From positions 1,054,001-1,118,000 of the forward strand of contig JABTTW010000001.1 of assembly GCA_015075745.1 (NCBI GenBank): 64,000 nucleotides of DNA, given 5' to 3'. Origin of the DNA: Planctomycetia bacterium (GTDB lineage Bacteria; Planctomycetota; Phycisphaerae; UBA1845; UTPLA1). Both the position numbers and the translations under genes were made by a program. Within the stretch, counting starts at the first letter, position 1. Each line of letters begins with the position of its first letter. This document shows positions 1 through 64,000 of this stretch, piece by piece. The notes below the pieces were generated by a model. The model searched no databases and was not told where the DNA came from. It worked only from the letters and a program-made list of their open reading frames with translations.

Positions 1-91
1 CTGAGTCGTCTCGCCGGGACGGGGCCGTGGCGGCGTCGGGTGCGGTCGGCCCGAGGAGAAGCAGGAATGCGGCTATGAGATACTTAATCAA
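1..91 (-). CDS. Partial secreted protein, N-terminus only
   Basis: The minus strand shows a TTG start at 91 preceded by a GGAGG ribosome-binding site about 9 bases upstream. The first 30 codons read as a typical signal peptide (MIKYLIAAFLLLLGPTAPDA) followed by a polar Ala/Arg/Asp stretch, and the frame runs off the left edge. Nothing can be said about the mature protein. The alternative is that this is chance, but the combination of ribosome-binding site, lysine near the start and hydrophobic core argues for a real gene. Confidence 0.5.
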   Translation of the reverse strand, partial: MIKYLIAAFLLLLGPTAPDAATAPSRRDDS

Positions 92-387
92 GCCGGGTTG
101 CCTCCGATGAAGTGCCAGTTGAAACGAACTGATCGCCCTGCTGTCCGGGCCCTATTTTCCACATTGGTTTTATCGTGACGATTCGGTGAGCGGTTAAGGT
201 TCGCTGCGATCAAGCGAGTGCTGCCGCATGTCGGCAATTCCGATCGTGGAAAGGTGTCATTAGCGTCCGATATTGCACAGGTCGCGGGCATGTGGCAGGT
301 TCCGTCATGCGTGACAATGCGCAGAGGCGATACCTACTCCGGAGGCGATTGGAAATGCTTCGCACATCGCATTCGTAAGGACGTCTT

Positions 388-666
388 ATGACCTGCCGAA
401 ACAGCCGGAAATTCAGCAATTTCAAAAGGGGGCTGCTCCTCACGTGTCTTCTCGTCTCGTCCATGGGGATGGACTGTCTCGACAGCGACATCGCCAAGCG
501 ATTCAGGGAGGTTGCCGGCCCGGGCATTACGGAGGGATTCTCCTCGGCGGTCACGGACCCGGATAACGCGGAAGCTGGTTTTCGAGATGTCGGCGCGGCG
601 ATCCTGGAGGGATTGGGAGGCGTTTTCAACCCACGGACTCCCTCTTCACAGGGCGATTCCCGCTGA
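388..666 (+). CDS. Small exported protein, possible lipoprotein
   Basis: This 92-residue protein has a basic N-terminus, a hydrophobic core (GLLLTCLLVSSMG) and then a Cys at about residue 30, so it may be a lipoprotein, although the sequence before the Cys (GMDC) is a poor lipobox. The mature part is small, Gly/Ala-rich and ends in a Ser/Pro-rich tail. An AAGGAC element sits a few bases upstream of the ATG. I do not recognise the family. Small exported proteins of this kind are common in planctomycete genomes, but the function is unknown. It stands alone, in front of the sigma factor gene. Confidence 0.5.
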   Translation: MTCRNSRKFSNFKRGLLLTCLLVSSMGMDCLDSDIAKRFREVAGPGITEGFSSAVTDPDNAEAGFRDVGAAILEGLGGVFNPRTPSSQGDSR

Positions 667-1095
667 TTTCCGGCAATTTTTGCCGATTATCCCTCTTACG
701 GCATCAGAATTGCACATCCGAAAAAGTCGGCGTCACGTCGCGCGAGCGCGGAGCATCCAATCAATGGACGGGAGAAGCGCGCCTGGATGGCTGTGAGCCG
801 CCGCCGAGCATTGGCGTGGAATCGCATGTTCGGGGCTTAGTGTCTGCGCGATCGTTACTTAGATACAGTGCCGTTACAAAGGAACGCGAATTGCGACCGT
901 TCATCATGGGTAGTGATCGTGCGGTTTATTCCACCCCGACGGTCGGATAAATCGCAGAATGCTGGAGAACTATTTGCGAGAATTTCGGTATACAAGGTTA
1001 GGCATCGCGTAGTTGTAAGTACGAGCTTTTGCCCCCCAGCGTGAACCCTGTAGATCGATTGGCGCCCATACCGCCAGAAAGAGGCCAGACGAGAA
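667..1095. other. Intergenic stretch before the sigma factor gene
   Basis: No convincing gene lies in these 429 bases. Immediately after the upstream stop there is a short hairpin (CGGCAA, three-base loop, TTGCCG) near 672-687 without a clean T-tract, so it is at best a weak terminator. No confident promoter was found for the downstream sigma factor gene. Confidence 0.4.
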
Positions 1096-1929
1096 ATGCT
1101 TCGTGTAACGACCAAATTGTCAGACCGCCGCTCCCTTCAGAAGTGGATGGCTCCACCGCCATACATCATGAACGCGGAGTTGAAGCGCCGCGGGACCGAG
1201 GAACGGCTCTTCGCGGAATGGCCCGGTCCGGCTGAAGGTTCCGGTCGCGTGACCTATCCGGAGGAGACGCTTCTTTTCAAGCAGCTCCACTATTGCGGTT
1301 ACCGACTCAGCAAGATGTATCAATCCGCGCATCGCTCGCCGCGCAGCGTTTCCCCGCGCCTTTATGCGAAGTGGGTCGCGCGATATCACCAGATTCGCAC
1401 CCGACTGACCGAGGGCAACCTCGGCTTGGTCTACGATCTCATCGGGCGAAGCCGATTCGAGATTCTCGATCGTGAGGAAATGGTGAGCGAAGGCATGATG
1501 GCGATGCTTCGGGCCGTGGACACATTTGATCCGTGGCGCGGCTTCCGCTTCAGCACTTATGCATGCAACGCCATCCTGCGGGCCTTTTCGCGTGCCGCAC
1601 TTCAGGATTCCAAGCGCCGGTCAAAGATCGCCGGCCCGTGGGACCCGGAGTTCGAGGAGAGCGACTTTCCCAACAGCCGTCGCGAGGATCAGCGGGCCCT
1701 GCTGGCCGAGCGGCTGCAGCGCGTGTTCCGGCTGGACAATGCCGACCTGACCGATGTCGAGAAGACGGTCCTGGCCCGCCGGTTTCCGGTGGATTCGCGA
1801 CGCCAGCGCCAGACTCTTGAAGAAATCGGCCGTCAGATGCGGGTCAGCAAGGAGCGCGTACGGCAGATTCAGCTTTCCGCGATCGGTAAACTTCGTCATG
1901 CACTATCCGAGGACGAAGTCCTTCGATAA
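1096..1929 (+). CDS. Sigma-70 family RNA polymerase sigma factor
   Basis: This 277-residue protein directs RNA polymerase to promoters. A region 2 is visible (about residues 100-165: TEGNLGLVYDLIGRS, then REEMVSEGMMAMLRAVDTFDP and FRFSTYACNAILRAF, the usual DNA-melting block). A C-terminal region 4 helix-turn-helix follows (LEEIGRQMRVSKERVRQIQ, about 234-252), ending with GKLRHAL. Region 1.1 and a full region 3 are absent, so it is shorter than a housekeeping RpoD and longer than an ECF factor, resembling group 3 alternative sigma factors found in planctomycetes. The N-terminal 60 residues have no clear match, and a later start is possible. It is followed directly by a strong terminator, so it is the last gene of its transcript. 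Confidence 0.88.
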   Translation: MLRVTTKLSDRRSLQKWMAPPPYIMNAELKRRGTEERLFAEWPGPAEGSGRVTYPEETLLFKQLHYCGYRLSKMYQSAHRSPRSVSPRLYAKWVARYHQIRTRLTEGNLGLVYDLIGRSRFEILDREEMVSEGMMAMLRAVDTFDPWRGFRFSTYACNAILRAFSRAALQDSKRRSKIAGPWDPEFEESDFPNSRREDQRALLAERLQRVFRLDNADLTDVEKTVLARRFPVDSRRQRQTLEEIGRQMRVSKERVRQIQLSAIGKLRHALSEDEVLR

Positions 1930-1960
1930 CACCGGTACAGATGTTCCTTTCTTCTTCTGA

Positions 1961-1999
1961 GACCCGCCGCGCCACGTGCCCGGCGGGTCTTTTTTTTTT
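1961..1999 (+). terminator. Rho-independent terminator after the sigma factor gene
   Basis: A 9-bp perfect stem (GACCCGCCG / CGGCGGGTC) with an 11-base loop is followed by ten consecutive T residues. It begins 31 bases after the sigma factor stop codon. On the plus strand it is a textbook intrinsic terminator. Confidence 0.93.
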
Positions 2000-2044
2000 G
2001 ATGAATGCAGATGTCTCGCGGAAAGCGGCCAGGGGCAGCAGATT

Positions 2045-2848
2045 CTAGGGTCTGACTGCTTCGACGAGGTAATCCAACGCCGCACCGAGCGGGTAGCTCG
2101 TTCGCAGGGGCATCCTCGTGACTCGGCGAATCCAGCGGTTGTAGCGGCGCATCCACTCATTCGGAATGATCCAGCGATCGCAGACGCGATAAACCAGCGG
2201 CCAGACGAGGTTGCAGGAGTAGATCGCGCGGATCGGCATCTCGCATTCGGCGAATCGGCGGGAAAGATCGCCAATGGTCAGGCTGTTACCACAGGACCAG
2301 TTGGGTTGCGGTCGTGACTTGCGGCTCATGGCCTGGATGCGCGAATACGGCGAGTCGGCGTTTGAGGTGCTGAAGATCACACGTCCGCCGGGTCGCAGTA
2401 CCCTGCGGAATTCACGCAGGGCTTGCAGCGGGTCGCGGAAAAGATAAAGCGTCTTGTGGCAAAGGACGGTGTCGACTGAGGCATCGCCCACTGGGAGACA
2501 TTCGCCGCTGGCGACCACGGCGTTGTGACCCGCGGCGCGAGCGATACTGACCGAGCACGGCGACAAGTCCACGCCGATGGGATGCACGCCGCGCCTGGCC
2601 AATGCGGTCATGTACGATCCGCGGGCGCATCCCACGTCGAGGACGCGCTCTCCACTCCGCCAGGAAATCTCGTCCAGTAATGCCTGATCCAACTCTTCGT
2701 GGATGAAGGTGGGCAGCGACGGCGTCCGAAGCTCGCGCCACTCCCATCGGGCACGGTCGGCGATTCGTCGCATCATCGACGGGGGGCCGACACGGTCCCT
2801 TTTCGGTGCGGAGGGGCGATCGGGATGGGGGCGATTCAGCAGGAACAT
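2045..2848 (-). CDS. Class I SAM-dependent methyltransferase
   Basis: The 267-residue protein carries the SAM-binding motif I (VLDVGCARGSY), the acidic motif after strand 2 (PIGVDLSP) and the post-motif region RRVLRPGGRVIFSTSN typical of Methyltransf_11 enzymes. The acceptor is unknown: enzymes of this type act on lipids, quinones, sugars and small metabolites. The C-terminal third (YSCNLVWPLVYRVCDRW onward) is basic and aromatic and may contact a membrane or lipid substrate. The ATG at 2848 was chosen because the SAM fold begins soon after it. The frame is open for another 77 codons upstream but that part is Arg/Ser-rich and looks non-coding. It is convergent with the sigma factor gene. Confidence 0.8.
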   Translation of the reverse strand: MFLLNRPHPDRPSAPKRDRVGPPSMMRRIADRARWEWRELRTPSLPTFIHEELDQALLDEISWRSGERVLDVGCARGSYMTALARRGVHPIGVDLSPCSVSIARAAGHNAVVASGECLPVGDASVDTVLCHKTLYLFRDPLQALREFRRVLRPGGRVIFSTSNADSPYSRIQAMSRKSRPQPNWSCGNSLTIGDLSRRFAECEMPIRAIYSCNLVWPLVYRVCDRWIIPNEWMRRYNRWIRRVTRMPLRTSYPLGAALDYLVEAVRP

Positions 2849-3345
2849 GGGGCCTCTGGGAAACGAGTTATCCTCAAGGATATCGGCGGGCCGTGTTTCG
2901 CGAATGCAACATGATGTTCGCGGACCACTCGACGATAAGCGCCTGATTTTGCACTGGTTGCGATTCCCGTGTGGCGACTGAGTGGCCCCATGGTCGGCGC
3001 GGCGGAATAAACGGACTTCCGGCAGCGGCACCCTCCTTTTTCGCTCCACCCCCACCCAAGCTGCTTGTCTCCACTGCACTTACGCCGGACCGGGGCCCAA
3101 CTTCATCACACGCAGGCCCTCGGCGGCACATGGCGTGCATCTCTTCACGGGCATAGGGGAAAGCTACTTTCAACGTGGGGGGACCGGGCGTGCGGATTCA
3201 CGCGCATCATTTTATTGCCGAAGGGCCTCGCGTTTTCTATGCGAGGTCGTGCTTCGGCATCCCGCTGGCGGCGGGGCGAGTCTGGCTGCCGCACCCATTC
3301 TGGTCAACGCATTTGCAGCCGCCGGGGGCGGGCTGCAGCGCGAGC

Positions 3346-3597
3346 ATGAACACCGTCTCCACCGCGCGGGCCGTCGAGCCGTCGGCTTATGTCGAACTTC
3401 GGGCGCTGGAAGTGGCCAAGGGGGAAGTCGCGACGGAATCAAATGGCGCTGCGAAGACCGGCGGCGCGTCGTGGGTGAAGCGCTTCTGGCCGTTTCGCTG
3501 GCCGACGCAGGCGAGCAATCTCGGCCCGGTCCAGCCGGAGCGTATTCCCGGCAGCAGCCCGAGCGGTCCGGGGCAATATATTGATATTCTCATCTGA
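3346..3597 (+). CDS. Small hypothetical protein
   Basis: An 83-residue reading frame starting MNTVSTARAV and ending GQYIDILI. It has no signal peptide, membrane segment or motif that I recognise, and no good ribosome-binding site. It lies between two divergently read genes and does not overlap either. The reading frame extends further upstream, so the start is uncertain. It may be spurious in this GC-rich DNA. Confidence 0.3.
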   Translation: MNTVSTARAVEPSAYVELRALEVAKGEVATESNGAAKTGGASWVKRFWPFRWPTQASNLGPVQPERIPGSSPSGPGQYIDILI

Positions 3598-3611
3598 GGC
3601 TCGGCCGTTCA

Positions 3612-4373
3612 TCAAACTTCCAGCATCGGCCCGGCCTCGTAGCGCGAGGCGACGTGGACGTTTAGCATCTTGCCGACTCTTTTCTGTGTCGCGTCCAGCG
3701 CGAGCTGCGGGCGGTTGTTCTGCTCGCTGAGGTGGGCGACGGCGACCCATTGCATCTTTCGCCCGATGCAGCCCGCCGCGAGTGTCGCCGCCTCGTCATT
3801 GGACAGGTGCCCGCGATCGCCGGAGATGCGCCGCTTGAGCTGCTCGGGGTACCAGCCGTTCATCAGCATGTCTGTGTCGTAGTTGCTCTCCAGATAGGCG
3901 GCGTCGGCCTGCTCCAGGGCTTCGGCGAGGCCGAGAAAGGGCGAACCGAGATCGGTGAGAATGCCGAGCTTACGTCCGTCGTGCTCGATCATGAAGCAGA
4001 CCGTGTCGATGCCGTCGTGCGGCGTGGGGATGGTCTGCACCTTCACATCGCCGAATGTCAGACACTCGCCGGGCACAAACCGCCGCACGTCCTTGAGCAT
4101 GCCGACCTTGGGCCGCACGGATCGGTACACCCGCTCAGTCATATAGATGGGGATACCGAACTTCCGCTGAAAGATGCCCGCGCCCCTGGTGTGGTCCCAA
4201 TGGTCGTGCGAGATGATCAGGGCCTGCACGTCGCGGATGTTGCGATTGCGGGTCTTCATGCGCGTCTCGGCCTGTGCCCCGGAGATTCCGGCGTCGAAGA
4301 GCAGCCGCGCGCCGTCCGCCTCGACATAGATGCAATTGCCGTTAGACCCGGATTGTATGGAAAAGGTACGCAT
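3612..4373 (-). CDS. MBL-fold metal-dependent hydrolase, YycJ/WalJ-like
   Basis: This 253-residue protein has the metallo-beta-lactamase signature HDHWDH at residues 56-61, an N-terminal strand with SGSNGN and FDAGIS, and the C-terminal block ESNYDTDML ... LKRRISGDRGHLSN, which is characteristic of the YycJ/WalJ subgroup. These are two-zinc phosphodiesterases; WalJ-type proteins have been linked to DNA exonuclease activity and cell-wall/replication coordination in Firmicutes, but the role here is not known. The ATG at 4373 is preferred over an upstream TTG because the protein family starts close to the first strand (MRTFSIQSG). Confidence 0.85.
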   Translation of the reverse strand: MRTFSIQSGSNGNCIYVEADGARLLFDAGISGAQAETRMKTRNRNIRDVQALIISHDHWDHTRGAGIFQRKFGIPIYMTERVYRSVRPKVGMLKDVRRFVPGECLTFGDVKVQTIPTPHDGIDTVCFMIEHDGRKLGILTDLGSPFLGLAEALEQADAAYLESNYDTDMLMNGWYPEQLKRRISGDRGHLSNDEAATLAAGCIGRKMQWVAVAHLSEQNNRPQLALDATQKRVGKMLNVHVASRYEAGPMLEV

Positions 4374-4617
4374 CGCTACCGCCAATATACCCGCAGGCCG
4401 GGCGGCAAGGAAAAGTTAAAAAAAGGCCCACTGAGGGCCACATGGCAGCCGCTGCGGCGGTGTGACGTGAATCACCGCGACGGAATCGCCGATGAGTAAA
4501 TGGCTGAGTCGGAGTCCGGCGAGCGAGTACAATTCATACGCCAGATGCCCGACCACGGATGGAAGGCCTGGGCAGCCGATTTCACCGGCGAACGCGACCG
4601 GAAGGCAGGAGCAGCAG

Positions 4618-6405
4618 ATGTTGAACGTTGTTCACGTGACGCACGAGGCGGTAGTCAAGATCGGAGGCATCGGGGCGGTCCTGGAAGGGCTGATTACCTG
4701 CCCGGCCTATGTCGATGCCGTTCACCGGACCCTGCTGTTGTGCCCGCTGTGGTCGACCGATGGCGATGTCGATTCGCGGCTGGGCCCGGAGGGCGAGGTG
4801 CAGTATTCGTCGATCGACGGTCGCACGTCGCATGCCCTGGCCGACGCATTCCGCGGCATCCAGCAGAAGTACCACGTGGAAATCGTCTATGGCCATCGCA
4901 TGTTGCGCGACCCGATCACCGGGGCCATCGAGCGTCCCGAGATTGTTTTGATCGACGTCAGCCGCACGGCGCCCGAGCACGTCAACGCCCTGAAGTTCCA
5001 GTTCTTTGAGAGGTACGGGATGGACTCCACGCGCTTCGAGGGGAGCTGGGAGTACGAGCAATGGGTCCGTCTCGCCAAGCCGGGCCTCGCCGCCGTCCGG
5101 GCGATCTTCGGCTGTGGAGCGGGGCATCCCGACTGTGTGGTCATCGGCCACGAGTTCATGGGCCTGCCGACGGCGCTGGCCGCGAAGCTGCACCCGGAAT
5201 GGAACATGCGCGGCGTTTATCATGCTCACGAAGTGCCGACGGCGCGAAAGATCGTCGAGGAACATCCCGGCCACGACATGATGTTCTACAACGTGCTGGA
5301 CCATGGGGCGGCCGAAGGAAAGTATCTGCCGGATGTTTTTGGCGACTATTCCGGTTACTACCGACATGCCCTGGCGGAAAACAGCCGCCATCTCGACGTG
5401 ACGCTGGCGGTGAGCGACCTTGTGGCGAGAGAGCTGCGCTTCCTGTCACCGGAAATGGCTCATTCGAACATCTGCGTCGCCTACAACGGAATTCCCGCCA
5501 ATGAAAACGCGGCGACCGAGGCAGCGACGAGCAAGGCGCGGCTTCAGCAATATGCCGAGCATCTGCTGGGCGACCGGCCCGATTACATTTTCACGCACGT
5601 CACCCGCCTGACACCGAGCAAGGGCATGTGGCGCGATCTGTTGGTGATGAAGTACATCGAAGAGGCATTTCGCTCATCGGGCAAGACGGCGGTACTGTTC
5701 GTTCTGTCGACGGAACTGGGGGGACCGCGCCGGCGCGAAGACATCCTCCGCATGGAGCGGGAGTGGGACTGGCCGGTCGGACATCGCGAGGGTGCGCCGG
5801 ACCTCTCACACGGAGAGGTCATTTACTTTGGGGGCGTGCAGGGGTTCAATGCCCGATCACGCAATTGCAAGGTCGTTTTCATCAATCAGTTCGGCTTTGA
5901 GCGAAGGCTTTGCGGCGATCGGATGCCCGCGGACATGCACTTTTCGGATATCCGCAAGGGCAGCGACGTCGAATTCGGCCAGTCGATCTACGAGCCGTTC
6001 GGCATCGCGCAACTTGAGGCGCTGTCGTTTGGTTCGATCTGCGTGATGAGTCGCGCTTGCGGCTGTGCCGGGTTCGTGGAGCGCATCGCCGGCCCCAACG
6101 GGACGCCGAACGTCATCGTCGCCGACTATTCAGGCTATCGCGCCGAGCCGGACACGATCGAGGCCTACCAGGCGATAACCGGCCACGATCGCGAGGTGTT
6201 TGAAGATGAAGTGGCGCGTCGCGCGGCAAAGGAAATTCTATCGCGGTTGCCGACCACCCGTGAAGAGAAGGCCGCATTCGTGCGACGAGGCTATGAACTG
6301 GCCGACCGCATGAGCTGGGATGCCGTTGCACGGGAGATGATTCTGCCGGCACTCCACAAGATCACCGCCGGGCCGTCGGTTCGCGTGGCTCAAGTGTCCT
6401 CGTAG
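4618..6405 (+). CDS. Glycogen-synthase-like glycosyltransferase (GT-B fold)
   Basis: The protein is 595 residues. The start is an ATG with AGGAG 7-8 bases upstream; the frame stays open upstream, but the sequence there is not protein-like. The N-terminus (NVVHVTHEAVVKIGGIGAVLEG) parallels the K-x-G-G-L/I loop with which GT5 starch/glycogen synthases bind ADP/UDP-glucose. The C-terminal half carries the retaining-glycosyltransferase EX7E motif in SIYEPFGIAQLEALSFG. The middle has HEFMGLPTALAAKLHPEWN and a second HAHE motif. This suggests transfer of a sugar from a nucleotide donor to an alpha-glucan or related polymer, in the cytoplasm. It could equally be a GT4-type enzyme for another polysaccharide. 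No other glycogen genes are adjacent. Confidence 0.75.
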   Translation: MLNVVHVTHEAVVKIGGIGAVLEGLITCPAYVDAVHRTLLLCPLWSTDGDVDSRLGPEGEVQYSSIDGRTSHALADAFRGIQQKYHVEIVYGHRMLRDPITGAIERPEIVLIDVSRTAPEHVNALKFQFFERYGMDSTRFEGSWEYEQWVRLAKPGLAAVRAIFGCGAGHPDCVVIGHEFMGLPTALAAKLHPEWNMRGVYHAHEVPTARKIVEEHPGHDMMFYNVLDHGAAEGKYLPDVFGDYSGYYRHALAENSRHLDVTLAVSDLVARELRFLSPEMAHSNICVAYNGIPANENAATEAATSKARLQQYAEHLLGDRPDYIFTHVTRLTPSKGMWRDLLVMKYIEEAFRSSGKTAVLFVLSTELGGPRRREDILRMEREWDWPVGHREGAPDLSHGEVIYFGGVQGFNARSRNCKVVFINQFGFERRLCGDRMPADMHFSDIRKGSDVEFGQSIYEPFGIAQLEALSFGSICVMSRACGCAGFVERIAGPNGTPNVIVADYSGYRAEPDTIEAYQAITGHDREVFEDEVARRAAKEILSRLPTTREEKAAFVRRGYELADRMSWDAVAREMILPALHKITAGPSVRVAQVSS

Positions 6406-6486
6406 CGATATCGGTTCCACTTTTGCCGATCGGCCTGCGCTATTAACATCCTCGCTGCGTCAGATGCGCATCTGGAGGCGGCAGGC

Positions 6487-7959
6487 ATGATTGTCGAAAC
6501 ACTCTTGGCGGCGGCGGAGCGAGGGGGATCGCGTCCGGCGGTGGCCGATCCGCTGCTCTCGCTGGATTACGCCAATCTTGTGCGATTCGCCGACGTGATG
6601 CGCCGGCAGATTGAATCGCAGACCAAGAACCCGCACGTCGGAATTCTCATGCCGTCCTGCGCCGCGTTCGCCGGCACGTTTTACGGCGCGCTTTGGGCTG
6701 GCAAGACCGTCGTCCCGCTTAATTTCCTGCTCCAGCCTGCCGAGGTCGCCGCCGTCGTGCGCGATGCCGGGCTGGATACCATCTACACCGTCAAGTATTT
6801 CGCGGAATTGGCCGCCGCCCTGCCTGCCAAGGCGGTCTTCATGGAGGACCTGCCGGTCAAGCGGGAGATGATCATGGGGCGCATCCGGCGCACGCCTCCC
6901 CCGCCTCGTGTGAGCCCGGATGACACCGCCGTCCTGCTCTACACGAGCGGAACCAGCGGCGTGCCAAAGGGTGTCTGCCAGACCTATCGCAATCTGCGCA
7001 GCGACATTGATGGGGCCATTGAATTGGCCCAGCTCAAGACGGATCACCACTTTCTGGGCGTTCTGCCGCTGTTTCACAGTTTCGGCGTGACAGCGATGTT
7101 GATGGTTCCGGTGTCGCTCGGCTCGTCGGTCTATTATCTGCCGCGATTCAATCCGACGCAGGTCATCGACACCATCCGCCAACAGGAGGTCGGCGTCACC
7201 ATGATGATCGCCAGCATGTACGCCGCCCTGCTGCGCACCAAGACCGGCGGGCCCGAGGACATGAAGACGCTTGAATATGCAGTCAGCGGCGGAGAAGGCT
7301 TGCCGGATGCCGTTCACGCCGCATTCAAGGATCGGTTCGGTGTCGACATCATTCAGGGTTACGGCATGACCGAGGCGTCTCCGGTGGTCAGCCTCAACGT
7401 GCCGTGGTCGAATCGCGTCGGCACGGTCGGCAGGGCTATTCCCGACGTCAAGGTGGCTGCATTCAGCGATGACGGGCAGGAGCTTCCCATCGGTGAGATC
7501 GGCGAGCTTCGGGTTTCCGGCCCGATCGTGATGAAGGGCTACTACAAAAAGGAAGACGACACCCGCGCGGCGATCACGCCGGACGGCTGGTATCTGACCG
7601 GGGACATGGGGAAGGTCGACGCCGATGGGTATATCTCCATCACCGGTCGAAAAAAGGAGATGATCATCGTCGGCGGTGAGAATGTGTATCCGCGGGAGAT
7701 CGAGTCGGTCATCGAGCGGCACCCCGCCGTGGCCGAAGTCGCGGTGATTGGTCAGCACGATGCTTCGCGCGGCGAGGTGGTGGTGGCGTTCGTGACGCTC
7801 AAGGAGGGCCAGGCCGCGACCGAGCTGGAGCTTCGCGATTTCTGCCGCGACAAGGTCGCCGGCTACAAAGTGCCCCGGCGAGTCGTCATCGCACAGGACC
7901 TGCCGCGCGGACCCACGGGCAAGATTCTCAAGCGCAAGCTCGCGGACCTCCTCGGCTGA
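6487..7959 (+). CDS. AMP-forming acyl-CoA synthetase / ligase
   Basis: The 490-residue protein belongs to the ANL superfamily. The phosphate-binding loop LLYTSGTSGVPKG is near residue 150, followed by HSFGVT, the A5 motif GYGMTEASPVV, the A7 motif GWYLTGDMG, A8 (GRKKEMIIVGGENVYPREIE) and the catalytic lysine motif A10 near the C-terminus (PRGPTGKILKRKL). It would activate a carboxylic acid, probably a fatty acid, to an acyl-AMP and transfer it to CoA. It is shorter than many long-chain ligases, with a compact N-terminal domain. GGAGG lies 8 bases before the ATG. It is co-directional with the glycosyltransferase, with about 80 bases between them. Confidence 0.9.
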   Translation: MIVETLLAAAERGGSRPAVADPLLSLDYANLVRFADVMRRQIESQTKNPHVGILMPSCAAFAGTFYGALWAGKTVVPLNFLLQPAEVAAVVRDAGLDTIYTVKYFAELAAALPAKAVFMEDLPVKREMIMGRIRRTPPPPRVSPDDTAVLLYTSGTSGVPKGVCQTYRNLRSDIDGAIELAQLKTDHHFLGVLPLFHSFGVTAMLMVPVSLGSSVYYLPRFNPTQVIDTIRQQEVGVTMMIASMYAALLRTKTGGPEDMKTLEYAVSGGEGLPDAVHAAFKDRFGVDIIQGYGMTEASPVVSLNVPWSNRVGTVGRAIPDVKVAAFSDDGQELPIGEIGELRVSGPIVMKGYYKKEDDTRAAITPDGWYLTGDMGKVDADGYISITGRKKEMIIVGGENVYPREIESVIERHPAVAEVAVIGQHDASRGEVVVAFVTLKEGQAATELELRDFCRDKVAGYKVPRRVVIAQDLPRGPTGKILKRKLADLLG

Positions 7960-8109
7960 TCGACGATTTACACTGCGCATGGGGAAAGCGGCAACGAACG
8001 GTTCATTTCGTGATGTCGAATTCGCGCCGGCGCGTAAGGTCTGATCTCACCGCGTGATAGGCCGTCCCGCTTCGTCACTCAGGCGAATTCTGCGTGGCGA
8101 AAAAACAAC

Positions 8110-8622
8110 GTGATCGGACGAACGATCCCTCCCGCAAACGCGACAGTGAAACTCTTTAAGCAATTGGCCGATCAGCGATTAGACGAGGAATCACACGCCG
8201 TGAGACAAGACCCTGGCATCCCTGTTGCGAAAGATCGGTCGAGGGAAGCGTCCGGGGTGGAGCGAAGGCCTTTGAGCGAGCTTGAAACAGGCGCCATCAG
8301 CGAGGACGAGCGACGCCAACATCGCCGCATGAGCATCCGCCTGCCTGTGGAGCTGCAGGCGCCGCGCGAGTCGCGCCCGCATATCGTCAGGACGATCACC
8401 CAGAACGTCAGCACCGGCGGTCTGTACATTGAGTCGGACGCTGAGGACTTTGCGGCCGGCGAGGTGCTGGACGTGGCCCTGACGCTTCCGGCGGCCGAGG
8501 GCGTCTCGTCGTATCCCACCAGGGCCCGCACCCGAGCCCTGGTCCTGCGCGTCGATTCTCTCGATGACCGGTCGCGCTTCGGTATCGCGGCGCGATTCGT
8601 TGAGCGCCTCCGCATGGGCTGA
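8110..8622 (+). CDS. PilZ-domain protein
   Basis: The C-terminal 100 residues of this 170-residue protein form a PilZ domain: an RR-x-x-x-R element (QHRRMSIRLPVEL) followed by NVSTGGLYIE, which matches the D/N-x-S-x-x-G c-di-GMP-binding signature, and the closing strand FGIAARFVE. Binding of c-di-GMP is therefore likely. The N-terminal 70 residues are charged and probably disordered. The GTG start at 8110 has no good ribosome-binding site, and a start further in is possible. No effector domain is attached, so it may act through a protein partner. Confidence 0.78.
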   Translation: MIGRTIPPANATVKLFKQLADQRLDEESHAVRQDPGIPVAKDRSREASGVERRPLSELETGAISEDERRQHRRMSIRLPVELQAPRESRPHIVRTITQNVSTGGLYIESDAEDFAAGEVLDVALTLPAAEGVSSYPTRARTRALVLRVDSLDDRSRFGIAARFVERLRMG

Positions 8623-8658
8623 CTCACACGATCGCGGGGAGGGTGTTCCAACTAAACT

Positions 8659-9993
8659 CTAGTGATGGGCATCCGCATCGGTCGCGGGTGCGTGGGCGCA
8701 CTTGCCGCACATGCTGATCGCAATATCACCGAGCGCCGGATCGATGCCAACCGCATCGGCCGGCATCCAGTCCTGCATCCGCCAGCGAGCGCTCGTTCCA
8801 TTGGGATTCAACCCGACGTTGAGCGTTAACAGGTCAGTACCGCTTTGCCAGCCGATCGGAAAGACGGCCAACTCCAGCCGGCTGCGGCGGTAGGTCTCAT
8901 CGATTTCGAGAATCTGCCGCGCCGTGGCGGCGGTGGACATCACGTCGAGCGATTCGCTCGTGTGCTCGAGGCCCAACAGGTGCCCCAGCTCATGGGCGGC
9001 GATGTTCGAAAGGGCCAGCGCGACCGCCTCGGCACTGGGCTGAAGCCCCTCAAAGAGCTGAAGGTCCTCGGCAAAGATGATCGCCTCCTGGGTGGTATAC
9101 AGGTTGCCGGTGTCGACGCTGTCGGCGAGGCCGAGGTAGGCGGCGTTGTAGTTTCCGAAGTAGAGCTTCGAGTACGGGCCGGTCGGCCGCGCGTCGTATC
9201 GTCCGTCAAGGACGACGACGTTGAACGGGGCCAGGTCCCGCTTCAGCAGATCGACCACCATGTCGGTGATGTACGAGGTCTTTCCCGCGAATCGGCTGGA
9301 AATCGATTCCGCGCTGAACGGTCGCATGACCTCGATCGGCTCCAGCGCGATCTGCACCTGGTCACCACCTGCGAAATCCAGCCATACGATCTGCTGCGCC
9401 GGCGGCCGGACGGCTTGATCAGGCCTGCGGCTCACCTTGATCGTGTACTCGCCGCTGTCGTACTGGCCGGTTGACGATGCGAAGTGGCGAGCCGTGGAGA
9501 CAGCGACGCCGACGAAGAGATTGTCGGTATCGCGTCGGACGACCTGCGCGATATAGGGGTCGTAATTGCCCGCGTAGAAGCTTCGGTCGTTGTTGGCGTC
9601 GATCAGATCTCCGAACTCATCAAACAATGCGGCGACAGTGTTGAGACCGTTCTTTCCGACCACGTCGATGATGATCTGGTCGCCCGCGACGGCCGGCCCC
9701 AGGGCGTAAAGGTCGATGTCACTTCGCCCGTCGATCGTCCCCATGATCTCGATCTGTCCGCTGATGGGCAGCGTCGCGGGCTGGGCGCTCTCGAAGTCGC
9801 TGTTGACGAATGACTCCTCGTACACGGGGCTCTGCACCGGCGGGAGCTCTCGCGAGTTGTCCCGGGGACGGCGAGCGCCATTGTCCACGTAGGTGAATGG
9901 CACCGTGTCACAACCAACCGCGAGGAAGGCGAGAACGAGGATGAAATGGTAGAGCGACGAGCGATCCGCTCGAGGGAGGCGGCGGGGGTGCAT
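8659..9993 (-). CDS. Lipoprotein zinc metalloprotease (matrixin-like) with PPC domain
   Basis: This 444-residue protein has a lipoprotein signal (FLAVGC, Cys at residue 28) and GGAGA in front of the ATG. Next comes a pre-peptidase C-terminal (PPC)-like beta domain at about residues 65-185 (GTIDGRSDIDLYALG ... GEYTIKV). The C-terminal catalytic domain carries HELGHLLGLEH (His334, Glu335, His338, His344) and a downstream Met-turn (DVMST), the metzincin signature of M10-type matrixins. It should act outside the inner membrane as an anchored endopeptidase. There is a short Cys-x-x-Cys (CGKC) and His/Asp-rich tail at the very end. No obvious inhibitor or partner gene is next to it. Confidence 0.85.
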   Translation of the reverse strand: MHPRRLPRADRSSLYHFILVLAFLAVGCDTVPFTYVDNGARRPRDNSRELPPVQSPVYEESFVNSDFESAQPATLPISGQIEIMGTIDGRSDIDLYALGPAVAGDQIIIDVVGKNGLNTVAALFDEFGDLIDANNDRSFYAGNYDPYIAQVVRRDTDNLFVGVAVSTARHFASSTGQYDSGEYTIKVSRRPDQAVRPPAQQIVWLDFAGGDQVQIALEPIEVMRPFSAESISSRFAGKTSYITDMVVDLLKRDLAPFNVVVLDGRYDARPTGPYSKLYFGNYNAAYLGLADSVDTGNLYTTQEAIIFAEDLQLFEGLQPSAEAVALALSNIAAHELGHLLGLEHTSESLDVMSTAATARQILEIDETYRRSRLELAVFPIGWQSGTDLLTLNVGLNPNGTSARWRMQDWMPADAVGIDPALGDIAISMCGKCAHAPATDADAHH

Positions 9994-10544
9994 GGGGTAA
10001 TCTCCACGTGCACTTCCAGCGGCCTGCCTCCCTAAGGGCTTGCCGTCACTGGGTTCATCGGCGCGATGGCCTTCAAGAATTTAGCATTCAGACGCAGAAA
10101 TGACCGACTGTTTTGGGAACCACGCATGATGTCGCATGAGCGTGATTCTTCTCGGCGGGGGATGATTCTCGGTCCAACCTGCCCGCGTGTTTTCGGATGC
10201 CATCCCCGGCCGAAACCGAGCGGCGCTGGTGGTCCGAATTTGGCGTGTGCCATTTTCTTGACCGGTTATCTATGTTCCGCAATAATAAGGTGCTTCAATG
10301 TGCCGCTCAGGGTCAGCGCGAAGGGCCCGTAATCGGCGCGTCGGGACCGGTGGGGTCCCGTGAGTCCGCCTGCCAGAATGATTGTCAGCATGCCTTCCAG
10401 GGCGTCCATAGGAGACGCCGCCTAAGCCCAAGGCTCCGACGTTGGTCCGTGGAGAATCGCGGCAACGTGAAAGCACCGATCGATCCTGGCCCGAAGCCGC
10501 AGTTTGAGGGCGATCGATCCGAAGAAGAACCGCGGAGGTTTCTC
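9994..10544. other. Divergent intergenic region
   Basis: These 551 bases separate the metalloprotease gene from the oppositely oriented HEAT-protein gene. Short open frames occur but none has a plausible ribosome-binding site or protein-like composition. One promoter candidate is listed separately. The 5' leader of the HEAT gene would then be about 250 bases long; no riboswitch fold was recognised in it. Confidence 0.4.
10258..10286 (+). promoter_or_regulatory. Candidate sigma-70 promoter
   Basis: TTGACC and AATAAT are separated by 17 bases in an AT-richer patch about 255 bases upstream of the HEAT-protein start codon. It is the best promoter-like element in this intergenic region, but it rests on sequence alone. 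Confidence 0.35.
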
Positions 10545-13019
10545 ATGACCGGTCATGTTCGATCCATACGAATGAGTCTCGTAATCGCGGCGATGGTGTT
10601 GTCCGCCTCGCTGATGTCGACGCCGGCCTGGGCATGGGACCTCACCGAAGACATGGTGGGGCAGGATGAAGCCGCCTGGACCGCCTGGGAAACGGCGGCC
10701 AAGGCCCTTGAGCGCGACGAGAAGGACGCCGCCGGGACCGCCTATGACTCGGTCCTTGCGTTAGACCTGTCCGACCTCCGGTTGGCGCTGATGGCCGATC
10801 GAACCGGTTCGCTGCGGCTCGAGCAATGGGCCGGCGAGTCGGACGTCCCCGCTTCGGTCAAGACCCTCGTCGAGAAGATCCAGAACGGTCGCAAGCAGAA
10901 GGGCCTCGCCGAGGACGGCTGGCACTTTGCGGCGATCGGCCGATTCAAGTATGCCGACGCGAACTTCAAGGCGCTTGTCGAGTCCAGCCCGGACCCCGTC
11001 GCGCTGCTAGAACTTTCCCGGCAGAATCCCAATCGCCAGTTGATCCTGATCAAGCTGATCAGCAATGCGGACGTCGGTCCGTCGGCCAAGCAGTTTCTCG
11101 AAGTGCTCAACCGCGGCGAAGAGCTGCTGCGAATGGACCCCAACGAGATCGCCGCGAACATTGAGAAACTCGGCGGCCCCCCGCGGATGAGCTACAACGC
11201 CACCAACCGCCTCAAGGCCTCTGGTGAATACGCCATCCCGCACCTGATTCAATTTCTTCAGAGCGGTAAAAAGCGTTCGCTGCATCCGGCCATCATTCAG
11301 GTCATTCCGCAGATCGGCCGCGCCGGGCTTAACCCACTTTGCATCGCCCTGTCGATGAAGGACAACGTCACCAAGAAGATTCTCATCGATTCACTGGCCC
11401 GCATCGGCTACAAGCAGGCACTGCCCTACCTGGCGAAAGTCGCCGAGGACTCCAACGCCTCCGGCGAGTGCCGCGCCGCCGCCCAGCAGGCCATGTCCAC
11501 CCTCGGCGGTGCCGGGGCCAAGCGGGCAACGCTCTTCCGCGATCTGGCCGAGGGCTACTACGACAATCTCGAATCGCTGAAGGCGGATGCCCGGCGAGAT
11601 ACCGCGAATGTCTGGTATCTCCGCGACAACGAGCTTCGTTTGATTGTGGTGCCGACGGCCGTCTTCAACGACATCATGGCCATGCGATCGTGTGAAGAGG
11701 CGCTCGCGGCCGACGCCGACATGCCCGACGTCACGGCGCTGTGGATCGCCGCCAACATCCGCCGCGAGGCGAAGCTGGGCCTGGATGTCGAGAGCGATCA
11801 GCCCGATGCGCTGGCCGCGAAGGACTCCACGCGTCCGGAGGATTATCCGCGGTCGATCTACTTCGCCCGCGCGGCCGGCGCGAATTACAACCATATGGTT
11901 CTGGCCCGTGCCTTTAAGGACCGTGACCCCGGCGTCGCGCTGGGTGCGATCGCCGCGCTGTCCGACACGGCCGGTGCTTCCGACATGGTCGGGATGGAAG
12001 ACCTGAAGCAGCCGCTTTCCGCAACGCTCGCCTTCCCCAATCGGCAGGTTCGCATCAAGGCCGCCCTGGCTTTAGGACGCGCCTTGCCCACGACGAGCTT
12101 TCCCGGCAGCGAAAACGTCATTCCCGTTCTGGCCGAGGCACTGGCCCAGTCAGGACGCCAGGCGGCGCTGATCGTCGATGCCGACTCCGAACAGGCGAAC
12201 AAGCTGCAGGCCGTCCTCCGAGCCGCGGGTTTCGAGTGCGCGGTCGGAGAGAATCTCTACGCCGCCCGTGATACGGCTCGCAAGCAGGGCATTACTTCCT
12301 ATGATCTGATCCTTCTGGCGACTGACATGCAGCGCCCCGATTTGCTGACCGCCGTCGGTGATCTGCGAAAAGATCTGCCGACCTCCGCGACGCCGATTCT
12401 CGTCGTGGTTAAGGAGGGCCAGCTCAATACCGCGAATAGCGCCAGCCGCACTGCTGCCGGCGTCGAGTTGCTGCCCGCCGAAATCACCGATCTGGGCGAT
12501 CCCGCGGAGATCAGCAAGCAACTGATGAATCGCGTCGCTCGGGCGTCGCAGGCCTTGGGCATGACCGGGCTCAGCCGCGATCTGGCCATGAGCCTGGCAC
12601 TGCGCAGCACCGAGGTGTTGCGAATGATCGGCGAGAGCAATCTCAAGGTCTTCGACTTCTCCCGCGCGACGCCGGCCCTGATCGGCGCTGTTGCCGGCAA
12701 CTCGGAGGCCCTGCGGGTCGCCGCGGCCCATGCCCTGGCCATCGCCGCCAGCGCCGAAGCTCAGGAAGCCCTCGCGGCCGACGCCCTTAACGCGGATCGC
12801 GGACAGGCCGAGCGCATCGCCGTGTTCGGCTCTTTGGCCGAATCCGCCCGGCGAAACGGAAACCTGCTCGGTGCTTCGCGGACGGTCGATCGTCTGATCG
12901 AGTTCACCATGAAGGAGCCCGACCTGGTTCTGCGTGCGGCGGCCTCCAAGGCGCTGGGCGCACTGAATCTCGCCAGCAACAAGGCCAGCGAGATCATTCG
13001 GGCTCAGTACAACGGCTGA
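10545..13019 (+). CDS. Exported HEAT-repeat protein with degenerate receiver-like domain
   Basis: The protein is 824 residues. GGAGG lies 7 bases before the ATG, and the frame extends upstream without protein-like sequence. A signal peptide is clear (RMSLVIAAMVLSASLMSTPAWA). The body is alpha-helical with HEAT/armadillo-type repeats (for example AIIQVIPQIGRAGLNPLCIA, DPGVALGAIAALSD, RQVRIKAALALGRALP). Residues about 535-640 look like a CheY-type receiver: the first strand with acidic pair (ALIVDADSEQ), the helix KLQAVLRAAGFEC, then YDLILLATDMQRPD where the phospho-acceptor Asp seems displaced or missing, then ATPILVVVKEG. HEAT repeats resume after it. A receiver fold in an exported protein would not be phosphorylated normally, so it is probably a protein-binding remnant. 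The function is unknown. Confidence 0.72.
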   Translation: MTGHVRSIRMSLVIAAMVLSASLMSTPAWAWDLTEDMVGQDEAAWTAWETAAKALERDEKDAAGTAYDSVLALDLSDLRLALMADRTGSLRLEQWAGESDVPASVKTLVEKIQNGRKQKGLAEDGWHFAAIGRFKYADANFKALVESSPDPVALLELSRQNPNRQLILIKLISNADVGPSAKQFLEVLNRGEELLRMDPNEIAANIEKLGGPPRMSYNATNRLKASGEYAIPHLIQFLQSGKKRSLHPAIIQVIPQIGRAGLNPLCIALSMKDNVTKKILIDSLARIGYKQALPYLAKVAEDSNASGECRAAAQQAMSTLGGAGAKRATLFRDLAEGYYDNLESLKADARRDTANVWYLRDNELRLIVVPTAVFNDIMAMRSCEEALAADADMPDVTALWIAANIRREAKLGLDVESDQPDALAAKDSTRPEDYPRSIYFARAAGANYNHMVLARAFKDRDPGVALGAIAALSDTAGASDMVGMEDLKQPLSATLAFPNRQVRIKAALALGRALPTTSFPGSENVIPVLAEALAQSGRQAALIVDADSEQANKLQAVLRAAGFECAVGENLYAARDTARKQGITSYDLILLATDMQRPDLLTAVGDLRKDLPTSATPILVVVKEGQLNTANSASRTAAGVELLPAEITDLGDPAEISKQLMNRVARASQALGMTGLSRDLAMSLALRSTEVLRMIGESNLKVFDFSRATPALIGAVAGNSEALRVAAAHALAIAASAEAQEALAADALNADRGQAERIAVFGSLAESARRNGNLLGASRTVDRLIEFTMKEPDLVLRAAASKALGALNLASNKASEIIRAQYNG

Positions 13020-13124
13020 TCCGGCGAATTCTCCACGCTACCGGTGGTGTTTTTCCATTTGCGATGAATGGGACCGAGCCGCAATCCGTGTCCATTCCAA
13101 GGGCTCGCGCATAGAATCATCTCG

Positions 13125-14600
13125 ATGAGTTCGCAGCCTGAAGAACCGACGCGCCTCGACGGGATTCGTCAGAAAATATCCCACTTCCCGAAGACGCCCG
13201 GCGTCTATCTGATGAAGGACGCGAAGGGGCTGGTCCTCTACGTCGGCAAGGCCAAGGACCTCCGCTCGCGCGTCTCTTCGTACTTTCAGGACTCCGCCGA
13301 TCTTCTCAACACACGCGGCCCCGACATTGCCCGGATGGTGGCGATGGTCGCCGACATCGACTTTCTCGAGTGCGAGACGGAAGTCGACGCCCTGCTCAGC
13401 GAGGCACGGCTCATCAAGGACATTCAGCCTCCGCACAACGTCCAGATGAAGGACGGCAAGACATTTCCTTATCTGGAAATCACGACTGGTGACGACTATC
13501 CCGGGGTGTTCGTCACGCGGACGCCGCGGCCCAAAGGAAGCAAGCTCTACGGCCCGTTCACGTCAGCCGGTGCGCTGCGCGATGCGATGAATGCTTTGCA
13601 GAAGGTCTTTAAGTTTCGCACCTGCGAGCTGGACATCCGCGAGGATGATAACCGCAAGCGGTTCTTCCGGCCGTGCCTGCTGTATTCGATCAACCAGTGC
13701 ACCGCCCCCTGCGCCGACAAGATCAGCCGCGCGGACTACGCGAAGGACGTCGATCGGCTCAAGCGCTTCCTCGCGTCTAAGCGAAGCGTTCTCATTCGCG
13801 AGATGGAAAAGGAGATGAAGCAGGCATCGGAGGAGCAGGCATTCGAGGAGGCGGCCAGAATCCGTGATCGCATCAAGGCCATCAGCGGCCTGAAACTGTC
13901 CGGTGACCCCGATGCGGACATTCAGCCCGAGGCCTTTTACATCGACCCGCGCAAGGGGCTCGATCGACTCGCGAAGGTGCTCGATCTGGAACAGCCGCCC
14001 CGCGTCATCGAGGGCATCGACATCGCCAATCTTCAGGGGCAGGAATCGGTCGGGTCGCTCGTCTGCTTCATTGACGGAGTCCCGTTCAAGGCGGGCTATA
14101 AGCGCTTTCGCATTCAGACGGTCGAAGGTCAGGACGACTACGCCATGATCCGCGAGGTCGTGACGCGACGCTATCGTCATGCCGCTGAGGGTGAGGAGCT
14201 TTATCCCGATTTGATTCTCATCGACGGCGGGCTGGGCCAGTTGCATGCGGCGCTGGACGCGTGCGGCGAGATGTTCGTGAAGCCGCCGATGGTCATTTCG
14301 CTGGCCAAGCGCGAGGAGGAGATTTACACGCAGGCTCGCAAGGGGGCCATTCGACTGGCACGCAACGACGCGGGATTGCGCCTGTTGCAACAGGTCCGCG
14401 ACGAGGCCCACCGATTCGCCCAGCACTACCATCACATCCTCCGCCGAAAGCGCCAGTTCGACGAAGACGTGAAAGCAGGACGCCGCCCGCCCGGCAAGGG
14501 AAAGAAGGCGAAACAGCCGGAAGTGCCGGTTGAGGAGGAAATACCTGACATCGTCGATCAATTCCCGCCGGATGAAGTCCAGCGTCATCCTGAAGAGTGA
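13125..14600 (+). CDS. uvrC: Excinuclease ABC subunit C, short form
   Basis: UvrC makes the two incisions of nucleotide excision repair. This 491-residue protein has the GIY-YIG nuclease domain (TPGVYLMKDAKG and VLYVGKAKDLRSRVSSYF, about residues 24-60), the UVR helix pair that binds UvrB (EEQAFEEAARIRDRIKAI), and the RNase H-like domain with its first catalytic Asp (EGIDIANLQG) and LILIDGGLGQLHAAL. After RDEAHRFAQHYHH the family normally continues into a helix-hairpin-helix DNA-binding domain of about 100 residues; here it is replaced by a short Lys/Pro/Glu-rich tail. The ATG at 13125 is preferred over an upstream in-frame ATG because family members begin close to the GIY-YIG domain, though it lacks a clear ribosome-binding site. 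It is convergent with surE, with about 20 bases between them. Confidence 0.92.
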   Translation: MSSQPEEPTRLDGIRQKISHFPKTPGVYLMKDAKGLVLYVGKAKDLRSRVSSYFQDSADLLNTRGPDIARMVAMVADIDFLECETEVDALLSEARLIKDIQPPHNVQMKDGKTFPYLEITTGDDYPGVFVTRTPRPKGSKLYGPFTSAGALRDAMNALQKVFKFRTCELDIREDDNRKRFFRPCLLYSINQCTAPCADKISRADYAKDVDRLKRFLASKRSVLIREMEKEMKQASEEQAFEEAARIRDRIKAISGLKLSGDPDADIQPEAFYIDPRKGLDRLAKVLDLEQPPRVIEGIDIANLQGQESVGSLVCFIDGVPFKAGYKRFRIQTVEGQDDYAMIREVVTRRYRHAAEGEELYPDLILIDGGLGQLHAALDACGEMFVKPPMVISLAKREEEIYTQARKGAIRLARNDAGLRLLQQVRDEAHRFAQHYHHILRRKRQFDEDVKAGRRPPGKGKKAKQPEVPVEEEIPDIVDQFPPDEVQRHPEE

Positions 14601-14621
14601 CCGGCTTCGCCCGATGAAGCA

Positions 14622-15392
14622 TCAATCAAACGATACCGAAGACCACGCCCTGCGGCTTGCCAACGCCATCGCATCCACCGCGGTGAGATTGAATCGAAGC
14701 GGCGTCACGCAGACGTATCCCTGCCTGACGACGTGCAGGTCCGTTTCTCCCCCGTCATCCAACTCGCCCCAATCTCCGCCCAGCCAATAGTACTCACGAC
14801 CGTTTGGATCGGATCGCTTCTCCAGCCGATCGAGCGTCGGGAGCGTGCACTGCGCCGCAACGCGAACGCCTCGCGGGTGATCCGCCTTGAACTCGGGGAT
14901 ATTCACATTCCAGACCAGCCGACTCTCCAGTGAGTCGTTGAACAAATCCTCGATGATGCGACCGGTGATTCTCGCGGCACGCGGATAATCCATATCGCGA
15001 TACAGCTCCAGCGAAACGGCGACCGCGGGACAACCCAGAATCGCCCCCTCGACCGCGGCCGCGACGGTGCCGGAGTAAAGGACGTGAACCCCGGTGTTCA
15101 GGCCCGAGTTGATGCCTGAGACGACCAGGTCGGGCTTTTCCGGCATCAGCGCTCCGATGGCCAGCTTCACGCAGTCGGCGGGCGTGCCTTCAACGCTGGT
15201 GCCCCGGAATCGATCATTTACGCTCACCGGCCGCCATAGCACGGGATTGCGGATGGTGATCGCGTGCGAGCCGCCGGATTGAACGTTGGCCGGGGCGACG
15301 ACCGTCACGTCGTGGTTTCGCTGTAACTCGTCGTGCATGGCAATGATGCCCGGCGCGAAGATGCCGTCGTCATTGGTGAGGAGGATTCGCAT
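14622..15392 (-). CDS. surE: 5'/3'-nucleotidase SurE
   Basis: The 256-residue protein starts with the SurE signature MRILLTNDDGIFAPGI, in which the paired Asp residues bind the divalent metal. It continues with VVAPANVQSGGSHAIT (the conserved phosphate-binding Ser/Gly region) and VSGINSGLNTGVHVLYSGTVAAA. It dephosphorylates nucleoside monophosphates and possibly short polyphosphate, in the cytoplasm. The length agrees with the family. The ATG at 15392 is chosen because MRILLTNDDG is the invariant N-terminus; the frame is open for 12 more codons upstream. Confidence 0.95.
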   Translation of the reverse strand: MRILLTNDDGIFAPGIIAMHDELQRNHDVTVVAPANVQSGGSHAITIRNPVLWRPVSVNDRFRGTSVEGTPADCVKLAIGALMPEKPDLVVSGINSGLNTGVHVLYSGTVAAAVEGAILGCPAVAVSLELYRDMDYPRAARITGRIIEDLFNDSLESRLVWNVNIPEFKADHPRGVRVAAQCTLPTLDRLEKRSDPNGREYYWLGGDWGELDDGGETDLHVVRQGYVCVTPLRFNLTAVDAMALASRRAWSSVSFD

Positions 15393-15494
15393 GAGTCGAA
15401 TTGTAGGGGGCTGCCGCGCGGCATACAATTGAGCCGGCCCGTAGTTTTACGGCGATCATGCGCCGTTTCCGGTTGCCTCGCGGATATTCCTTCA

Positions 15495-17408
15495 ATGCCC
15501 GATATCAATACCCCAGTCGCCCGGCCCGTTGCATCGCCCAGCGCGGTTCGCGCAATTTGCGCGGCTTTGGCCACGGCGCTGGCCTGCGGCGTTGTCCTGC
15601 AGTCCGTCCTCGTTGCGGGCTTTTTGAGCATGGGCGACGGCGCCTATCTGAGGCAGGCGGATCGCATCCGAGCCCTGACCCCGACCGACATACGTGCCGC
15701 GTTTTCCACCTACAGCGCCCCTGCTGAGACCGGCGGATACTACCAGCCGCTGGCGCTGCTTTCCCTCGCCCTCGACGCGCGGCTCGCGCCGGATCCTTCG
15801 GCGGCGGCATTTCACTTTCACCTGACCAACCTCGCCCTGCACCTGGCGAATGTGCTGATCGTGTTTCATATTCTTCGTCGATTCGGCGCGAGCCTTTGGG
15901 TGTGCGCCCTTGGCGGCCTGCTCTTCGGCTTGCACCCCATCCAGCTTGCTTCTGTCGCCTGGGTGTCGCAGCGGGGCACGCTGCTCGGCGCGTTCTTCGC
16001 ACTCCTGGCGATCAATTGTTACTCCAGGGTCGCCCTCCGCGGTCGGACGGCATGGGTCGTGCCTGCGACGCTTCTCTATGCACTGGCCGTCATGAGCAAT
16101 CCGCTGCTCATCCCCCTGCCGGTCGTGTTTCTTCTCTTGGACCTTTGGCCCGGCAAGCGTTCGGGGTGGACGCCGATCGTGGAAAAAGCCCCGATGTTCG
16201 CCATCTTCGTTATCGCCGCCGCGATTCAGGCCATGGTCCATGCTCGAAGCCCCGGGCAGGTCACGGGAGAACTGGGCAGCTTTGAGGTGCTCGGCGGCAG
16301 CCTCGTCTCGTTCGTCGTTCGCATTTTTCAGCCGTCGGCGGTCTCGATTTTCTATCCGGCGGCGCGGAGTTCTCTTTCGTCCGCACACCTGGCGGCGATG
16401 GTCGGCGTGGCGGGCGCGATCGTCGTCATCGGCATCTGGTCGTTTCGGCGAAGCCGCCCTGTCTTCACCTGTCTGTGCGGAGCCGTCGTCCTGGTCTGCC
16501 CGGCCCTGCTGGACGCCGCCTATGCCAGTTCGCTGCTGGGCGACAAGTACCTTTACATGGTCCTGATCGTGCCGCTCATCGTCATCGCTTCGAGCTTTGA
16601 CCTGATCGCGCGTCCGGCCCGTCGCCGGCTCTGCCTTTACGCCGCCGCCGCCGCGGTCGCCTTTTGCACCGCGCAGTCATACCTGAAATCATTTACCTGG
16701 CTCAGCAGCCGTGACGTCTATGAGGAGACGGTCAGACGATATCCCGCATGGCCCGACGGCTACACCGGGCTCGTCGAGGCGTGGCTTCAGGACGGCGAAC
16801 TGGACTCGGCCCTGAAATGCGCCGAGCGCGCCGTGCGCATCGCCCCCGAGGATCCCGGCATTCAGTTCTATCTTGGAACGACGCTTCTTCTCCATAAGGA
16901 TGGACGCAGTGCCGAGGCTGTCGCACCGCTGCGAAAAGCTCTCCGCTCGAACCCGAACTGGATCGCCTGCCTTCAAAACCTCGGCGTTGCACTCGTCAAG
17001 AGCGGCCACACTGAAAAGGCCGTCGCCTACCTGGAGCGAGCCCGAGACCTCGATCCCGATTCCGCCGCGATTCGCACCGGACTGGGCCATGCCTATCTGC
17101 GTCTTCAGCGGCCGTCCGCCGCGCGGGCCGAATTGCAGATCGCCTTGCGCCATCGAAACGACCCGATCATTCACCTCGGCCTGGCCATGGCGTGGGCCGA
17201 GAACGACGCCGACGATCAGGCCCGTCGTCATCTGGCCATCGCCCTGGCACGCGATCCGCATCTCGCGGAGCGGGCAGCGGCGTCACCGGCGCTGAGGCGA
17301 CTCGGCGGCGAGCAGGAGTTGCTCGACGATCGTGACGTGCGGACGCCGACTCCCCCGCTGGATATTGAGTTGCCCGCTGCGCGTCGGGCGGGCGGGCCGA
17401 CGGGATGA
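15495..17408 (+). CDS. TMTC-type polytopic membrane protein with C-terminal TPRs
   Basis: The 637-residue protein has about ten hydrophobic segments in its first 390 residues and tetratricopeptide repeats in the last 200 (ALKCAERAVRIAPEDPGIQF, AVAPLRKALRSNPNWIACLQ, AVAYLERARDLDPDSAAIRT). The luminal loop signature GGYYQPLALLSLALDA and the motif FGLHPIQLASVAWVSQRGTL match the DUF1736/TMTC family, which in animals contains O-mannosyltransferases of the GT-C type. A role in transferring sugars from a polyprenyl carrier to exported proteins is possible but unproven. It overlaps the next gene by four bases (ATGA) and is its paralogue. Confidence 0.75.
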   Translation: MPDINTPVARPVASPSAVRAICAALATALACGVVLQSVLVAGFLSMGDGAYLRQADRIRALTPTDIRAAFSTYSAPAETGGYYQPLALLSLALDARLAPDPSAAAFHFHLTNLALHLANVLIVFHILRRFGASLWVCALGGLLFGLHPIQLASVAWVSQRGTLLGAFFALLAINCYSRVALRGRTAWVVPATLLYALAVMSNPLLIPLPVVFLLLDLWPGKRSGWTPIVEKAPMFAIFVIAAAIQAMVHARSPGQVTGELGSFEVLGGSLVSFVVRIFQPSAVSIFYPAARSSLSSAHLAAMVGVAGAIVVIGIWSFRRSRPVFTCLCGAVVLVCPALLDAAYASSLLGDKYLYMVLIVPLIVIASSFDLIARPARRRLCLYAAAAAVAFCTAQSYLKSFTWLSSRDVYEETVRRYPAWPDGYTGLVEAWLQDGELDSALKCAERAVRIAPEDPGIQFYLGTTLLLHKDGRSAEAVAPLRKALRSNPNWIACLQNLGVALVKSGHTEKAVAYLERARDLDPDSAAIRTGLGHAYLRLQRPSAARAELQIALRHRNDPIIHLGLAMAWAENDADDQARRHLAIALARDPHLAERAAASPALRRLGGEQELLDDRDVRTPTPPLDIELPAARRAGGPTG

Positions 17409-19294
17409 GGCCCGGTTCTGCGTCACAGGATTGCACGGCATCGCATTCCCAGGAAACGCCGAGTCGCGCCTGGACTCACGCCGCCGTTGTGGCGGCCATT
17501 GCGTTTGGCTGCTACGTCCCGTCGTTATCCAGCGAGTTTGTGCGGCTCGATGATTATCAGTATGTGATCGACAATCCACTCGTACGCACGCCAAGCTGGG
17601 AGGGAGTGCGGCGGTTCTTTGTTGAGGTGATGAATCCGTCGACGGTGGCAGGCTACTATCAGCCGCTCACCATGCTCTCGCTGTGCGGCGACGCCATGCT
17701 CTCCGGCGCGGATGCGGATCGAATTGAGCCGTTTATTTTCCACCTGACCAACGTCGCCCTGCACGCGGTGACGGCGGTGCTGGTGATGTTCCTGCTGCGA
17801 TCGGTAACCGGCGATCTCAAGTTTTCCATGCTCGGGGCGCTGCTCTTCGCCGTTCACCCGATCCAGGTGGAGTCCGTCGCCTGGATCTCTCAGCGAAAGA
17901 CCGTGCTGGCGACGCCCCTGGCGATCGGTTCTGTGATTGCGTACCTGCAATGGGGAAGAACAAGGAAGTTGGGTGCCCTCGCCGTTTCAATCGCCCTCTA
18001 TGTCCTCGCCAATCTCGCAAAGCCGACCGTCGTCCTGCTTCCGCTGATCCTGCCGTTTCTGGATTACTGGCCGCTTCGTCGGCCGCTGGGGAAATGTCTG
18101 ATCGAAAAGTGGCCGTTTCTCCTCGCGATGGCGCTGTTCACCTGGATCGCACTTGTCAGCCAGTCGCAGTCGGAAGCCAGCCTCAGGGTCGCAAACGTTT
18201 TCAGTGGACAGGTCATGGTCCAATGGATCGGCCTGCTTTGTTATGACGTCGTTCTTTATCTGGGCAATCTCGTTTGGCCGCTTTACCTCTCGCCGGTGCG
18301 TGCCCTGCCGGACGACTTGTCTCTCTCAAGTGCGCCTATCGCTGTCTCATGTCTGGTCGTGATCTGTCTGGTTGGGCTTTGGCTCTGGTCACGCCGGCGC
18401 GCGCCGCCTCTTTTTGTTGGGCTTGCGGCCTTCGCCATCCTACTTTCCCCTGCGATGGGACCGCTCCAATTCGCGGCATCGTGCGTGTCCGACAGGTTTC
18501 TCTATCTGCCGTCAATCTTCCTGCTGATGCCACTGGTGTCGGCCTGCGCGCAGGCCGCATCGCGTTACTCGATGCGAAAGAGCGTGATTCAGGTCATGTT
18601 CGGGCTTGGCATTGTTGTGATGGCGGCGCTTTGCCTCATCCAGCAATCGGTCTGGGCGGATTCGCGGAGCCTGTGGTCGCGCGTCGAAGAAATGTCGCCT
18701 GATGACCCGGTGGCACTGAGTAACCTGGCGATCTTCGATCTGGAGGAGGGCAAGCTCGACGATGCACTCCGTCGCGTCGAACGAGCCGTCAAGGCGGCGC
18801 CGAACGATGCCCGATCGCTGCACACCCTGGGCCGCGTTCAGTCGCGGCGCGGCCATGGCGCCAAGGCCGCTGCGCTGATCCGCAAGGCGCTCGAGATCGG
18901 CCTGGGACCCAGCCAGGGAATCGGTCATATTTCGCTCTCGCAAGCGCTGATGGTCACCGGGGACGACAACGGCTCGCGCGAGGCTTTCGACAGGGGAATA
19001 GAATTCGGCTGCACGCCCGCCATCGTGGCCACGGACATGGCCGATTTCGCCTTGAGCGTCGCACACCGCTTCAATCAGGCTGTCTATTACTACCGGCTCG
19101 CGCTGAAAGACGATCCTGAGAATGTCGCGACGCGCTGGAACCTCGGAACGGCCCTGGAGGCGACCGGGGATTCGAACGCGGCCCTTATCGAATATGAAGC
19201 GGTCAGGGCCATCTACAAAAAAAATGGCGAGCCCATGCCGGTGAGCCTTACCGATGCGCTTCGAAAATTGAGGCAGAAGCTGGGCCGACCGTGA
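17405..19294 (+). CDS. TMTC-type polytopic membrane protein with TPRs, tandem paralogue
   Basis: This 629-residue protein has the same plan as its upstream neighbour: a short hydrophilic start, GYYQPLTMLSLCGDAML, the family motif FAVHPIQVESVAWISQRKTV, about ten membrane segments and a TPR tail (DALRRVERAVKAAPNDARSL, AVYYYRLALKDDPENVATRW). The start codon lies within the stop of the previous gene (ATGA), so the two are translationally coupled. The pair probably arose by duplication and may form a hetero-oligomer or recognise different targets. Glycosyltransferase activity is a family-level guess only. Confidence 0.75.
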   Translation: MRPGSASQDCTASHSQETPSRAWTHAAVVAAIAFGCYVPSLSSEFVRLDDYQYVIDNPLVRTPSWEGVRRFFVEVMNPSTVAGYYQPLTMLSLCGDAMLSGADADRIEPFIFHLTNVALHAVTAVLVMFLLRSVTGDLKFSMLGALLFAVHPIQVESVAWISQRKTVLATPLAIGSVIAYLQWGRTRKLGALAVSIALYVLANLAKPTVVLLPLILPFLDYWPLRRPLGKCLIEKWPFLLAMALFTWIALVSQSQSEASLRVANVFSGQVMVQWIGLLCYDVVLYLGNLVWPLYLSPVRALPDDLSLSSAPIAVSCLVVICLVGLWLWSRRRAPPLFVGLAAFAILLSPAMGPLQFAASCVSDRFLYLPSIFLLMPLVSACAQAASRYSMRKSVIQVMFGLGIVVMAALCLIQQSVWADSRSLWSRVEEMSPDDPVALSNLAIFDLEEGKLDDALRRVERAVKAAPNDARSLHTLGRVQSRRGHGAKAAALIRKALEIGLGPSQGIGHISLSQALMVTGDDNGSREAFDRGIEFGCTPAIVATDMADFALSVAHRFNQAVYYYRLALKDDPENVATRWNLGTALEATGDSNAALIEYEAVRAIYKKNGEPMPVSLTDALRKLRQKLGRP

Positions 19295-19306
19295 TGGAGC
19301 GCTTCT

Positions 19307-20083
19307 CTACTTTTTTGCCGGCTCCTGGGATTCCCGCGGCTTGCCCAGACTGCCGCGCTCCAGGAAATGAATACTGGGCGGCGCCGCCGCGCCGCCGGAG
19401 ATGATCGTCGAAAGGCCCATCTGCACGCTCATGTCCGTCGGCGTCACCCGCTCGATGGGCACGAGTTCCATGTAGCCGCTCGTCGGATTCGGCGTCGTCG
19501 GGACGAAGACCGTCGCGTACTTCTGTCCGCTTGATGCGTCCTCGATGGTGTTGGTCATCAGTGCGAGTGCCTTCATATTGTCACTCGGGAAGTCGATCAG
19601 CACGACGCGCTGCCCCTGATCGCCGTCCTTGCCGCTGCCGGAGAGGGCCTGCACCATCCGTTTGACCGAGGGGTAAACCGTATCGACAAACGGCAGTCGC
19701 TCCACGATGTGCTCGACGAGGTCGATCATGCGCCGCCCCACGGCGTTGGTACCCAGCCATCCCAGCAGATAGAGCATGACAAGGGTCAGGACCACCGCGA
19801 TGAGGCTCTCATACCACGTCACATCGGTGGGGTTGAAAGCCGGCGGCGGAAGGTCCAGCTTGAAGGCCCAGATCACGAATCGGGAAACGAGATTAACCAG
19901 ATGCGTGCCAACCCAGAGGGCCGATCCATACAGAAGGCTGAGGAGCCACGCCGTGACGCCGAGTGGAATCACCAGCAAGACGCCGGCAACGATTCGGCCG
20001 CGGATGGTTTTCGGTGCGACGGATCGCCTGTTCTTGGCGATGTCCGCTTCGACCGTGGTCTCTGGAGTCTGCGGTGGGGTCAT
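19307..20083 (-). CDS. DUF502 membrane protein
   Basis: The 258-residue protein has two membrane segments near the N-terminus (IVAGVLLVIPLGVTAWLLSL and LIAVVLTLVMLYLLGWLGT) and the DUF502 hallmarks ERLPFVDTVYPSVKRMVQ, VVLIDFPSDN and TVFVPTTPNPTSGYMELVP, ending with a Gly/Ala-rich stretch and a polar tail. The family is widespread in bacteria and plants (LIKE-COV proteins) with no established biochemical role. It is convergent with the TMTC-type gene, with 12 bases between them. Confidence 0.85.
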   Translation of the reverse strand: MTPPQTPETTVEADIAKNRRSVAPKTIRGRIVAGVLLVIPLGVTAWLLSLLYGSALWVGTHLVNLVSRFVIWAFKLDLPPPAFNPTDVTWYESLIAVVLTLVMLYLLGWLGTNAVGRRMIDLVEHIVERLPFVDTVYPSVKRMVQALSGSGKDGDQGQRVVLIDFPSDNMKALALMTNTIEDASSGQKYATVFVPTTPNPTSGYMELVPIERVTPTDMSVQMGLSTIISGGAAAPPSIHFLERGSLGKPRESQEPAKK

Positions 20084-20318
20084 TTGCGGCGTCCTTGCGT
20101 GTCGAGAGTATATCCAGCCGATCCGAAAAGGGCGAAGAACCGTCCTCTCAGCCCCGCTTGGCAGGAAATCTCAAGGGTCCGATCCGACTTCTTACGTATC
20201 TACAAAGGAAAGGTGGCGAATTTCCCCGGCGTGATTGTCCGGCGATTTATAACGATATAATATCCTGACAGGTCTTGGGCGGCGGTTGCTCCGATCACCC
20301 CCGCGAAAAGGGTCAACC

Positions 20319-22160
20319 ATGAGCACGATTGAGAAACAGGTCAGAAACGCCCGACACCGCCTGTGGATCAATCGCTGGCTGGGACAATTCGGATGGTCCC
20401 TCTTTTTTGGTGCCTGCCTTTGGGCGTTGACGGTTCTGGCCGATCGACTCTTTTCGCTGGGTCTGCCGCTTCGCTGGATCGCAATCACCGGGGGCGGACT
20501 CTGCCTCCTGGCATCGTTAATCTGGCTGTTCCGATCGCGAGAACAAAACCTCGCCGCCGCCGTCGCACTGGACGAGTCGGCCGGGCTCAAGGAGCGCGTC
20601 TCCACCGCCCTGGCCACGCAGTCCGGGGCTAACGATCCATTCTCTGTGGCCGTTGCCGCCGACGCAGAGCGAAGCGTCACGGGCCTGTCGGCGAAGAAGC
20701 TGATCCCGCTCCGCTGGTCCGGCTCTTTGTCCTATGGCTCGATGATGCTCCTCATCGGGTTGCTTCTGCTTCTCCTCCCCGAGTTTGACTTGCTGAAGAA
20801 GAAAGAGGCGCAGGCCGGTCTGGACTCCCAGGCTGCGGTCGCGGCCCGGCTTCGTGATGTCGTCGCTCAGCCTGTCTCCGCAATTTCTCAGCTTGCCGAA
20901 AAGCAGCAGGACGCCGAACTCGAAAAGCAGATCAAGGCGCTGGAAGAGTCGCTGCGGCCCGATCCGGCGAAGGACCCCGACGTGCTTCGCCGCGAGACGG
21001 TCAAGCAGCTCGACAAGCTGCAAGACACGATGAAAGACAAGGCCAACGAGGATCGCTTCAAGGCCCTCGACGAAACCAAGAAACGACTGAAGCAGGCCGC
21101 CGAGCAATCCGACCCCAAGGGAGAACTGGGAAAGTTGATCGACAGCCTTTCCGCGGGCGACTTCCAGCAGGCCCAGAAGGAGATCAAAGAGCTTCAGGAG
21201 AAATTGGCCAAGCGATCGCGCGACGGCAAGATCGAGCCGAAGCAGGCCGAGGCGCTTCGCAAGCAACTCAACGAAATGGCCAAAAAAATGCAGCAGGCCG
21301 CCCAGGATCAGCAGAGCGAACGTGAGATGCAGAACGCCGGCCTCTCCAAGCAGGACATGCAGCGCGTTCTCGACACCCTCGCCAAGAAAGACCCCAAGCA
21401 AATCGAAAAACTCGCCAAGGAAATGGCCGAGCGCATGAAGGATCAGGGTGTTACGCAGGAACAACTCAAGCAGATGATGGACAAGATCGCCCAGCGCCAA
21501 CAGGCCTGCAAGGCGCTCAAGGAGATGGGCAAGAAGTTGGGCGACGCCTCCAAGAAGCTCGAGCAGGGTGACTGCGAGGCAGCCCAGAGCGAACTCGGCG
21601 AGGCCGGCGAACAACTCAGCGAGATGGAACAGTTGGAGCAGCAGCTCAACGAGCTTGAGGGCCAGCTTGCGCAGCTCGACGAGGCCCGAAACGGACTCAA
21701 CGAAGGCGAGGGCAAAGGAGAAGGCGACGGCCAGTGCAAGAGCTGCGGCGGCAAGGGATTCCGCAAAGACGGCGCGCCGTGTCCTCATTGCAATGGAACG
21801 GGCGACGGAATGGGCGGCGCGGGTCGAGGATCGGGTAAGCGCGACCGCGCCGAAGGCATCGAGGTCGGCTTCAAGAACTCCAAGGCAAAGGTCAAGACGA
21901 CCAAGGGCGGCAAGATCATTTCGCAGCAGTTCGTGAAGGGACAGCACCTCAAGGGCAAGAGCGAAGTCGAGTTTTACGACGCCGCGTCAGCCGCTGAGAT
22001 TGACGCAACTGACGCCCTGAACCGCGATCGAATCCCCCGCGCTTATCGTAAGGGCGTTAAGAACTACTTCGATCGCCTCGGCGATGAATTCAACCCGTCC
22101 GAGCCGGCAAAGACCGAACCCCCCGAGCCGAAGAAGGATGAGGCCTCGGAGAAAAAATAA
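20319..22160 (+). CDS. Membrane-anchored coiled-coil protein with DnaJ-like zinc motif
   Basis: This 613-residue protein begins with two membrane segments (WSLFFGACLWALTVLADRLF and IAITGGGLCLLASLIWLF), has a third near residue 145, and then about 320 residues of Lys/Glu/Gln-rich helix with heptad character. Near residues 472-497 it has CKSCGGKGF and CPHCNGTGDG, two CxxCxGxG knuckles like those of DnaJ, which would bind one zinc ion. The C-terminal part (VKTTKGGKIISQQFVKGQ, YRKGVKNYFDRLGD) is basic. Proteins of this plan sit near VWA/MoxR genes in planctomycetes. Function is unknown; a scaffold or chaperone-like role is conceivable. The ATG at 20319 follows an AAGGG element; the frame extends only 11 codons further upstream. 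Confidence 0.7.
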   Translation: MSTIEKQVRNARHRLWINRWLGQFGWSLFFGACLWALTVLADRLFSLGLPLRWIAITGGGLCLLASLIWLFRSREQNLAAAVALDESAGLKERVSTALATQSGANDPFSVAVAADAERSVTGLSAKKLIPLRWSGSLSYGSMMLLIGLLLLLLPEFDLLKKKEAQAGLDSQAAVAARLRDVVAQPVSAISQLAEKQQDAELEKQIKALEESLRPDPAKDPDVLRRETVKQLDKLQDTMKDKANEDRFKALDETKKRLKQAAEQSDPKGELGKLIDSLSAGDFQQAQKEIKELQEKLAKRSRDGKIEPKQAEALRKQLNEMAKKMQQAAQDQQSEREMQNAGLSKQDMQRVLDTLAKKDPKQIEKLAKEMAERMKDQGVTQEQLKQMMDKIAQRQQACKALKEMGKKLGDASKKLEQGDCEAAQSELGEAGEQLSEMEQLEQQLNELEGQLAQLDEARNGLNEGEGKGEGDGQCKSCGGKGFRKDGAPCPHCNGTGDGMGGAGRGSGKRDRAEGIEVGFKNSKAKVKTTKGGKIISQQFVKGQHLKGKSEVEFYDAASAAEIDATDALNRDRIPRAYRKGVKNYFDRLGDEFNPSEPAKTEPPEPKKDEASEKK

Positions 22161-22259
22161 TTCGTCACGCGGCCGGAGCCATGCCTCTCATCACTCTCAG
22201 CCGATTAGCATTACTTTGAAATCTATGGCGGCATCCATTGTTCCTTCCAAGAAACCGAC

Positions 22260-23309
22260 ATGAAAGAGCCCTGGATGAATAGACCGCTCACCATTGTTGC
22301 ATTTGCGATTCTCGCCTCCGTCTCCGCGTGCAATGACGATGCGGCCTCGACGCGAACCGCCTCCGTCGTCATCTACTGCTCCGTCGATACCGCGATCGCC
22401 GAGCCGATTCTCGCCGCCTTTGAAAAGCGATCCGGCATCAAAGTGCACGCCATCTTCGACACCGAGGCGGGCAAGACCACCGGGCTCATCAATCGCCTCA
22501 TGGCTGAGCGCGCTCGCCCGCGGGCCGATGTATGGTGGTCGAGTGAAGTGTTCGGAACCATCCAACTCGCCGAGCGCGGCGTACTGGCAAAATACACAAG
22601 CGCGCAGGCATCCGACATCCCGGCGGTCTTCCGCGATTCCGAGAATCGATGGATCGCCGTTGGGCTGCGCGGCCGCGTTATCGCCTTCGATCCGACGCGC
22701 ATCAAAATAGAAGACCTGCCCCGAAGCTGGTCCGACCTCGCCGATCCGAAGTACCGCGGCCGATTCCAAATGGCCGATCCCCGATTCGGCACCACGCGCG
22801 GTCACATGGCCGTCCAGCTTTCCCTCTGGGGTCAGCCGGCTATGGAGAAGTTCTACCAAGCCCTGCGCGACAACGAGTGCAAGCTGGCCGACGGCAATGC
22901 CAAGGCCGTCCTCAACCTCACACGCGGCCTCGCCGATTTCGTCGCCACCGATACCGATGACGTATTGCTGGCACAGGCCCGCGGCGACGCCATCGAGATG
23001 ATCTACCCCGATCTCGACGCGCCGGACGGCCGGTCAAGAAATTCCGGCACACTCTGGATTCCATGCTCCGTCGGCCTCGTGAAGGAATCGCCGCACCCCA
23101 CCGAGGGAGGCCAGCTCGTCGATTATCTCATCTCCGCTGAAGTGGAAGAGCTGCTCTTCGCCAGTGAGTCTCGCAACGTGCCGGTTCGCCCGGAACTTCG
23201 CGAAAAACTGAAGACCGAAGCGTCCCACCAGGCGATAGTTGACTACGCCGCCACCGCAAAACTCCTCGACTTGTCAGACAAACTCGTCCGCGACATGCTG
23301 CTTCAGTGA
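22260..23309 (+). CDS. ABC-type solute-binding lipoprotein, iron type
   Basis: This 349-residue protein has a lipoprotein-like signal (AILASVSAC, Cys about residue 24) and the SBP_bac family 1/6 fold: VVIYCSVDTAIAEPILAAFEKRSGIKV, GLINRLMAERARPRADVWWSSE and FQMADPRFGTTRGHMAVQL, the usual pattern of Fe(III)-binding FbpA/FutA-type proteins. It should capture a ligand, probably ferric iron or another small anion/metal complex, and deliver it to the permease encoded next. A start at 22275 is also possible. The permease gene overlaps its stop. Confidence 0.85.
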   Translation: MKEPWMNRPLTIVAFAILASVSACNDDAASTRTASVVIYCSVDTAIAEPILAAFEKRSGIKVHAIFDTEAGKTTGLINRLMAERARPRADVWWSSEVFGTIQLAERGVLAKYTSAQASDIPAVFRDSENRWIAVGLRGRVIAFDPTRIKIEDLPRSWSDLADPKYRGRFQMADPRFGTTRGHMAVQLSLWGQPAMEKFYQALRDNECKLADGNAKAVLNLTRGLADFVATDTDDVLLAQARGDAIEMIYPDLDAPDGRSRNSGTLWIPCSVGLVKESPHPTEGGQLVDYLISAEVEELLFASESRNVPVRPELREKLKTEASHQAIVDYAATAKLLDLSDKLVRDMLLQ

Positions 23310-24931
23310 ATCGCATCATCGCCTTTCAATTTGCCCGGGTCGTCGGCTGGCTCGTCCTGGCCATGTCGGTCGGCATTGTGCTGGTCGCCACCGTGGTCGA
23401 AGCTGCGCCCGGTACGCTCGCCGATCAATCCGCGTGGCCGACTCCTCGACTCTGGGGATACTTCCGAACGACGATCGCCATGGCTTCGGTGGCGACCCTC
23501 ATCGCATTTGCCATCGCTATTCCCTTCACCGCCGTCATGGCCGGCGTTCGACACGGTCGCCAGCGCCGCGTGCTGACTGCCCTCATCATCATGCCGCTGG
23601 TGACGATGCCCAGCATTCACGCCTATGCCTGGATGCTTCTCGCCACGCGCAAGGACGGGATCGCCGCCGCGATCTTAAGCGCCATCGGCTGGAACACGCC
23701 GGGGGCCCAGTGGGTGCAGGCGGCCGTCGTGCTGGCGAGCTGGCTATGGCCGATCCCCGCGCTCATCCTGTCCGCCGCATTTCGGCACATGGGGCGACAG
23801 GGTTATCAACTTGCCCGGCTCGATGCCGCCGGACTTTCCGCCTTCCTCCGCGGGGCCTTGCCGCTCATGCGGGCGCCGCTCATCGCCGCTGTTGCAGCGA
23901 CGTTCATCCTCGCGGCAACCGACGCCACCATTCCTCCGCTCATGGGCGCCACCGAAGTGTGGTCCGTCGAGATGCTGGCCGTCGCCGCGACGGCGTCCAG
24001 CCATGCGCGCCCCATCGGCTACCTTTTCTGGCAGGCGTGGCCCATGCTGGCGCTGATCATCACCTTCGCATTGGCGGCGATGCCCGGTATTCGCAGGATC
24101 GCTGCGTGGGGAGACGAGCTTGAGGGGGCGGACACCGGCACATTAACCCGCGCGCCGGGCCGAACCTGGTTCTTCGCTTGCGTGCTCGCCGGCGCAATTG
24201 CGTTTTTTCCTTTGTGCGTCTTTTTGACCGAGTTCGGCTCAGCACGCGAAGGGACAGGCCGCGCGATCATGACGGCGCTAACGACCTATCGTACGCACGG
24301 ACTTGCGACGCTCCTGGTCGCGGCGCTGACCGGCGCCATGGCGTTCGTCGCATCGCTTGGCGTCATTGCCGATCCGGACGATCACCCGTGGGCCAAAGCA
24401 TTCGGGAGGCTCGCATTCACCGCCATCTTGATCATCGCCATCCTGCCGCCGGAGATCATCGGCACCGCCCTCGCCGCCACGTTGACACGAGTCTGCGACC
24501 CCCGCACATGGAACATCTACGACTACACGCCCTGGGCCTGGATGGCGGCGCTGTTGTCCCGCTTCGGCGTCATTTGTCTGGTCGTCGCCCGTTTGACCAA
24601 TCGCCGGGTTCCGGCCTCGCTGCTGAGTCATGCCCAACTGGAAGGCGCGACAGGCCCGGCCCGAATCGCCCTCGTTCGGCTGCCGTTCATCTGGCGACCC
24701 ATCGCGATGGCCGCGCTTCTCACCGCCTGCCTTGCCATGTCGGAAATCGGCGCCTCCGTCCTCACCCAGCCCGTTCGGTTCTTCGGCGGCAGCCTGGCCG
24801 TGCAGGTGGACATGCAGATGCACTACGGCCGGCAGAGCGAAACCACCGTCCTTGCCGCTATCATGTTCTCGCCCGCAGTCGCCGCGGCCCTCGTGGGGGC
24901 CGCCTGGCCGCGACCATGGACCCAAGCATGA
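23306..24931 (+). CDS. ABC transporter permease, double-length iron type
   Basis: The GTG start overlaps the preceding stop codon (GTGA). The 541 residues form two homologous halves with about twelve membrane segments; the EAA-like loops appear as YQLARLDAAGLSAFLRGALP in the first half and AQLEGATGPARIALVRLPF in the second, as in FbpB/CysTW-type permeases. It would form the channel for the substrate captured by the adjacent binding protein. No ATPase gene is present in the window, so the energising subunit must be encoded elsewhere. It overlaps the next gene by four bases. Confidence 0.88.
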   Translation: MNRIIAFQFARVVGWLVLAMSVGIVLVATVVEAAPGTLADQSAWPTPRLWGYFRTTIAMASVATLIAFAIAIPFTAVMAGVRHGRQRRVLTALIIMPLVTMPSIHAYAWMLLATRKDGIAAAILSAIGWNTPGAQWVQAAVVLASWLWPIPALILSAAFRHMGRQGYQLARLDAAGLSAFLRGALPLMRAPLIAAVAATFILAATDATIPPLMGATEVWSVEMLAVAATASSHARPIGYLFWQAWPMLALIITFALAAMPGIRRIAAWGDELEGADTGTLTRAPGRTWFFACVLAGAIAFFPLCVFLTEFGSAREGTGRAIMTALTTYRTHGLATLLVAALTGAMAFVASLGVIADPDDHPWAKAFGRLAFTAILIIAILPPEIIGTALAATLTRVCDPRTWNIYDYTPWAWMAALLSRFGVICLVVARLTNRRVPASLLSHAQLEGATGPARIALVRLPFIWRPIAMAALLTACLAMSEIGASVLTQPVRFFGGSLAVQVDMQMHYGRQSETTVLAAIMFSPAVAAALVGAAWPRPWTQA

Positions 24932-25893
24932 TGACTCGTTCAGCATTCAGGTTTGCGCTTCATCTCATCCGCCCCGCGATGATCGTCTCGCTGTCCTTCA
25001 TGCTGACGCTGCTGCTAACCGTCGGTTGCGCTGATTCAGGTGCAGGCGGTGCGGGCGCGGTGGAAAAGGTCTTCGGAAAAACCGGCCTGTCTCCCGGTGA
25101 GTTCAGTTACCCGCGCGCCATCGCCGTCTCACCGGTCGATGGTTGCGTGTTCGTCGTGGACAAGACCGCCCGCATCCAGCGCTTCAGCTCCGACGGCGAC
25201 TACGAGCATCAGTGGCGCATGCCCGAGTACATCAACGGCAAACCGACCGGCCTCTTCGTCGATTCACGGAATCGCCTCTGGGTCGCGGACACGCACTATT
25301 TTCGAGTCATGCTCTTCGACCGTGACGGCAAGGAGCTGCAAAGATTCGGCAGTCAGGGCGAAGGCCCCGGCCAGTTCATGTTCCCCTGCTCCGTCACCCT
25401 TTCCCGTGACGGCATCGTGTATGTCGGAGAATACGGCGGTAACGATCGCATCAGCCGCTTCACGCAGGACGGAAAATTCCTCGACTGCATCGCCGACAAG
25501 TCCACCGGCAACGGATGGGTGGAACGGCCCGCGGGTCTCGTATTCGACGAAAATGATCAACTTTGGGTGGCCGACGCCTGCCATCACCGTATTTGTGTGT
25601 ATGGAAAGGACGGAAAGTTTCAGAGGGCCTTCGGCGCGGCAGGCGACGATCAGGGACAGTTCAACTACCCCTACGGTCTCGCATTGGAGTCCGGCGGAAC
25701 TATCCTCGTCGCCGATCGCGGCAACAACCGGGTGTCCCGCTTCCAGCGCGATGGCAAGTGGCTGGCAAGCTGGGGCACACCGGGACGCGCCGAAGGTCAG
25801 ATCGCCCAGCCCTGGGGTGTCGCCGTCTCGGCCTCCGGCGGCATCTACTGCCTCGACTCATGGAACAATCGGGTACAACTGATAGATTGGTGA
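24928..25893 (+). CDS. NHL-repeat beta-propeller lipoprotein
   Basis: The 321-residue protein starts at an ATG overlapping the permease stop (ATGA). The lipoprotein signal peptide ends at LLTVGC. Six NHL repeats follow, each containing motifs such as GEFSYPRAIAVSP, GPGQFMFPCSVTLS, GWVERPAGLVFDEN, GQFNYPYGLALESGG and GQIAQPWGVAVSA, ending in CLDSWNNRVQLIDW. They form a six-bladed propeller used for protein or ligand binding, anchored outside the inner membrane. The translational overlap suggests a role with the ABC uptake genes, although NHL proteins also serve unrelated functions. The window shows no enzymatic residues. Confidence 0.85.
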   Translation: MMTRSAFRFALHLIRPAMIVSLSFMLTLLLTVGCADSGAGGAGAVEKVFGKTGLSPGEFSYPRAIAVSPVDGCVFVVDKTARIQRFSSDGDYEHQWRMPEYINGKPTGLFVDSRNRLWVADTHYFRVMLFDRDGKELQRFGSQGEGPGQFMFPCSVTLSRDGIVYVGEYGGNDRISRFTQDGKFLDCIADKSTGNGWVERPAGLVFDENDQLWVADACHHRICVYGKDGKFQRAFGAAGDDQGQFNYPYGLALESGGTILVADRGNNRVSRFQRDGKWLASWGTPGRAEGQIAQPWGVAVSASGGIYCLDSWNNRVQLIDW

Positions 25894-25951
25894 CGTTGCG
25901 GATAACGGCCGCGGCGAGACTCACTGTAACGGGTACGGGCCGGGGAACTGA

Positions 25952-28900
25952 ATGAGCCGTCTCTTCTCACTCGAACGCTTCGATCGACCCGACTATCTCT
26001 GGTTGGGACTCATCTTCATCGCGCTGTGGTGGATGTCGCGCCGTTCCCTTTCCGGTCTCGGGCCCGTTCGCGGGAGGCTCGCGCTTGCCATGCGCACGAT
26101 CGTGCTGCTCCTGCTTATCTTTGCCGCCGCCGGCGCCCATCGCATCCTTGAGACCAACGACCTCACCGTTCTGTTCCTCGTCGATCAGTCGCGATCCATC
26201 CCGACCGAGGTCCGGAAGCAGTCCGAGGATTTCATACAACGTATCGCCGCCGAGGCGCCGCCCGACGATCGCGTGGCCATTCTCACCTTCGACGGATCGG
26301 CGAACATTGAGCAGCTTCCCAGCCGGCCCGGCCCCGACGGCGCTGTCCACATTCCCATGCCACTGGCCGCGGGACAAAAACCCGATCGAACCAATATCGC
26401 CCAGGGTCTTCGCGTCGCCGCCGCCTGCGCCCAGAACGACACCAACAACCGCGTCATCCTTCTCTCCGACGGCATCCAGAACATCGGCGATGCCCTCGAA
26501 GAAGCCAAGACCGCCAAGGCCAACAATCTGCGGGTTGATGTTGTTCCGCTGACCTATGAATACGGCGCGGAGGTCGTCTTCGAGCAATTGCTCGCCCCGC
26601 CCTACTCGAATCTTCACGAACAGGTTCCCCTGCGACTCATCCTCAAGAGCGACCGGGCGACGTCCGGCAGCATCCTCATCTATCAGCGCGTCGGCCAAGA
26701 GGAACGGCTGCTGGACCTGAGCCCCAACGCACCGGGCAGCGGCCAGCACATTCAGCTTGCTCCGGGTCGCAATGCATTCAACGTGCGCGTCCCGATCAAT
26801 GAGGCCCGGGCTCACGACTTTCGCGCCGAGTTCGTCCCCGATGACAAGACCGCCGACTTCCTCGGTCAGAACAACGTGGCCCGTGCGTTTACCAACGTCG
26901 AGGGGCCGCAGACCGTGCTGATGATTGGGACGGCCGTCGACGAGCCGGACAACGCGCTGCTCGCTGAGGCCCTGGAGCGCGAAGGCATCCGCGTGCAGTC
27001 TGAACTCGCGGAGTCCATCAACATCGACACGGCGACGCTTCAGGACTTTTCCGCTGTCATTCTTGCCAATGTGCCTGCGGAGATTTTTTCCGCTGAGCAG
27101 CAGAAGGCCCTTGCTGCGTATGTCCGCGACCTGGGAGGCGGACTGCTGATGCTCGGCGGTGATGAGAGTTTCGCCGCCGGCGGATGGCAGGGCTCGGTCG
27201 TCGAAGACATCATGCCGATCAAGTTCGACGTCGACTCGGTCAAGCAGATTCCCCGCGGGGCGCTGGCCATCGTGATGCATGCGTGCGAGATGCCGCAGGG
27301 CAATACGTGGGGCGTCGAGACCGCCGTTGCCGCGGTGAAGACCATCAGCAGCCTCGACTACTTCGGCCTCGTCGATTGGGGCATGGGCGGATACGTCTGG
27401 GAAGTTCCCATGCGCACCGCGAGCAACAAGGAGGCCATCATCTCGCAGCTTCGCAGGATGCAGAACTCCGACATGCCCGACTTCCACACGCCGATGCAGA
27501 TGGCCTACAAAGGCTTGATGGAGTGCAAAGACGCCGCGCAGCGCCACATGATCGTCATCTCCGACGGCGACCCCGCCCCGCCGCAGACCGGCCTTTTGAA
27601 TAAGATGGTCGGCAATAAGATCACCTGCTCCACAATCTCCATCTACCCTCACGGCGGCCAGGAGATCGCCACGCTTAAAAATATCTCCAATGTCACCGGC
27701 GGCCGGTACTATTCGCTGAGCAAACCCGGCGACGAGAAACGACTGCCGAAGATCTTCATCAAGGAGGCCCGCGTGGTTCGCCGGCCGCTTGTCCGCGACG
27801 AAATCTTCACGCCCAAGGTGAAGCCCAATCTCTCCGAGATCATGGTCGGCATCGACAGCATCCCGCAACTCAAGGGATATGTCGTGACCACGCCGCGCAA
27901 AGTCGCCGACGTTGAGATGCCGCTTGTTACCGAGCGCGGCGACCCGTTGCTCGCCCACTGGCTCTGCGGATTCGGCAGAACGCTGGCCTTCACCAGCGGG
28001 CGCTGGAAACACTGGGGCACGGACTGGGCCTCGTGGTCCGGATTCTCCAAGCTGTGGTCGCAGGCCGTTCGATGGTCGATGCAGCAGGGCGCGGCGGCGA
28101 ACTTCGACGTCAACACCGTCGTCGAGGGGGACGAGGGACACATTGTCATTGAGAGTCTCGGCGAAGGTGAGACATTCGAGAATTTTCGGCAGTTCGTCGG
28201 ACGCGCCATCGCGCCGGACGGCAGCGCGACGCCGGTCTCCATCATCCAGACCGGGCCCGGTCGATACGAGGGAAAATTCAAACTGGGCGAGCAGGGGACG
28301 TATCTGCTCAATGTCATCTCGCCGAGCTCCGGCGGGGACGACAAGCCCACGATGATTCGCACCGGCGTCACGGTGGCGTATTCGCCGGAGTTCCGCGATC
28401 TGGAGCCAAACGAAGCACTGCTGCGCGAGATCGCCGAAGTGGCGGACGGGCGGCTGCTGACCACCAAGGCCACGGCGGCCACGATCTTCGACAAGTCCAT
28501 CCCCTCAACCATCACGCGCACGCCCATCTGGGAATTTCTGCTCAAGCTGGCGTTATTCATGTTTCTCCTCGATGTCGCCGTGCGCCGGATCGCCGTCGAC
28601 CCGGTCAAGACGCTCGCGTATGCTCGTAACTACATCGCCGGTCTTGCCGGGCGATTCGGCGCGGGCCAGCGGGCGGCGCGTACCCTGACGGAATTGAAAG
28701 ACGTCCGCCAAAAGGTTCGGGCGGAGCGTACGAAGGAGGGCGATGCCCGATCGGCGGCGCCTTCGGAATCGGCGAGCATCAAGTTTGAGGCCCAGGGCGA
28801 TTTGAAGAAACCGGCGGCGGACCTGACGAAGGCACTGGGCGGCGCGGACGCGACGGCGGCGCCTCCCTCGGCGCGGAAGGCGGATAAGTCCGACAAGCCG

Positions 28901-28972
28901 GCGGAATCGACCACGGCTCGATTGCTCAAGGCCAAGAAGCGGGCCCGCGATCAACAGGACGATCAACCGTAG
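25952..28972 (+). CDS. Large VWA-domain membrane protein with glutamine-amidotransferase-like domain
   Basis: The 1006-residue protein has two N-terminal membrane segments and one near residue 865 (FLLKLALFMFLLDVAV). The VWA domain carries a MIDAS motif (LFLVDQSRSIP) near residue 70-80, so it should bind Mg2+ and a ligand. A class I glutamine-amidotransferase-like fold follows (QTVLMIGTAVDEPDNALLAEAL ... LGGGLLMLGGDESFAAGGW), without a catalytic Cys that I can identify. A second VWA-like part lies at about residues 430-590 (HMIVISDGDPAPP). The tail is Lys/Ala-rich. It is followed by a MoxR ATPase, the usual partner of VWA proteins; together they are thought to act in metal-centre or protein maturation. 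Confidence 0.82.
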   Translation: MSRLFSLERFDRPDYLWLGLIFIALWWMSRRSLSGLGPVRGRLALAMRTIVLLLLIFAAAGAHRILETNDLTVLFLVDQSRSIPTEVRKQSEDFIQRIAAEAPPDDRVAILTFDGSANIEQLPSRPGPDGAVHIPMPLAAGQKPDRTNIAQGLRVAAACAQNDTNNRVILLSDGIQNIGDALEEAKTAKANNLRVDVVPLTYEYGAEVVFEQLLAPPYSNLHEQVPLRLILKSDRATSGSILIYQRVGQEERLLDLSPNAPGSGQHIQLAPGRNAFNVRVPINEARAHDFRAEFVPDDKTADFLGQNNVARAFTNVEGPQTVLMIGTAVDEPDNALLAEALEREGIRVQSELAESINIDTATLQDFSAVILANVPAEIFSAEQQKALAAYVRDLGGGLLMLGGDESFAAGGWQGSVVEDIMPIKFDVDSVKQIPRGALAIVMHACEMPQGNTWGVETAVAAVKTISSLDYFGLVDWGMGGYVWEVPMRTASNKEAIISQLRRMQNSDMPDFHTPMQMAYKGLMECKDAAQRHMIVISDGDPAPPQTGLLNKMVGNKITCSTISIYPHGGQEIATLKNISNVTGGRYYSLSKPGDEKRLPKIFIKEARVVRRPLVRDEIFTPKVKPNLSEIMVGIDSIPQLKGYVVTTPRKVADVEMPLVTERGDPLLAHWLCGFGRTLAFTSGRWKHWGTDWASWSGFSKLWSQAVRWSMQQGAAANFDVNTVVEGDEGHIVIESLGEGETFENFRQFVGRAIAPDGSATPVSIIQTGPGRYEGKFKLGEQGTYLLNVISPSSGGDDKPTMIRTGVTVAYSPEFRDLEPNEALLREIAEVADGRLLTTKATAATIFDKSIPSTITRTPIWEFLLKLALFMFLLDVAVRRIAVDPVKTLAYARNYIAGLAGRFGAGQRAARTLTELKDVRQKVRAERTKEGDARSAAPSESASIKFEAQGDLKKPAADLTKALGGADATAAPPSARKADKSDKPAESTTARLLKAKKRARDQQDDQP

Positions 28973-29008
28973 CCCGGCCCGATGCGGCCGGAGGTTTAGG
29001 AGTGTGAA

Positions 29009-30028
29009 ATGGCGGCACAGGTGGACCCGGCGATTGCCAAGGCGACCGAGGAATTTCGGGCGAAGTTCAAGGCGGTCAAGGACGAGATCGGCAAGGCGAT
29101 TGTCGGTCACAACGACATTGTCGAAGGCGTGCTGATCTGCCTCTTTACCGGCGGCCATGCGCTGCTGGAAGGCGTGCCGGGGCTGGGCAAGACTTACCTC
29201 ATCCGCTCGATGGCTGAAGCGCTGAAGCTGGAGTTCTCGCGCGTTCAGTTCACGCCGGACCTGATGCCCGCCGACATCATCGGCACGAACATCATCGTCG
29301 AGGACCCGGAGTCGGGCCGGCGCAGGTTTGAGTTTCAAAAGGGCCCGCTCTTTGCCCAGATGGTTCTCGCTGACGAGATCAACCGCGCGACGCCGAAGAC
29401 GCAGTCCGCGCTTTTGGAGGCGATGCAGGAGAAGACGGTCACCGTTTCCGGCAACAGATATCCGCTGTCGCCGCCGTTCTTTGTCATGGCGACTCAGAAC
29501 CCGATCGAGCAGGAAGGCACCTACCCCCTGCCGGAGGCCCAGCTTGACCGCTTCTTCTTCAAGCTGATCGTTCACTACTCGACGCGGGATGAACTGGGCA
29601 CCATTCTTCAACGCACCACCACGGGACATAAGCCGGACATCAAGCCGGTCATGAGCGGGGACCAGATCGTCGGCGCTCAGAAGCTCGTTCAGCGCGTCGT
29701 GATCGCCCCGCACGTTCAGGACTATGCCATTCGACTGACACTGGCCACGCATCCGCGGGGCGAATTCGCGACGGAGCTGACCAATCGGTACGTCCGCTGG
29801 GGATCGAGCCCGCGCGGGGCGCAGGCGGTGGTCCTCGCGGCGAAGGTTCGAGCGCTTCTGGAAGGCCGGTATAACGTCGGGTTTGAGGATATTCGGGGCG
29901 TGTTTTTGCCTGCCCTTCGCCATCGGGTTCTGCTGAATTTCGAGGCCCAGGCGGAGGGGCTGGAGCCTGATTCGGTTCTGAAGGACATCGTCGATAAGAC
30001 GCCGACGGCGAGCGAGAAGGCGGCGTAG
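29009..30028 (+). CDS. MoxR-family AAA+ ATPase
   Basis: The 339-residue protein has Walker A GVPGLGKT at residues 55-62, Walker B (MVLADEINRATPKTQSALLEAMQE), sensor 1 (FFVMATQNPIEQEGTYPLPEAQLDRF) and the arginine-containing C-terminal lid, all in the MoxR pattern. MoxR ATPases act as chaperones together with VWA proteins, such as the one encoded 36 bases upstream. GGAG and AGGAG elements precede the ATG. It is the last gene of the co-directional run that starts at about 20.3 kb. Confidence 0.93.
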   Translation: MAAQVDPAIAKATEEFRAKFKAVKDEIGKAIVGHNDIVEGVLICLFTGGHALLEGVPGLGKTYLIRSMAEALKLEFSRVQFTPDLMPADIIGTNIIVEDPESGRRRFEFQKGPLFAQMVLADEINRATPKTQSALLEAMQEKTVTVSGNRYPLSPPFFVMATQNPIEQEGTYPLPEAQLDRFFFKLIVHYSTRDELGTILQRTTTGHKPDIKPVMSGDQIVGAQKLVQRVVIAPHVQDYAIRLTLATHPRGEFATELTNRYVRWGSSPRGAQAVVLAAKVRALLEGRYNVGFEDIRGVFLPALRHRVLLNFEAQAEGLEPDSVLKDIVDKTPTASEKAA

Positions 30029-30126
30029 GATTGCGGCGAGCGGGGTGAGGGGCTGAGGGGCCAAGGGATCGAGGGGGCGAGGGTAAAGACAGGGGCATCG
30101 CTCGCGCGCAAGTCCTGCAATTGCGT

Positions 30127-30194
30127 AGGTGACAATAGGCGAAAAAAGTTTGAGCGGACGCTTGCAAGTGTTGTGGCGGTCGTGTGTTGGGGCG
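30127..30194 (+). repeat. Imperfect 68-base direct repeat, copy 1
   Basis: The copy runs from AGGTGACA to GTTGGGGCG. Its second half contains GCTTGCAAGTGTTGTGGCGG, which reappears with a few substitutions in the copy at 30366. The first half matches mainly at AGGTGACA and GCGGA. No known repeat family was recognised. Confidence 0.55.
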
Positions 30195-30365
30195 CTGCGC
30201 GAAAAGGGTGAAAAAGGGGCCGAGGGGGGGCAAGAGTAAATGCGAAGGCGGTGACACTGATTGCGTTGGCGCTGGGCGTTGATTGCGATTTGGTATTCGG
30301 CTTTTCTGGTACCGCTTGCTGACGCGCGCGGCTCGGATCGGGGGCTCGGCGAGCGACGAAATCGA

Positions 30366-30433
30366 AGGTGACATAAGGTGACACAGCGGATTTTTTTCGC
30401 TTGCAACTCTTGTGGCGGGCATGGGTTGGGGCG
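30366..30433 (+). repeat. Imperfect 68-base direct repeat, copy 2
   Basis: The same length and order of elements as the copy at 30127: AGGTGACA, GCGGA, a T/A-rich stretch, GCTTGCAACTCTTGTGGCGG and GTTGGGGCG. Both copies keep the same orientation and lie 239 bases apart. The divergence is too high for a recent duplication. Confidence 0.55.
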
Positions 30434-30860
30434 GGTCGCAATTCTGGTGGTTTTTTGAGAGAAGGGCCTCAAACTTGAGGCCTGGGGCGTGACGGGCGAC
30501 GGGGACTTGGGGCCGATGGGTCGAGTGGTTTGGCCTTTGCGTCGGGCGGGCATTGAGAATTCCATCGCCGGGCGGGTTTGGTTCGATCTCCAATTATTAA
30601 TACTTGCTCCGCGCCCGCGCCTGGATCGCAACTGGTAATTCAATCCAATTTGTAAATGAGGACTCGTCGAATGCGACGCCGACGAATCCCTGTCTGTACA
30701 TTTCTCTCACTTTCCCCTGCCGGGGCAATGAAAAATGCGGTTTGGGCCGCTCCGATTACAGATTTTTCAGGTGGAATTTAGTGCCTATTCATCGGCGGGG
30801 GGAATAGTTCCAGTGACGGCCGTGAGGAGGCCGGACAGTGAACCACGCTGGAGAATAAAG

Positions 30861-31226
30861 ATGAAACTGAAAAGAAAAATCGTGTTCCCGGTGTTCGTCA
30901 CACTCCTGTATCCCGCGGCAATTGGCTGCGGTGTGCAGGGCAAATGGTCGCTTGCGGGCGTGGAGCCAACTGCGGCGACGAGAGATTTTCAATATCACAG
31001 TCTGACGCTGCAAAAGGACGGGACGTTTTATGCCGAGGCCGGCGTCGGACCGATCCACACGACGTCGGGGACCTACTCGTACAAGGAGGGAACCCTGGAC
31101 CTCGTGGACCATAACGGGCTGCGGCATACGTATGACGCCAAGATTGAGGACGGCGGCAACAAGCTGAGCCTCGCACAGTTCTGGGAGGGCCAAAGACTCG
31201 TCGCGCTGATGGAGCGAAAGGAGTAG
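30861..31226 (+). CDS. Small lipoprotein
   Basis: This 121-residue protein has a GGAG element before the ATG and a lipoprotein signal ending in AAIGC (Cys about residue 23). The mature part (GKWSLAGVEPTAATRDFQYH, LTLQKDGTFYAEAG, GTYSYKEGTLDLVDHNG) is a small beta-rich domain resembling lipocalin-like or META-like lipoproteins in its alternating pattern of 'KDGTF ... SGTYSYKEGTL'. The function is unknown. It stands alone, in the same direction as the WG-repeat gene that follows. Confidence 0.72.
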   Translation: MKLKRKIVFPVFVTLLYPAAIGCGVQGKWSLAGVEPTAATRDFQYHSLTLQKDGTFYAEAGVGPIHTTSGTYSYKEGTLDLVDHNGLRHTYDAKIEDGGNKLSLAQFWEGQRLVALMERKE

Positions 31227-31392
31227 TGGCCGCACACCGAAGACCCGCCGCTTACGGGCGGAGCATTTGAAACCCCCTAGTGATTGGTAGTCATCCGGGT
31301 TGAGGCCCGGCTACAGACGCACCGGCGAGCGTTCGCCGGGCGTGCATGGAAGAGTTGCGTCGAAAATGGTTCGCAAGACTGGAGGTAGATTC

Positions 31393-32412
31393 ATGTTTCT
31401 GAAATCGACAATCCAACGTGTGACCGCATCGGCGATCGTCGTGCTTTGCCTCACGCTGCCCGCCCGATCGGAGGCCCTGTTTCCCGTCGAGTGCGGCGAG
31501 GAGCACGGCTATATCAACGATGAAGGCAAGATCGTCATCCCCGGCCAATTTGAAGAGGCCCGGGGTTTCCACGAAGGGCTCGCGGCCGTTCGGCAGGACG
31601 ATCTGTGGGGATTCGTGAACACGAAGGGCGAATTGGTCATCAAGCCGCAGTTCAAGGAAGTCGGAGACTTTGCTGACGGCCTGGCCCCGATCGCCCGGAA
31701 GAAGGGACTGCTGGGCAAGGCGTTCGGCTTTGTCGACACCAGCGGCCGCGTCGTTGTCGACTGCGAGTATGACGAAGTCGGCATGTTCTGCGACGGACTT
31801 GCCCGTGCGAAGAAGGACGGCAAATGGGGCTATATCGGCAAGGACGGTCAATGGAAGATCAAGCCGGAATTCGACGTGGCGGCGGATTTCTGCGACGGGC
31901 TGGCGCGCGTTCAATCGGGCGGAGCCTGGAGCGGCCGATTCGGCTACATCGACGCGAACAACCGGCTGAAGATCAACCCGAAGTTTGATGACTGCGGCGA
32001 CTTCAATGAAGGTCTCGCTCCCGTCGAACAAGGCGGCAAGTGGGGCTTCATCAATAAGTCGGGTGAAGTCGTGATCGAACCGCAGTTTGACGGGGCGTGG
32101 ATCTTCTCGAACGGCCGGGCCTGCGTGAAGGTCGGCGGCAAGATCGGCTACGTCGATAAGGCGGGCAGGGTCGTGGTCCACCCGGTCTATGAAGACGCGA
32201 AGGCGTTTAACGAAGGCCTTGCGCCGGTGAAGCGCGACGGGCGATGGGGCTACATCGCGACCGACGGTTCCACGGCGATTCCGATTCGTCACGATGAGGC
32301 CGATGACTTCCACGAGGGTCTCGCACGGGTGGTGACGAACGGTACGGAGAACTGGGTGAACAAGGACGGCCGGGTGATCTGGCCGACGTCACTCGTCGCA
32401 GGCAACAAGTAA
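31393..32412 (+). CDS. WG-repeat secreted protein
   Basis: The 339-residue protein has GGAGGT right before the ATG, a signal peptide ([17 protein letters not shown]) and about eight WG repeats of some 36 residues, each containing a core such as [36 protein letters not shown] or [18 protein letters not shown] and ending in F-x-E/D-G-L-A. Members are found in many bacterial genomes as extracytoplasmic binding proteins. No enzyme motif is present. A clear terminator follows the stop codon. Confidence 0.9.
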
Positions 32413-32430
32413 GGCCCGGACTATCAAGCG

Positions 32431-32465
32431 CGGGAGGGTCGGTTTCGGCCGGCCCTCCCGATTTT
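32431..32465 (+). terminator. Rho-independent terminator after the WG-repeat gene
   Basis: The hairpin CGGGAGGGTCGG / CCGGCCCTCCCG forms a 12-bp stem with one mismatch and a short TTTCGG loop, followed by ATTTT. It begins 19 bases after the WG-repeat stop codon. Confidence 0.85.
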
Positions 32466-32496
32466 GTGTGGCTGCAAGCAAGAGGAGAGAGTCATC

Positions 32497-32649
32497 ATGC
32501 TCTGGACCATTGCAATCTTATTGATGCTGATGTGGCTGCTGGGGATGGTGACGACTTACACGATTCACGGCTTCATCCACCTGTTACTCGTCCTCGCGAT
32601 TATCACGGTGCTGATTCGCATCATCCGAGGCGAACGGCCGATTGCGTGA
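32497..32649 (+). CDS. Lmo0937-family small membrane protein
   Basis: A 50-residue protein made of two hydrophobic helices: [18 protein letters not shown] and [20 protein letters not shown], joined by TTYTIHG. This is the usual size and pattern of the lmo0937 family, small membrane proteins of unknown function often induced by stress. An AGAGGAGAG ribosome-binding site lies upstream of the ATG. Confidence 0.85.
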
Positions 32650-32699
32650 CCGGATCGACACCGGCGTGTGTCGGGCGGGCGCGAACTGGAGAAAACATC

Positions 32700-32972
32700 A
32701 TGTTTGCAAAACTGCGAAGTGTCTTTTCACTGGCCCTGCTGGCGGTGCCGATCGCATTGTTCGGATGCGACACGGACATGGACGGGATTTTCGATCCCGC
32801 GGACAACTGCCCGATGGTGGCGAACTTCAACCAATTGGACTCGGACCTGGATGGTTTTGGTGATGCCTGTGACAACTGCCCCAACAATGCGAACGTCGAT
32901 CAGGAGGACGTCGATCAGGACGGCGCGGGGGCGGCGTGCGACTCCAATGATCTCAACCCGTTCGTACAGTAG
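32700..32972 (+). CDS. Small lipoprotein with thrombospondin type 3 repeats
   Basis: The 90-residue protein has a lipoprotein signal ([15 protein letters not shown], Cys at 23) followed by Asp-rich calcium-binding thrombospondin type 3 repeats: [38 protein letters not shown] and [18 protein letters not shown]. The repeats should bind several Ca2+ ions. It is co-directional with the small membrane protein 50 bases upstream. No role can be assigned beyond calcium binding on the outer side of the membrane. Confidence 0.83.
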
Positions 32973-33428
32973 TCCTCCTCCCTTCGGAACGGCATGCTAC
33001 CACGCAGGTACACGTCGTTCCGTCCTCGACGGCGGTCCATGCCACTTTGGACTTGCCCCCTTGCGCGCGGCTTTTTTTCGAGGGCCTCGCGGGAACGCAT
33101 CCGATGGACACCGCGCCACTCTTCCGCCCATCGATGCGTTCGGCAAGGCCATAAGCATTTCTGATGACTCGCTCCACGCACGTGGCATGGACCGCCGGAT
33201 TTTTTTTGGGGGGAGGAGAATCAGGCCGCACCCCTGGCACGTCTAATGGCCCATCGCGGTCGCAGCAACAAAAAATCGCTCACCTAACTTTCTGCGGCGA
33301 CTGAAATTACGTATCTCGATCCGCATGTCGTACTTGGCTTCCGAATTGGGCCGGGAATAGAATTGGCATCATTCTCGATCCAACTGAACGAAGCAGAAAC
33401 CGTCAAGCCTAAATGGGTGGAGGACGAG
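32973..33428. other. Intergenic stretch upstream of the two-component genes
   Basis: In these 456 bases I see no convincing gene. There are poly-T (33067-33075) and T8/G6 runs (33201-33214) and no clean hairpin at them. The region should contain the promoter of the response-regulator gene, but no confident element was found. Confidence 0.35.
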
Positions 33429-34133
33429 ATGCGGATTTTGGTGATTGAGGACAACAAGAAGATCGCCCATCGACTATGCGTGAGGTTCAAAGAGGAGGGG
33501 TTTCAGGTTGATGTCGCCAATCGCGGGCAGGAAGGCGAGCAGCTCGCCGCCGAACAGGAATACGACGCCATCGTGCTGGACGTCCTGTTGCCGGATCATG
33601 ACGGCGTTCAGATCTGCAAGAATCTCAGAAAGCGACACGTCGCCACGCCGATTCTGGTTTTGACCGCGCTGGGGACTACGGCCGACAAAGTCGCCGGGCT
33701 TGAGGCGGGGGCTGACGACTATCTGACCAAGCCGTTCGACTATGACGAGCTGATTGCGCGTATTCGGGCTTTAGCGCGACGCGGGACGGCGGGAGAGGCG
33801 GTCACGCTGACCTTCGGCGACATCGAACTGGACCTGGCGAAGCGAACGCTGACCCGGGCGGGCCGCGCGATCAGCGTGACGGCGAGGGAATTCTGCCTGA
33901 TGGAGTATCTCCTTCGCCGGCCCGAGCGGGTGGCGACGAAGTCGGCGATCGGGGCGAACGTCTGGGACATGAACTTTGAAGATGAGAGCAACGTCATCGA
34001 GGTGTATGTATCCCGGATTCGCAAGAAACTGGAGCAGGACGGCGAGGCGCGCGTCATCCATACGGTGCCTGGCGCGGGGTACATCCTTTCGGAACGAGCG
34101 AGCGAGGAATCGAGTGCACTCGGCGTGGAGTGA
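33429..34133 (+). CDS. OmpR/PhoB-family response regulator, CusR-like
   Basis: The 234-residue protein has a receiver with the acidic pair Glu7/Asp8, phospho-acceptor Asp51 (AIVLDVLLPD) and Lys101 (DDYLTKPFD), followed by a winged-helix DNA-binding domain at about residues 125-225 (LTRAGRAISVTAREFCLMEYLLRRP ... VIEVYVSRIRKKL). It is encoded six bases in front of its histidine kinase and upstream of a heavy-metal efflux operon on the opposite strand, which suggests CusR/CopR-like control of that operon, though this is inference. GGTGGAGG lies before the ATG. Confidence 0.93.
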   Translation: MRILVIEDNKKIAHRLCVRFKEEGFQVDVANRGQEGEQLAAEQEYDAIVLDVLLPDHDGVQICKNLRKRHVATPILVLTALGTTADKVAGLEAGADDYLTKPFDYDELIARIRALARRGTAGEAVTLTFGDIELDLAKRTLTRAGRAISVTAREFCLMEYLLRRPERVATKSAIGANVWDMNFEDESNVIEVYVSRIRKKLEQDGEARVIHTVPGAGYILSERASEESSALGVE

Positions 34134-34139
34134 CGCGAC

Positions 34140-35615
34140 ATGGCGATTCGCTTTCACTCATTACGCGCCCGGCTCACGCTGCTTTACGCGCTGATCTTCG
34201 GATTGCTTCAATCGGGATTCTGGATCACGGTTGACGTTGTCCGGTCGCACTATCTCCACGAGCATTTTGACAAGGAGCTGCTGGGGCGCGCACGCAGCGT
34301 CGTCGGCGCGATCGAGTCCGCCTCGGAACGTACGCTTCCATTTATTCGCGAGCAGTTTCAGAAGGATGCGCTCGAGCGGTTTTCCGCTGAATCGCTTTTT
34401 GTTCAGGTCACGCTGGCGTCACAGGAAGTCATCGGACAGACACAAAACCTGACGGGAGCTCGACTGCCGCTTGACCCGGATGCACGGCGGACCGCGCTTC
34501 GGGGCATACCGGCTTATGAGACGATGGATGAGGCGACTTCGTCCGCGATCGCCGGGGCGGAATCATCGCTGCGATCTGTCGTGCTGAGTCACAAGATCGG
34601 AGACAGCCCACCGGTGCTTATTCAGGTCGCGTCAGATCTTCGACCGGTTACTGAGATCGTCAATCGCCTTCGCCGATTCGTGATTATCTACTTCATCGTA
34701 AGCATGGCGCTGTCTACGTTTACATCGTGGTATCTGGTCGGCCGCTCGCTGGCGCCGGTCGGGCGGATTGTGCGGCAGGCGAAGCGCATAACGGCCAGTC
34801 GCCTGCACGAACGGATACCCGTGCCGAAGGACGCGGATGAGATCGGCGAGATGGTCCGGGTGCTCAATGAGATGCTCGACCGTCTCCAGGCCCAGTTTCG
34901 CAACCAGCGTCAGTTCCTCTCCAATATCTCGCACGAATTGAAGACGCCGATCACGGTGCTGCTCGCGGAGGCCCGGTCGCGCGCGAACCTTAGCGATCCT
35001 GAAGTGGTGGAGGAGTTCAGAGGCACGGTTGTCAGTGAAGCGGAACGACTCCTGCGAATTGTTGACGCGTTCCTTTTGCTCACGCGGGTCGGCTCGGGAG
35101 GAACGCCGGCGGTTCTGGTGCGGACGCCTTTGGAAGATATCGTGCTCAATGCGATGAAGGCCTGCGAGGGCGAGGCCGCTGCAAAGGGCATTCGACTGAT
35201 TCCGAAACTAAAGTACGACGACGTCACGCCGCACCCGGTGATCGCGGGCGACTCCGATCTTCTTTATTCAATGCTCGAAAACATCATCCGGAACGGAGTG
35301 CGACATACGCCGGAGGGAGGCACTTTGCAGATCGAGGCGGCGGCCAGGATTCGCGATGCCGCGATCTTCGTGCGCGACCAGGGACCGGGCGTGCCGCGCG
35401 AGCAGCTCAACCGAATTTTTGAGCCCTTCTATCAGGTGAAGGCGGAAGGCGACGGCAATCATTCGGGATTACTGGGAATCGGTCTGAGCATCTCGAAGGC
35501 CATCGCGGAACTGCATGGCGGCTCGATTTCCTGCAAGAATCTGAGTGAGGGAGGCTGCGAGTTCGCCGTGCACCTGCCGATTGAGTCTGATGGGCCAGTT
35601 CGGGCGTCACATTAA
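34140..35615 (+). CDS. Sensor histidine kinase, CusS-like
   Basis: This 491-residue kinase has two membrane segments (LLYALIFGLLQSGFWITVDVV and FVIIYFIVSMALSTFTSWYLV) flanking a periplasmic domain of about 155 residues, then HAMP, the dimerisation domain with phospho-acceptor His265 (NISHELKTPITVLL), and a HATPase domain with its N box (LENIIRNGVRHT), G1 (VRDQGPGVP), F box and G2 (GIGLSISKAI). The periplasmic domain has no Cys and no His cluster that would point to a specific metal. It should phosphorylate the response regulator encoded just upstream. Confidence 0.93.
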   Translation: MAIRFHSLRARLTLLYALIFGLLQSGFWITVDVVRSHYLHEHFDKELLGRARSVVGAIESASERTLPFIREQFQKDALERFSAESLFVQVTLASQEVIGQTQNLTGARLPLDPDARRTALRGIPAYETMDEATSSAIAGAESSLRSVVLSHKIGDSPPVLIQVASDLRPVTEIVNRLRRFVIIYFIVSMALSTFTSWYLVGRSLAPVGRIVRQAKRITASRLHERIPVPKDADEIGEMVRVLNEMLDRLQAQFRNQRQFLSNISHELKTPITVLLAEARSRANLSDPEVVEEFRGTVVSEAERLLRIVDAFLLLTRVGSGGTPAVLVRTPLEDIVLNAMKACEGEAAAKGIRLIPKLKYDDVTPHPVIAGDSDLLYSMLENIIRNGVRHTPEGGTLQIEAAARIRDAAIFVRDQGPGVPREQLNRIFEPFYQVKAEGDGNHSGLLGIGLSISKAIAELHGGSISCKNLSEGGCEFAVHLPIESDGPVRASH

Positions 35616-35934
35616 GAAAGATTCAGCAGGCATTCAGGATACGTTCATCGCCATGTGCGATATTTGGGGTCTCAAGTCTGCCTTGAGGTCGGAGGCGATC
35701 GTGCGACGTATTCAGAAGGCAACGGGGATGGTCATCATTTTGGGCGGGTGCCTGACGCTCGCCATCATCGGTACGATTCAAGTCATACACGGCGGCGGCG
35801 GCGAGCAGGACTACTCCCCTTCCACCTTCATCACTTCTCTCGAGGGCGGGTTCTGGTCGATTGTCGTGACGTGCACGCTGGCGATTGTCGGGGGGTTTGT
35901 GCTGACGATCTTCGCGGGTCGGAAGGAGTCGTAG
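35590..35934 (+). CDS. Small membrane protein
   Basis: A frame of up to 114 residues that overlaps the end of the kinase gene; a later start at 35653 would give 93 residues. Two hydrophobic helices are present (MVIILGGCLTLAIIGTIQVI and GFWSIVVTCTLAIVGGFVLTIF) with a Gly-rich loop between. It may be an accessory of the two-component system because of its overlap. No family was recognised. Confidence 0.5.
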   Translation: MGQFGRHIKKDSAGIQDTFIAMCDIWGLKSALRSEAIVRRIQKATGMVIILGGCLTLAIIGTIQVIHGGGGEQDYSPSTFITSLEGGFWSIVVTCTLAIVGGFVLTIFAGRKES

Positions 35935-36416
35935 AGCCCCTCTTTCGGCGAAGTCAACGGACGAAAGCGCAGTCGTTCGCCGTTGCTTTCCACGCGTTTC
36001 GACGACCCGCCCACGGCATGTGCTTCGCACGATCCTGGACCAGGTTCTGTCTGACGAATCCCGAGTCCTCAGATATCGCCGGACGAGGGCCGGTTTGAGC
36101 ATGGCCAGGAAGTTCACCGCCAGTTTCTCGAACCGCTTGGCGATGGCGCGGCGCCCTTTCAGTCAGCCGGTGGAAACATATCCTCGATCAACGCCCATGC
36201 TTCGTCTGATAAATCGTGACTTCGCATCCAGGGCGAACTCTCGGGAGCCCTTGCGGTTACGAAGGGTGCTGCCAGGCGCTACTCAAAGAGTGTCCGAAGA
36301 ATTCCAAAGATGAAATTCAGGAATTGCGCCCAGAAGATCGTAAACAAATCAAATGCCTGCATCGCCGGACTCCCTCATTTTCTTTTTGGTGCGTGGTGGC
36401 GGCGAAGGCTCGTGCC
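35935..36416. other. Intergenic region with IS5-type relic
   Basis: Between the small membrane gene and the end of the efflux permease gene lie 482 bases. The only identifiable content is the fragmentary transposase listed separately at 36058-36227. The remainder has no plausible gene. Confidence 0.5.
36058..36227 (-). pseudogene. Internally deleted IS5-type transposase remnant
   Basis: On the minus strand an ATG at 36227 opens MRSHDLSDEAWALIEDMFPP, the usual N-terminal start of IS5-family transposases, and runs into a stop 7 codons later. Directly after it, in another frame, comes AIAKRFEKLAVNFLAMLKPALV, the usual C-terminal end of the same transposase family. The catalytic DDE core between them is missing, so this is a deletion relic that cannot move. 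No terminal inverted repeats were recognised. Confidence 0.72.
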
Positions 36417-39400
36417 TCAGAGGCCGCCGATCTGGGAAGGCCATACAGCCGTGCCTTCCCTTCTCATTACGCTGAAACGTTTATATACAAAATAGATCGC
36501 CGGAAAGATGAGCAACTCACCGAAGAAACTCGTGGCCAGCCCGCCGATCATGGGCGCAGCGAGCCTGCGCATCGTATCTGCTCCGGTTCCCTCCGCCCAC
36601 ATGAGCGGCACGAGGCCCATGAAGGTGGTGGCCACGGTCATGGTCTTGGGGCGGATGCGCATGACCGCGCCTTCGTGGATGGCTTCCCAGAGGTCCTTGA
36701 GGTGTCGCATTCGTCCCTGCGATTTTGCGTGGTCATACACGTTATCGAGATAGAGGAGCATGACGAGATTCGTTTCCGCGTCGAGCCCGGCCAGGGCAAT
36801 CAGCCCGACCACAACGGCGAGAGACATGTCGTAGTCGAGCACATAGAGAAACCAAAATGCGCCGGCCAGGGTGTAGACAAACGTGACGAGCGTCAGGACC
36901 GTCCGGAACCAGGATCGCGTGCCCACATAGAGCAGGAAGATGATGGCCATGATGGCGGCGGGTACGGCCACGGCCAAGCGTCGGTTGGCGGCCTGAATGT
37001 ATTCGTATTGTCCCGACCACACGATGTTGTATCCCGCCGGCAGCGAGACCGAGTCGCGGATGAGGGTCTTGGCGCGATCGATCCAGCCGACAATATCCGT
37101 CGTGGTGAGATCGACATAGATCCATGCGGTCTTTCGCGCGTTCTCGCTCTTGATCATCGGCGGCCCAGGCACGATCTCAACGTCGGCGAGTTGGGCCATG
37201 GGGACCTGAGCGCCGGCAGGCGTCGAGACGAGGGCTCGCCTCAGCGCGGGCAGATTATCGCGAAGCTCCCGTTTGTAACGGAGATTGACCGGATAGCGCT
37301 CCAGTCCCTCGACGGTCCAGGTTACGTTGGTTCCGCCCATGGCGGAGAGGATGACGTCCTGGACATCACCGACGGTCAGGCCGTACCGGGCGACTTCATC
37401 CCGGTTGATGTTGAAGTCGACGTACAGCCCGCCGACCGTCTTCTCCGGGTATGCACTCAGCGTGTTCGGCAGGGTGCGAACCTCAGCGGAGATGCGCTCG
37501 GCGAGATCGGACAAGATGTCAAGATTGTCACCCATGATCTTGATGCCTACGGGTGTCTTGATGCCGGTCGACAGCATGTCGATGCGCGTCTTGATGGGCA
37601 TGGTCCAGGCGTTGGTCAGGCCCGGAAATGCGACGGCCTCATTAAGGCCGGGAATGTGTTCGTCGCCATTTTCGTACCCATAGCACAACTCGTCGACGGT
37701 GATGGGGCGTTCCTCCGGCCAGAAGGTCGACAGCCCGGACAGGCGCTTGGTCCATGACGGGAGAAACGAGAACCAACGGTCGAAGCGGCGCTTTCGCCAT
37801 TTGTCGCGGTTCTGCTCCAGCATGATGGTGGTTTCAATCATGCTCAGTGGCGCCGGGTCCGTCGCAGACTCGGCGCGGCCGATTTTGCCGAAGACGTGAT
37901 GAACCTCGGGGAAGCTGGTGATGATGGCGTCCGTTTGTTGCAACAGCGCACGGGCGGTGGTCACACTGATGGCCGGGTCCGTCGTGGGCATATAGAGCAG
38001 GTCGCCCTCGTCCAACGGGGGCATGAACTCGCGGCCGAGGCCCGGGAAGGTCGCAGCCAGCGCGGGAAACCACCGTGCCAGTGATGCGCCGACGAGCGGA
38101 ACGTTTTTCGTTCCGACGAGCGGAAACAGTCCGCTGAAGGCGAAGCAGACTGCCAGCAGAATCAGCTTTTTGCGATGGGTCATGGCGAGGGAAAAGAAAG
38201 GGTTGTAGATCCACTGCAAGACCCTGCTGATGGGGTTCACTCGCTCATGGAAAAGCTTCTGAGGGACGAGCAACATGCCGGCCAGGACGATCCAGGCGAG
38301 CATGATCCAATGCCGTTGCCGTTCGTAGGAGCCAAGCGGCATGGCCCATACGATGGCGGCGGGCAGGAACATCACGGCCAGCGTGATCGACAGATTCCTG
38401 CGCCATCCCCACTCCCTGGGGAGCACGCGAGACGTGATCAGCGAGAGCATCATCACCGGGATGATGGTGATGGCCAGCACGGAAGCCGCCCCCATTACAA
38501 ACGTCTTCGTATAGGCGAGCGGCTTGAAGAGTCTCCCGCTTTGCTCGCCCAGGACGAAAATGGGGAGGAAGCTGACCGTGATGATGAGCAGGGAGAAGAA
38601 GAGCGTCGGGCCGACTTCCGTCGCCGCTTCGATGATCATTTCCGCGCGCGGGCGGTGTATCGGCGTGCGCCCGGCAGCGAGCTCCTCCTTGATACGATCC
38701 TCTTCTCGATCCAGGTGCTTGTGGGAGTTCTCCACCATGATGATGGAACTATCCACCATCACACCGATCGAAATGGCGATCCCGCCGAGGCTCATGATGT
38801 TCGCATTGATCCCCAGCCAGTGCATGATGACCAGTGCGCACAGCACGCCGGTTGGGAGCACGAAAATGGCCACGAGCTCACTGCGTGCATGCAGAAGAAA
38901 GAGAATGCACACGAAGGCGACGACAATCATTTCCTTGATGAGCGTATTGGTAAGGGTCTCGACGGCGCGTTCGATCAGGCCGGACCGGTCATACTCGGTG
39001 ACGACGTCGACGCCCACCGGCAAACCCTGCTTCAGTTCATCGAGCTTGTGCTTCACATCGCGGATGACCTGAAGCGCATTTTCACCGAATCGCATCACGA
39101 CGATGCCGCCGACAACCTCCCCTTTGCCTTCTGACTCGGCCAGACCGCGCCGCATCTCGGGCCCGAGCCGCACCTCGGCGATGTCCCGCAGGTAAACCGG
39201 GGTGCCGCCCTCCGTCGCGCGGATCACGACTTGTTCCAGGTCGCGAATGCCCTGCCTGGCCCGCACCCGATCGATGGGCACACCATCGTGGCGCGCCTTT
39301 TGCACCTGCTCCGGCGTCAGTGACGCGATGTAGCCCCTGCCGCGCACCATGTACTCGGTCTCGGACATCTCCAGCACACGACCGCCCACGTCGTTGTTGG

Positions 39401-40205
39401 ATCGCTGAATCGCCGTTTTGATTTGATTGAGCGGGATGTTGTATGCCAGCAGGCGGTCGGGATCGACGACGACCTGATATTGCCGAACGAATCCGCCAAC
39501 CGCGGCAACTTCGGAGATGCCCCCGAGCGCGGTCAACTCATACCGCAAATACCAGTCCTGAAGGCTTCGCAGTTCCGAGAGGTCATATTCCGCCAAGACG
39601 AGGTCAGTCTCACCGCCCCACGGGCATTTGCCGCCGTGATCGAAGATTCTGACCCGTTCCAATCGATCGCGTATTTCCTCGGGGGCCTCTCCGCGCGTCG
39701 CATACCATGGCCCCGGGTTGTCGGGGTCGTGATACATCCCGTTGGGGTGCTGCGGACAGTAGTAACCGTTGCGAACTGAATACTCATAGACCCAGCCGAC
39801 GCCCGTGGCGTCGGGGCCCAATTGAGGCGTGACGCCCTTGGGGAGCCGGCTGGCGACGTAATTGAGGTATTCAAGGACGCGCGATCGGGCCCAGTAAATG
39901 TCCGTTCCGTCTTCAAAGATGATGTAGACGAATGAATACCCGAACATGGAGTATCCACGCACCACGTTTGCATAGGGGACGGCGAGCATGGCCGTCGTCA
40001 GCGGATAGGTGATCTGATCCTCGACCACTTGCGGCGTCTGGCCGGGATACTCGGTGAAAACGATGACCTGGACGTCAGACAAATCCGGAATGGCATCGAG
40101 CCGGATATTGAGGATCGTCCAGATGCCGGCGGCCACAACGAACGACGTGACGATGAGTGTCAGGAGCCGGTTGCGGCAGCAATACTCAATAATCCTGGCG
40201 ATCAT
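36417..40205 (-). CDS. cusA: Heavy-metal RND efflux permease, CusA/CzcA family, enlarged
   Basis: The 1262-residue inner-membrane pump belongs to the HME-RND family; the N-terminus (MIARIIEYCCRNRLLTLIVT), RLDAIPDLSDVQVIVFTEYPG and YDRSGLIERAVETLTNTL are diagnostic. It drives proton-coupled export of Cu(I)/Ag(I) or divalent metals. Two differences from E. coli CusA (1047 residues) are visible. Residues about 144-207 are an insertion in the porter region, containing YYCPQHPNGMYHDP and HGGKCPWGGE. A second insertion near 635-690 adds two hydrophobic helices (SITLAVMFLPAAIVWAM; WIMLAWIVLAGMLLVP). It is the last gene of the cusCBA-type operon, 15 bases after cusB. Confidence 0.93.
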   Translation of the reverse strand: MIARIIEYCCRNRLLTLIVTSFVVAAGIWTILNIRLDAIPDLSDVQVIVFTEYPGQTPQVVEDQITYPLTTAMLAVPYANVVRGYSMFGYSFVYIIFEDGTDIYWARSRVLEYLNYVASRLPKGVTPQLGPDATGVGWVYEYSVRNGYYCPQHPNGMYHDPDNPGPWYATRGEAPEEIRDRLERVRIFDHGGKCPWGGETDLVLAEYDLSELRSLQDWYLRYELTALGGISEVAAVGGFVRQYQVVVDPDRLLAYNIPLNQIKTAIQRSNNDVGGRVLEMSETEYMVRGRGYIASLTPEQVQKARHDGVPIDRVRARQGIRDLEQVVIRATEGGTPVYLRDIAEVRLGPEMRRGLAESEGKGEVVGGIVVMRFGENALQVIRDVKHKLDELKQGLPVGVDVVTEYDRSGLIERAVETLTNTLIKEMIVVAFVCILFLLHARSELVAIFVLPTGVLCALVIMHWLGINANIMSLGGIAISIGVMVDSSIIMVENSHKHLDREEDRIKEELAAGRTPIHRPRAEMIIEAATEVGPTLFFSLLIITVSFLPIFVLGEQSGRLFKPLAYTKTFVMGAASVLAITIIPVMMLSLITSRVLPREWGWRRNLSITLAVMFLPAAIVWAMPLGSYERQRHWIMLAWIVLAGMLLVPQKLFHERVNPISRVLQWIYNPFFSLAMTHRKKLILLAVCFAFSGLFPLVGTKNVPLVGASLARWFPALAATFPGLGREFMPPLDEGDLLYMPTTDPAISVTTARALLQQTDAIITSFPEVHHVFGKIGRAESATDPAPLSMIETTIMLEQNRDKWRKRRFDRWFSFLPSWTKRLSGLSTFWPEERPITVDELCYGYENGDEHIPGLNEAVAFPGLTNAWTMPIKTRIDMLSTGIKTPVGIKIMGDNLDILSDLAERISAEVRTLPNTLSAYPEKTVGGLYVDFNINRDEVARYGLTVGDVQDVILSAMGGTNVTWTVEGLERYPVNLRYKRELRDNLPALRRALVSTPAGAQVPMAQLADVEIVPGPPMIKSENARKTAWIYVDLTTTDIVGWIDRAKTLIRDSVSLPAGYNIVWSGQYEYIQAANRRLAVAVPAAIMAIIFLLYVGTRSWFRTVLTLVTFVYTLAGAFWFLYVLDYDMSLAVVVGLIALAGLDAETNLVMLLYLDNVYDHAKSQGRMRHLKDLWEAIHEGAVMRIRPKTMTVATTFMGLVPLMWAEGTGADTMRRLAAPMIGGLATSFFGELLIFPAIYFVYKRFSVMRREGTAVWPSQIGGL

Positions 40206-40220
40206 GGCGTCGAGCTTTCT

Positions 40221-42980
40221 CTACCTGGATTCGACGAAGTTGCCGCAGTCCAGCATTTTGAACCCGTAGAAGGGATTCGCTTTCTTTTCCACATTCTGAA
40301 TCCAGTCCGCCTTGCTCATCGGACAGTGGTAGATGAACAGCTTGGGCCAGCGGGCCTTGTCGGGCCTCTGATGTTCGATGATGGTCCGCATGGCGGCGCC
40401 TATTTGGGCAAAGTGCAGCCGATCGGCGGACAGGTCCACGCCGCGAATCTTCAGGGCAGCCGCGTGCAATGCTGAAACGGCTGCGAGGAACTGAGGGGCC
40501 GCCTTCTCGCCGCGAAGTTGAAGGATGTCGCGCAGCTTTTCACTCGCATCGACCAGCCCGAGCGCATGTCGGGTGGCCTCCGCCATGCTGTCGCCGGCGA
40601 ATCGCTCCTGAAGCGCGAGGTAATGCTCCGTCAGAAAGTTCACCTGGGCTGCAATGGAGACATTCCCCTCGTCGAGCCCGACGATGCTCTCCGGCGGCAC
40701 AAGCTGCATCGCACAGATCGAGCAGACTCCCGGATGATCGCTTCTGGCAAGGCCGGGATGCATCGGACAGACAAAGCGGCTCTTCGTGGGCGTTGTGCGG
40801 GCGAGATTCCTGGCCCATTCGACGTCGTCAATCGGCTTGAGCTTCATTCCGCACGTCGGGCAACGCCCCTCAGTCGCGGAGAACTGTTCGCATTCCTGCA
40901 TGGGGCAAACGAATCGGGCATCCGCGGGAACTTCTCGACCTGTCTCCGCGGCAATCGCAGAAGAGGTCTCATCCGTTGACGTCGCCTCGCCGGACGGATT
41001 CATCCGCGCCATCGCATCACTCAGCCAGGGGCCGCGAAAGACGGCCATCGGCTCGCCACACTTGGCGCACTCCGCCTCATGGGTGCTCGTCTGCTCTGAA
41101 TGCTTCGGATTGCGACATGTGTACAGCGCAGTGAAGGGCTCCAGCTTGTTCCCGCACACGGGGCAATCGCCGGACGTATCCGAAAACACATGCGGGTGTT
41201 TCGGGCATGTATACGCTACGGTTCCGTCACCGGCCTTGAGCAGGGCCTGGGCCCACGGCAATTCCTCCATCGACTTGAGCTTCATCCCGCAGAGAGGGCA
41301 CTCGCCCGGCCCACTGGAGAAGTACGGCCCTTGATGGATCGCATCCTTCTCGTCCGGATGTTTCTCCATTGGGCAGGCGTACTTCGCGTCGGCGGGAATG
41401 GCCGACGATCGAGAGCTGCCGGGCATGTCGGGTGCTTCATGCTGCACATGGGCCGGCATATACGCCGGCATGGAGGTCGGCGACGGTTCGGCGTGACCCG
41501 GATCTGACACTTCCCGCGCGGGCTGTTTTCTCGGTGTTGCCCTGCTTGGCTCCATCATCTTGGCGACGGCTTCCTTGAGCTTGCTTTCCGAATCCAGGAG
41601 AAACTGTCCCGAGGTGACGACGACATCACCCACCGTAAGCCCGGATAAGACTTCAACGAAGCCGCCTTCCCCTTCGACGCCCGTCCGAATGTCGCGCGGT
41701 TCAAACTTGCCGTTGCCGCGATCGACAAACGCGACCTTGCGCGTGCCGGAGTCGATGAATCCTTCTCGTGGAACCAGCACGGCATCGTCCTTGAGCATTC
41801 CCTCAAGCACCACGGTGGCATACATGTCTGGCTTGAGTTCCATTGTCGGATTGGCGAACTCCAAGCGGACCTTGACGCTGCGCGTCTGCTTCTGCAAGTA
41901 GGGGTAGATGTAGGTGACTTCGCCTCGGAACACCTTGCCCCGGATGTAAGGGAGCGTCATGGCCGCTGCCTGGCCGACGTGGACCCAGGGAAGTTGATAT
42001 TCATAAATGTCGACGTACACCCAGATGCGCGAGAGGTCTGCGATGGTGAAGAGCCTCATGCCGGGCATGATGCGCATGCCTTCGAGCGCCGTCTTGTCGG
42101 CGACGATGCCGTCCGCCGGCGAACGAATGTGCACCGTCTTCTCCGGGGTCAGCGTTTCAGCCAGGCGGTTGATCTGGTCGGCCGGCACGTCGAAGTAATC
42201 GAGCTTAAGACGCGCCGCCTCGACCATCCGACCCGCGTCCTCGGCCGCATCCGCGAATGTGCTCCGTTCCAGTAAGGGGCGCTTACGAGCTGCCGAAACG
42301 TACTCAACCTGTGCCGAATAGAGGTCGGGGGAATACACTTCGAACAGAGGATCGCCGATTCTGACCCGTTGTCCGGTTTCGTTGACGTGCAGTTTTTCGA
42401 TCCATCCCTCGAATTTGGTGTCTACGAAAACAAGCTTTTTTTCGTCGTAGTCGATGCGACCCACCGTGCGAATGGTCCTCACCAGCGGCCCCTGGTGAAC
42501 GCGCGTCGTACGAATCCCCATGTTTTGAATCGTGACTGGATCAATGCGGATGCCCGGTCCCCCGACTGTTTCGCCCCGATCGGCATAGACCGGGACGAGG
42601 TCCATCCCCATCGGACTCTTTCCGGGCCGATCGGATACAAAGCTCGGATCCATCGGCGCTCGCCAATACAAGATCCTGCGTTCCTCCGGACCTGTAGCCG
42701 TCGCCTCGTCGCCGTCCGCGCCCGGTTTCATGGGCGTCAGCTTCATCTCGCAGATGGGGCAGTTTCCGGGTTCGCGCTGCAAGACCTGGGGGTGCATTCC
42801 GCAGGTGTACCATGTGTCGCCTTCGGCGGGCTTGGCGGCGTTGCCCTGGCTATCCTGCTCTCCACTACGAGAAGATCCGAAGAACCAAGACCCGCCGGCC
42901 ACCCCGATGACAAGCACCACGAGCATCAGTCCAAGTTGACGCATCCATCCGCCGGAGCCGGTCACGGTGATTTTACTCAA
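40221..42980 (-). CDS. cusB: RND efflux periplasmic adaptor with six extra metal-binding segments
   Basis: This 919-residue membrane-fusion protein links pump and outer-membrane channel. A TTG start follows a GGAGGGTGA site that also contains the cusC stop. After a membrane anchor (16-32) comes a heavy-metal-binding knuckle (YTCGMHPQV ... CPICEMKL, 58-86), a GKSPMGMDLVPVY segment, and the HlyD/CusB core (140-480). Then, unusually, there are five more Cys/His knuckles: YACPMEKHP ... CPLCGMKL, YTCPKHPHV ... CPVCGNKL, YTCRNPKHSE ... CAKCGEPM, FVCPMQECE ... CPTCGMKL and FVCPMHPGL ... CSICAMQL (534-763). A DUF3347 domain with YHCPMSKADW closes the protein. Adaptors of this family are usually near 400-500 residues; here the metal-capturing tail doubles the size. 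Confidence 0.9.
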   Translation of the reverse strand: MSKITVTGSGGWMRQLGLMLVVLVIGVAGGSWFFGSSRSGEQDSQGNAAKPAEGDTWYTCGMHPQVLQREPGNCPICEMKLTPMKPGADGDEATATGPEERRILYWRAPMDPSFVSDRPGKSPMGMDLVPVYADRGETVGGPGIRIDPVTIQNMGIRTTRVHQGPLVRTIRTVGRIDYDEKKLVFVDTKFEGWIEKLHVNETGQRVRIGDPLFEVYSPDLYSAQVEYVSAARKRPLLERSTFADAAEDAGRMVEAARLKLDYFDVPADQINRLAETLTPEKTVHIRSPADGIVADKTALEGMRIMPGMRLFTIADLSRIWVYVDIYEYQLPWVHVGQAAAMTLPYIRGKVFRGEVTYIYPYLQKQTRSVKVRLEFANPTMELKPDMYATVVLEGMLKDDAVLVPREGFIDSGTRKVAFVDRGNGKFEPRDIRTGVEGEGGFVEVLSGLTVGDVVVTSGQFLLDSESKLKEAVAKMMEPSRATPRKQPAREVSDPGHAEPSPTSMPAYMPAHVQHEAPDMPGSSRSSAIPADAKYACPMEKHPDEKDAIHQGPYFSSGPGECPLCGMKLKSMEELPWAQALLKAGDGTVAYTCPKHPHVFSDTSGDCPVCGNKLEPFTALYTCRNPKHSEQTSTHEAECAKCGEPMAVFRGPWLSDAMARMNPSGEATSTDETSSAIAAETGREVPADARFVCPMQECEQFSATEGRCPTCGMKLKPIDDVEWARNLARTTPTKSRFVCPMHPGLARSDHPGVCSICAMQLVPPESIVGLDEGNVSIAAQVNFLTEHYLALQERFAGDSMAEATRHALGLVDASEKLRDILQLRGEKAAPQFLAAVSALHAAALKIRGVDLSADRLHFAQIGAAMRTIIEHQRPDKARWPKLFIYHCPMSKADWIQNVEKKANPFYGFKMLDCGNFVESR

Positions 42981-42984
42981 GACT

Positions 42985-44532
42985 TCACCCTCCACTCCCG
43001 CTCGTGACGGCAGCGCTGCGATTCTGCGCCTCGAAAACACTGACGCCTACAGCCTGCTCCAGGTCGGCCACGCTGCGTTCCAGGTCTCCCAGCGTGCGGT
43101 AGTACTGCAAACGAAAGAACAACCATTTCTGCCAGTTGTCGATCACGAATTGAAAGTCAGATGTCCCGGTGATGTATCCTTCCCGTGATACTTGATAGGC
43201 TTGCTCGGCCTGCGGGATGATGGCGGTGGCATAGAGGTCGGCGATTTTCCGTTGCGAGTTGATGCGGGCCAACGCGTCTTCGACCTGATAGGTGATTTTG
43301 TTTTTTGCGGCCTGATGTTGTCTTCGGGACGCGGAGAGCCTCTCTCGAGCCTCGCGAATGCCTGCCTCGATGCGCTCGAACCAGACCGGTAGGTTAAGGC
43401 CGACCGTAACGGCCCAGCCGTCAGCCCCCTCTTCACTTAATTGGGAAACGCGCGGTCGCATGCCGGTCTGCGGATTGACCGGCGGCCGAAATGCGGCGCG
43501 GGGGTCCATCTGCATCCACTCGAAGCCGATGGTGAAGTCCGGCCAGTATTCGAGCCGGGCCAGACCCAGGCTATGTTCGTCGCGCTCAATCTGACGCTCG
43601 ATCCGTTGAAGCTCCGGATTCCGCTGGTAGGCATGCGCTAACAACCATTCCAGACGCATGGCCACCCGTCGGATGTCGTATTCCGTCAGCGAAGGGATGT
43701 TGGTCAACGGCGGACGATCCAGGATGGAGTTAATCAGGGCAACGGTTGTCGCTCGGCGTTGGTCGAGTTCAACAAGTTGGCTCTCGAGGCTCGACAACTC
43801 AACCTGGGCCCGGAGCACGTCCTCCTGCTGGCGCTTTCCCGCCACCAGTTGTCCCCGCGCAACCTCGATCAAATCGCGCATGAGCGTCTGATTCTCACGG
43901 GTGATCGGCAGCGCCTGGTCAATTGCAAAGAGCTGGAAATAGGCTCGCTTCACGTCTCCGATCACGCGCAGCCGGGTTTGCTCCAGGGTCTCAATGGCCA
44001 TGCGCGTTTCTGCCAGTGCCGCGCGCCCACGACGGTCGAGCTTCTCGGGCACGGGCAGCTTTTGCTGAACGCCCAGCACGAAGTAGTTATCGCCTTCGGC
44101 CGTCCGCGTCGGCTCGGGGAGGGTCTTGGTCGTCAACACGGGGTCCATCAGCGCCGTTGCCTGCGGAATCCGGCTGGCAACGCTGCGGGCCGTATCGATG
44201 GAGGCGAGGATCTCCGGGTTCCGCTCCAGCGCCGTGGCAATCAGGCCGGCGAGCGTTCCATCTTCGACGAGGGTGTTCGGTGGTTTAGTATCCGGGGCGG
44301 TCGTCGTCGAAGCGACCTTGGGAACGCTGGCATACTGTGATGCAGTGGACGACTGCTTCAGCTCATAGGTGGCCAACGCCTCGCCGACTTCGCGATCTCC
44401 CTGTCTGTTCAGCGCGCAGCCTGCCGGTGCGCCGGCAAGCAATGCCCCGGCCAGGAACCTGACCAACACCCGCCGGGAGCTCGACCCAGCGCGTGAGCGC
44501 TTCCGATCTTCCATCAGGTGCCGATTCCTCAT
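42985..44532 (-). CDS. cusC: Outer-membrane efflux factor, TolC/CusC family
   Basis: The 515-residue protein is predicted to be a lipoprotein (ALLAGAPAGC) and to form the trimeric outer-membrane channel of the RND system. Two OEP repeats are recognisable: LVEDGTLAGLIATALERNPEIL with DTARSVASRIPQA near the N-terminus, and MRLEWLLAHAYQRNPELQRI with PDFTIGFEWMQM in the second half, each followed by long helices. The ATG at 44532 is preferred; the frame is open for 12 more codons. It is the first gene of the operon, so the cognate promoter should lie in the region up to 44.9 kb, divergent from the ECF sigma gene. Confidence 0.9.
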   Translation of the reverse strand: MRNRHLMEDRKRSRAGSSSRRVLVRFLAGALLAGAPAGCALNRQGDREVGEALATYELKQSSTASQYASVPKVASTTTAPDTKPPNTLVEDGTLAGLIATALERNPEILASIDTARSVASRIPQATALMDPVLTTKTLPEPTRTAEGDNYFVLGVQQKLPVPEKLDRRGRAALAETRMAIETLEQTRLRVIGDVKRAYFQLFAIDQALPITRENQTLMRDLIEVARGQLVAGKRQQEDVLRAQVELSSLESQLVELDQRRATTVALINSILDRPPLTNIPSLTEYDIRRVAMRLEWLLAHAYQRNPELQRIERQIERDEHSLGLARLEYWPDFTIGFEWMQMDPRAAFRPPVNPQTGMRPRVSQLSEEGADGWAVTVGLNLPVWFERIEAGIREARERLSASRRQHQAAKNKITYQVEDALARINSQRKIADLYATAIIPQAEQAYQVSREGYITGTSDFQFVIDNWQKWLFFRLQYYRTLGDLERSVADLEQAVGVSVFEAQNRSAAVTSGSGG

Positions 44533-44956
44533 CTCGATGCAGGCCCTGTCAACAAAACGTGGTTCCATGATTCGTCAGCAACTCTGATCTTCGACGACCA
44601 TCCGAACGGCCGACAGTCTCGCGCGAAATCGATCGATGCACGGCCTGCCTAAGCCTAAGCGAGACTGCGCGGATGTTCGACCATCGACTCGCGGCCAATG
44701 CGCGGGGGCTCGGCGAGTCCCCATTGGCCGCCGGCCGTCGAAAGCGCGGACACGGATTGTTTCGACTCATTGATTAGATGCCGGAGGCCCCTGGTTTCTT
44801 CGCGATGGCCTTGCCGAGAAAATCTGCCCGATTCCCAGATGTCCCGAAAAGGGGGACACAGAGGCAAAGGAGCCGTATGATGTTTCACGGGAACGGGTTA
44901 GGACGGTGGTCTCCCATGATTTGTGAAACCGGGCCTTGCAAGGGTATCTGAACCCC
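44533..44956. other. Divergent promoter region between efflux operon and ECF sigma gene
   Basis: These 424 bases carry no convincing gene; short frames overlap on both strands but lack ribosome-binding sites. A GGGAAC element near 44888 could be part of an ECF-type promoter for the sigma gene but I cannot pair it confidently with a -10. Divergent placement makes shared regulation of both operons plausible. Confidence 0.4.
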
Positions 44957-45589
44957 GTGACAGAATCAGAACTGGTCAAACGCTGCCGCAATGGGGATCG
45001 CGATGCCCAGCATGAGTTCTACAGCCAGACTTCGGATCGCATTTACCGGCTGTGTTTGCGAATGACCCAAAGTCAGGATGTCGCGTTCGATCTCGCGCAA
45101 GAGGCCTACTTGAAGGCATTTAGCCGGATGAGCCAGTTCAACGGCGAATCGAGCCTCGCTTCCTGGCTGTATCGAATCGCGGTCAATGAAGCCCTTCAAT
45201 TCCTTCGCCGAAAGGGGCCGGTGCGTCTGGGCGGCCATACTGATCTCGCTGCCGAGATGGAAAATGAATCCGAGCTTCACGGAACAGGCATGGCGCTGGA
45301 TGTGGCCGAAGCCCTTGCGCGCCTCGATCCCCCCGATCGGGCCATGCTCCTGCTTCGTTATCAGGAGGGCCTGGACTATCGTGAGATTGCAGGCGTTATG
45401 GGCTGTCCCGCCGGGACTGTGGCCTCGCGCCTGCATCGGGCCCGTCAACGCGCCAGGGAATTCCTGGCCGGGGGTTACGATTTGACGGAAGAGAATCCGC
45501 CTGCCAGGCATCAAAGAGTAGGAGCCAATGTCGTTGATGCAACTGGCTCCGAAGCGGAACCGCTCCGCAAGGAGTCGGGATTGCCATGA
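44957..45589 (+). CDS. ECF-type RNA polymerase sigma factor
   Basis: The 210-residue protein has sigma region 2 (RNGDRDAQHEFYSQTSDRIY, AFDLAQEAYLKAFSRMSQF, ASWLYRIAVNEALQFLRRK) and region 4 (LDPPDRAMLLLRYQEGLDYREIAG, GTVASRLHRARQRAREFL). The GTG at 44957 is preferred because it gives the family-typical start MTESELVKRC; a TTG at 44936 is in frame. It overlaps its anti-sigma gene by four bases (ATGA) and is divergent from the efflux operon. Confidence 0.93.
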   Translation: MTESELVKRCRNGDRDAQHEFYSQTSDRIYRLCLRMTQSQDVAFDLAQEAYLKAFSRMSQFNGESSLASWLYRIAVNEALQFLRRKGPVRLGGHTDLAAEMENESELHGTGMALDVAEALARLDPPDRAMLLLRYQEGLDYREIAGVMGCPAGTVASRLHRARQRAREFLAGGYDLTEENPPARHQRVGANVVDATGSEAEPLRKESGLP

Positions 45590-46452
45590 ACTGCGAAACA
45601 GCGAAACAGCAATTGGGCGCGTATCTCGATGACGAGCTGCCCATTGAAGCTTATCGTGAGACCGAGGCACATCTTTCGGAGTGTCCCGGCTGCTCCGCGG
45701 AGTTGGCGTCGATTCGTGAACTGGCAAATAAGCTCGTACCCACCGGGCACACTCGTGTCCCGGAAGGTCTTTGGAGCGCGATTGAAAAGCGGCTGGACAG
45801 CTCCGCGCAGAAACTCCCCAAAGGCGCAGGTCGCTCAGTTTGGTTTCGACGCTACGCGCTCGCTGCGAGTCTGCTGGTCTTGATAGGGCTTGGGTCCTGG
45901 GCCATTCTGTCCTTTGGGGATGGCGCGACGGTTGCAAAGGCATCTGCCGTAGACTTCAGCATGTTGCTTGACGCGCTTCCCAAAGACGCCTCCGCGGCGT
46001 TTGACAAGTTCCTTGCCCAATACGACGCGCGGCAATCGACTCCGGCACAGGCCAAGCGGGCGGCGCCCCGGTTAAACTTCGAGATACCCGATGCACTGCC
46101 GGGCGGATTCCGACTGGATAAGACCTACGTGCTTCGATTCGGCAAACAGCCCGGCGCCGCGGCGAAGTACACGAGAAACGATGAACTCCTGGTCACGATT
46201 TTTCATCAGCCCGTGCGACAGGAGGACTTCGGCACACACGCCGACTACCCATGCGTCATCGGCCAGCATCGAGGGCACGCCGTCTCCGTGGGCGATTGGA
46301 GGCTCGTCCATGTCACCGATTCGACGACCTGCCATTGCGTATTAAGCAAGTTGGGCGACGACACCGGTCTGCCCGAAGTTATCAGAGCTGTGGCGCCGAA
46401 TTCGATTCCACAGTCAGGCTCGGATCACCACTCCCACACGCATGGTTCGTAG
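45586..46452 (+). CDS. Zinc-binding anti-sigma factor with His-rich tail
   Basis: This 288-residue membrane protein has an N-terminal ZAS domain (MNCETAKQQLGAYLDDELP ... HLSECPGC, the His-x3-Cys-x2-Cys zinc motif), one membrane helix (ALAASLLVLIGLGSWAILS) and a periplasmic domain of about 170 residues. The latter contains a RsiW/MucB-like region (GGFRLDKTYVLRFG, DSTTCHCVLSKLGD) and ends in a His-rich tail (DHHSHTHGS). It should hold the ECF factor inactive until a periplasmic signal. The Cys-x-Cys (CHC) and His tail suggest a metal or oxidative signal, consistent with the neighbouring metal-efflux operon, but this is inference. Confidence 0.85.
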   Translation: MNCETAKQQLGAYLDDELPIEAYRETEAHLSECPGCSAELASIRELANKLVPTGHTRVPEGLWSAIEKRLDSSAQKLPKGAGRSVWFRRYALAASLLVLIGLGSWAILSFGDGATVAKASAVDFSMLLDALPKDASAAFDKFLAQYDARQSTPAQAKRAAPRLNFEIPDALPGGFRLDKTYVLRFGKQPGAAAKYTRNDELLVTIFHQPVRQEDFGTHADYPCVIGQHRGHAVSVGDWRLVHVTDSTTCHCVLSKLGDDTGLPEVIRAVAPNSIPQSGSDHHSHTHGS

Positions 46453-46559
46453 CCTGAGCCGGCCCAATCATGCTCTGAGCGCCCGATGTATTGCTTTATC
46501 ATCCCTCCCTCGTGGACCACGCCATCGCGAACGCCGACGCGATGGCACTCGGCGCCCCG

Positions 46560-46790
46560 CCTCTTGCAGACGCACGGCCTGCGATTTCGCGTAAGCAACG
46601 GCGTGTCATCGTCCAGCGCGCCATCATCCCCGCCCATCGCCAGGTCGATCGCCAAACACTCCCGCGTGTACTCATCCCCCAGCGTCAGCATCCGAAACGG
46701 CCGGCCATCGTGTGTCCAAGACTGCACAAAGTCATACGCCCGGATGTGGTCATTATGGTCCGGGCGAAGCCGAATGCAGGAGCCGTTGCA
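46560..46790 (-). pseudogene. IS3-type transposase (orfB) fragment
   Basis: On the minus strand, 46787 down to 46631 encode GSCIRLRPDHNDHIRAYDF followed by THDGRPFRMLTLGDEYTREC and LAID, the beginning of the DDE integrase core of IS3-family orfB, where the first catalytic Asp lies in 'AYDF'. The frame then breaks up and the rest of the core is not recognisable. It has no N-terminal part and no C-terminal end, so this is a decayed fragment. Confidence 0.7.
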
Positions 46791-46871
46791 CTCCAATGTC
46801 ACTACCAAACACGAAAACAATATGCGCACCTGTAGTACAAACGCATCGCGTGAACTGGTGGGGTAAACGGA

Positions 46872-46929
46872 ACCGGCGCTTTACTTTTCGACCGCCCGGC
46901 GCTGCACTTTTCAACCGCTGTTTACACGG
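46872..46929. mobile_element. Relic end of an IS21-type element
   Basis: Read on the minus strand, the end begins TGTAAACAGCGGTTGAAAAG and contains two spaced copies of a GAAAAGT-containing unit (TTGAAAAGTGCAGCGCCGG and TCGAAAAGTAAAGCGCCGG). IS21-family elements have terminal sequences of this kind: TGT at the tip and repeated 'GAAAAGTGCA' IstA-binding sites. No istA/istB gene was seen next to it, so only a terminus survives. Confidence 0.5.
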
Positions 46930-46976
46930 ACTCCCAAGGACGACAAAAGTTTTAGAGAATTCGGGTTAATACCCAG

Positions 46977-47005
46977 TTGACATTTGGAAGTGAGAATGAT
47001 AACGT
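46977..47005 (+). promoter_or_regulatory. Candidate sigma-70 promoter upstream of the giant surface protein
   Basis: TTGACA and TAACGT are 17 bases apart in an AT-rich patch about 405 bases before the start codon at 47411. The -35 is perfect and the -10 is weak. Nothing else promoter-like was seen in the stretch 46930-47410, which otherwise carries no gene. Confidence 0.35.
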
Positions 47006-47410
47006 GGATTTCAGTTCGTAATTGATTATAGGAGGCAATTCTGCCGGGGCGTAAATGGCCAATCTGTCTCGGCATATGAACGGTATACAAAGGACGCTTT
47101 TTTCATGTGACTCGGTGTCGGCGGTGTGCGCCACCGATCTTCGTTTTTCTAGTACTAGCGTCTGCGCACCTTCTGTACCAAATGCAACGCCTCCAGTGAG
47201 TTGAGCAGGGCTCGCCTTTCCGGACCCGATCGCAGGGTTGATCTGGAAGTACGGCGAGGCTTTCACGGTCCGGCGCGCGCTTCATTTGTTGGGGCACGCG
47301 ATCGGCGTACAGGGACTTATTGGCAAATGGGAAATTTCAGAAGCGTGGTTTCAGAATACAAAGCGACAGTGGGCACTTGCGGGGAGCGCGGAAGAAAAGG
47401 AGACACGATC

Positions 47411-50400
47411 ATGCGAGCAAAGGCAGCAGCAACGGCAGTGGTTGGCATTTTGGCCTTAGTTTTGAGCAGCGGCACAGCTTGGGGACGGCCTCCTGTCGTC
47501 GGTGCGTGGGGCAGCACCCAAGCCCTGTTCGACGATTCGCCAGGTGAAGGCGTGGCGCCTCGAGGTGTGGGTCCCGGGTTGCAGGCCGGCGCCGATCACA
47601 TCATTGCCTTCCAGTGCTTGAACAACGGATGGGGCTGGCCGCACGGTGGCTGCCCGACGACGTTCAACAACATTACCGGGCCGATCGCCCTGGGGCTCCT
47701 CAACGCCTACAGCCATACCGGAGACCCGGCGCATCTGGCCTCGGCCGTCGCCGGCGGAGGTTACGACCTGACATTCCAGTATCCCAACTTAGAGTTCCGG
47801 TTTGGGGCGATGACATCCTACTTTCTTTGGCAACTGAGCCTCGCCTCGGGTGACGTGCAATACAGCACCCACGCCGCAACAAAGTTCTTTGACGAGCTGA
47901 CGGCCGGCACGTATGGGCCTGGTGACCTGAACACTGCGAGTTGGATCGCGGCCGTCGAGGCTGGGCGAACCGGCACGTGGGTGAACTTGCGCCCGTGGGA
48001 ATTTCACACCATCATCCCGACAGCCGCAGCCATCGGCAATCCCGGCCAGGCCGCCCTGTTTGAACTGGGCCTGTTGAACGGTCTGAACACGCTCGACAAC
48101 ACCGCTCCTGCCACAGTGTACAGCGATCTGATCGGCCTGTCGGGCGGAGTGCGGGGCTTGGCGCTCAACAGCACGACAGCATTCACCGCGATCAACAGCC
48201 CGCTCCACGGTGGGATCAACGGGATCAGCACGCTCCAGGCACTTGCAGATCAGTTGGCCAGCTACCAGAACGCCGATGGTTCGTGGAACTGGCACTCAGA
48301 TCTCTCGAGCCTCGGCGGTGCAACTGAGACTGACAAAGACACACAGACCACCGCGTATGCCGTGCTAGCGCTCTTGGAGGCAGATCCGCTGGTCGTGTCA
48401 GACTACTCGACCAACATCGCCAAAGGCCGCGACTGGCTGCGATCCATGCAGTTGCCGACCGGTGGTTTCATGAGCTATCCGGGCGGCAGCGAGAACACCG
48501 AGGTCGAAGGCGAAGCGCTGAGCGCCTTGGTTCCCGATCCCTGCACCGACAATCGGCTGGAATTCCAGCTTGCCGCCGGTTCCGATTGCGTCAAGCCGGG
48601 TGAGACGATTCAGGTCGAGCTACACCAACTCAACCTGACCGGTCTCGTCGCCGGTTTCCAGGCATTCTCACAGTTCGACAGCTCGGCGATGACTTTCGTC
48701 GGCGGCACATACAACACGCCGTTGCCGTATGGCCAGCCGGTCATCACCCCGATCACGGCGGTCGGCGACGATATCGACATGGCCTCAGGCATCAACAACT
48801 TTGGCGGTCAGACGCCCACCATGGCCGATGCCTTGCTGGTGACGCTCTCATTCACGGCGGTGGCCGAAGGGCCGACGACAGTCAGCTTCCGTTCCCACAA
48901 TCCGCCCAATCGCTTCACCGACCCGGTTGGCGCTGAGGTCGTGCCGTGCCTGGTGCAGTCGCCGACGATCATCATTGACGGCACGCCGCCTGTGATTACC
49001 TGTCCGGCGAATGTCACGATCGAATGCGACGAGGATGATCAGCCGTCGAACACGGGCAGTGCCACGGCGACGGACAACCTCGACCCCAATCCGGTGATCA
49101 CGTTCAGTGACAGCGTGGCAGTCGGCGCTTGCCCGCAGGAGTCCGTCATCACGCGAACCTGGACGGCCACCGACTGCGCGGGCAACTCCATCACCTGTGA
49201 TCAGACCATCACGGTGGAGGATACGACGGCGCCGGTGATTACCTGTCCGGCGGACGTGACGGTTGAGTGTGACGAGTCGACCGCTCCCGGCAATACCGGT
49301 GAGATCGTGATGATGCCGTTCGACGTGAATCCGACGCTCAGCGCGACCCAGGCGCCCGGAGTCTGGTACACGGACCGCTATGCGCCGGCAGGATTCGTGA
49401 GCGCATCCTTCGGCGGTGATAATCGGCTGAAGCACTCGATCAACGCGAGCGACTGCTCGCCTTGTCGCGGCGGGGGCTTCACCAGCGGCTTCTACGACAC
49501 GCAGGGACGCAAGTACGACATATTGGGCACGACGAAGATGTCGATCGACCTCTACATTCCGTCCGCTTGGGGAACGACTGGGCGGCGCATGGCCGGCTTC
49601 TGGGGTACCGGGTTCAACTCGAGTGCAGCCTTAACACAGTCCTTCCCGATCATCGAGTTCACGAGCAGTCCCGACGGCAGCGGCGTGGCACGTTTCCGTG
49701 GCTGGGATAATGGATGGATCGATATGGGTCTGCCGACCGGCTTTGTCTATGACGCGTGGTACACGCTGACGATCGAGCTTGTTGGAACCAACTGGGTCTA
49801 CACGGTCGGCGACTTGTCGCTGACTGTTACAGCTATTGACACTGGCGGTACGAGTGTGCAGATCGGCAACGTCATCCTGCAAGGTCATAACAACACGGCG
49901 GGCGTGACCTATGACATCTATTGGGATAATTTCGTCGCCACGGCGTTTCCGGTGGCGACTGACAACTGCGATCCGGCTCCGGTGATCACGTTCAGTGACA
50001 GCGTGGCAGCCGGCGCTTGCCCGCAGGCGTCCGTCATCACGCGAACCTGGACGGCCACTGACTGCGCGGGCAACTCCATCACCTGTGATCAGACCATCAC
50101 GGTGGAGGATACGACGGCGCCGGTGATTACCTGTCCGGCGGACGTGACGGTTGAGTGTGACGAGTCGACCGCCCCATTGAACACCGGTTCGCCGGGACAC
50201 TTCCAGGGCTTTGAAGATCCGGGCTTCGCGAGCAACACGAACCCGGACTGGAACAATTTCAACAGTTCGCTCTCGCGCGTGGCCTCGGGCACGGGCGGGA
50301 TCACTTCGAAGTCGGGAGGATTTCACGCGGTCATCGACTCGACCTCGCTGCCTCCTAACCCAGACGACTTTACAGGTGCGTTCACCAGACTCGGCGGCTA

Positions 50401-52030
50401 TCAATCGGCGTTCGGCGGCGGCTTCTGCGTGGAGCTCGACGTATATATGGATCTGTCCGACCCCGCGGTCGCCGCCAACACCTATGGATGGGATCTATCC
50501 GCGGCGGCGAACAACCAGTCGGGATCACACCTCCGTGATTTCATCTTCCACACCGCGTCGAACGCGTCCGGGAACATCCTGGTGGGCGGAAGCAACAACA
50601 CCAACTTCACCCGCCGCAACGACCTTGGCAGCATCAACCACTACACCATCACGTCGACGGGCTGGTACCGGTTCCAGTGGGTATTCCGCGACGCGGGCGA
50701 CGGTTCGTTGGCGGTTGACCTCAATCTTCTTGACGCAGGCGGCACGCTGCTGTTTACGGAGACGCGCAACAATTCGGGCGACTTGATTGCAACGCTTGTC
50801 GGCGGCCATCGCTACCTGTGGTTCACATTCCTTGAGGTCGACACGCTTGCGATCGACAACACCACGGTGTCGAACTCGGCGCAGGCGACTGACAACTGCG
50901 ATCCGGCGCCGGTGATCACGTTCTCGGATGTCAGCACGCAGACGAGCAACGGAAGCTGCACCGACTCCAGTTACACGATCACGCGGACCTGGACGGCGAC
51001 AGACGCCTGTGGCAATTTCAGTACCTGCGATCAGATCATCACGGTGGACGACACGACCGCGCCGGTGTTGAGCGCATGTCCAGCCGACATCACGAAGAAT
51101 GCCGACGCGGGCGGATGCACTGCGGTGGTTACCTGGACCGATCCAACGGCGATGGACAATTGTGATCCGGCGCCGACCGTGGTCTGCGTGCCGCCGAGCG
51201 GCTCTATCTTCTCAGGAGGAACCACCACGGTGACCTGCACGGCGACCGATGCCTGCGGGAACTCCTCGCAGTGCTCGTTCGATGTGACGGTCAGCGGATC
51301 CAACGAGATGGTGGTCAGCATCGACCTGCAAGCCGCCGTGGCTGCTGGTCCATTCACGCGCTGCATCACCTTCGAGTTGTGGAATTGTCCTGACACGGCG
51401 CCGGTTGCGACCGTGGACGAGGTGATGACCTTCACCGGCGGTTCGGCGAGCGCAACGGTCCTGGTGCCGTGCGGCACGTACACCTGCGTGACGGCTCGCG
51501 ACAAGTTGCACACGCTGCGGCGGACGCTCGACCCGTTGCCGACTGTTGGGACTCAATATGTCGCTGACTTCGCGGCTGCCGGCAAGGATTTGCTCGGCGG
51601 CAACCTGAACGACGATTTCTGGATCGACATACTCGACTTCGGCGTGTACTCGAGCCAGTTCGGTACGAGCCCGGGGGCCAGCACCACCTGCGCGACTGCT
51701 TCGCCGCACAGCGATATCAGCGGCGACGGTTTGGTCGGCACCGGCGACTTCACCTTCATCCAGATCAACTTCCTGCTCGGCCACGAGGCCAACTGCTGCG
51801 GGCAGCCCCTGTTCATGGCAGGTGAGGGCGGTAGCGGTCCCGTGACCGAGATCAAGGTGGCCGATTTGCGGGCCCAAGGTCTGGGTGACTTAGCGGCGGG
51901 TGATCTGAACCGTGACGGTGTACTGAATCAGTCGGATATCGTTGAATTCATCAACGGGGCCCGGCCAACGCCGAGACCCCAACGCCGACCGATTCAGGAA
52001 GAGAGCAGGAACATCCCGCTGGGCGACTAA
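47411..52030 (+). CDS. Giant secreted multidomain protein (toroid, cohesin-like, HYR, LamG-like, dockerin-like)
   Basis: The 1539-residue protein has GGAG before the ATG and a signal peptide (AVVGILALVLSSGTAWG). Domains in order: an alpha/alpha-toroid region resembling terpenoid cyclase/prenyltransferase repeats, about residues 50-370 (YQNADGSWNWH, SMQLPTGGFMSYPGGSENTE); a cohesin-like beta domain, 379-515; an HYR-like module, 525-630 (TPPVITCPANVTIECDED); a LamG/jellyroll-like insert, 630-847; a second HYR-like module, 850-924; a second jellyroll-like insert, 925-1156; HYR-like modules to about 1293; a small Cys-rich beta domain; a dockerin-like calcium pair, 1393-1463; and a final DLNRDGVLNQSDI motif near 1496. 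It is probably a cell-surface or matrix protein; enzymatic activity is unproven. Confidence 0.82.
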   Translation: MRAKAAATAVVGILALVLSSGTAWGRPPVVGAWGSTQALFDDSPGEGVAPRGVGPGLQAGADHIIAFQCLNNGWGWPHGGCPTTFNNITGPIALGLLNAYSHTGDPAHLASAVAGGGYDLTFQYPNLEFRFGAMTSYFLWQLSLASGDVQYSTHAATKFFDELTAGTYGPGDLNTASWIAAVEAGRTGTWVNLRPWEFHTIIPTAAAIGNPGQAALFELGLLNGLNTLDNTAPATVYSDLIGLSGGVRGLALNSTTAFTAINSPLHGGINGISTLQALADQLASYQNADGSWNWHSDLSSLGGATETDKDTQTTAYAVLALLEADPLVVSDYSTNIAKGRDWLRSMQLPTGGFMSYPGGSENTEVEGEALSALVPDPCTDNRLEFQLAAGSDCVKPGETIQVELHQLNLTGLVAGFQAFSQFDSSAMTFVGGTYNTPLPYGQPVITPITAVGDDIDMASGINNFGGQTPTMADALLVTLSFTAVAEGPTTVSFRSHNPPNRFTDPVGAEVVPCLVQSPTIIIDGTPPVITCPANVTIECDEDDQPSNTGSATATDNLDPNPVITFSDSVAVGACPQESVITRTWTATDCAGNSITCDQTITVEDTTAPVITCPADVTVECDESTAPGNTGEIVMMPFDVNPTLSATQAPGVWYTDRYAPAGFVSASFGGDNRLKHSINASDCSPCRGGGFTSGFYDTQGRKYDILGTTKMSIDLYIPSAWGTTGRRMAGFWGTGFNSSAALTQSFPIIEFTSSPDGSGVARFRGWDNGWIDMGLPTGFVYDAWYTLTIELVGTNWVYTVGDLSLTVTAIDTGGTSVQIGNVILQGHNNTAGVTYDIYWDNFVATAFPVATDNCDPAPVITFSDSVAAGACPQASVITRTWTATDCAGNSITCDQTITVEDTTAPVITCPADVTVECDESTAPLNTGSPGHFQGFEDPGFASNTNPDWNNFNSSLSRVASGTGGITSKSGGFHAVIDSTSLPPNPDDFTGAFTRLGGYQSAFGGGFCVELDVYMDLSDPAVAANTYGWDLSAAANNQSGSHLRDFIFHTASNASGNILVGGSNNTNFTRRNDLGSINHYTITSTGWYRFQWVFRDAGDGSLAVDLNLLDAGGTLLFTETRNNSGDLIATLVGGHRYLWFTFLEVDTLAIDNTTVSNSAQATDNCDPAPVITFSDVSTQTSNGSCTDSSYTITRTWTATDACGNFSTCDQIITVDDTTAPVLSACPADITKNADAGGCTAVVTWTDPTAMDNCDPAPTVVCVPPSGSIFSGGTTTVTCTATDACGNSSQCSFDVTVSGSNEMVVSIDLQAAVAAGPFTRCITFELWNCPDTAPVATVDEVMTFTGGSASATVLVPCGTYTCVTARDKLHTLRRTLDPLPTVGTQYVADFAAAGKDLLGGNLNDDFWIDILDFGVYSSQFGTSPGASTTCATASPHSDISGDGLVGTGDFTFIQINFLLGHEANCCGQPLFMAGEGGSGPVTEIKVADLRAQGLGDLAAGDLNRDGVLNQSDIVEFINGARPTPRPQRRPIQEESRNIPLGD
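49091..49285 (+). repeat. 195-base intragenic direct repeat, copy 1
   Basis: Encodes most of an HYR-like module (ITFSDSVAVGACPQESVITR, then TWTATDCAGNSITCDQTITV and DTTAPVITCPADVTVECDES). By eye it differs from the copy at 49979 at only about three positions over the same length. Confidence 0.85.
49979..50173 (+). repeat. 195-base intragenic direct repeat, copy 2
   Basis: Same length and orientation as the copy at 49091, 888 bases downstream in the same gene. The differences seen are GTC/GCC (Val/Ala), GAG/GCG (Glu/Ala) and a silent ACC/ACT. The near identity, with unrelated inserts after each copy, indicates recent duplication or gene conversion. Confidence 0.85.
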
Positions 52031-52296
52031 GGATGCCCGGCGAGGATGAGGTTGGTTAATTTGGCCGAGAGGCGGTCAGCGCGTGGCATCAGTGATAGGG
52101 ACACGCATTGATTGTTTCTCGATTCTGAGGGAGGTTTCAAAGGGCAGCTCGACCAGTCCTGAAGAATAGGAACGTCTCATCGTGAGCGCCTCGTCTTGAA
52201 GAGGACGCGGGGGTGGTTGGCTGTCAAGGGTGTTAGAGGTATTTTGAATCGCTCGTGTGTTGATGGAAGCGAGTAAGGGGAGAAGAGGAGAGGCTT

Positions 52297-53061
52297 TTGT
52301 TTGCTTTGAGATCGTTTTCAAAGCGTAGCTTGTTCGCATGCCTCCCAGTCTTGATCGCGTCGGCGTCGACAGCGCCGGCGAGCATCAACCTGGAGTGGCG
52401 GCCTGTTGGTCAAACCGTCCTGGTCGACGACGTTGTCCACTTAGGTCTCTACGCTGTTTCCGATTCCGGCAATAATCAACTTCTCTCGGCAATAGACCTG
52501 TTGTTCTCCTGGGATCCCAACAAACTGGAGTTGCAAGGCCTGGATCCGACGGGCGGAGCGGGGCTACTCTTTTCTGGTTTCCCCGTTAACGATGCGTTCA
52601 ATCTGAATGAGGTTGTCCCGCCGCAGGATGGAGATGGCTACTACGTCGCCTTAGCCAACTTCGGCTCATCCGTAGCCGCGACGCCATCGGGGACATTACT
52701 GACTACTTTTTTATTCCGGGCCTTAGCCGAAACTCCCTCGACACAGGTCCTCATAGAGGAAACCGCTGGATCCCCGGAGGGTCGCACAGTCGTTTTTGAT
52801 GGAACTATCCCTAATACCGATGTCACCGGCACATTGGGCAGCGCAACGGTCACGATTGTACTTTGTCTTTGCCCCGGCGACATGAACGGCGACGACGTCC
52901 TGAACGGGTCAGACATTCAGACTTTCATTGATTGTCAGCTTGGGCTCCTGCCGCCGCCGGCAGATTGCAACTGCGCCGATCTGAATGGGATCAACGGGCT
53001 GGACTTCGATGACATCTCATTGTTCGTGGAGGCGTTGATCACCAAAATGAGCTGCCCGTAA
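52297..53061 (+). CDS. Secreted protein with cohesin-like and dockerin-like domains
   Basis: The 254-residue protein starts at a TTG close behind a GAGGAGAGG element; another TTG lies three codons on. A signal peptide (RSLFACLPVLIASASTAPAS) precedes a cohesin-like beta sandwich (residues 30-190: VDDVVHLGLYAVSD, IDLLFSWDPNKLELQGLDP). The C-terminal 65 residues are a dockerin-like calcium-binding pair: CPGDMNGDDVLNGSDIQTFID and CADLNGINGLDFDDISLFVE, each with Asp/Asn ligands in EF-hand loop spacing. It could dock with the giant protein upstream. The stop is immediately followed by the IS3-type relic. Confidence 0.82.
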   Translation: MFALRSFSKRSLFACLPVLIASASTAPASINLEWRPVGQTVLVDDVVHLGLYAVSDSGNNQLLSAIDLLFSWDPNKLELQGLDPTGGAGLLFSGFPVNDAFNLNEVVPPQDGDGYYVALANFGSSVAATPSGTLLTTFLFRALAETPSTQVLIEETAGSPEGRTVVFDGTIPNTDVTGTLGSATVTIVLCLCPGDMNGDDVLNGSDIQTFIDCQLGLLPPPADCNCADLNGINGLDFDDISLFVEALITKMSCP

Positions 53062-53312
53062 ATGCGCGTTATCGCTTGAGCGGCGCGGCGGGCCAGTCGC
53101 TTGAGCCGGGCATTCTCCCGGTTCAACTCCTTAAGCCGCTTGGCCTGGTCGGTCTTCAAACCGCCGTGCTCCTTCCGCCGGCGATAGCAAGTCTGCTCCG
53201 TCACGCCGATCCACCTGCCGGCATGGGCCGACGTTCGCCTCTGGGCGATCAACACATCCGCCTCTCGAAGCCGGTTGACAATCTCCTCAGGATTGAACCG
53301 CCTCGCGCTCAT
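53062..53312 (-). pseudogene. IS3-type transposase orfA fragment
   Basis: The minus strand from 53312 encodes MSARRFNPEEIVNRLREADV, LIAQRRTSAHAGRWIGVTEQ and TCYRRRKEHGGLKTDQAKRL, then KELNRENARLKRL, the helix-turn-helix and leucine-zipper part of IS3-family orfA. The sequence departs from the family after about residue 75 and would continue into the antisense of the dockerin-type gene, so the 3' end is lost. No orfB follows directly; the only IS3 orfB fragment in the window lies at 46.6 kb in the same orientation. Confidence 0.78.
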
Positions 53313-53402
53313 CACCTTTTCTCCATAATGACTGGCTGCAGGAGACGAGCCGCAACGACTCTTGGTGTGACCGGCCGCGAGAATCATCGGCGACGGGGAC
53401 TT

Positions 53403-54446
53403 CTACCCTCCCAGCTTGATCATGCCGGTCCGCTGCTCAAGGGATCCGGCGAGGCTCTTTTTGGCGATTGCCGCGTCGATCAGGCAGTCCGCCAGATGGG
53501 TGTCAAGACTCTGCCTCTCCCAACATTGTGAGAGACTGATATGTCGCGAATCGAGCAAACATGGGAAGAGCAGTCCGTCGGCGGTGACACGCATTCGCCG
53601 GCATTGTCCGCAAAACGGTTTCGAGAGCGGCGCGATGATGCCGATTACGCCGCGATGCCGGGCATTGGAGGCGACGAATCTTGTAGAGGTTTCGCCGCTC
53701 GCGCTTGGGAGCGGCCTGAGAAGGTATCGAGACTCGATCTGTCGGAGGATTCTCTGCTCCGGAACGAAATGCGAACGATTGAACTCGGCCGCCTGGCCGA
53801 TCGGCATGGCTTCGAGGAAGCGAATCTCAAACCCACGATCGATCGCCCACTCTGCGAGATCGGCAAGGCTGTCGTCATTGTGACCGCGAAGGACGACGGT
53901 GTTGATCCTGGGCGGCGGGAAGCCTGCATCGAGCGCGGCGGAGAGTCCGCCGATCACGTGATCGACGCAGCCACCGGTGAGCGCTCGATACCGCGTCGGA
54001 TCAATCGTATCCAACGACACGTTGAGGCGGTCGAGACCCGCGTTCCGGAGATCGCGGGCCATCTCGGCGAGGCGCAGGCCGTTGGTCGTCATGGCGAGCG
54101 ACAGATCGGGCGCTGCATCACGTATGCGGGCTATGAGATCGACGATCGAACCGTGCAAGAGCGGCTCACCGCCGGTCAGACGCAATTGGCGAAGGCCTCG
54201 GTGTGCGTAAAGATGACTGACGAGGTCCAGTCGCTGGTCATCCGTCAGGCTTGCGCGGGACGACGGCGGGCAGGCTCCGGGGCGGCAATACAAACAGCGC
54301 AGGTTGCAAGCGGACGTGACCGAAAGCCGAAGATGATCAATGGTCCTGCCGTGGGTATCGGTGATCGGGTGCTTTTCGAGTACGGAAAGCGAAACGGCCG
54401 GGCCGATCGTCGCCTCGGGATGGTTTGAACAGGCATCGGCCTTCAT
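53403..54446 (-). CDS. moaA: GTP 3',8-cyclase, molybdenum cofactor biosynthesis
   Basis: MoaA is a radical-SAM enzyme that starts molybdopterin synthesis from GTP. This 347-residue protein has the N-terminal cluster motif with Cys47, Cys51 and Cys54 (TSACNLRCLYC), the SAM-binding GGEPLL, and the C-terminal cluster (KPFCGQCRRMRVTADG and FPCL), and ends in the conserved Gly-Gly tail (KLGG). The ATG at 54446 lies 23 bases after the previous stop with GGAAGGAG upstream; longer forms begin inside that gene. It is the last gene of the molybdoenzyme operon, so the cell expresses a dedicated copy together with the enzyme that needs the cofactor. No moaB/C/D/E or moeA is seen here. Confidence 0.93.
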   Translation of the reverse strand: MKADACSNHPEATIGPAVSLSVLEKHPITDTHGRTIDHLRLSVTSACNLRCLYCRPGACPPSSRASLTDDQRLDLVSHLYAHRGLRQLRLTGGEPLLHGSIVDLIARIRDAAPDLSLAMTTNGLRLAEMARDLRNAGLDRLNVSLDTIDPTRYRALTGGCVDHVIGGLSAALDAGFPPPRINTVVLRGHNDDSLADLAEWAIDRGFEIRFLEAMPIGQAAEFNRSHFVPEQRILRQIESRYLLRPLPSASGETSTRFVASNARHRGVIGIIAPLSKPFCGQCRRMRVTADGLLFPCLLDSRHISLSQCWERQSLDTHLADCLIDAAIAKKSLAGSLEQRTGMIKLGG

Positions 54447-54468
54447 CGTGTGCCACGCTTCTCCTTCC

Positions 54469-55419
54469 TCATGATTGAGATGGGGCTGGCGTCGCGGCCG
54501 CGGCGGCGCAGGCTTGATAGATTTCCGAGCATCGCGCGCAGATCGGCTCATCCGCCGTCCAACTGGAAAAATCCTCGTGAATGGCCACATGCAGCGGCTG
54601 GTCATCCTTGTGCCCGATCGCCCAATCGAATGTGGGAAATCCGCAGAGAGAACACGCGGATCCGGGCGTCGGGGCTGACTCATCACAAGATTCGGTCACG
54701 ACATGGCGCAACTGCGGAAGCCCATTCTCGGCCCAGTCGAGCAGCGTGCGATGATTCGGCAAGTCCGTCTCCGATTGCCGCCAGAGTTCTTTGAACGCGA
54801 GATCGGTCGATTCGTCCGTGAGAATTCCGAAAGCACGCGCCAGTTCGGCCCGCCTCTTCGCCTCGACGCTCGCGGGCGCCTGGCCGCGGTGAGCAAGCCG
54901 CCCGTCGACGAAGAGGGCCCAGAGAACAGCGTACCGATCCTGGACAAGGTTTCTCGCGGCCGGGGTGGCGCCGGCCGGTTTTCGAGCCACGTCGTATCCG
55001 AAGTCGGGCGTGAGCATGTCGTCGATGTGCAGGAATTCGTGACGGGCCCAGTATTCGAAGGCGGAACCATCGAGCAGAGTCGACGGGGCAATCGAGATGA
55101 TGACCGTGTATTTTTCCGGCGATCCGAATAGCTCCGCGGTCTGCGACTTGGGGCTCGACGCCTGGGTGACCATGACTCGACTCACGGCGCTGCGAATATG
55201 GGCGAATTCATCAACCACTCCGAGTATCAGCTTGCGAAGACCCATTTCGGCAAACCAGCGCTCGTGCAGATCGGCGAATGCCCGATCGCGCTCGGTTGGA
55301 TCGCGCTGTTCGTAGCAATTGGAGAACTGTCGCTCGTAGAGGGAGCGGACGGTCTCGTCCTTGCGCGCCCATTCGAACACGGTCCGCTCGATGAGATTCG
55401 GTTGCACGGCCAGATACAT
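54469..55419 (-). CDS. Unknown protein with HExxH motif and zinc-ribbon-like tail
   Basis: This 316-residue protein is encoded between the TorD-like chaperone (2 bases upstream) and moaA (23 bases downstream), so it is very likely co-transcribed. Residues 127-131 form HEFLH followed by IDD, a HExxH metal-binding pattern in a helical context. The C-terminus has Cys256-x2-Cys259 and Cys294-x2-Cys297, the spacing of a zinc ribbon. It has no signal peptide, so it is cytoplasmic. I do not recognise the family. Maturation or quality control of the molybdoenzyme is suggested by context only. A minigluzincin-like peptidase or a metal-binding assembly factor are both possible. Confidence 0.75.
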   Translation of the reverse strand: MYLAVQPNLIERTVFEWARKDETVRSLYERQFSNCYEQRDPTERDRAFADLHERWFAEMGLRKLILGVVDEFAHIRSAVSRVMVTQASSPKSQTAELFGSPEKYTVIISIAPSTLLDGSAFEYWARHEFLHIDDMLTPDFGYDVARKPAGATPAARNLVQDRYAVLWALFVDGRLAHRGQAPASVEAKRRAELARAFGILTDESTDLAFKELWRQSETDLPNHRTLLDWAENGLPQLRHVVTESCDESAPTPGSACSLCGFPTFDWAIGHKDDQPLHVAIHEDFSSWTADEPICARCSEIYQACAAAAATPAPSQS

Positions 55420-55421
55420 GG

Positions 55422-56189
55422 TCAGTCCCTCTGATTCATGGCCGCGGCCAGGTGCGGACCGAGTTCCACGGTTCCGGGCGCGCCGCAGGTGATGGATGAG
55501 TCCTCGTCAGTGATCTCGCGAAGCTCCAGCCAGCCCGGGCCGATCTGAACATTGAGGCAGGCACACCATTCTTTTAACAATTCATGACTCAAGTCCGAAA
55601 GTTTCGCCAGTGCCGATTCGGGGCCCGCACGTTGGATTCGGCCGAAGAACGCGGGCATCCACGAGGCGGCGTGTTCGCGTAGGAATTCCCGTTGGGCGTC
55701 CACGCATCTGGTCGCCTCCTCGGGTTTGTCCGCGATGCACTCCATCATTGAGAGCACGGCGAGGAATTCCCACTGAGTCGCGACGTGGTCTCCTCTTTCC
55801 ATCGTGGGTCCGGTCACGTCGAACCCGAATGCGCGATAGAAGCCCATCATGTCGGCGAGCGTCTGACTCTGTTGAAACACCTCGGAGCCGCGGTACTCGA
55901 GTTCATAGGGCGGGCAATCGGACCGGACGGTATGGCCCAGCAGCCTGCCGTAATCCTGTTCGAGGACGATTCCGTCCTTCATGCTCTCGAAGAACGCGCT
56001 GACTCCAGCCGTCGCCAGCCCCAGACTTCGCGCAGCCTCGCGAATCTCCTCCTGAACGGCCTGATGGCAAAACCGATCCGTGTTCTCGCGGCAAGGCTCT
56101 GCAAAACCCGCGGCGATCAATCTGGCCAGCTTCGCCCGCGCAAGCGCGATGACGCTAGATGGTGTTGGCGTGCATTTCCGATCGGACAT
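55422..56189 (-). CDS. TorD/NarJ-family molybdoenzyme chaperone
   Basis: The 255-residue cytoplasmic protein is all-helical. Features of the TorD/DmsD/NarJ family are LEQDYGRLLGHTVRSDCPPYELEYRGSEVF shortened here to its hallmark PPYELEY, and DHVATQWEFLAVL, the E-Y/H-x-P...D-H region that binds Tat signal peptides. It should hold the alpha subunit unfolded until the molybdopterin is inserted. The ATG at 56189 overlaps the 3' end of the beta subunit gene and has a GGTGGAGGAG ribosome-binding site; a longer frame from 56246 is less likely. Confidence 0.86.
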   Translation of the reverse strand: MSDRKCTPTPSSVIALARAKLARLIAAGFAEPCRENTDRFCHQAVQEEIREAARSLGLATAGVSAFFESMKDGIVLEQDYGRLLGHTVRSDCPPYELEYRGSEVFQQSQTLADMMGFYRAFGFDVTGPTMERGDHVATQWEFLAVLSMMECIADKPEEATRCVDAQREFLREHAASWMPAFFGRIQRAGPESALAKLSDLSHELLKEWCACLNVQIGPGWLELREITDEDSSITCGAPGTVELGPHLAAAMNQRD

Positions 56190-57432
56190 GGATGGGCTCC
56201 TCCACCTGTGTACGGAAGATTTCGCGATCCTTCTTGTCGAAGGCAATGATCGTGTCGTTGAACATCTCGAATTTCTTGTCGGCTACGGTCGATTCCCAGA
56301 CCTTGGGGCCTTCCTTGATTTCGTAGCGGTGAATAATCCGATTGGATCGCCGGAAGAGCTGCAGAACGGCAAGCAATTCCCGATCGGGCGCGCGGTATCG
56401 TTCGACGGCGTCCTGTACGCCGGGGCCGAACATCTGCTCCAGGTACTTGGTGGGCACCCAACGAGGTGGGATGTAGTAGCCGTTGGGCTCAGTTCCGAAC
56501 TGGGCATAGAGCGGCAGCGCGACCTTGGCGACATGCACAAGGTAATAGAGCGGGTTGTAGCGATCTTCGATCCAGGTGTTGTCCTCGTTGACTTGAACGA
56601 GGCCCTGCATGCGCACCTGTCCGATGCAGGCCGACATGCACCGCGTTTCCATCGGGACGCCATCGGACTCGGGGTCGGTCCCTTCGACGCGAGGGTAGCA
56701 GGCGATGCACTTCTCGCTGGTCCGGGTTGTTCCGCGGTAGAGCGACTTCTTGTACGGGCAGGCCTCAACACACTTGCGATATCCGCGGCACTCTTTTTGG
56801 TCGATGAGGACGATACCGTCCTCGGGTCGCTTGTAGATCGAATTGCGAGGGCAGGCTGCGAGGCACGCCGGATAGCTGCAATGGTTGCACAGCCGAGCGA
56901 GATAGAAGAACCAGGCCTTGTGCTTGTTCTGTCCGGTTGCGTCCTCGCCCTTGCCGAAGTCCATGGGACGGGTCAGTCCGCCCGGCGGCGTGTCTTCGTG
57001 GATATTGGGTGACCGCCACTCGTCCTCCGTTGGCAGGTATCCGAGCACCTGATTAGGCTGGGCTCCACGGGCGACGACATCCGGACACTCGAAGATCGTC
57101 CGGCCTTTCAACTCACCGTACGGCTTGCGCGTGTCGCCGTTCGGACTTCCGATCCACTGAACGCTTTCCGGATTCGCCTGGGCGAGCAGGTCGAGAATCT
57201 TGACATCCCAATTCTGCGGGTAGCCGCCGTACGGCTTTGTTTCGACGTTGGTCCACCACATGTGCTCCTGGCCTTTGGAGAAGGTCCAGGTGCTTTTGCA
57301 GGCCATCGTGCATGTCTGACATCCGATGCAGCGATTGATGTTGATGACGAAGGCGAACTGCTGCTTCGGCGACGCCTGCGGATGGGGGTAGCTCATCGAC
57401 CGGCCGAGTTGCCAATTGTATACGTTGCTCAT
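56155..57432 (-). CDS. Nxr/NarH-type Fe-S beta subunit
   Basis: The 425-residue protein carries electrons between the alpha and gamma subunits through four clusters. Cys motifs: 35/38/41/45 (CIGCQTCTMAC), 182/185/190/194 (CNHCSYPACLAAC), 215/221/225 with Tyr218 in the place of the fourth ligand (CRGYRKCVEAC), which implies a [3Fe-4S] cluster, and 242/245/265/269. The strings VYNWQLGRSMSYP, FSKGQEHMWWTNVETKPYGG and EPNGYYIPPRW closely match nitrite oxidoreductase beta subunits of Nitrospira and anammox bacteria as I recall them. No signal peptide is seen, as expected for export with the Tat-tagged alpha subunit. It is followed by the chaperone gene, which it overlaps. Confidence 0.92.
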   Translation of the reverse strand: MSNVYNWQLGRSMSYPHPQASPKQQFAFVININRCIGCQTCTMACKSTWTFSKGQEHMWWTNVETKPYGGYPQNWDVKILDLLAQANPESVQWIGSPNGDTRKPYGELKGRTIFECPDVVARGAQPNQVLGYLPTEDEWRSPNIHEDTPPGGLTRPMDFGKGEDATGQNKHKAWFFYLARLCNHCSYPACLAACPRNSIYKRPEDGIVLIDQKECRGYRKCVEACPYKKSLYRGTTRTSEKCIACYPRVEGTDPESDGVPMETRCMSACIGQVRMQGLVQVNEDNTWIEDRYNPLYYLVHVAKVALPLYAQFGTEPNGYYIPPRWVPTKYLEQMFGPGVQDAVERYRAPDRELLAVLQLFRRSNRIIHRYEIKEGPKVWESTVADKKFEMFNDTIIAFDKKDREIFRTQVEEPIHVRSEMHANTI

Positions 57433-57447
57433 GATGGACTCCTCGCC

Positions 57448-57765
57448 CTATAGAACCGGGAGGTTTACCGCTCCGCCCGGGTTACGATCCACTTGTAGTC
57501 TTGCTGCACGCGGTCCACGCAGCAGGAACTGTTGCTGAATCATCTCACGAATGACATTCATACCGAGTTGGGTGACGGCCAGCGCCGGGCCGGCGAATTG
57601 CCCGCTCTCGAACATCTCCCCAATGGACGCGGCGCTGTGGCCGAGGCGAACATATTCCTCGATGAAGCACTCGGCCATTTCGCGTACTGAACCGGGATCG
57701 TCCACAGCCAGCTCCACGCCGGTCAGCGTCATCGGATCGGTTGAGTCAGGGTCCTGGTATGGCAT
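57448..57765 (-). CDS. 105-residue protein of unknown function within the operon
   Basis: The gene lies between alpha (36 bases upstream) and beta (15 bases downstream). The protein is acidic in its first half, helical, and ends in a basic and Pro/Gly stretch (RGPRAARLQVDRNPGGAVNL). It has no Cys, no signal peptide and no membrane segment. The position suggests an accessory factor for assembly or a small subunit, but no family was recognised. Confidence 0.72.
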   Translation of the reverse strand: MPYQDPDSTDPMTLTGVELAVDDPGSVREMAECFIEEYVRLGHSAASIGEMFESGQFAGPALAVTQLGMNVIREMIQQQFLLRGPRAARLQVDRNPGGAVNLPVL

Positions 57766-57801
57766 GATGAATTCTCGCGTGTTCCTACTTACTTCGACCT
57801 G

Positions 57802-60800
57802 TTAGAATCCCTCGAACTCGACTGCCGGCGCGGTGTCATCGCCACCCACAAATCCGCCGGCAAGGTATTTCTTCATCTTGTCGCTTTCCGCGCCCGGCGA
57901 CATTCCGTTTGTGGCGGGCAGCCAGATGCCCTTGCCGCCGAGGCCGCCGTCCTCCGCCTTGGTGACGCGAACAAGCGTTTCCTTCGGAACGGTATTGATG
58001 GCGTGATTGTCGGCCTCGCCGCCGAAGATGAATCCCATGAAGACTTTGGCCTTGTGAAAGAGATTGTCGGTCTGGTGCATGGGCATGTGCCAGTTGCGGG
58101 TGAGACTCTGCTGAGAGCCGTAGCGGAGATTGGCCTGGTACCCATCATCCGACAGCGCCCGGCCATCGGGCCGCGTTTCGTGCGCCTTGACGCTCTTCTC
58201 GGTGGCGATGTAAGGCGAGTGCTTGATCATGATGCAGTTGTAGGGATAGGCCGGATTGAAGACGGCCCGAAGCATCAGCCGCGCGACCTTGTAGTATGGA
58301 TCATTCGGCTTCGCGCCCATGTAAGGCCGGTCCGCCGGATTGGCATCAACGTAGACGTAATCGCCGTTGTTGATGCCGATATCCCTTGCCGCTTGTGGGT
58401 TGATGTGCATCTGATGATCGCCCACGTAGGGAGAGCGTTTATCCATCCGATGCGGATCGCCGAAACTGCTGTCGTAGATGTTGTGCCAATCGACGTTGCT
58501 CCACGATGAGTGGACGCGATGCCGAGTCTTGGGCGTCAGGGCGTAGAACTTGAAGCCCTTCTCCCAGAGGAAGTTCCGCGTGAGCTTGATCTGCTTCCAG
58601 GGCAGCTTGATGTTTCGCACCGTTCGTTCGTCCCAATGCTCGGCCTCGGGGCCGATGCCGTAGTCGTCCGGTCGAATGTATGGGTTGCTCGACATGATGA
58701 CGTTCGGCAGATAGGGCGTCGCCTCGGTCCCCTCGCGGTGAACGATGAAGTTCTCGCCGTATTCGATCGCCTCCGGAATGTCCGCGTAGGCATGAAGTCG
58801 TCCGGTGTCGGTATGAAACGGCTCGTCGTTGTGCACCTGCTCCCAGAAGGGAATGCGCGGATACGTCCTAAAGAGCATCAGCGCAGCGCCCGGCGGGCCG
58901 TACTTTCCGGCCATGATGTCTTCGAGCTTGTACCCGACCGTCGTCGTGCTGCTGTCGAGCAGCCGCTGGAGATAAATGCTCCTCTTCCCCTCATGCTCGA
59001 ACTTGAAATAGTCGTAGAACTTCTGCTTCCACTGGCCGCCAAGCTCTTCTCCGATCGCCCTGGAGATGTTGGCGAGTATCCAGAGGTCGTCCCGCGAGTC
59101 AAAGACCGGCTTGATGCCGCCCTTCCATATCTGAAGGAACGGGTTGGAGCAGGAGGCCGTCACCTCCAAGTCCTGGAACTCGACCCAACTATTGGCCGGA
59201 AGACCGAAGTCGGCGTACTGCACCGAAGCTGTCATCACGATGTCCTGCGAGATGATCATCTCGATGTTCGGGTTGACGTTCTTGAACATCTCGTAGGCAT
59301 GCTTGGCGTTGTTGAACAAGTTCACGTTCGTGAACTGCAGCGCCTTGGTCGGCGTCGGCATGTGTGTCTTGCCGGTGAACACCTTGCGCCCGTCCTTCGG
59401 TGTATTCACGATGAGCGGCCGGTCGCCGTGATTCCAGTAGGCGGGCTCCTCGTCTTTCGCGTAGTTGTGAGCATGCACGGCCTTGCCGGGCGCCTTTTCA
59501 TCGAGATTCACCTCGAACGGATCCTCAGCGACCCACCCCTTGAAGCCCGGGCCGGTGATGGCGCTGCCCTGGAAGAGGGCCGCCTTGTAATTACCGGCCC
59601 ACCCGTGACAACCTGCGCCCGGCTTGCCGATGTTGCCGGTCAACAAAATCGGAAGAAGTGCCGCGCGATTGGCCTCGGTCGCATGGAACCAGTGATTGAT
59701 GCCTTCGCCCTGATGAATCGCGACTGGCCCGCCGGATTTGGTGACGTCCCAGATATCGCGGGCAAGTCGTTCGATCAATTCCGCAGGTGAATGGGTGACA
59801 TCGGCGACGCTTTCCAGGTCGTAATCCTTCAGGTGAATCTGGTACATGGACCAGAGCGTCATCACCTCGACTTCACTGCCGTCGGCCAGCTTGATCGTCC
59901 ACGTGCCCTCAAGGGCCGGTTCGATCTTTCGGGATCGCATCCGTCCGCCGACGTCATCGCGCGTGAGCGCCACCGGCTTGTTCGTCTTTGTATCCCATAT
60001 GACGCGGTCGCCGAGGGTCTGATGCTGTTCGGCAGTGAACCCCTGGACCTTCATGCTCGGTCCATCCGGGGCGAGGGTGCTCTTGTAGCCGGCGAAGACC
60101 TCTTCCGCTCGCAGCCGCTTCAGATTGTCGGTTCGGACCAGCAGCGGGAAGTCCGTGAATTCCTTGACGAATTTCTCGTCGTACCAGCCGCGGTCCATCA
60201 TGAGCCGAGTCACACCGAGCCAGAGCGCCGCGTCGGTGGCCGGCCGGATCGGTATCCAATAATCGGCCTTGGTACTGGGGGCCCCGTATTCGGGGGCGAT
60301 GACAACGATGCGGCCGCCGCGCTCCATGCACTCGATGAACCAGTGGGAGTCGGGAAGCTTGTTCTCCACCAGGTTCTTGCCGTCCATGATGATGAGCTTG
60401 CTGAAACGCAGGTCGTTGAAGTCGCAGTCCGAGTTTTGCAGCCCGTGGACCCAGGGTTGTCCGGGCGTCTGATCGCCGTGCCAGGTGTAGTTGCTCCAGT
60501 TTCGGCCGGCCTTGGCGGTCTCCGGCCCGACATTGCGAATCGCCGCGTCGAGCATCGCCATGCTGTTGTTCAGCCGGTACATCCCATACTTGCCGAGGAC
60601 GCCGAGCAGGCCCATGCCGCCGCGCATCTTGAAGGTGCGCGTGCCTGCGCCCTCCATCGGCTCAAGCATCTCTTCGGGGTAGCCTTGCTCACGCAGAAGC
60701 TTCGCGCCTTCGTCGCCGCTGTAACGCTTACCGATGGTGATGTATCCCTTGGCGATGTATTTCAGCGCGCTGTCCCAGTCGATCTTGACGTGAACGTCGG

Positions 60801-61311
60801 TGCCGCGCGAGTCGAACTTGTATTTCGTCTTGTTCTCCGGCGTCAGCATCGGGAATCCGTCGTCGGCCCACTCTTTCCAGCCTTTTCGAATGATCGGGTG
60901 CTTGAGGCGATAGGGGCCGTAGACCAGCCGATGGAAGGTGTATCCCTTCGCGCATTGCCGCGGGTTCCAATTGGCGGTGGCTTTGTTGCCGTAGAGATCG
61001 GCGTACTTCTCGGAGTCGTATTGGGAGCCCATGCGCGTGATAACGCCATTCCGGGTATAGGCGAGGACGCGGCATGCGTGCGTATCGTTCGGCGAACAAA
61101 CCCAACTGAAGGTGCCGTCGTAGGCGTACTGATCGCGATAGATTTTTTCCCAATCGCGCGCGGGATATCCGGCGAGCGGGTTTCCTACATCGGGTCGGGC
61201 CGCGAGTGCCTGAAGCGGCCAGCTCAGAACGCCGCTTGCTCCCGCGGCGAGAACGACAGAAGTTCCCAGGAACTCGCGTCGCGTGGTCTCAGGTGCCTGC
61301 CGTAAAGCCAT
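57802..61311 (-). CDS. Tat-exported molybdopterin catalytic subunit, NxrA/NarG-like
   Basis: The 1169-residue protein belongs to the type II DMSO reductase family. It has a Tat signal (TTRREFLGTSVVLAAG), so the enzyme works in the periplasm. The Fe-S site FS0 is Cys72-x3-Asp76-x3-Cys80 with Cys120 (CSPNDTHAC; RQCAKG), in which Asp replaces one Cys ligand. A likely Mo-ligand Asp is in YTWHGDQTPG (Asp280). The whole N-terminal third (KATANWNPRQCAKGYTFHR, VYGPYRLKHPIIRKGWKEW, GAGTRTFKMRGGMGLLG) resembles Nitrospira/anammox NxrA. It interconverts nitrite and nitrate, or acts on a similar oxyanion. The ATG at 61311 has AGGAG upstream; it lies 45 bases after the gamma gene. Confidence 0.92.
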   Translation of the reverse strand: MALRQAPETTRREFLGTSVVLAAGASGVLSWPLQALAARPDVGNPLAGYPARDWEKIYRDQYAYDGTFSWVCSPNDTHACRVLAYTRNGVITRMGSQYDSEKYADLYGNKATANWNPRQCAKGYTFHRLVYGPYRLKHPIIRKGWKEWADDGFPMLTPENKTKYKFDSRGTDVHVKIDWDSALKYIAKGYITIGKRYSGDEGAKLLREQGYPEEMLEPMEGAGTRTFKMRGGMGLLGVLGKYGMYRLNNSMAMLDAAIRNVGPETAKAGRNWSNYTWHGDQTPGQPWVHGLQNSDCDFNDLRFSKLIIMDGKNLVENKLPDSHWFIECMERGGRIVVIAPEYGAPSTKADYWIPIRPATDAALWLGVTRLMMDRGWYDEKFVKEFTDFPLLVRTDNLKRLRAEEVFAGYKSTLAPDGPSMKVQGFTAEQHQTLGDRVIWDTKTNKPVALTRDDVGGRMRSRKIEPALEGTWTIKLADGSEVEVMTLWSMYQIHLKDYDLESVADVTHSPAELIERLARDIWDVTKSGGPVAIHQGEGINHWFHATEANRAALLPILLTGNIGKPGAGCHGWAGNYKAALFQGSAITGPGFKGWVAEDPFEVNLDEKAPGKAVHAHNYAKDEEPAYWNHGDRPLIVNTPKDGRKVFTGKTHMPTPTKALQFTNVNLFNNAKHAYEMFKNVNPNIEMIISQDIVMTASVQYADFGLPANSWVEFQDLEVTASCSNPFLQIWKGGIKPVFDSRDDLWILANISRAIGEELGGQWKQKFYDYFKFEHEGKRSIYLQRLLDSSTTTVGYKLEDIMAGKYGPPGAALMLFRTYPRIPFWEQVHNDEPFHTDTGRLHAYADIPEAIEYGENFIVHREGTEATPYLPNVIMSSNPYIRPDDYGIGPEAEHWDERTVRNIKLPWKQIKLTRNFLWEKGFKFYALTPKTRHRVHSSWSNVDWHNIYDSSFGDPHRMDKRSPYVGDHQMHINPQAARDIGINNGDYVYVDANPADRPYMGAKPNDPYYKVARLMLRAVFNPAYPYNCIMIKHSPYIATEKSVKAHETRPDGRALSDDGYQANLRYGSQQSLTRNWHMPMHQTDNLFHKAKVFMGFIFGGEADNHAINTVPKETLVRVTKAEDGGLGGKGIWLPATNGMSPGAESDKMKKYLAGGFVGGDDTAPAVEFEGF

Positions 61312-61356
61312 GATCAATCTCTCCTACGCCTGAGGGCGCGTTGGTGTCGCTTTCAA

Positions 61357-63186
61357 TTATTCAATGACCAGCTTCTGCCAGATGCTGATGCTCTTCTTTC
61401 CATCCCGGTCGCCGGCGCTGCCGTCCCAGATCGCAAAGGAGATCGGAAGATAGTCACCGGGGCGAAAGACGCGTTCTTCCATTCCGTCGTTTTCGTGCTG
61501 GCACGGGGGCTCCAGCGAGCGCTGCATTTGCACCGACCACACCCCGCGGTTGTAAACGGCGCTGCCTTGAACGAGTTGCGCGGACGACGGCTTTCCCGCA
61601 AGCGTCCCGGGCCCGCGCGCGACGAGGCATTCCACGGGGGTCTTGAGCTCGGGATCGGCGACCAGATTGCCCGCGCCCCAGGCCGTGATGAACAGCGGAT
61701 TGTGTTGCGTGATTTCGCCGTGCGCCCAGTCCACATCCGACATGTCTTTCCCCCGGATGGGACATTCTTCGTACATGTCTACAACAAGATTGGGAAACGC
61801 GGCGTCCACGTCCTGATAGCCGCTGTCGATGTTCTTTTGCCGATCCGCCTTCCACATCCAGATATTCACGCCGCCGTGCTGCGAAGCATCTCCCATGTAG
61901 AACGGCGGGTCGCTGGAGAGGGAGAACTGGATGGCGATCGCGTCGCGAAACTCCCCAACACGCACGGCTTGATCGTCCTGAACTGCATCCAGCCAGGTGA
62001 GCCGAATGGCGAGCTCCTCGCCGTTGTGCATGGCCTGGGCGACGAGTCCCTCCACGCGCTCATCGCTCCACCACAGCGGCGTCAGACCGACATAGGCCGG
62101 TCGCGCCTGGTCCCATGTGGCGTCATCCGGGCCGGCGGGGAGAGATCCCATGATGCGGGGCGCGGTGATGGTGCTTTGTCGGAGCTGGGCTCGATCTTGC
62201 GAGCCGGATCGGGCGAGCGACTGCACAAAATGAATCAGATCCCAGGTATCGTCACTGGAATAGTTTCCCTCGTAGGCCGGCATCGGTGTGCCGCGCATGC
62301 CTTTCATGATGCGGCAGTAGAGAGCCGGTCCGTCCATGCCTCCCTTAAAGATGCCGTTCACGAATGACCGCGGCGGGTCGGGATAGCCTTCGTCGTCGAA
62401 CTTGACGGCCTCGGGTAGTGGGTGGCCATCCGGTCCGTGACAGGAAGCGCAGGCCTCCAAATAAACCCGTCGACCGTTGAACCATCGCAGATCATCCACC
62501 CTGGGTTCCGGCGGCACCACGATGGATGCGCCGGGCGATATGCGATCGGCCAAGAGAGCATCTATCTCGGAAGGGTCGATTTGGCCGCTGTCCGCTTCAG
62601 TCTTTAATTGCGCCCGGACGGCGTCGGCGTGAATCTGCCGAACATGGGCCACGAGGGCTTGCAGGTCGGAAATCGGGAGATGGCCCCAGGGCGGCATCGC
62701 GGAGCCGGGCATTCCCCGCGAGATGGTTCGCATGAGGTCTTCGTCCGAGGGTATCTGGTTCTCAGTCGTGGCCAGCTTGAACTTTCCTGACTTCAGGTTT
62801 CGCGGCCGCGGGTTCATCAAATAAGCAAACTTGCCGGCGCCGTCGCCCGCCTCGCCATGGCAAATCGCGCACTGCGTGGCGAAGAGTTGTCGTCCTCGTT
62901 CGAGCAAAGTGGGTGGCTGTGACGCGTTCGCCGCAACTGAGTCGGGTTCCCCTTGGCCCGAGGCTGATTGGGGCGGCGTCGATGGCGGCTCATAAGACGC
63001 ATGGTCTTTTACGACGAACGCCTGCGGGGCCCCGTTGGGCAGGGATTCGCCCTTGAAGGCCTTCCCAGATGAGTCATTGGGCAGTTCAGCGTTTCCCGCC
63101 TGAAGTGCACAACTGACGAGCGTGATAACGATGCCCAGCAGCCAGATGGTGGGAAGCCAGTACTTGTTTGACCTGGATGAAGCCAT
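61357..63186 (-). CDS. Diheme cytochrome c fused to NxrC/EbdC-like haem b gamma subunit
   Basis: This 609-residue lipoprotein or exported protein (membrane segment 10-26 ending LVSC) has two class I cytochrome c domains with Cys106-x2-Cys-His110 (CAICH) and Cys246-x2-Cys-His250 (CASCH), each followed by a distal Met region (GSAMPPWG; GTPMPAYEGNYS). The last 270 residues are an ethylbenzene-dehydrogenase-type haem-binding domain (LWWSDERVEGLVAQAMHNGEELAIRL ... shortened here to LWWSDERVEG), as in gamma subunits of Nxr, selenate and chlorate reductases. GGAGG precedes the ATG. This first operon gene would take electrons from or give them to periplasmic carriers. Confidence 0.88.
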   Translation of the reverse strand: MASSRSNKYWLPTIWLLGIVITLVSCALQAGNAELPNDSSGKAFKGESLPNGAPQAFVVKDHASYEPPSTPPQSASGQGEPDSVAANASQPPTLLERGRQLFATQCAICHGEAGDGAGKFAYLMNPRPRNLKSGKFKLATTENQIPSDEDLMRTISRGMPGSAMPPWGHLPISDLQALVAHVRQIHADAVRAQLKTEADSGQIDPSEIDALLADRISPGASIVVPPEPRVDDLRWFNGRRVYLEACASCHGPDGHPLPEAVKFDDEGYPDPPRSFVNGIFKGGMDGPALYCRIMKGMRGTPMPAYEGNYSSDDTWDLIHFVQSLARSGSQDRAQLRQSTITAPRIMGSLPAGPDDATWDQARPAYVGLTPLWWSDERVEGLVAQAMHNGEELAIRLTWLDAVQDDQAVRVGEFRDAIAIQFSLSSDPPFYMGDASQHGGVNIWMWKADRQKNIDSGYQDVDAAFPNLVVDMYEECPIRGKDMSDVDWAHGEITQHNPLFITAWGAGNLVADPELKTPVECLVARGPGTLAGKPSSAQLVQGSAVYNRGVWSVQMQRSLEPPCQHENDGMEERVFRPGDYLPISFAIWDGSAGDRDGKKSISIWQKLVIE

Positions 63187-63217
63187 GATGCGAATCCTCC
63201 GCAAGTCTCTGAGGCAG

Positions 63218-63247
63218 ATATTATCTATTTCTTGATCGTCATGTCAA
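63218..63247 (-). promoter_or_regulatory. Strong promoter with palindromic operator candidate
   Basis: On the minus strand TTGACA (63247-63242) is separated by 16 bases from GATAAT (63225-63220); TAATAT with an 18-base spacer is an alternative -10. It lies 31-61 bases before the gamma start codon and after the Rrf2 stop. The sequence AGATATTATCT at 63216-63226 is a perfect odd-length palindrome overlapping the -10, so it could be the Rrf2 operator. This promoter would drive the whole molybdoenzyme operon. Confidence 0.7.
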
Positions 63248-63272
63248 CAATGCAATCTGGAAAAAAGAGAGA

Positions 63273-63701
63273 TTATTTTCTCCGATGCGGCCGTCCGCTC
63301 AGGCCCTCCTGGCCGATTTCGGCGAGGGTTGTTTCCTCGAGCATCTGGTGATAGGCCATTGAGATCGGCTTCCAGTATTCGTGAAAGCCGCAGGGGCGGT
63401 CGTCATTGCAACGAGGCTGGCCGAAGGGACAACGGGACCGGTCCAGCACGTCATCGTAGGGGGACAGAATGTCAAGGAGCTTGATCTTGTTGCGCGGCTT
63501 CGTCAGGCGAAAACCGCCGCCGACGCCGCGGGATGAATCGAGGAGGCCTGCCCGGACGGCGGTGTTCAGGATCCGCGACAAGTATTGGGAGGGCACTCCG
63601 GTATGCGCGGCGATTTCCTTCGCCAGCACCGGAGTTTTTCCGTCCTGCGCGGCGATATAGACGAAGGCGCGAAGCGCATATTGTGCGGTCGTGGATAACA
63701 T
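63273..63701 (-). CDS. Rrf2-family transcription regulator with three-Cys Fe-S motif
   Basis: The 142-residue protein has the Rrf2 winged helix (MLSTTAQYALRAFVYIA ... LAKEIAAHTGVPSQYLSRIL ... SSRGVGGGFRLTKP) and Cys91-x6-Cys98-x5-Cys104, close to the IscR/NsrR cluster pattern. It should bind an Fe-S cluster and sense NO, oxygen or cluster status. It is encoded just upstream of the respiratory operon, so control of it is likely. A possible own promoter (TTGACG, 17-base spacer, TAAAGA) lies between 63702 and 63741; its -10 is close to the start codon, which would give a very short leader. Confidence 0.92.
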   Translation of the reverse strand: MLSTTAQYALRAFVYIAAQDGKTPVLAKEIAAHTGVPSQYLSRILNTAVRAGLLDSSRGVGGGFRLTKPRNKIKLLDILSPYDDVLDRSRCPFGQPRCNDDRPCGFHEYWKPISMAYHQMLEETTLAEIGQEGLSGRPHRRK

Positions 63702-63742
63702 GGGCGATATCTTTATCCGCTTATCATAAATTCGTCAACCGA

Positions 63743-64000
63743 TCATTTCCCGGGCTCCCGATTTGCCGGCGTCGTGCTGGGGCGCGCGTTGTGCCATACG
63801 ATGATGAGGTCACCGCTGGTGGCCGGGATGAAGTCATCCCTTGCGTAAGAACCGAAAACGCCCTCCACGACTCCATCGACGGATTGAAAGACACGTTCAA
63901 GGTCGCTTCTCTCAAGCCTGGACATCGTCCATCGGCGGCTGCGCCACGTGACCGGTTCGTGTTCCAGGTCGATTTCCAGCACATCCACCGCGGCTCGCTC
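63743..64000 (-). CDS. Partial hypothetical protein at right edge
   Basis: The minus-strand frame enters from beyond the window and ends at 63743 (VDVLEIDLEHEPVTWRSRRW, then LERVFQSVDGVVEGVFGSYA). A GTG at 63988 could be the start of a complete 81-residue protein, but the frame remains open to the edge. The C-terminus is Thr/Pro/Arg-rich. No family was recognised. It lies upstream of and in the same direction as the Rrf2 gene. Confidence 0.5.
   Translation of the reverse strand, partial: ERAAVDVLEIDLEHEPVTWRSRRWTMSRLERSDLERVFQSVDGVVEGVFGSYARDDFIPATSGDLIIVWHNARPSTTPANREPGK

Follow-up and report, generated by a model that had tools for sequence, protein, structure and literature searches.

A gamma subunit combining a haem b domain with two predicted haem c sites, encoded directly upstream of nxrA in a planctomycete

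Periplasmic nitrite oxidoreductases (NXR) of the type found in Nitrospira and anammox bacteria use gamma subunits of the EB_dh type (PMC8387239, PMC3578206). In the solved NXR-C of Kuenenia stuttgartiensis (Kustd1704, 7b04_C) haem b is the only haem. It is ligated by Met155 and Lys305 and lies behind a groove for an outside partner, which must take the electrons (PMC8387239). EbdC (2ivf_C), the gamma subunit of ethylbenzene dehydrogenase, likewise has a haem b domain and no haem c; it belongs to a soluble enzyme with a different substrate. In NarGHI the place of gamma is occupied by the cytochrome b anchor NarI, an unrelated membrane protein. A protein that unites haem c sites with a haem b domain, alt_NxrC, was described in Nitrospina (PMC3578206). 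In Nitrospira moscoviensis, alt_NxrC is a diheme cytochrome c described as a candidate for gamma (PMC6606698), and the protein also occurs in other Nitrospinae (PMC8026999). Its role in NXR was left open in these studies. The alt_NxrC genes belong to a bd-like oxidase/cytochrome cluster apart from nxrAB and occur beside a separate short NxrC. An earlier report on Planctomycetota with nxrA of the clade treated here put forward nitrite oxidation as a hypothesis; the gamma architecture is absent from its text (PMC10732223).

We analysed a window of 64,000 nucleotides (contig JABTTW010000001.1 of assembly GCA_015075745.1) from a Planctomycetia bacterium, a groundwater-type planctomycete. The cluster is read on the minus strand in the order rrf2, gamma, nxrA, orf105, nxrB, torD, orf316, moaA (Table 1). 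This order was retained in relatives as far as their contigs extend, with rrf2 and moaA not detected in some.

Table 1. Features of the nxr cluster and of the fused gamma subunit (positions in the window)
Feature	Position	Strand	Basis or remark
Rrf2-family regulator, upstream of the gamma gene, three Cys	63273..63701	minus	PF02082
Fused gamma subunit (NxrC-like), 609 aa	61357..63186	minus	single ORF, Pfam domains, fold
Hydrophobic N-terminal segment ending in lipobox-like LVSC (C26)	63109..63186	minus	sequence; prediction only
Di-haem cytochrome c domain, residues 91-326	62209..62916	minus	phmmer 3.3e-34 to 6h5l_B; Foldseek 6h5l_B, TMt 0.88
Haem c 1 site CAICH (C106, C109, H110), residues 106-110	62857..62871	minus	96/96 fused homologues
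Met164, predicted distal ligand of haem c 1	62695..62697	minus	96/96 fused homologues
Haem c 2 site CASCH (C246, C249, H250), residues 246-250	62437..62451	minus	96/96 fused homologues
Met302, predicted distal ligand of haem c 2	62281..62283	minus	96/96 fused homologues
EB_dh haem b domain, residues 358-609	61360..62115	minus	PF09459; matches 7b04_C and 2ivf_C
Met431, haem b ligand	61894..61896	minus	phmmer-aligned with KsNXR-C Met155; 96/96 fused and 6/6 short gammas
Lys598, haem b ligand	61393..61395	minus	phmmer-aligned with KsNXR-C Lys305; 96/96 fused and 6/6 short gammas
nxrA, catalytic Mo subunit	57802..61311	minus	Tat signal TRREFLG; FS0 motif C73..N76 D77..C81..C121
orf105, small conserved 105-aa protein, nxrA-nxrB interval	57448..57765	minus	no Pfam match
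nxrB, Fe-S electron-transfer subunit	56155..57432	minus	
TorD/NarJ-type chaperone, start codon uncertain, overlaps nxrB	55422..56246	minus	PF02613, TIGR03482
orf316, conserved cluster protein, C-terminal Cys pairs	54469..55419	minus	no Pfam match
moaA, molybdenum cofactor synthesis, start uncertain	53403..54686	minus	TIGR02666

The type of the enzyme was deduced from NxrA. This subunit matched Kuenenia NXR-A from end to end with 1734 bits, compared with 89-95 bits for E. coli NarG and 156 bits for EbdA, and in a search of the phylum Planctomycetota its identity to anammox NxrA was 64-65%. The residues of the Fe-S motif (C..ND...C) are conserved, and the Tat motif at the N-terminus was read by eye; inspection of NxrB by eye revealed no signal peptide. 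The ORF as listed opens at 61317 (TTG), with an ATG at 61311. By this relationship the enzyme is of the periplasmic NXR type known from Nitrospira and anammox bacteria, and not a NarGHI. As such periplasmic enzymes have gamma subunits of the EB_dh family, the ancestral partner is not NarI. Thus, the view of the initial annotation that the fused gamma replaces a NarI-type anchor was not upheld. Its observation that the operon lacks a NarI-like cytochrome b was confirmed and extended: the family PF02665 gave no match in the gamma gene or in the genome, which is 97% complete. These zero matches, together with the Tat signal and the periplasmic relationship of NxrA and NxrB, make it highly improbable that the enzyme is coupled to quinone by NarI or another cytochrome b anchor encoded elsewhere.

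The gamma gene starts with ATG at 63186, preceded by GGAGG, and continues to the stop codon at 61357-61359 with no internal stop. The product is composed of an N-terminal signal or anchor, a linker rich in Pro and Ala, a di-haem cytochrome c domain and an EB_dh haem b domain, in this order. Pfam detected cytochrome c twice (5.9e-19) and EB_dh with 8.5e-19 and 68.9 bits (cut-off 33.3). The NCBIfam model for the gamma subunits of type II DMSO reductases (TIGR03477) scored 111.6 bits, below its curated cut-off of 169.85, which has to be counted against our explanation. Two CxxCH motifs are present, against a chance expectation of 0.003 given the composition of the protein, and the gene is the only ORF of at least 90 codons in the window with any CxxCH. 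Full-length orthologues were found in 14 other genomes of the same order (60-72% identical). Each is encoded in one frame, so the fusion is real, and about 100 fused homologues also have a single frame. Hence the single chain with two CxxCH sites and an EbdC-type haem b domain, as initially annotated, was verified by the intact ORF, the Pfam domains and the orthologues. The annotation had named a split ORF caused by a sequencing error as a possible objection. The joining of two neighbouring genes by sequencing or assembly error was ruled out by the orthologues, which come from separate assemblies, and by the further homologues; with the confident two-domain fold described below, the probability of such an artefact is negligible. 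A genome-wide family search detected one EB_dh domain, the one in this gene. The fused gene is the sole gamma subunit in the host genome.

Both CxxCH sites, M164 and M302 are kept in all 96 fused homologues compared, and two His/Met c haems are therefore predicted. The proposal of a plausible Met axial ligand for each site was thereby borne out. M159 was rejected as ligand of haem c 1, as it is kept in only 75 of the 96. In the haem b domain M431 and K598, the counterparts of the Kuenenia ligands, were invariant across the 102 aligned gammas, 96 fused and 6 short. At one locus of a Verrucomicrobiales MAG (L114:6715-8319) the fused gamma has CASSH in place of the second CxxCH, which is either a haem loss or a sequence error.

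Residues 89-609 were modelled with AlphaFold2 from 102 sequences (pLDDT 92.2, pTM 0.89). For the EB_dh half, the best PDB matches in Foldseek were Kuenenia NXR-C (TMt 0.75) and EbdC (TMt 0.79). The fold and the haem b domain are shared with both, and the Met/Lys ligands align with those of NXR-C. Unlike these two proteins, the gamma of the window adds two CxxCH sites with Met ligands; EbdC also belongs to an enzyme whose catalytic subunit is far from NxrA, as the bit scores given above indicate. The best match of the other half was Kustc0458 (6h5l_B), with the same di-haem cytochrome c fold and 33% identity. Kustc0458 differs in being a free-standing subunit of an HAO-like complex without EB_dh fusion. 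Among the PDB matches there was no solved chain with both halves.

The closest relative in architecture is alt_NxrC of Nitrospina gracilis, Nitrospira moscoviensis (alt_NxrC_2) and anammox bacteria, in which di-haem c and EB_dh are likewise combined in one chain. Our comparison was made with the anammox copies; those of Nitrospira and Nitrospina were set apart by their descriptions. A C-terminal membrane helix is present in five of five anammox copies and is described for alt_NxrC (PMC6606698), whereas it was found neither in the gamma of the window nor in any of 101 in-operon fused homologues. Furthermore, the gene studied here lies directly upstream of nxrA, holds the only EB_dh domain of the genome and is not accompanied by a bd-like oxidase cluster. 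In the tree of EB_dh domains the anammox type with C-terminal helix was separate from the in-operon type. A single clade of all fused domains was not rejected (p-AU 0.32), therefore neither one nor two origins of the fusion are shown. The combination of di-haem c and haem b is already known; new is its place directly upstream of nxrA, as the only gamma. No description of the in-operon fusion was found in the literature (open-licence papers).

By analogy with alt_NxrC the fused protein might be an accessory respiratory cytochrome, with another, short NxrC as the working gamma. The Brocadiaceae, anammox bacteria with a short NxrC beside nxrB and, at a distance of about 5 kb, a fused protein, would fit such a role, as would the expression of alt_nxrC_2 below that of nxrC_2 in N. 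moscoviensis (PMC6606698). For the planctomycete we regard it as improbable. Its genome has a single EB_dh domain, it is the fused and not a short gene that adjoins nxrA in this clade, and both the C-terminal helix and the oxidase cluster of alt_NxrC are missing here.

As had been suggested in the initial annotation, the same fusion was sought in other Nxr-like operons. Genomes were scanned with an NxrA alignment, and the best 80 of 537 relatives were taken, among which Nitrospira and Nitrospina are absent. At 70 of these 80 nearest nxrA loci the fused gene adjoins nxrA directly upstream. The remaining ten comprise seven contig ends, one gene about 4 kb upstream, one effect of ORF boundaries and the CASSH variant mentioned above. 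The 70 loci belong to Planctomycetota (22), Verrucomicrobiota (16), Omnitrophota (11) and Acidobacteriota (7), with one to three loci each in Methylomirabilota, Rokuibacteriota, Latescibacterota, Gemmatimonadota, Hydrogenedentota and Fidelibacterota; three are unassigned. The resulting count of at least ten phyla is approximate, some MAG names being doubtful (records titled Akkermansia or Gemmatimonas). In 392 Planctomycetota genomes the fused gene was located within 5 kb for 37 of the 41 nxrA with at least 53% identity, Brocadiaceae being set aside in this count. For a second Planctomycetota nxrA clade (39-43% identity) the corresponding number was 0 of 23; a short EB_dh gamma was seen in both examined loci of this clade (L190, L196). 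In the NxrA tree 28 rows with fused gamma formed one clade (SH-aLRT 99). Outside this clade were a pair from a second anammox family (f85), which likewise has the fused gamma immediately upstream of nxrA, and a single, very distant row that also has a fused gamma. One anammox genome (G246) has two nxr operons: in the first the fused gamma precedes nxrA on the upstream side (L189:8181-9758), and the second has a short gamma (L190). The position of the fused gene beside nxrA in at least ten phyla suggests that the protein is the real electron exit of the enzyme. A fusion locked beside nxrA in many phyla and, in the genome studied here, the only gamma is strong genetic evidence for real NXR subunits. 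This touches two questions of the literature, the electron exit from periplasmic NXR and the membership of alt_NxrC in the enzyme (PMC3578206, PMC6606698, PMC8026999).

The N-terminus of gamma is predicted to be either a signal peptide with lipid anchor or a signal anchor. It is followed by a variable, flexible linker of about 60 residues. Of 101 fused homologues, 93 have a hydrophobic N-terminus and 31 a lipobox-like motif, where 7.0 were expected from shuffles. With 31 of 101, a conserved lipid anchor was rejected as a general rule. An N-terminal membrane tether is likely, the type varying among homologues.

In our judgement the fused protein is quite probably a genuine gamma subunit, and the only one, of a periplasmic NXR of the Nitrospira/anammox type, with a built-in path from haem b to two c haems and an acceptor other than quinone. 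Nitrite would be oxidised at the periplasmic Mo site of NxrA. Electrons would pass one at a time through the Fe-S cluster of NxrA and those of NxrB to a Met/Lys haem b of high potential, located in the C-terminal domain of gamma, and from there to the two His/Met c haems of the fused N-terminal domain; the order of the haems and the transfer between them are deduced. The di-haem domain is thus a candidate partner for haem b within the chain, compared with the outside partner of NXR-C. From the c haems the electrons may reach an acceptor on the periplasmic side, such as a soluble cytochrome c, a cupredoxin or, directly, an aa3 cytochrome c oxidase; quinone would not be used. The single hydrophobic N-terminal segment and the linker would tether the complex to a membrane. 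The initially proposed exit through c haems and not through a quinone-binding NarI is therefore retained, whereas the soluble carriers named with it are an assumption and a tethered complex is probable. Cytochrome c is already the expected acceptor for nitrite-derived electrons. The potential of nitrite/nitrate is +420 mV. For Kustd1711, a di-haem cytochrome encoded in the nxr cluster of Kuenenia, the potential is +350 mV (PMC11791136). Compared with that of nitrite, this value makes a transfer to c haems energetically reasonable.

The direction in the cell is doubtful, because NapA and a NorB-like protein are present, NnrS is encoded beside the cluster, and a RuBisCO large subunit was not found in the genome. 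The same enzyme may work in reverse and reduce nitrate in the periplasm, with cytochrome c supplying electrons from a bc1 complex or alternative complex III via the c haems and haem b. We consider this possible, at clearly less than even chances. NXR is reversible (PMC12758564), and the nitrate-reducing planctomycete Thermogutta terrifontis is among the relatives of this NxrA clade (PMC10732223, PMC5673643). Autotrophy is not evident in the host, and the NorB-like protein, assigned from a COX1 match and its sequence and named by no family model, suggests together with NnrS a respiration or detoxification of nitrogen oxides. In contrast, this genome already encodes NapA for the periplasmic reduction of nitrate, an aa3 cytochrome c oxidase is at hand for high-potential electrons, and in the nearest NxrA group those enzymes that have been studied by experiment, from anammox bacteria and Nitrospira, oxidise nitrite. 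A cytochrome c assembly protein was also detected in the genome; an NirK equivalog and HZS alpha were not. Without HZS alpha an anammox-type host was rejected. On balance, nitrite oxidation to nitrate is slightly favoured over nitrate reduction.

More tentatively, and as a possibility which we would not yet call probable, the in-operon fused gamma may mark an undescribed NXR clade spanning several phyla. With a membrane-tethered haem b-c-c wire of its own, the enzyme would be a complete nitrite:cytochrome c oxidoreductase or one docking to the oxidase. If this is true, nitrite oxidation would occur in uncultured Planctomycetota, Verrucomicrobiota, Omnitrophota, Acidobacteriota, Methylomirabilota and others outside the known nitrite oxidisers. 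The cluster offers a single-operon target for the order and potentials of the haems and for the acceptor.

The neighbouring genes were also compared. The Rrf2 gene has the same place in most relatives and was not found in L041, L044 and L045; the three Cys of the regulator could hold an Fe-S cluster. Further upstream, just past the end of the window, an NnrS with DUF1858 domains is encoded (L032:14543-16417, minus strand), which hints at nitric oxide regulation or stress. orf105 was found in every relative with fused gamma and a sufficiently long contig, and was not seen in the anammox clusters examined. orf316 has a counterpart in anammox bacteria between torD and nxrA. Apparently it holds the position of Kustd1701 and is a conserved protein of NXR clusters, perhaps a maturation factor. 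At another locus (L075:4236-7292) the gene just upstream of the fused-gamma operon encodes a protein of 1019 aa, which has three CxxCH and two membrane helices and matches EB_dh weakly. On the plus strand of the window, an ORF of 1609 aa (47201-52030) contains VTCP..VTVECDES motifs in repeats that look HYR-like by eye, and its C-terminus resembles a dockerin; it probably encodes a secreted protein.
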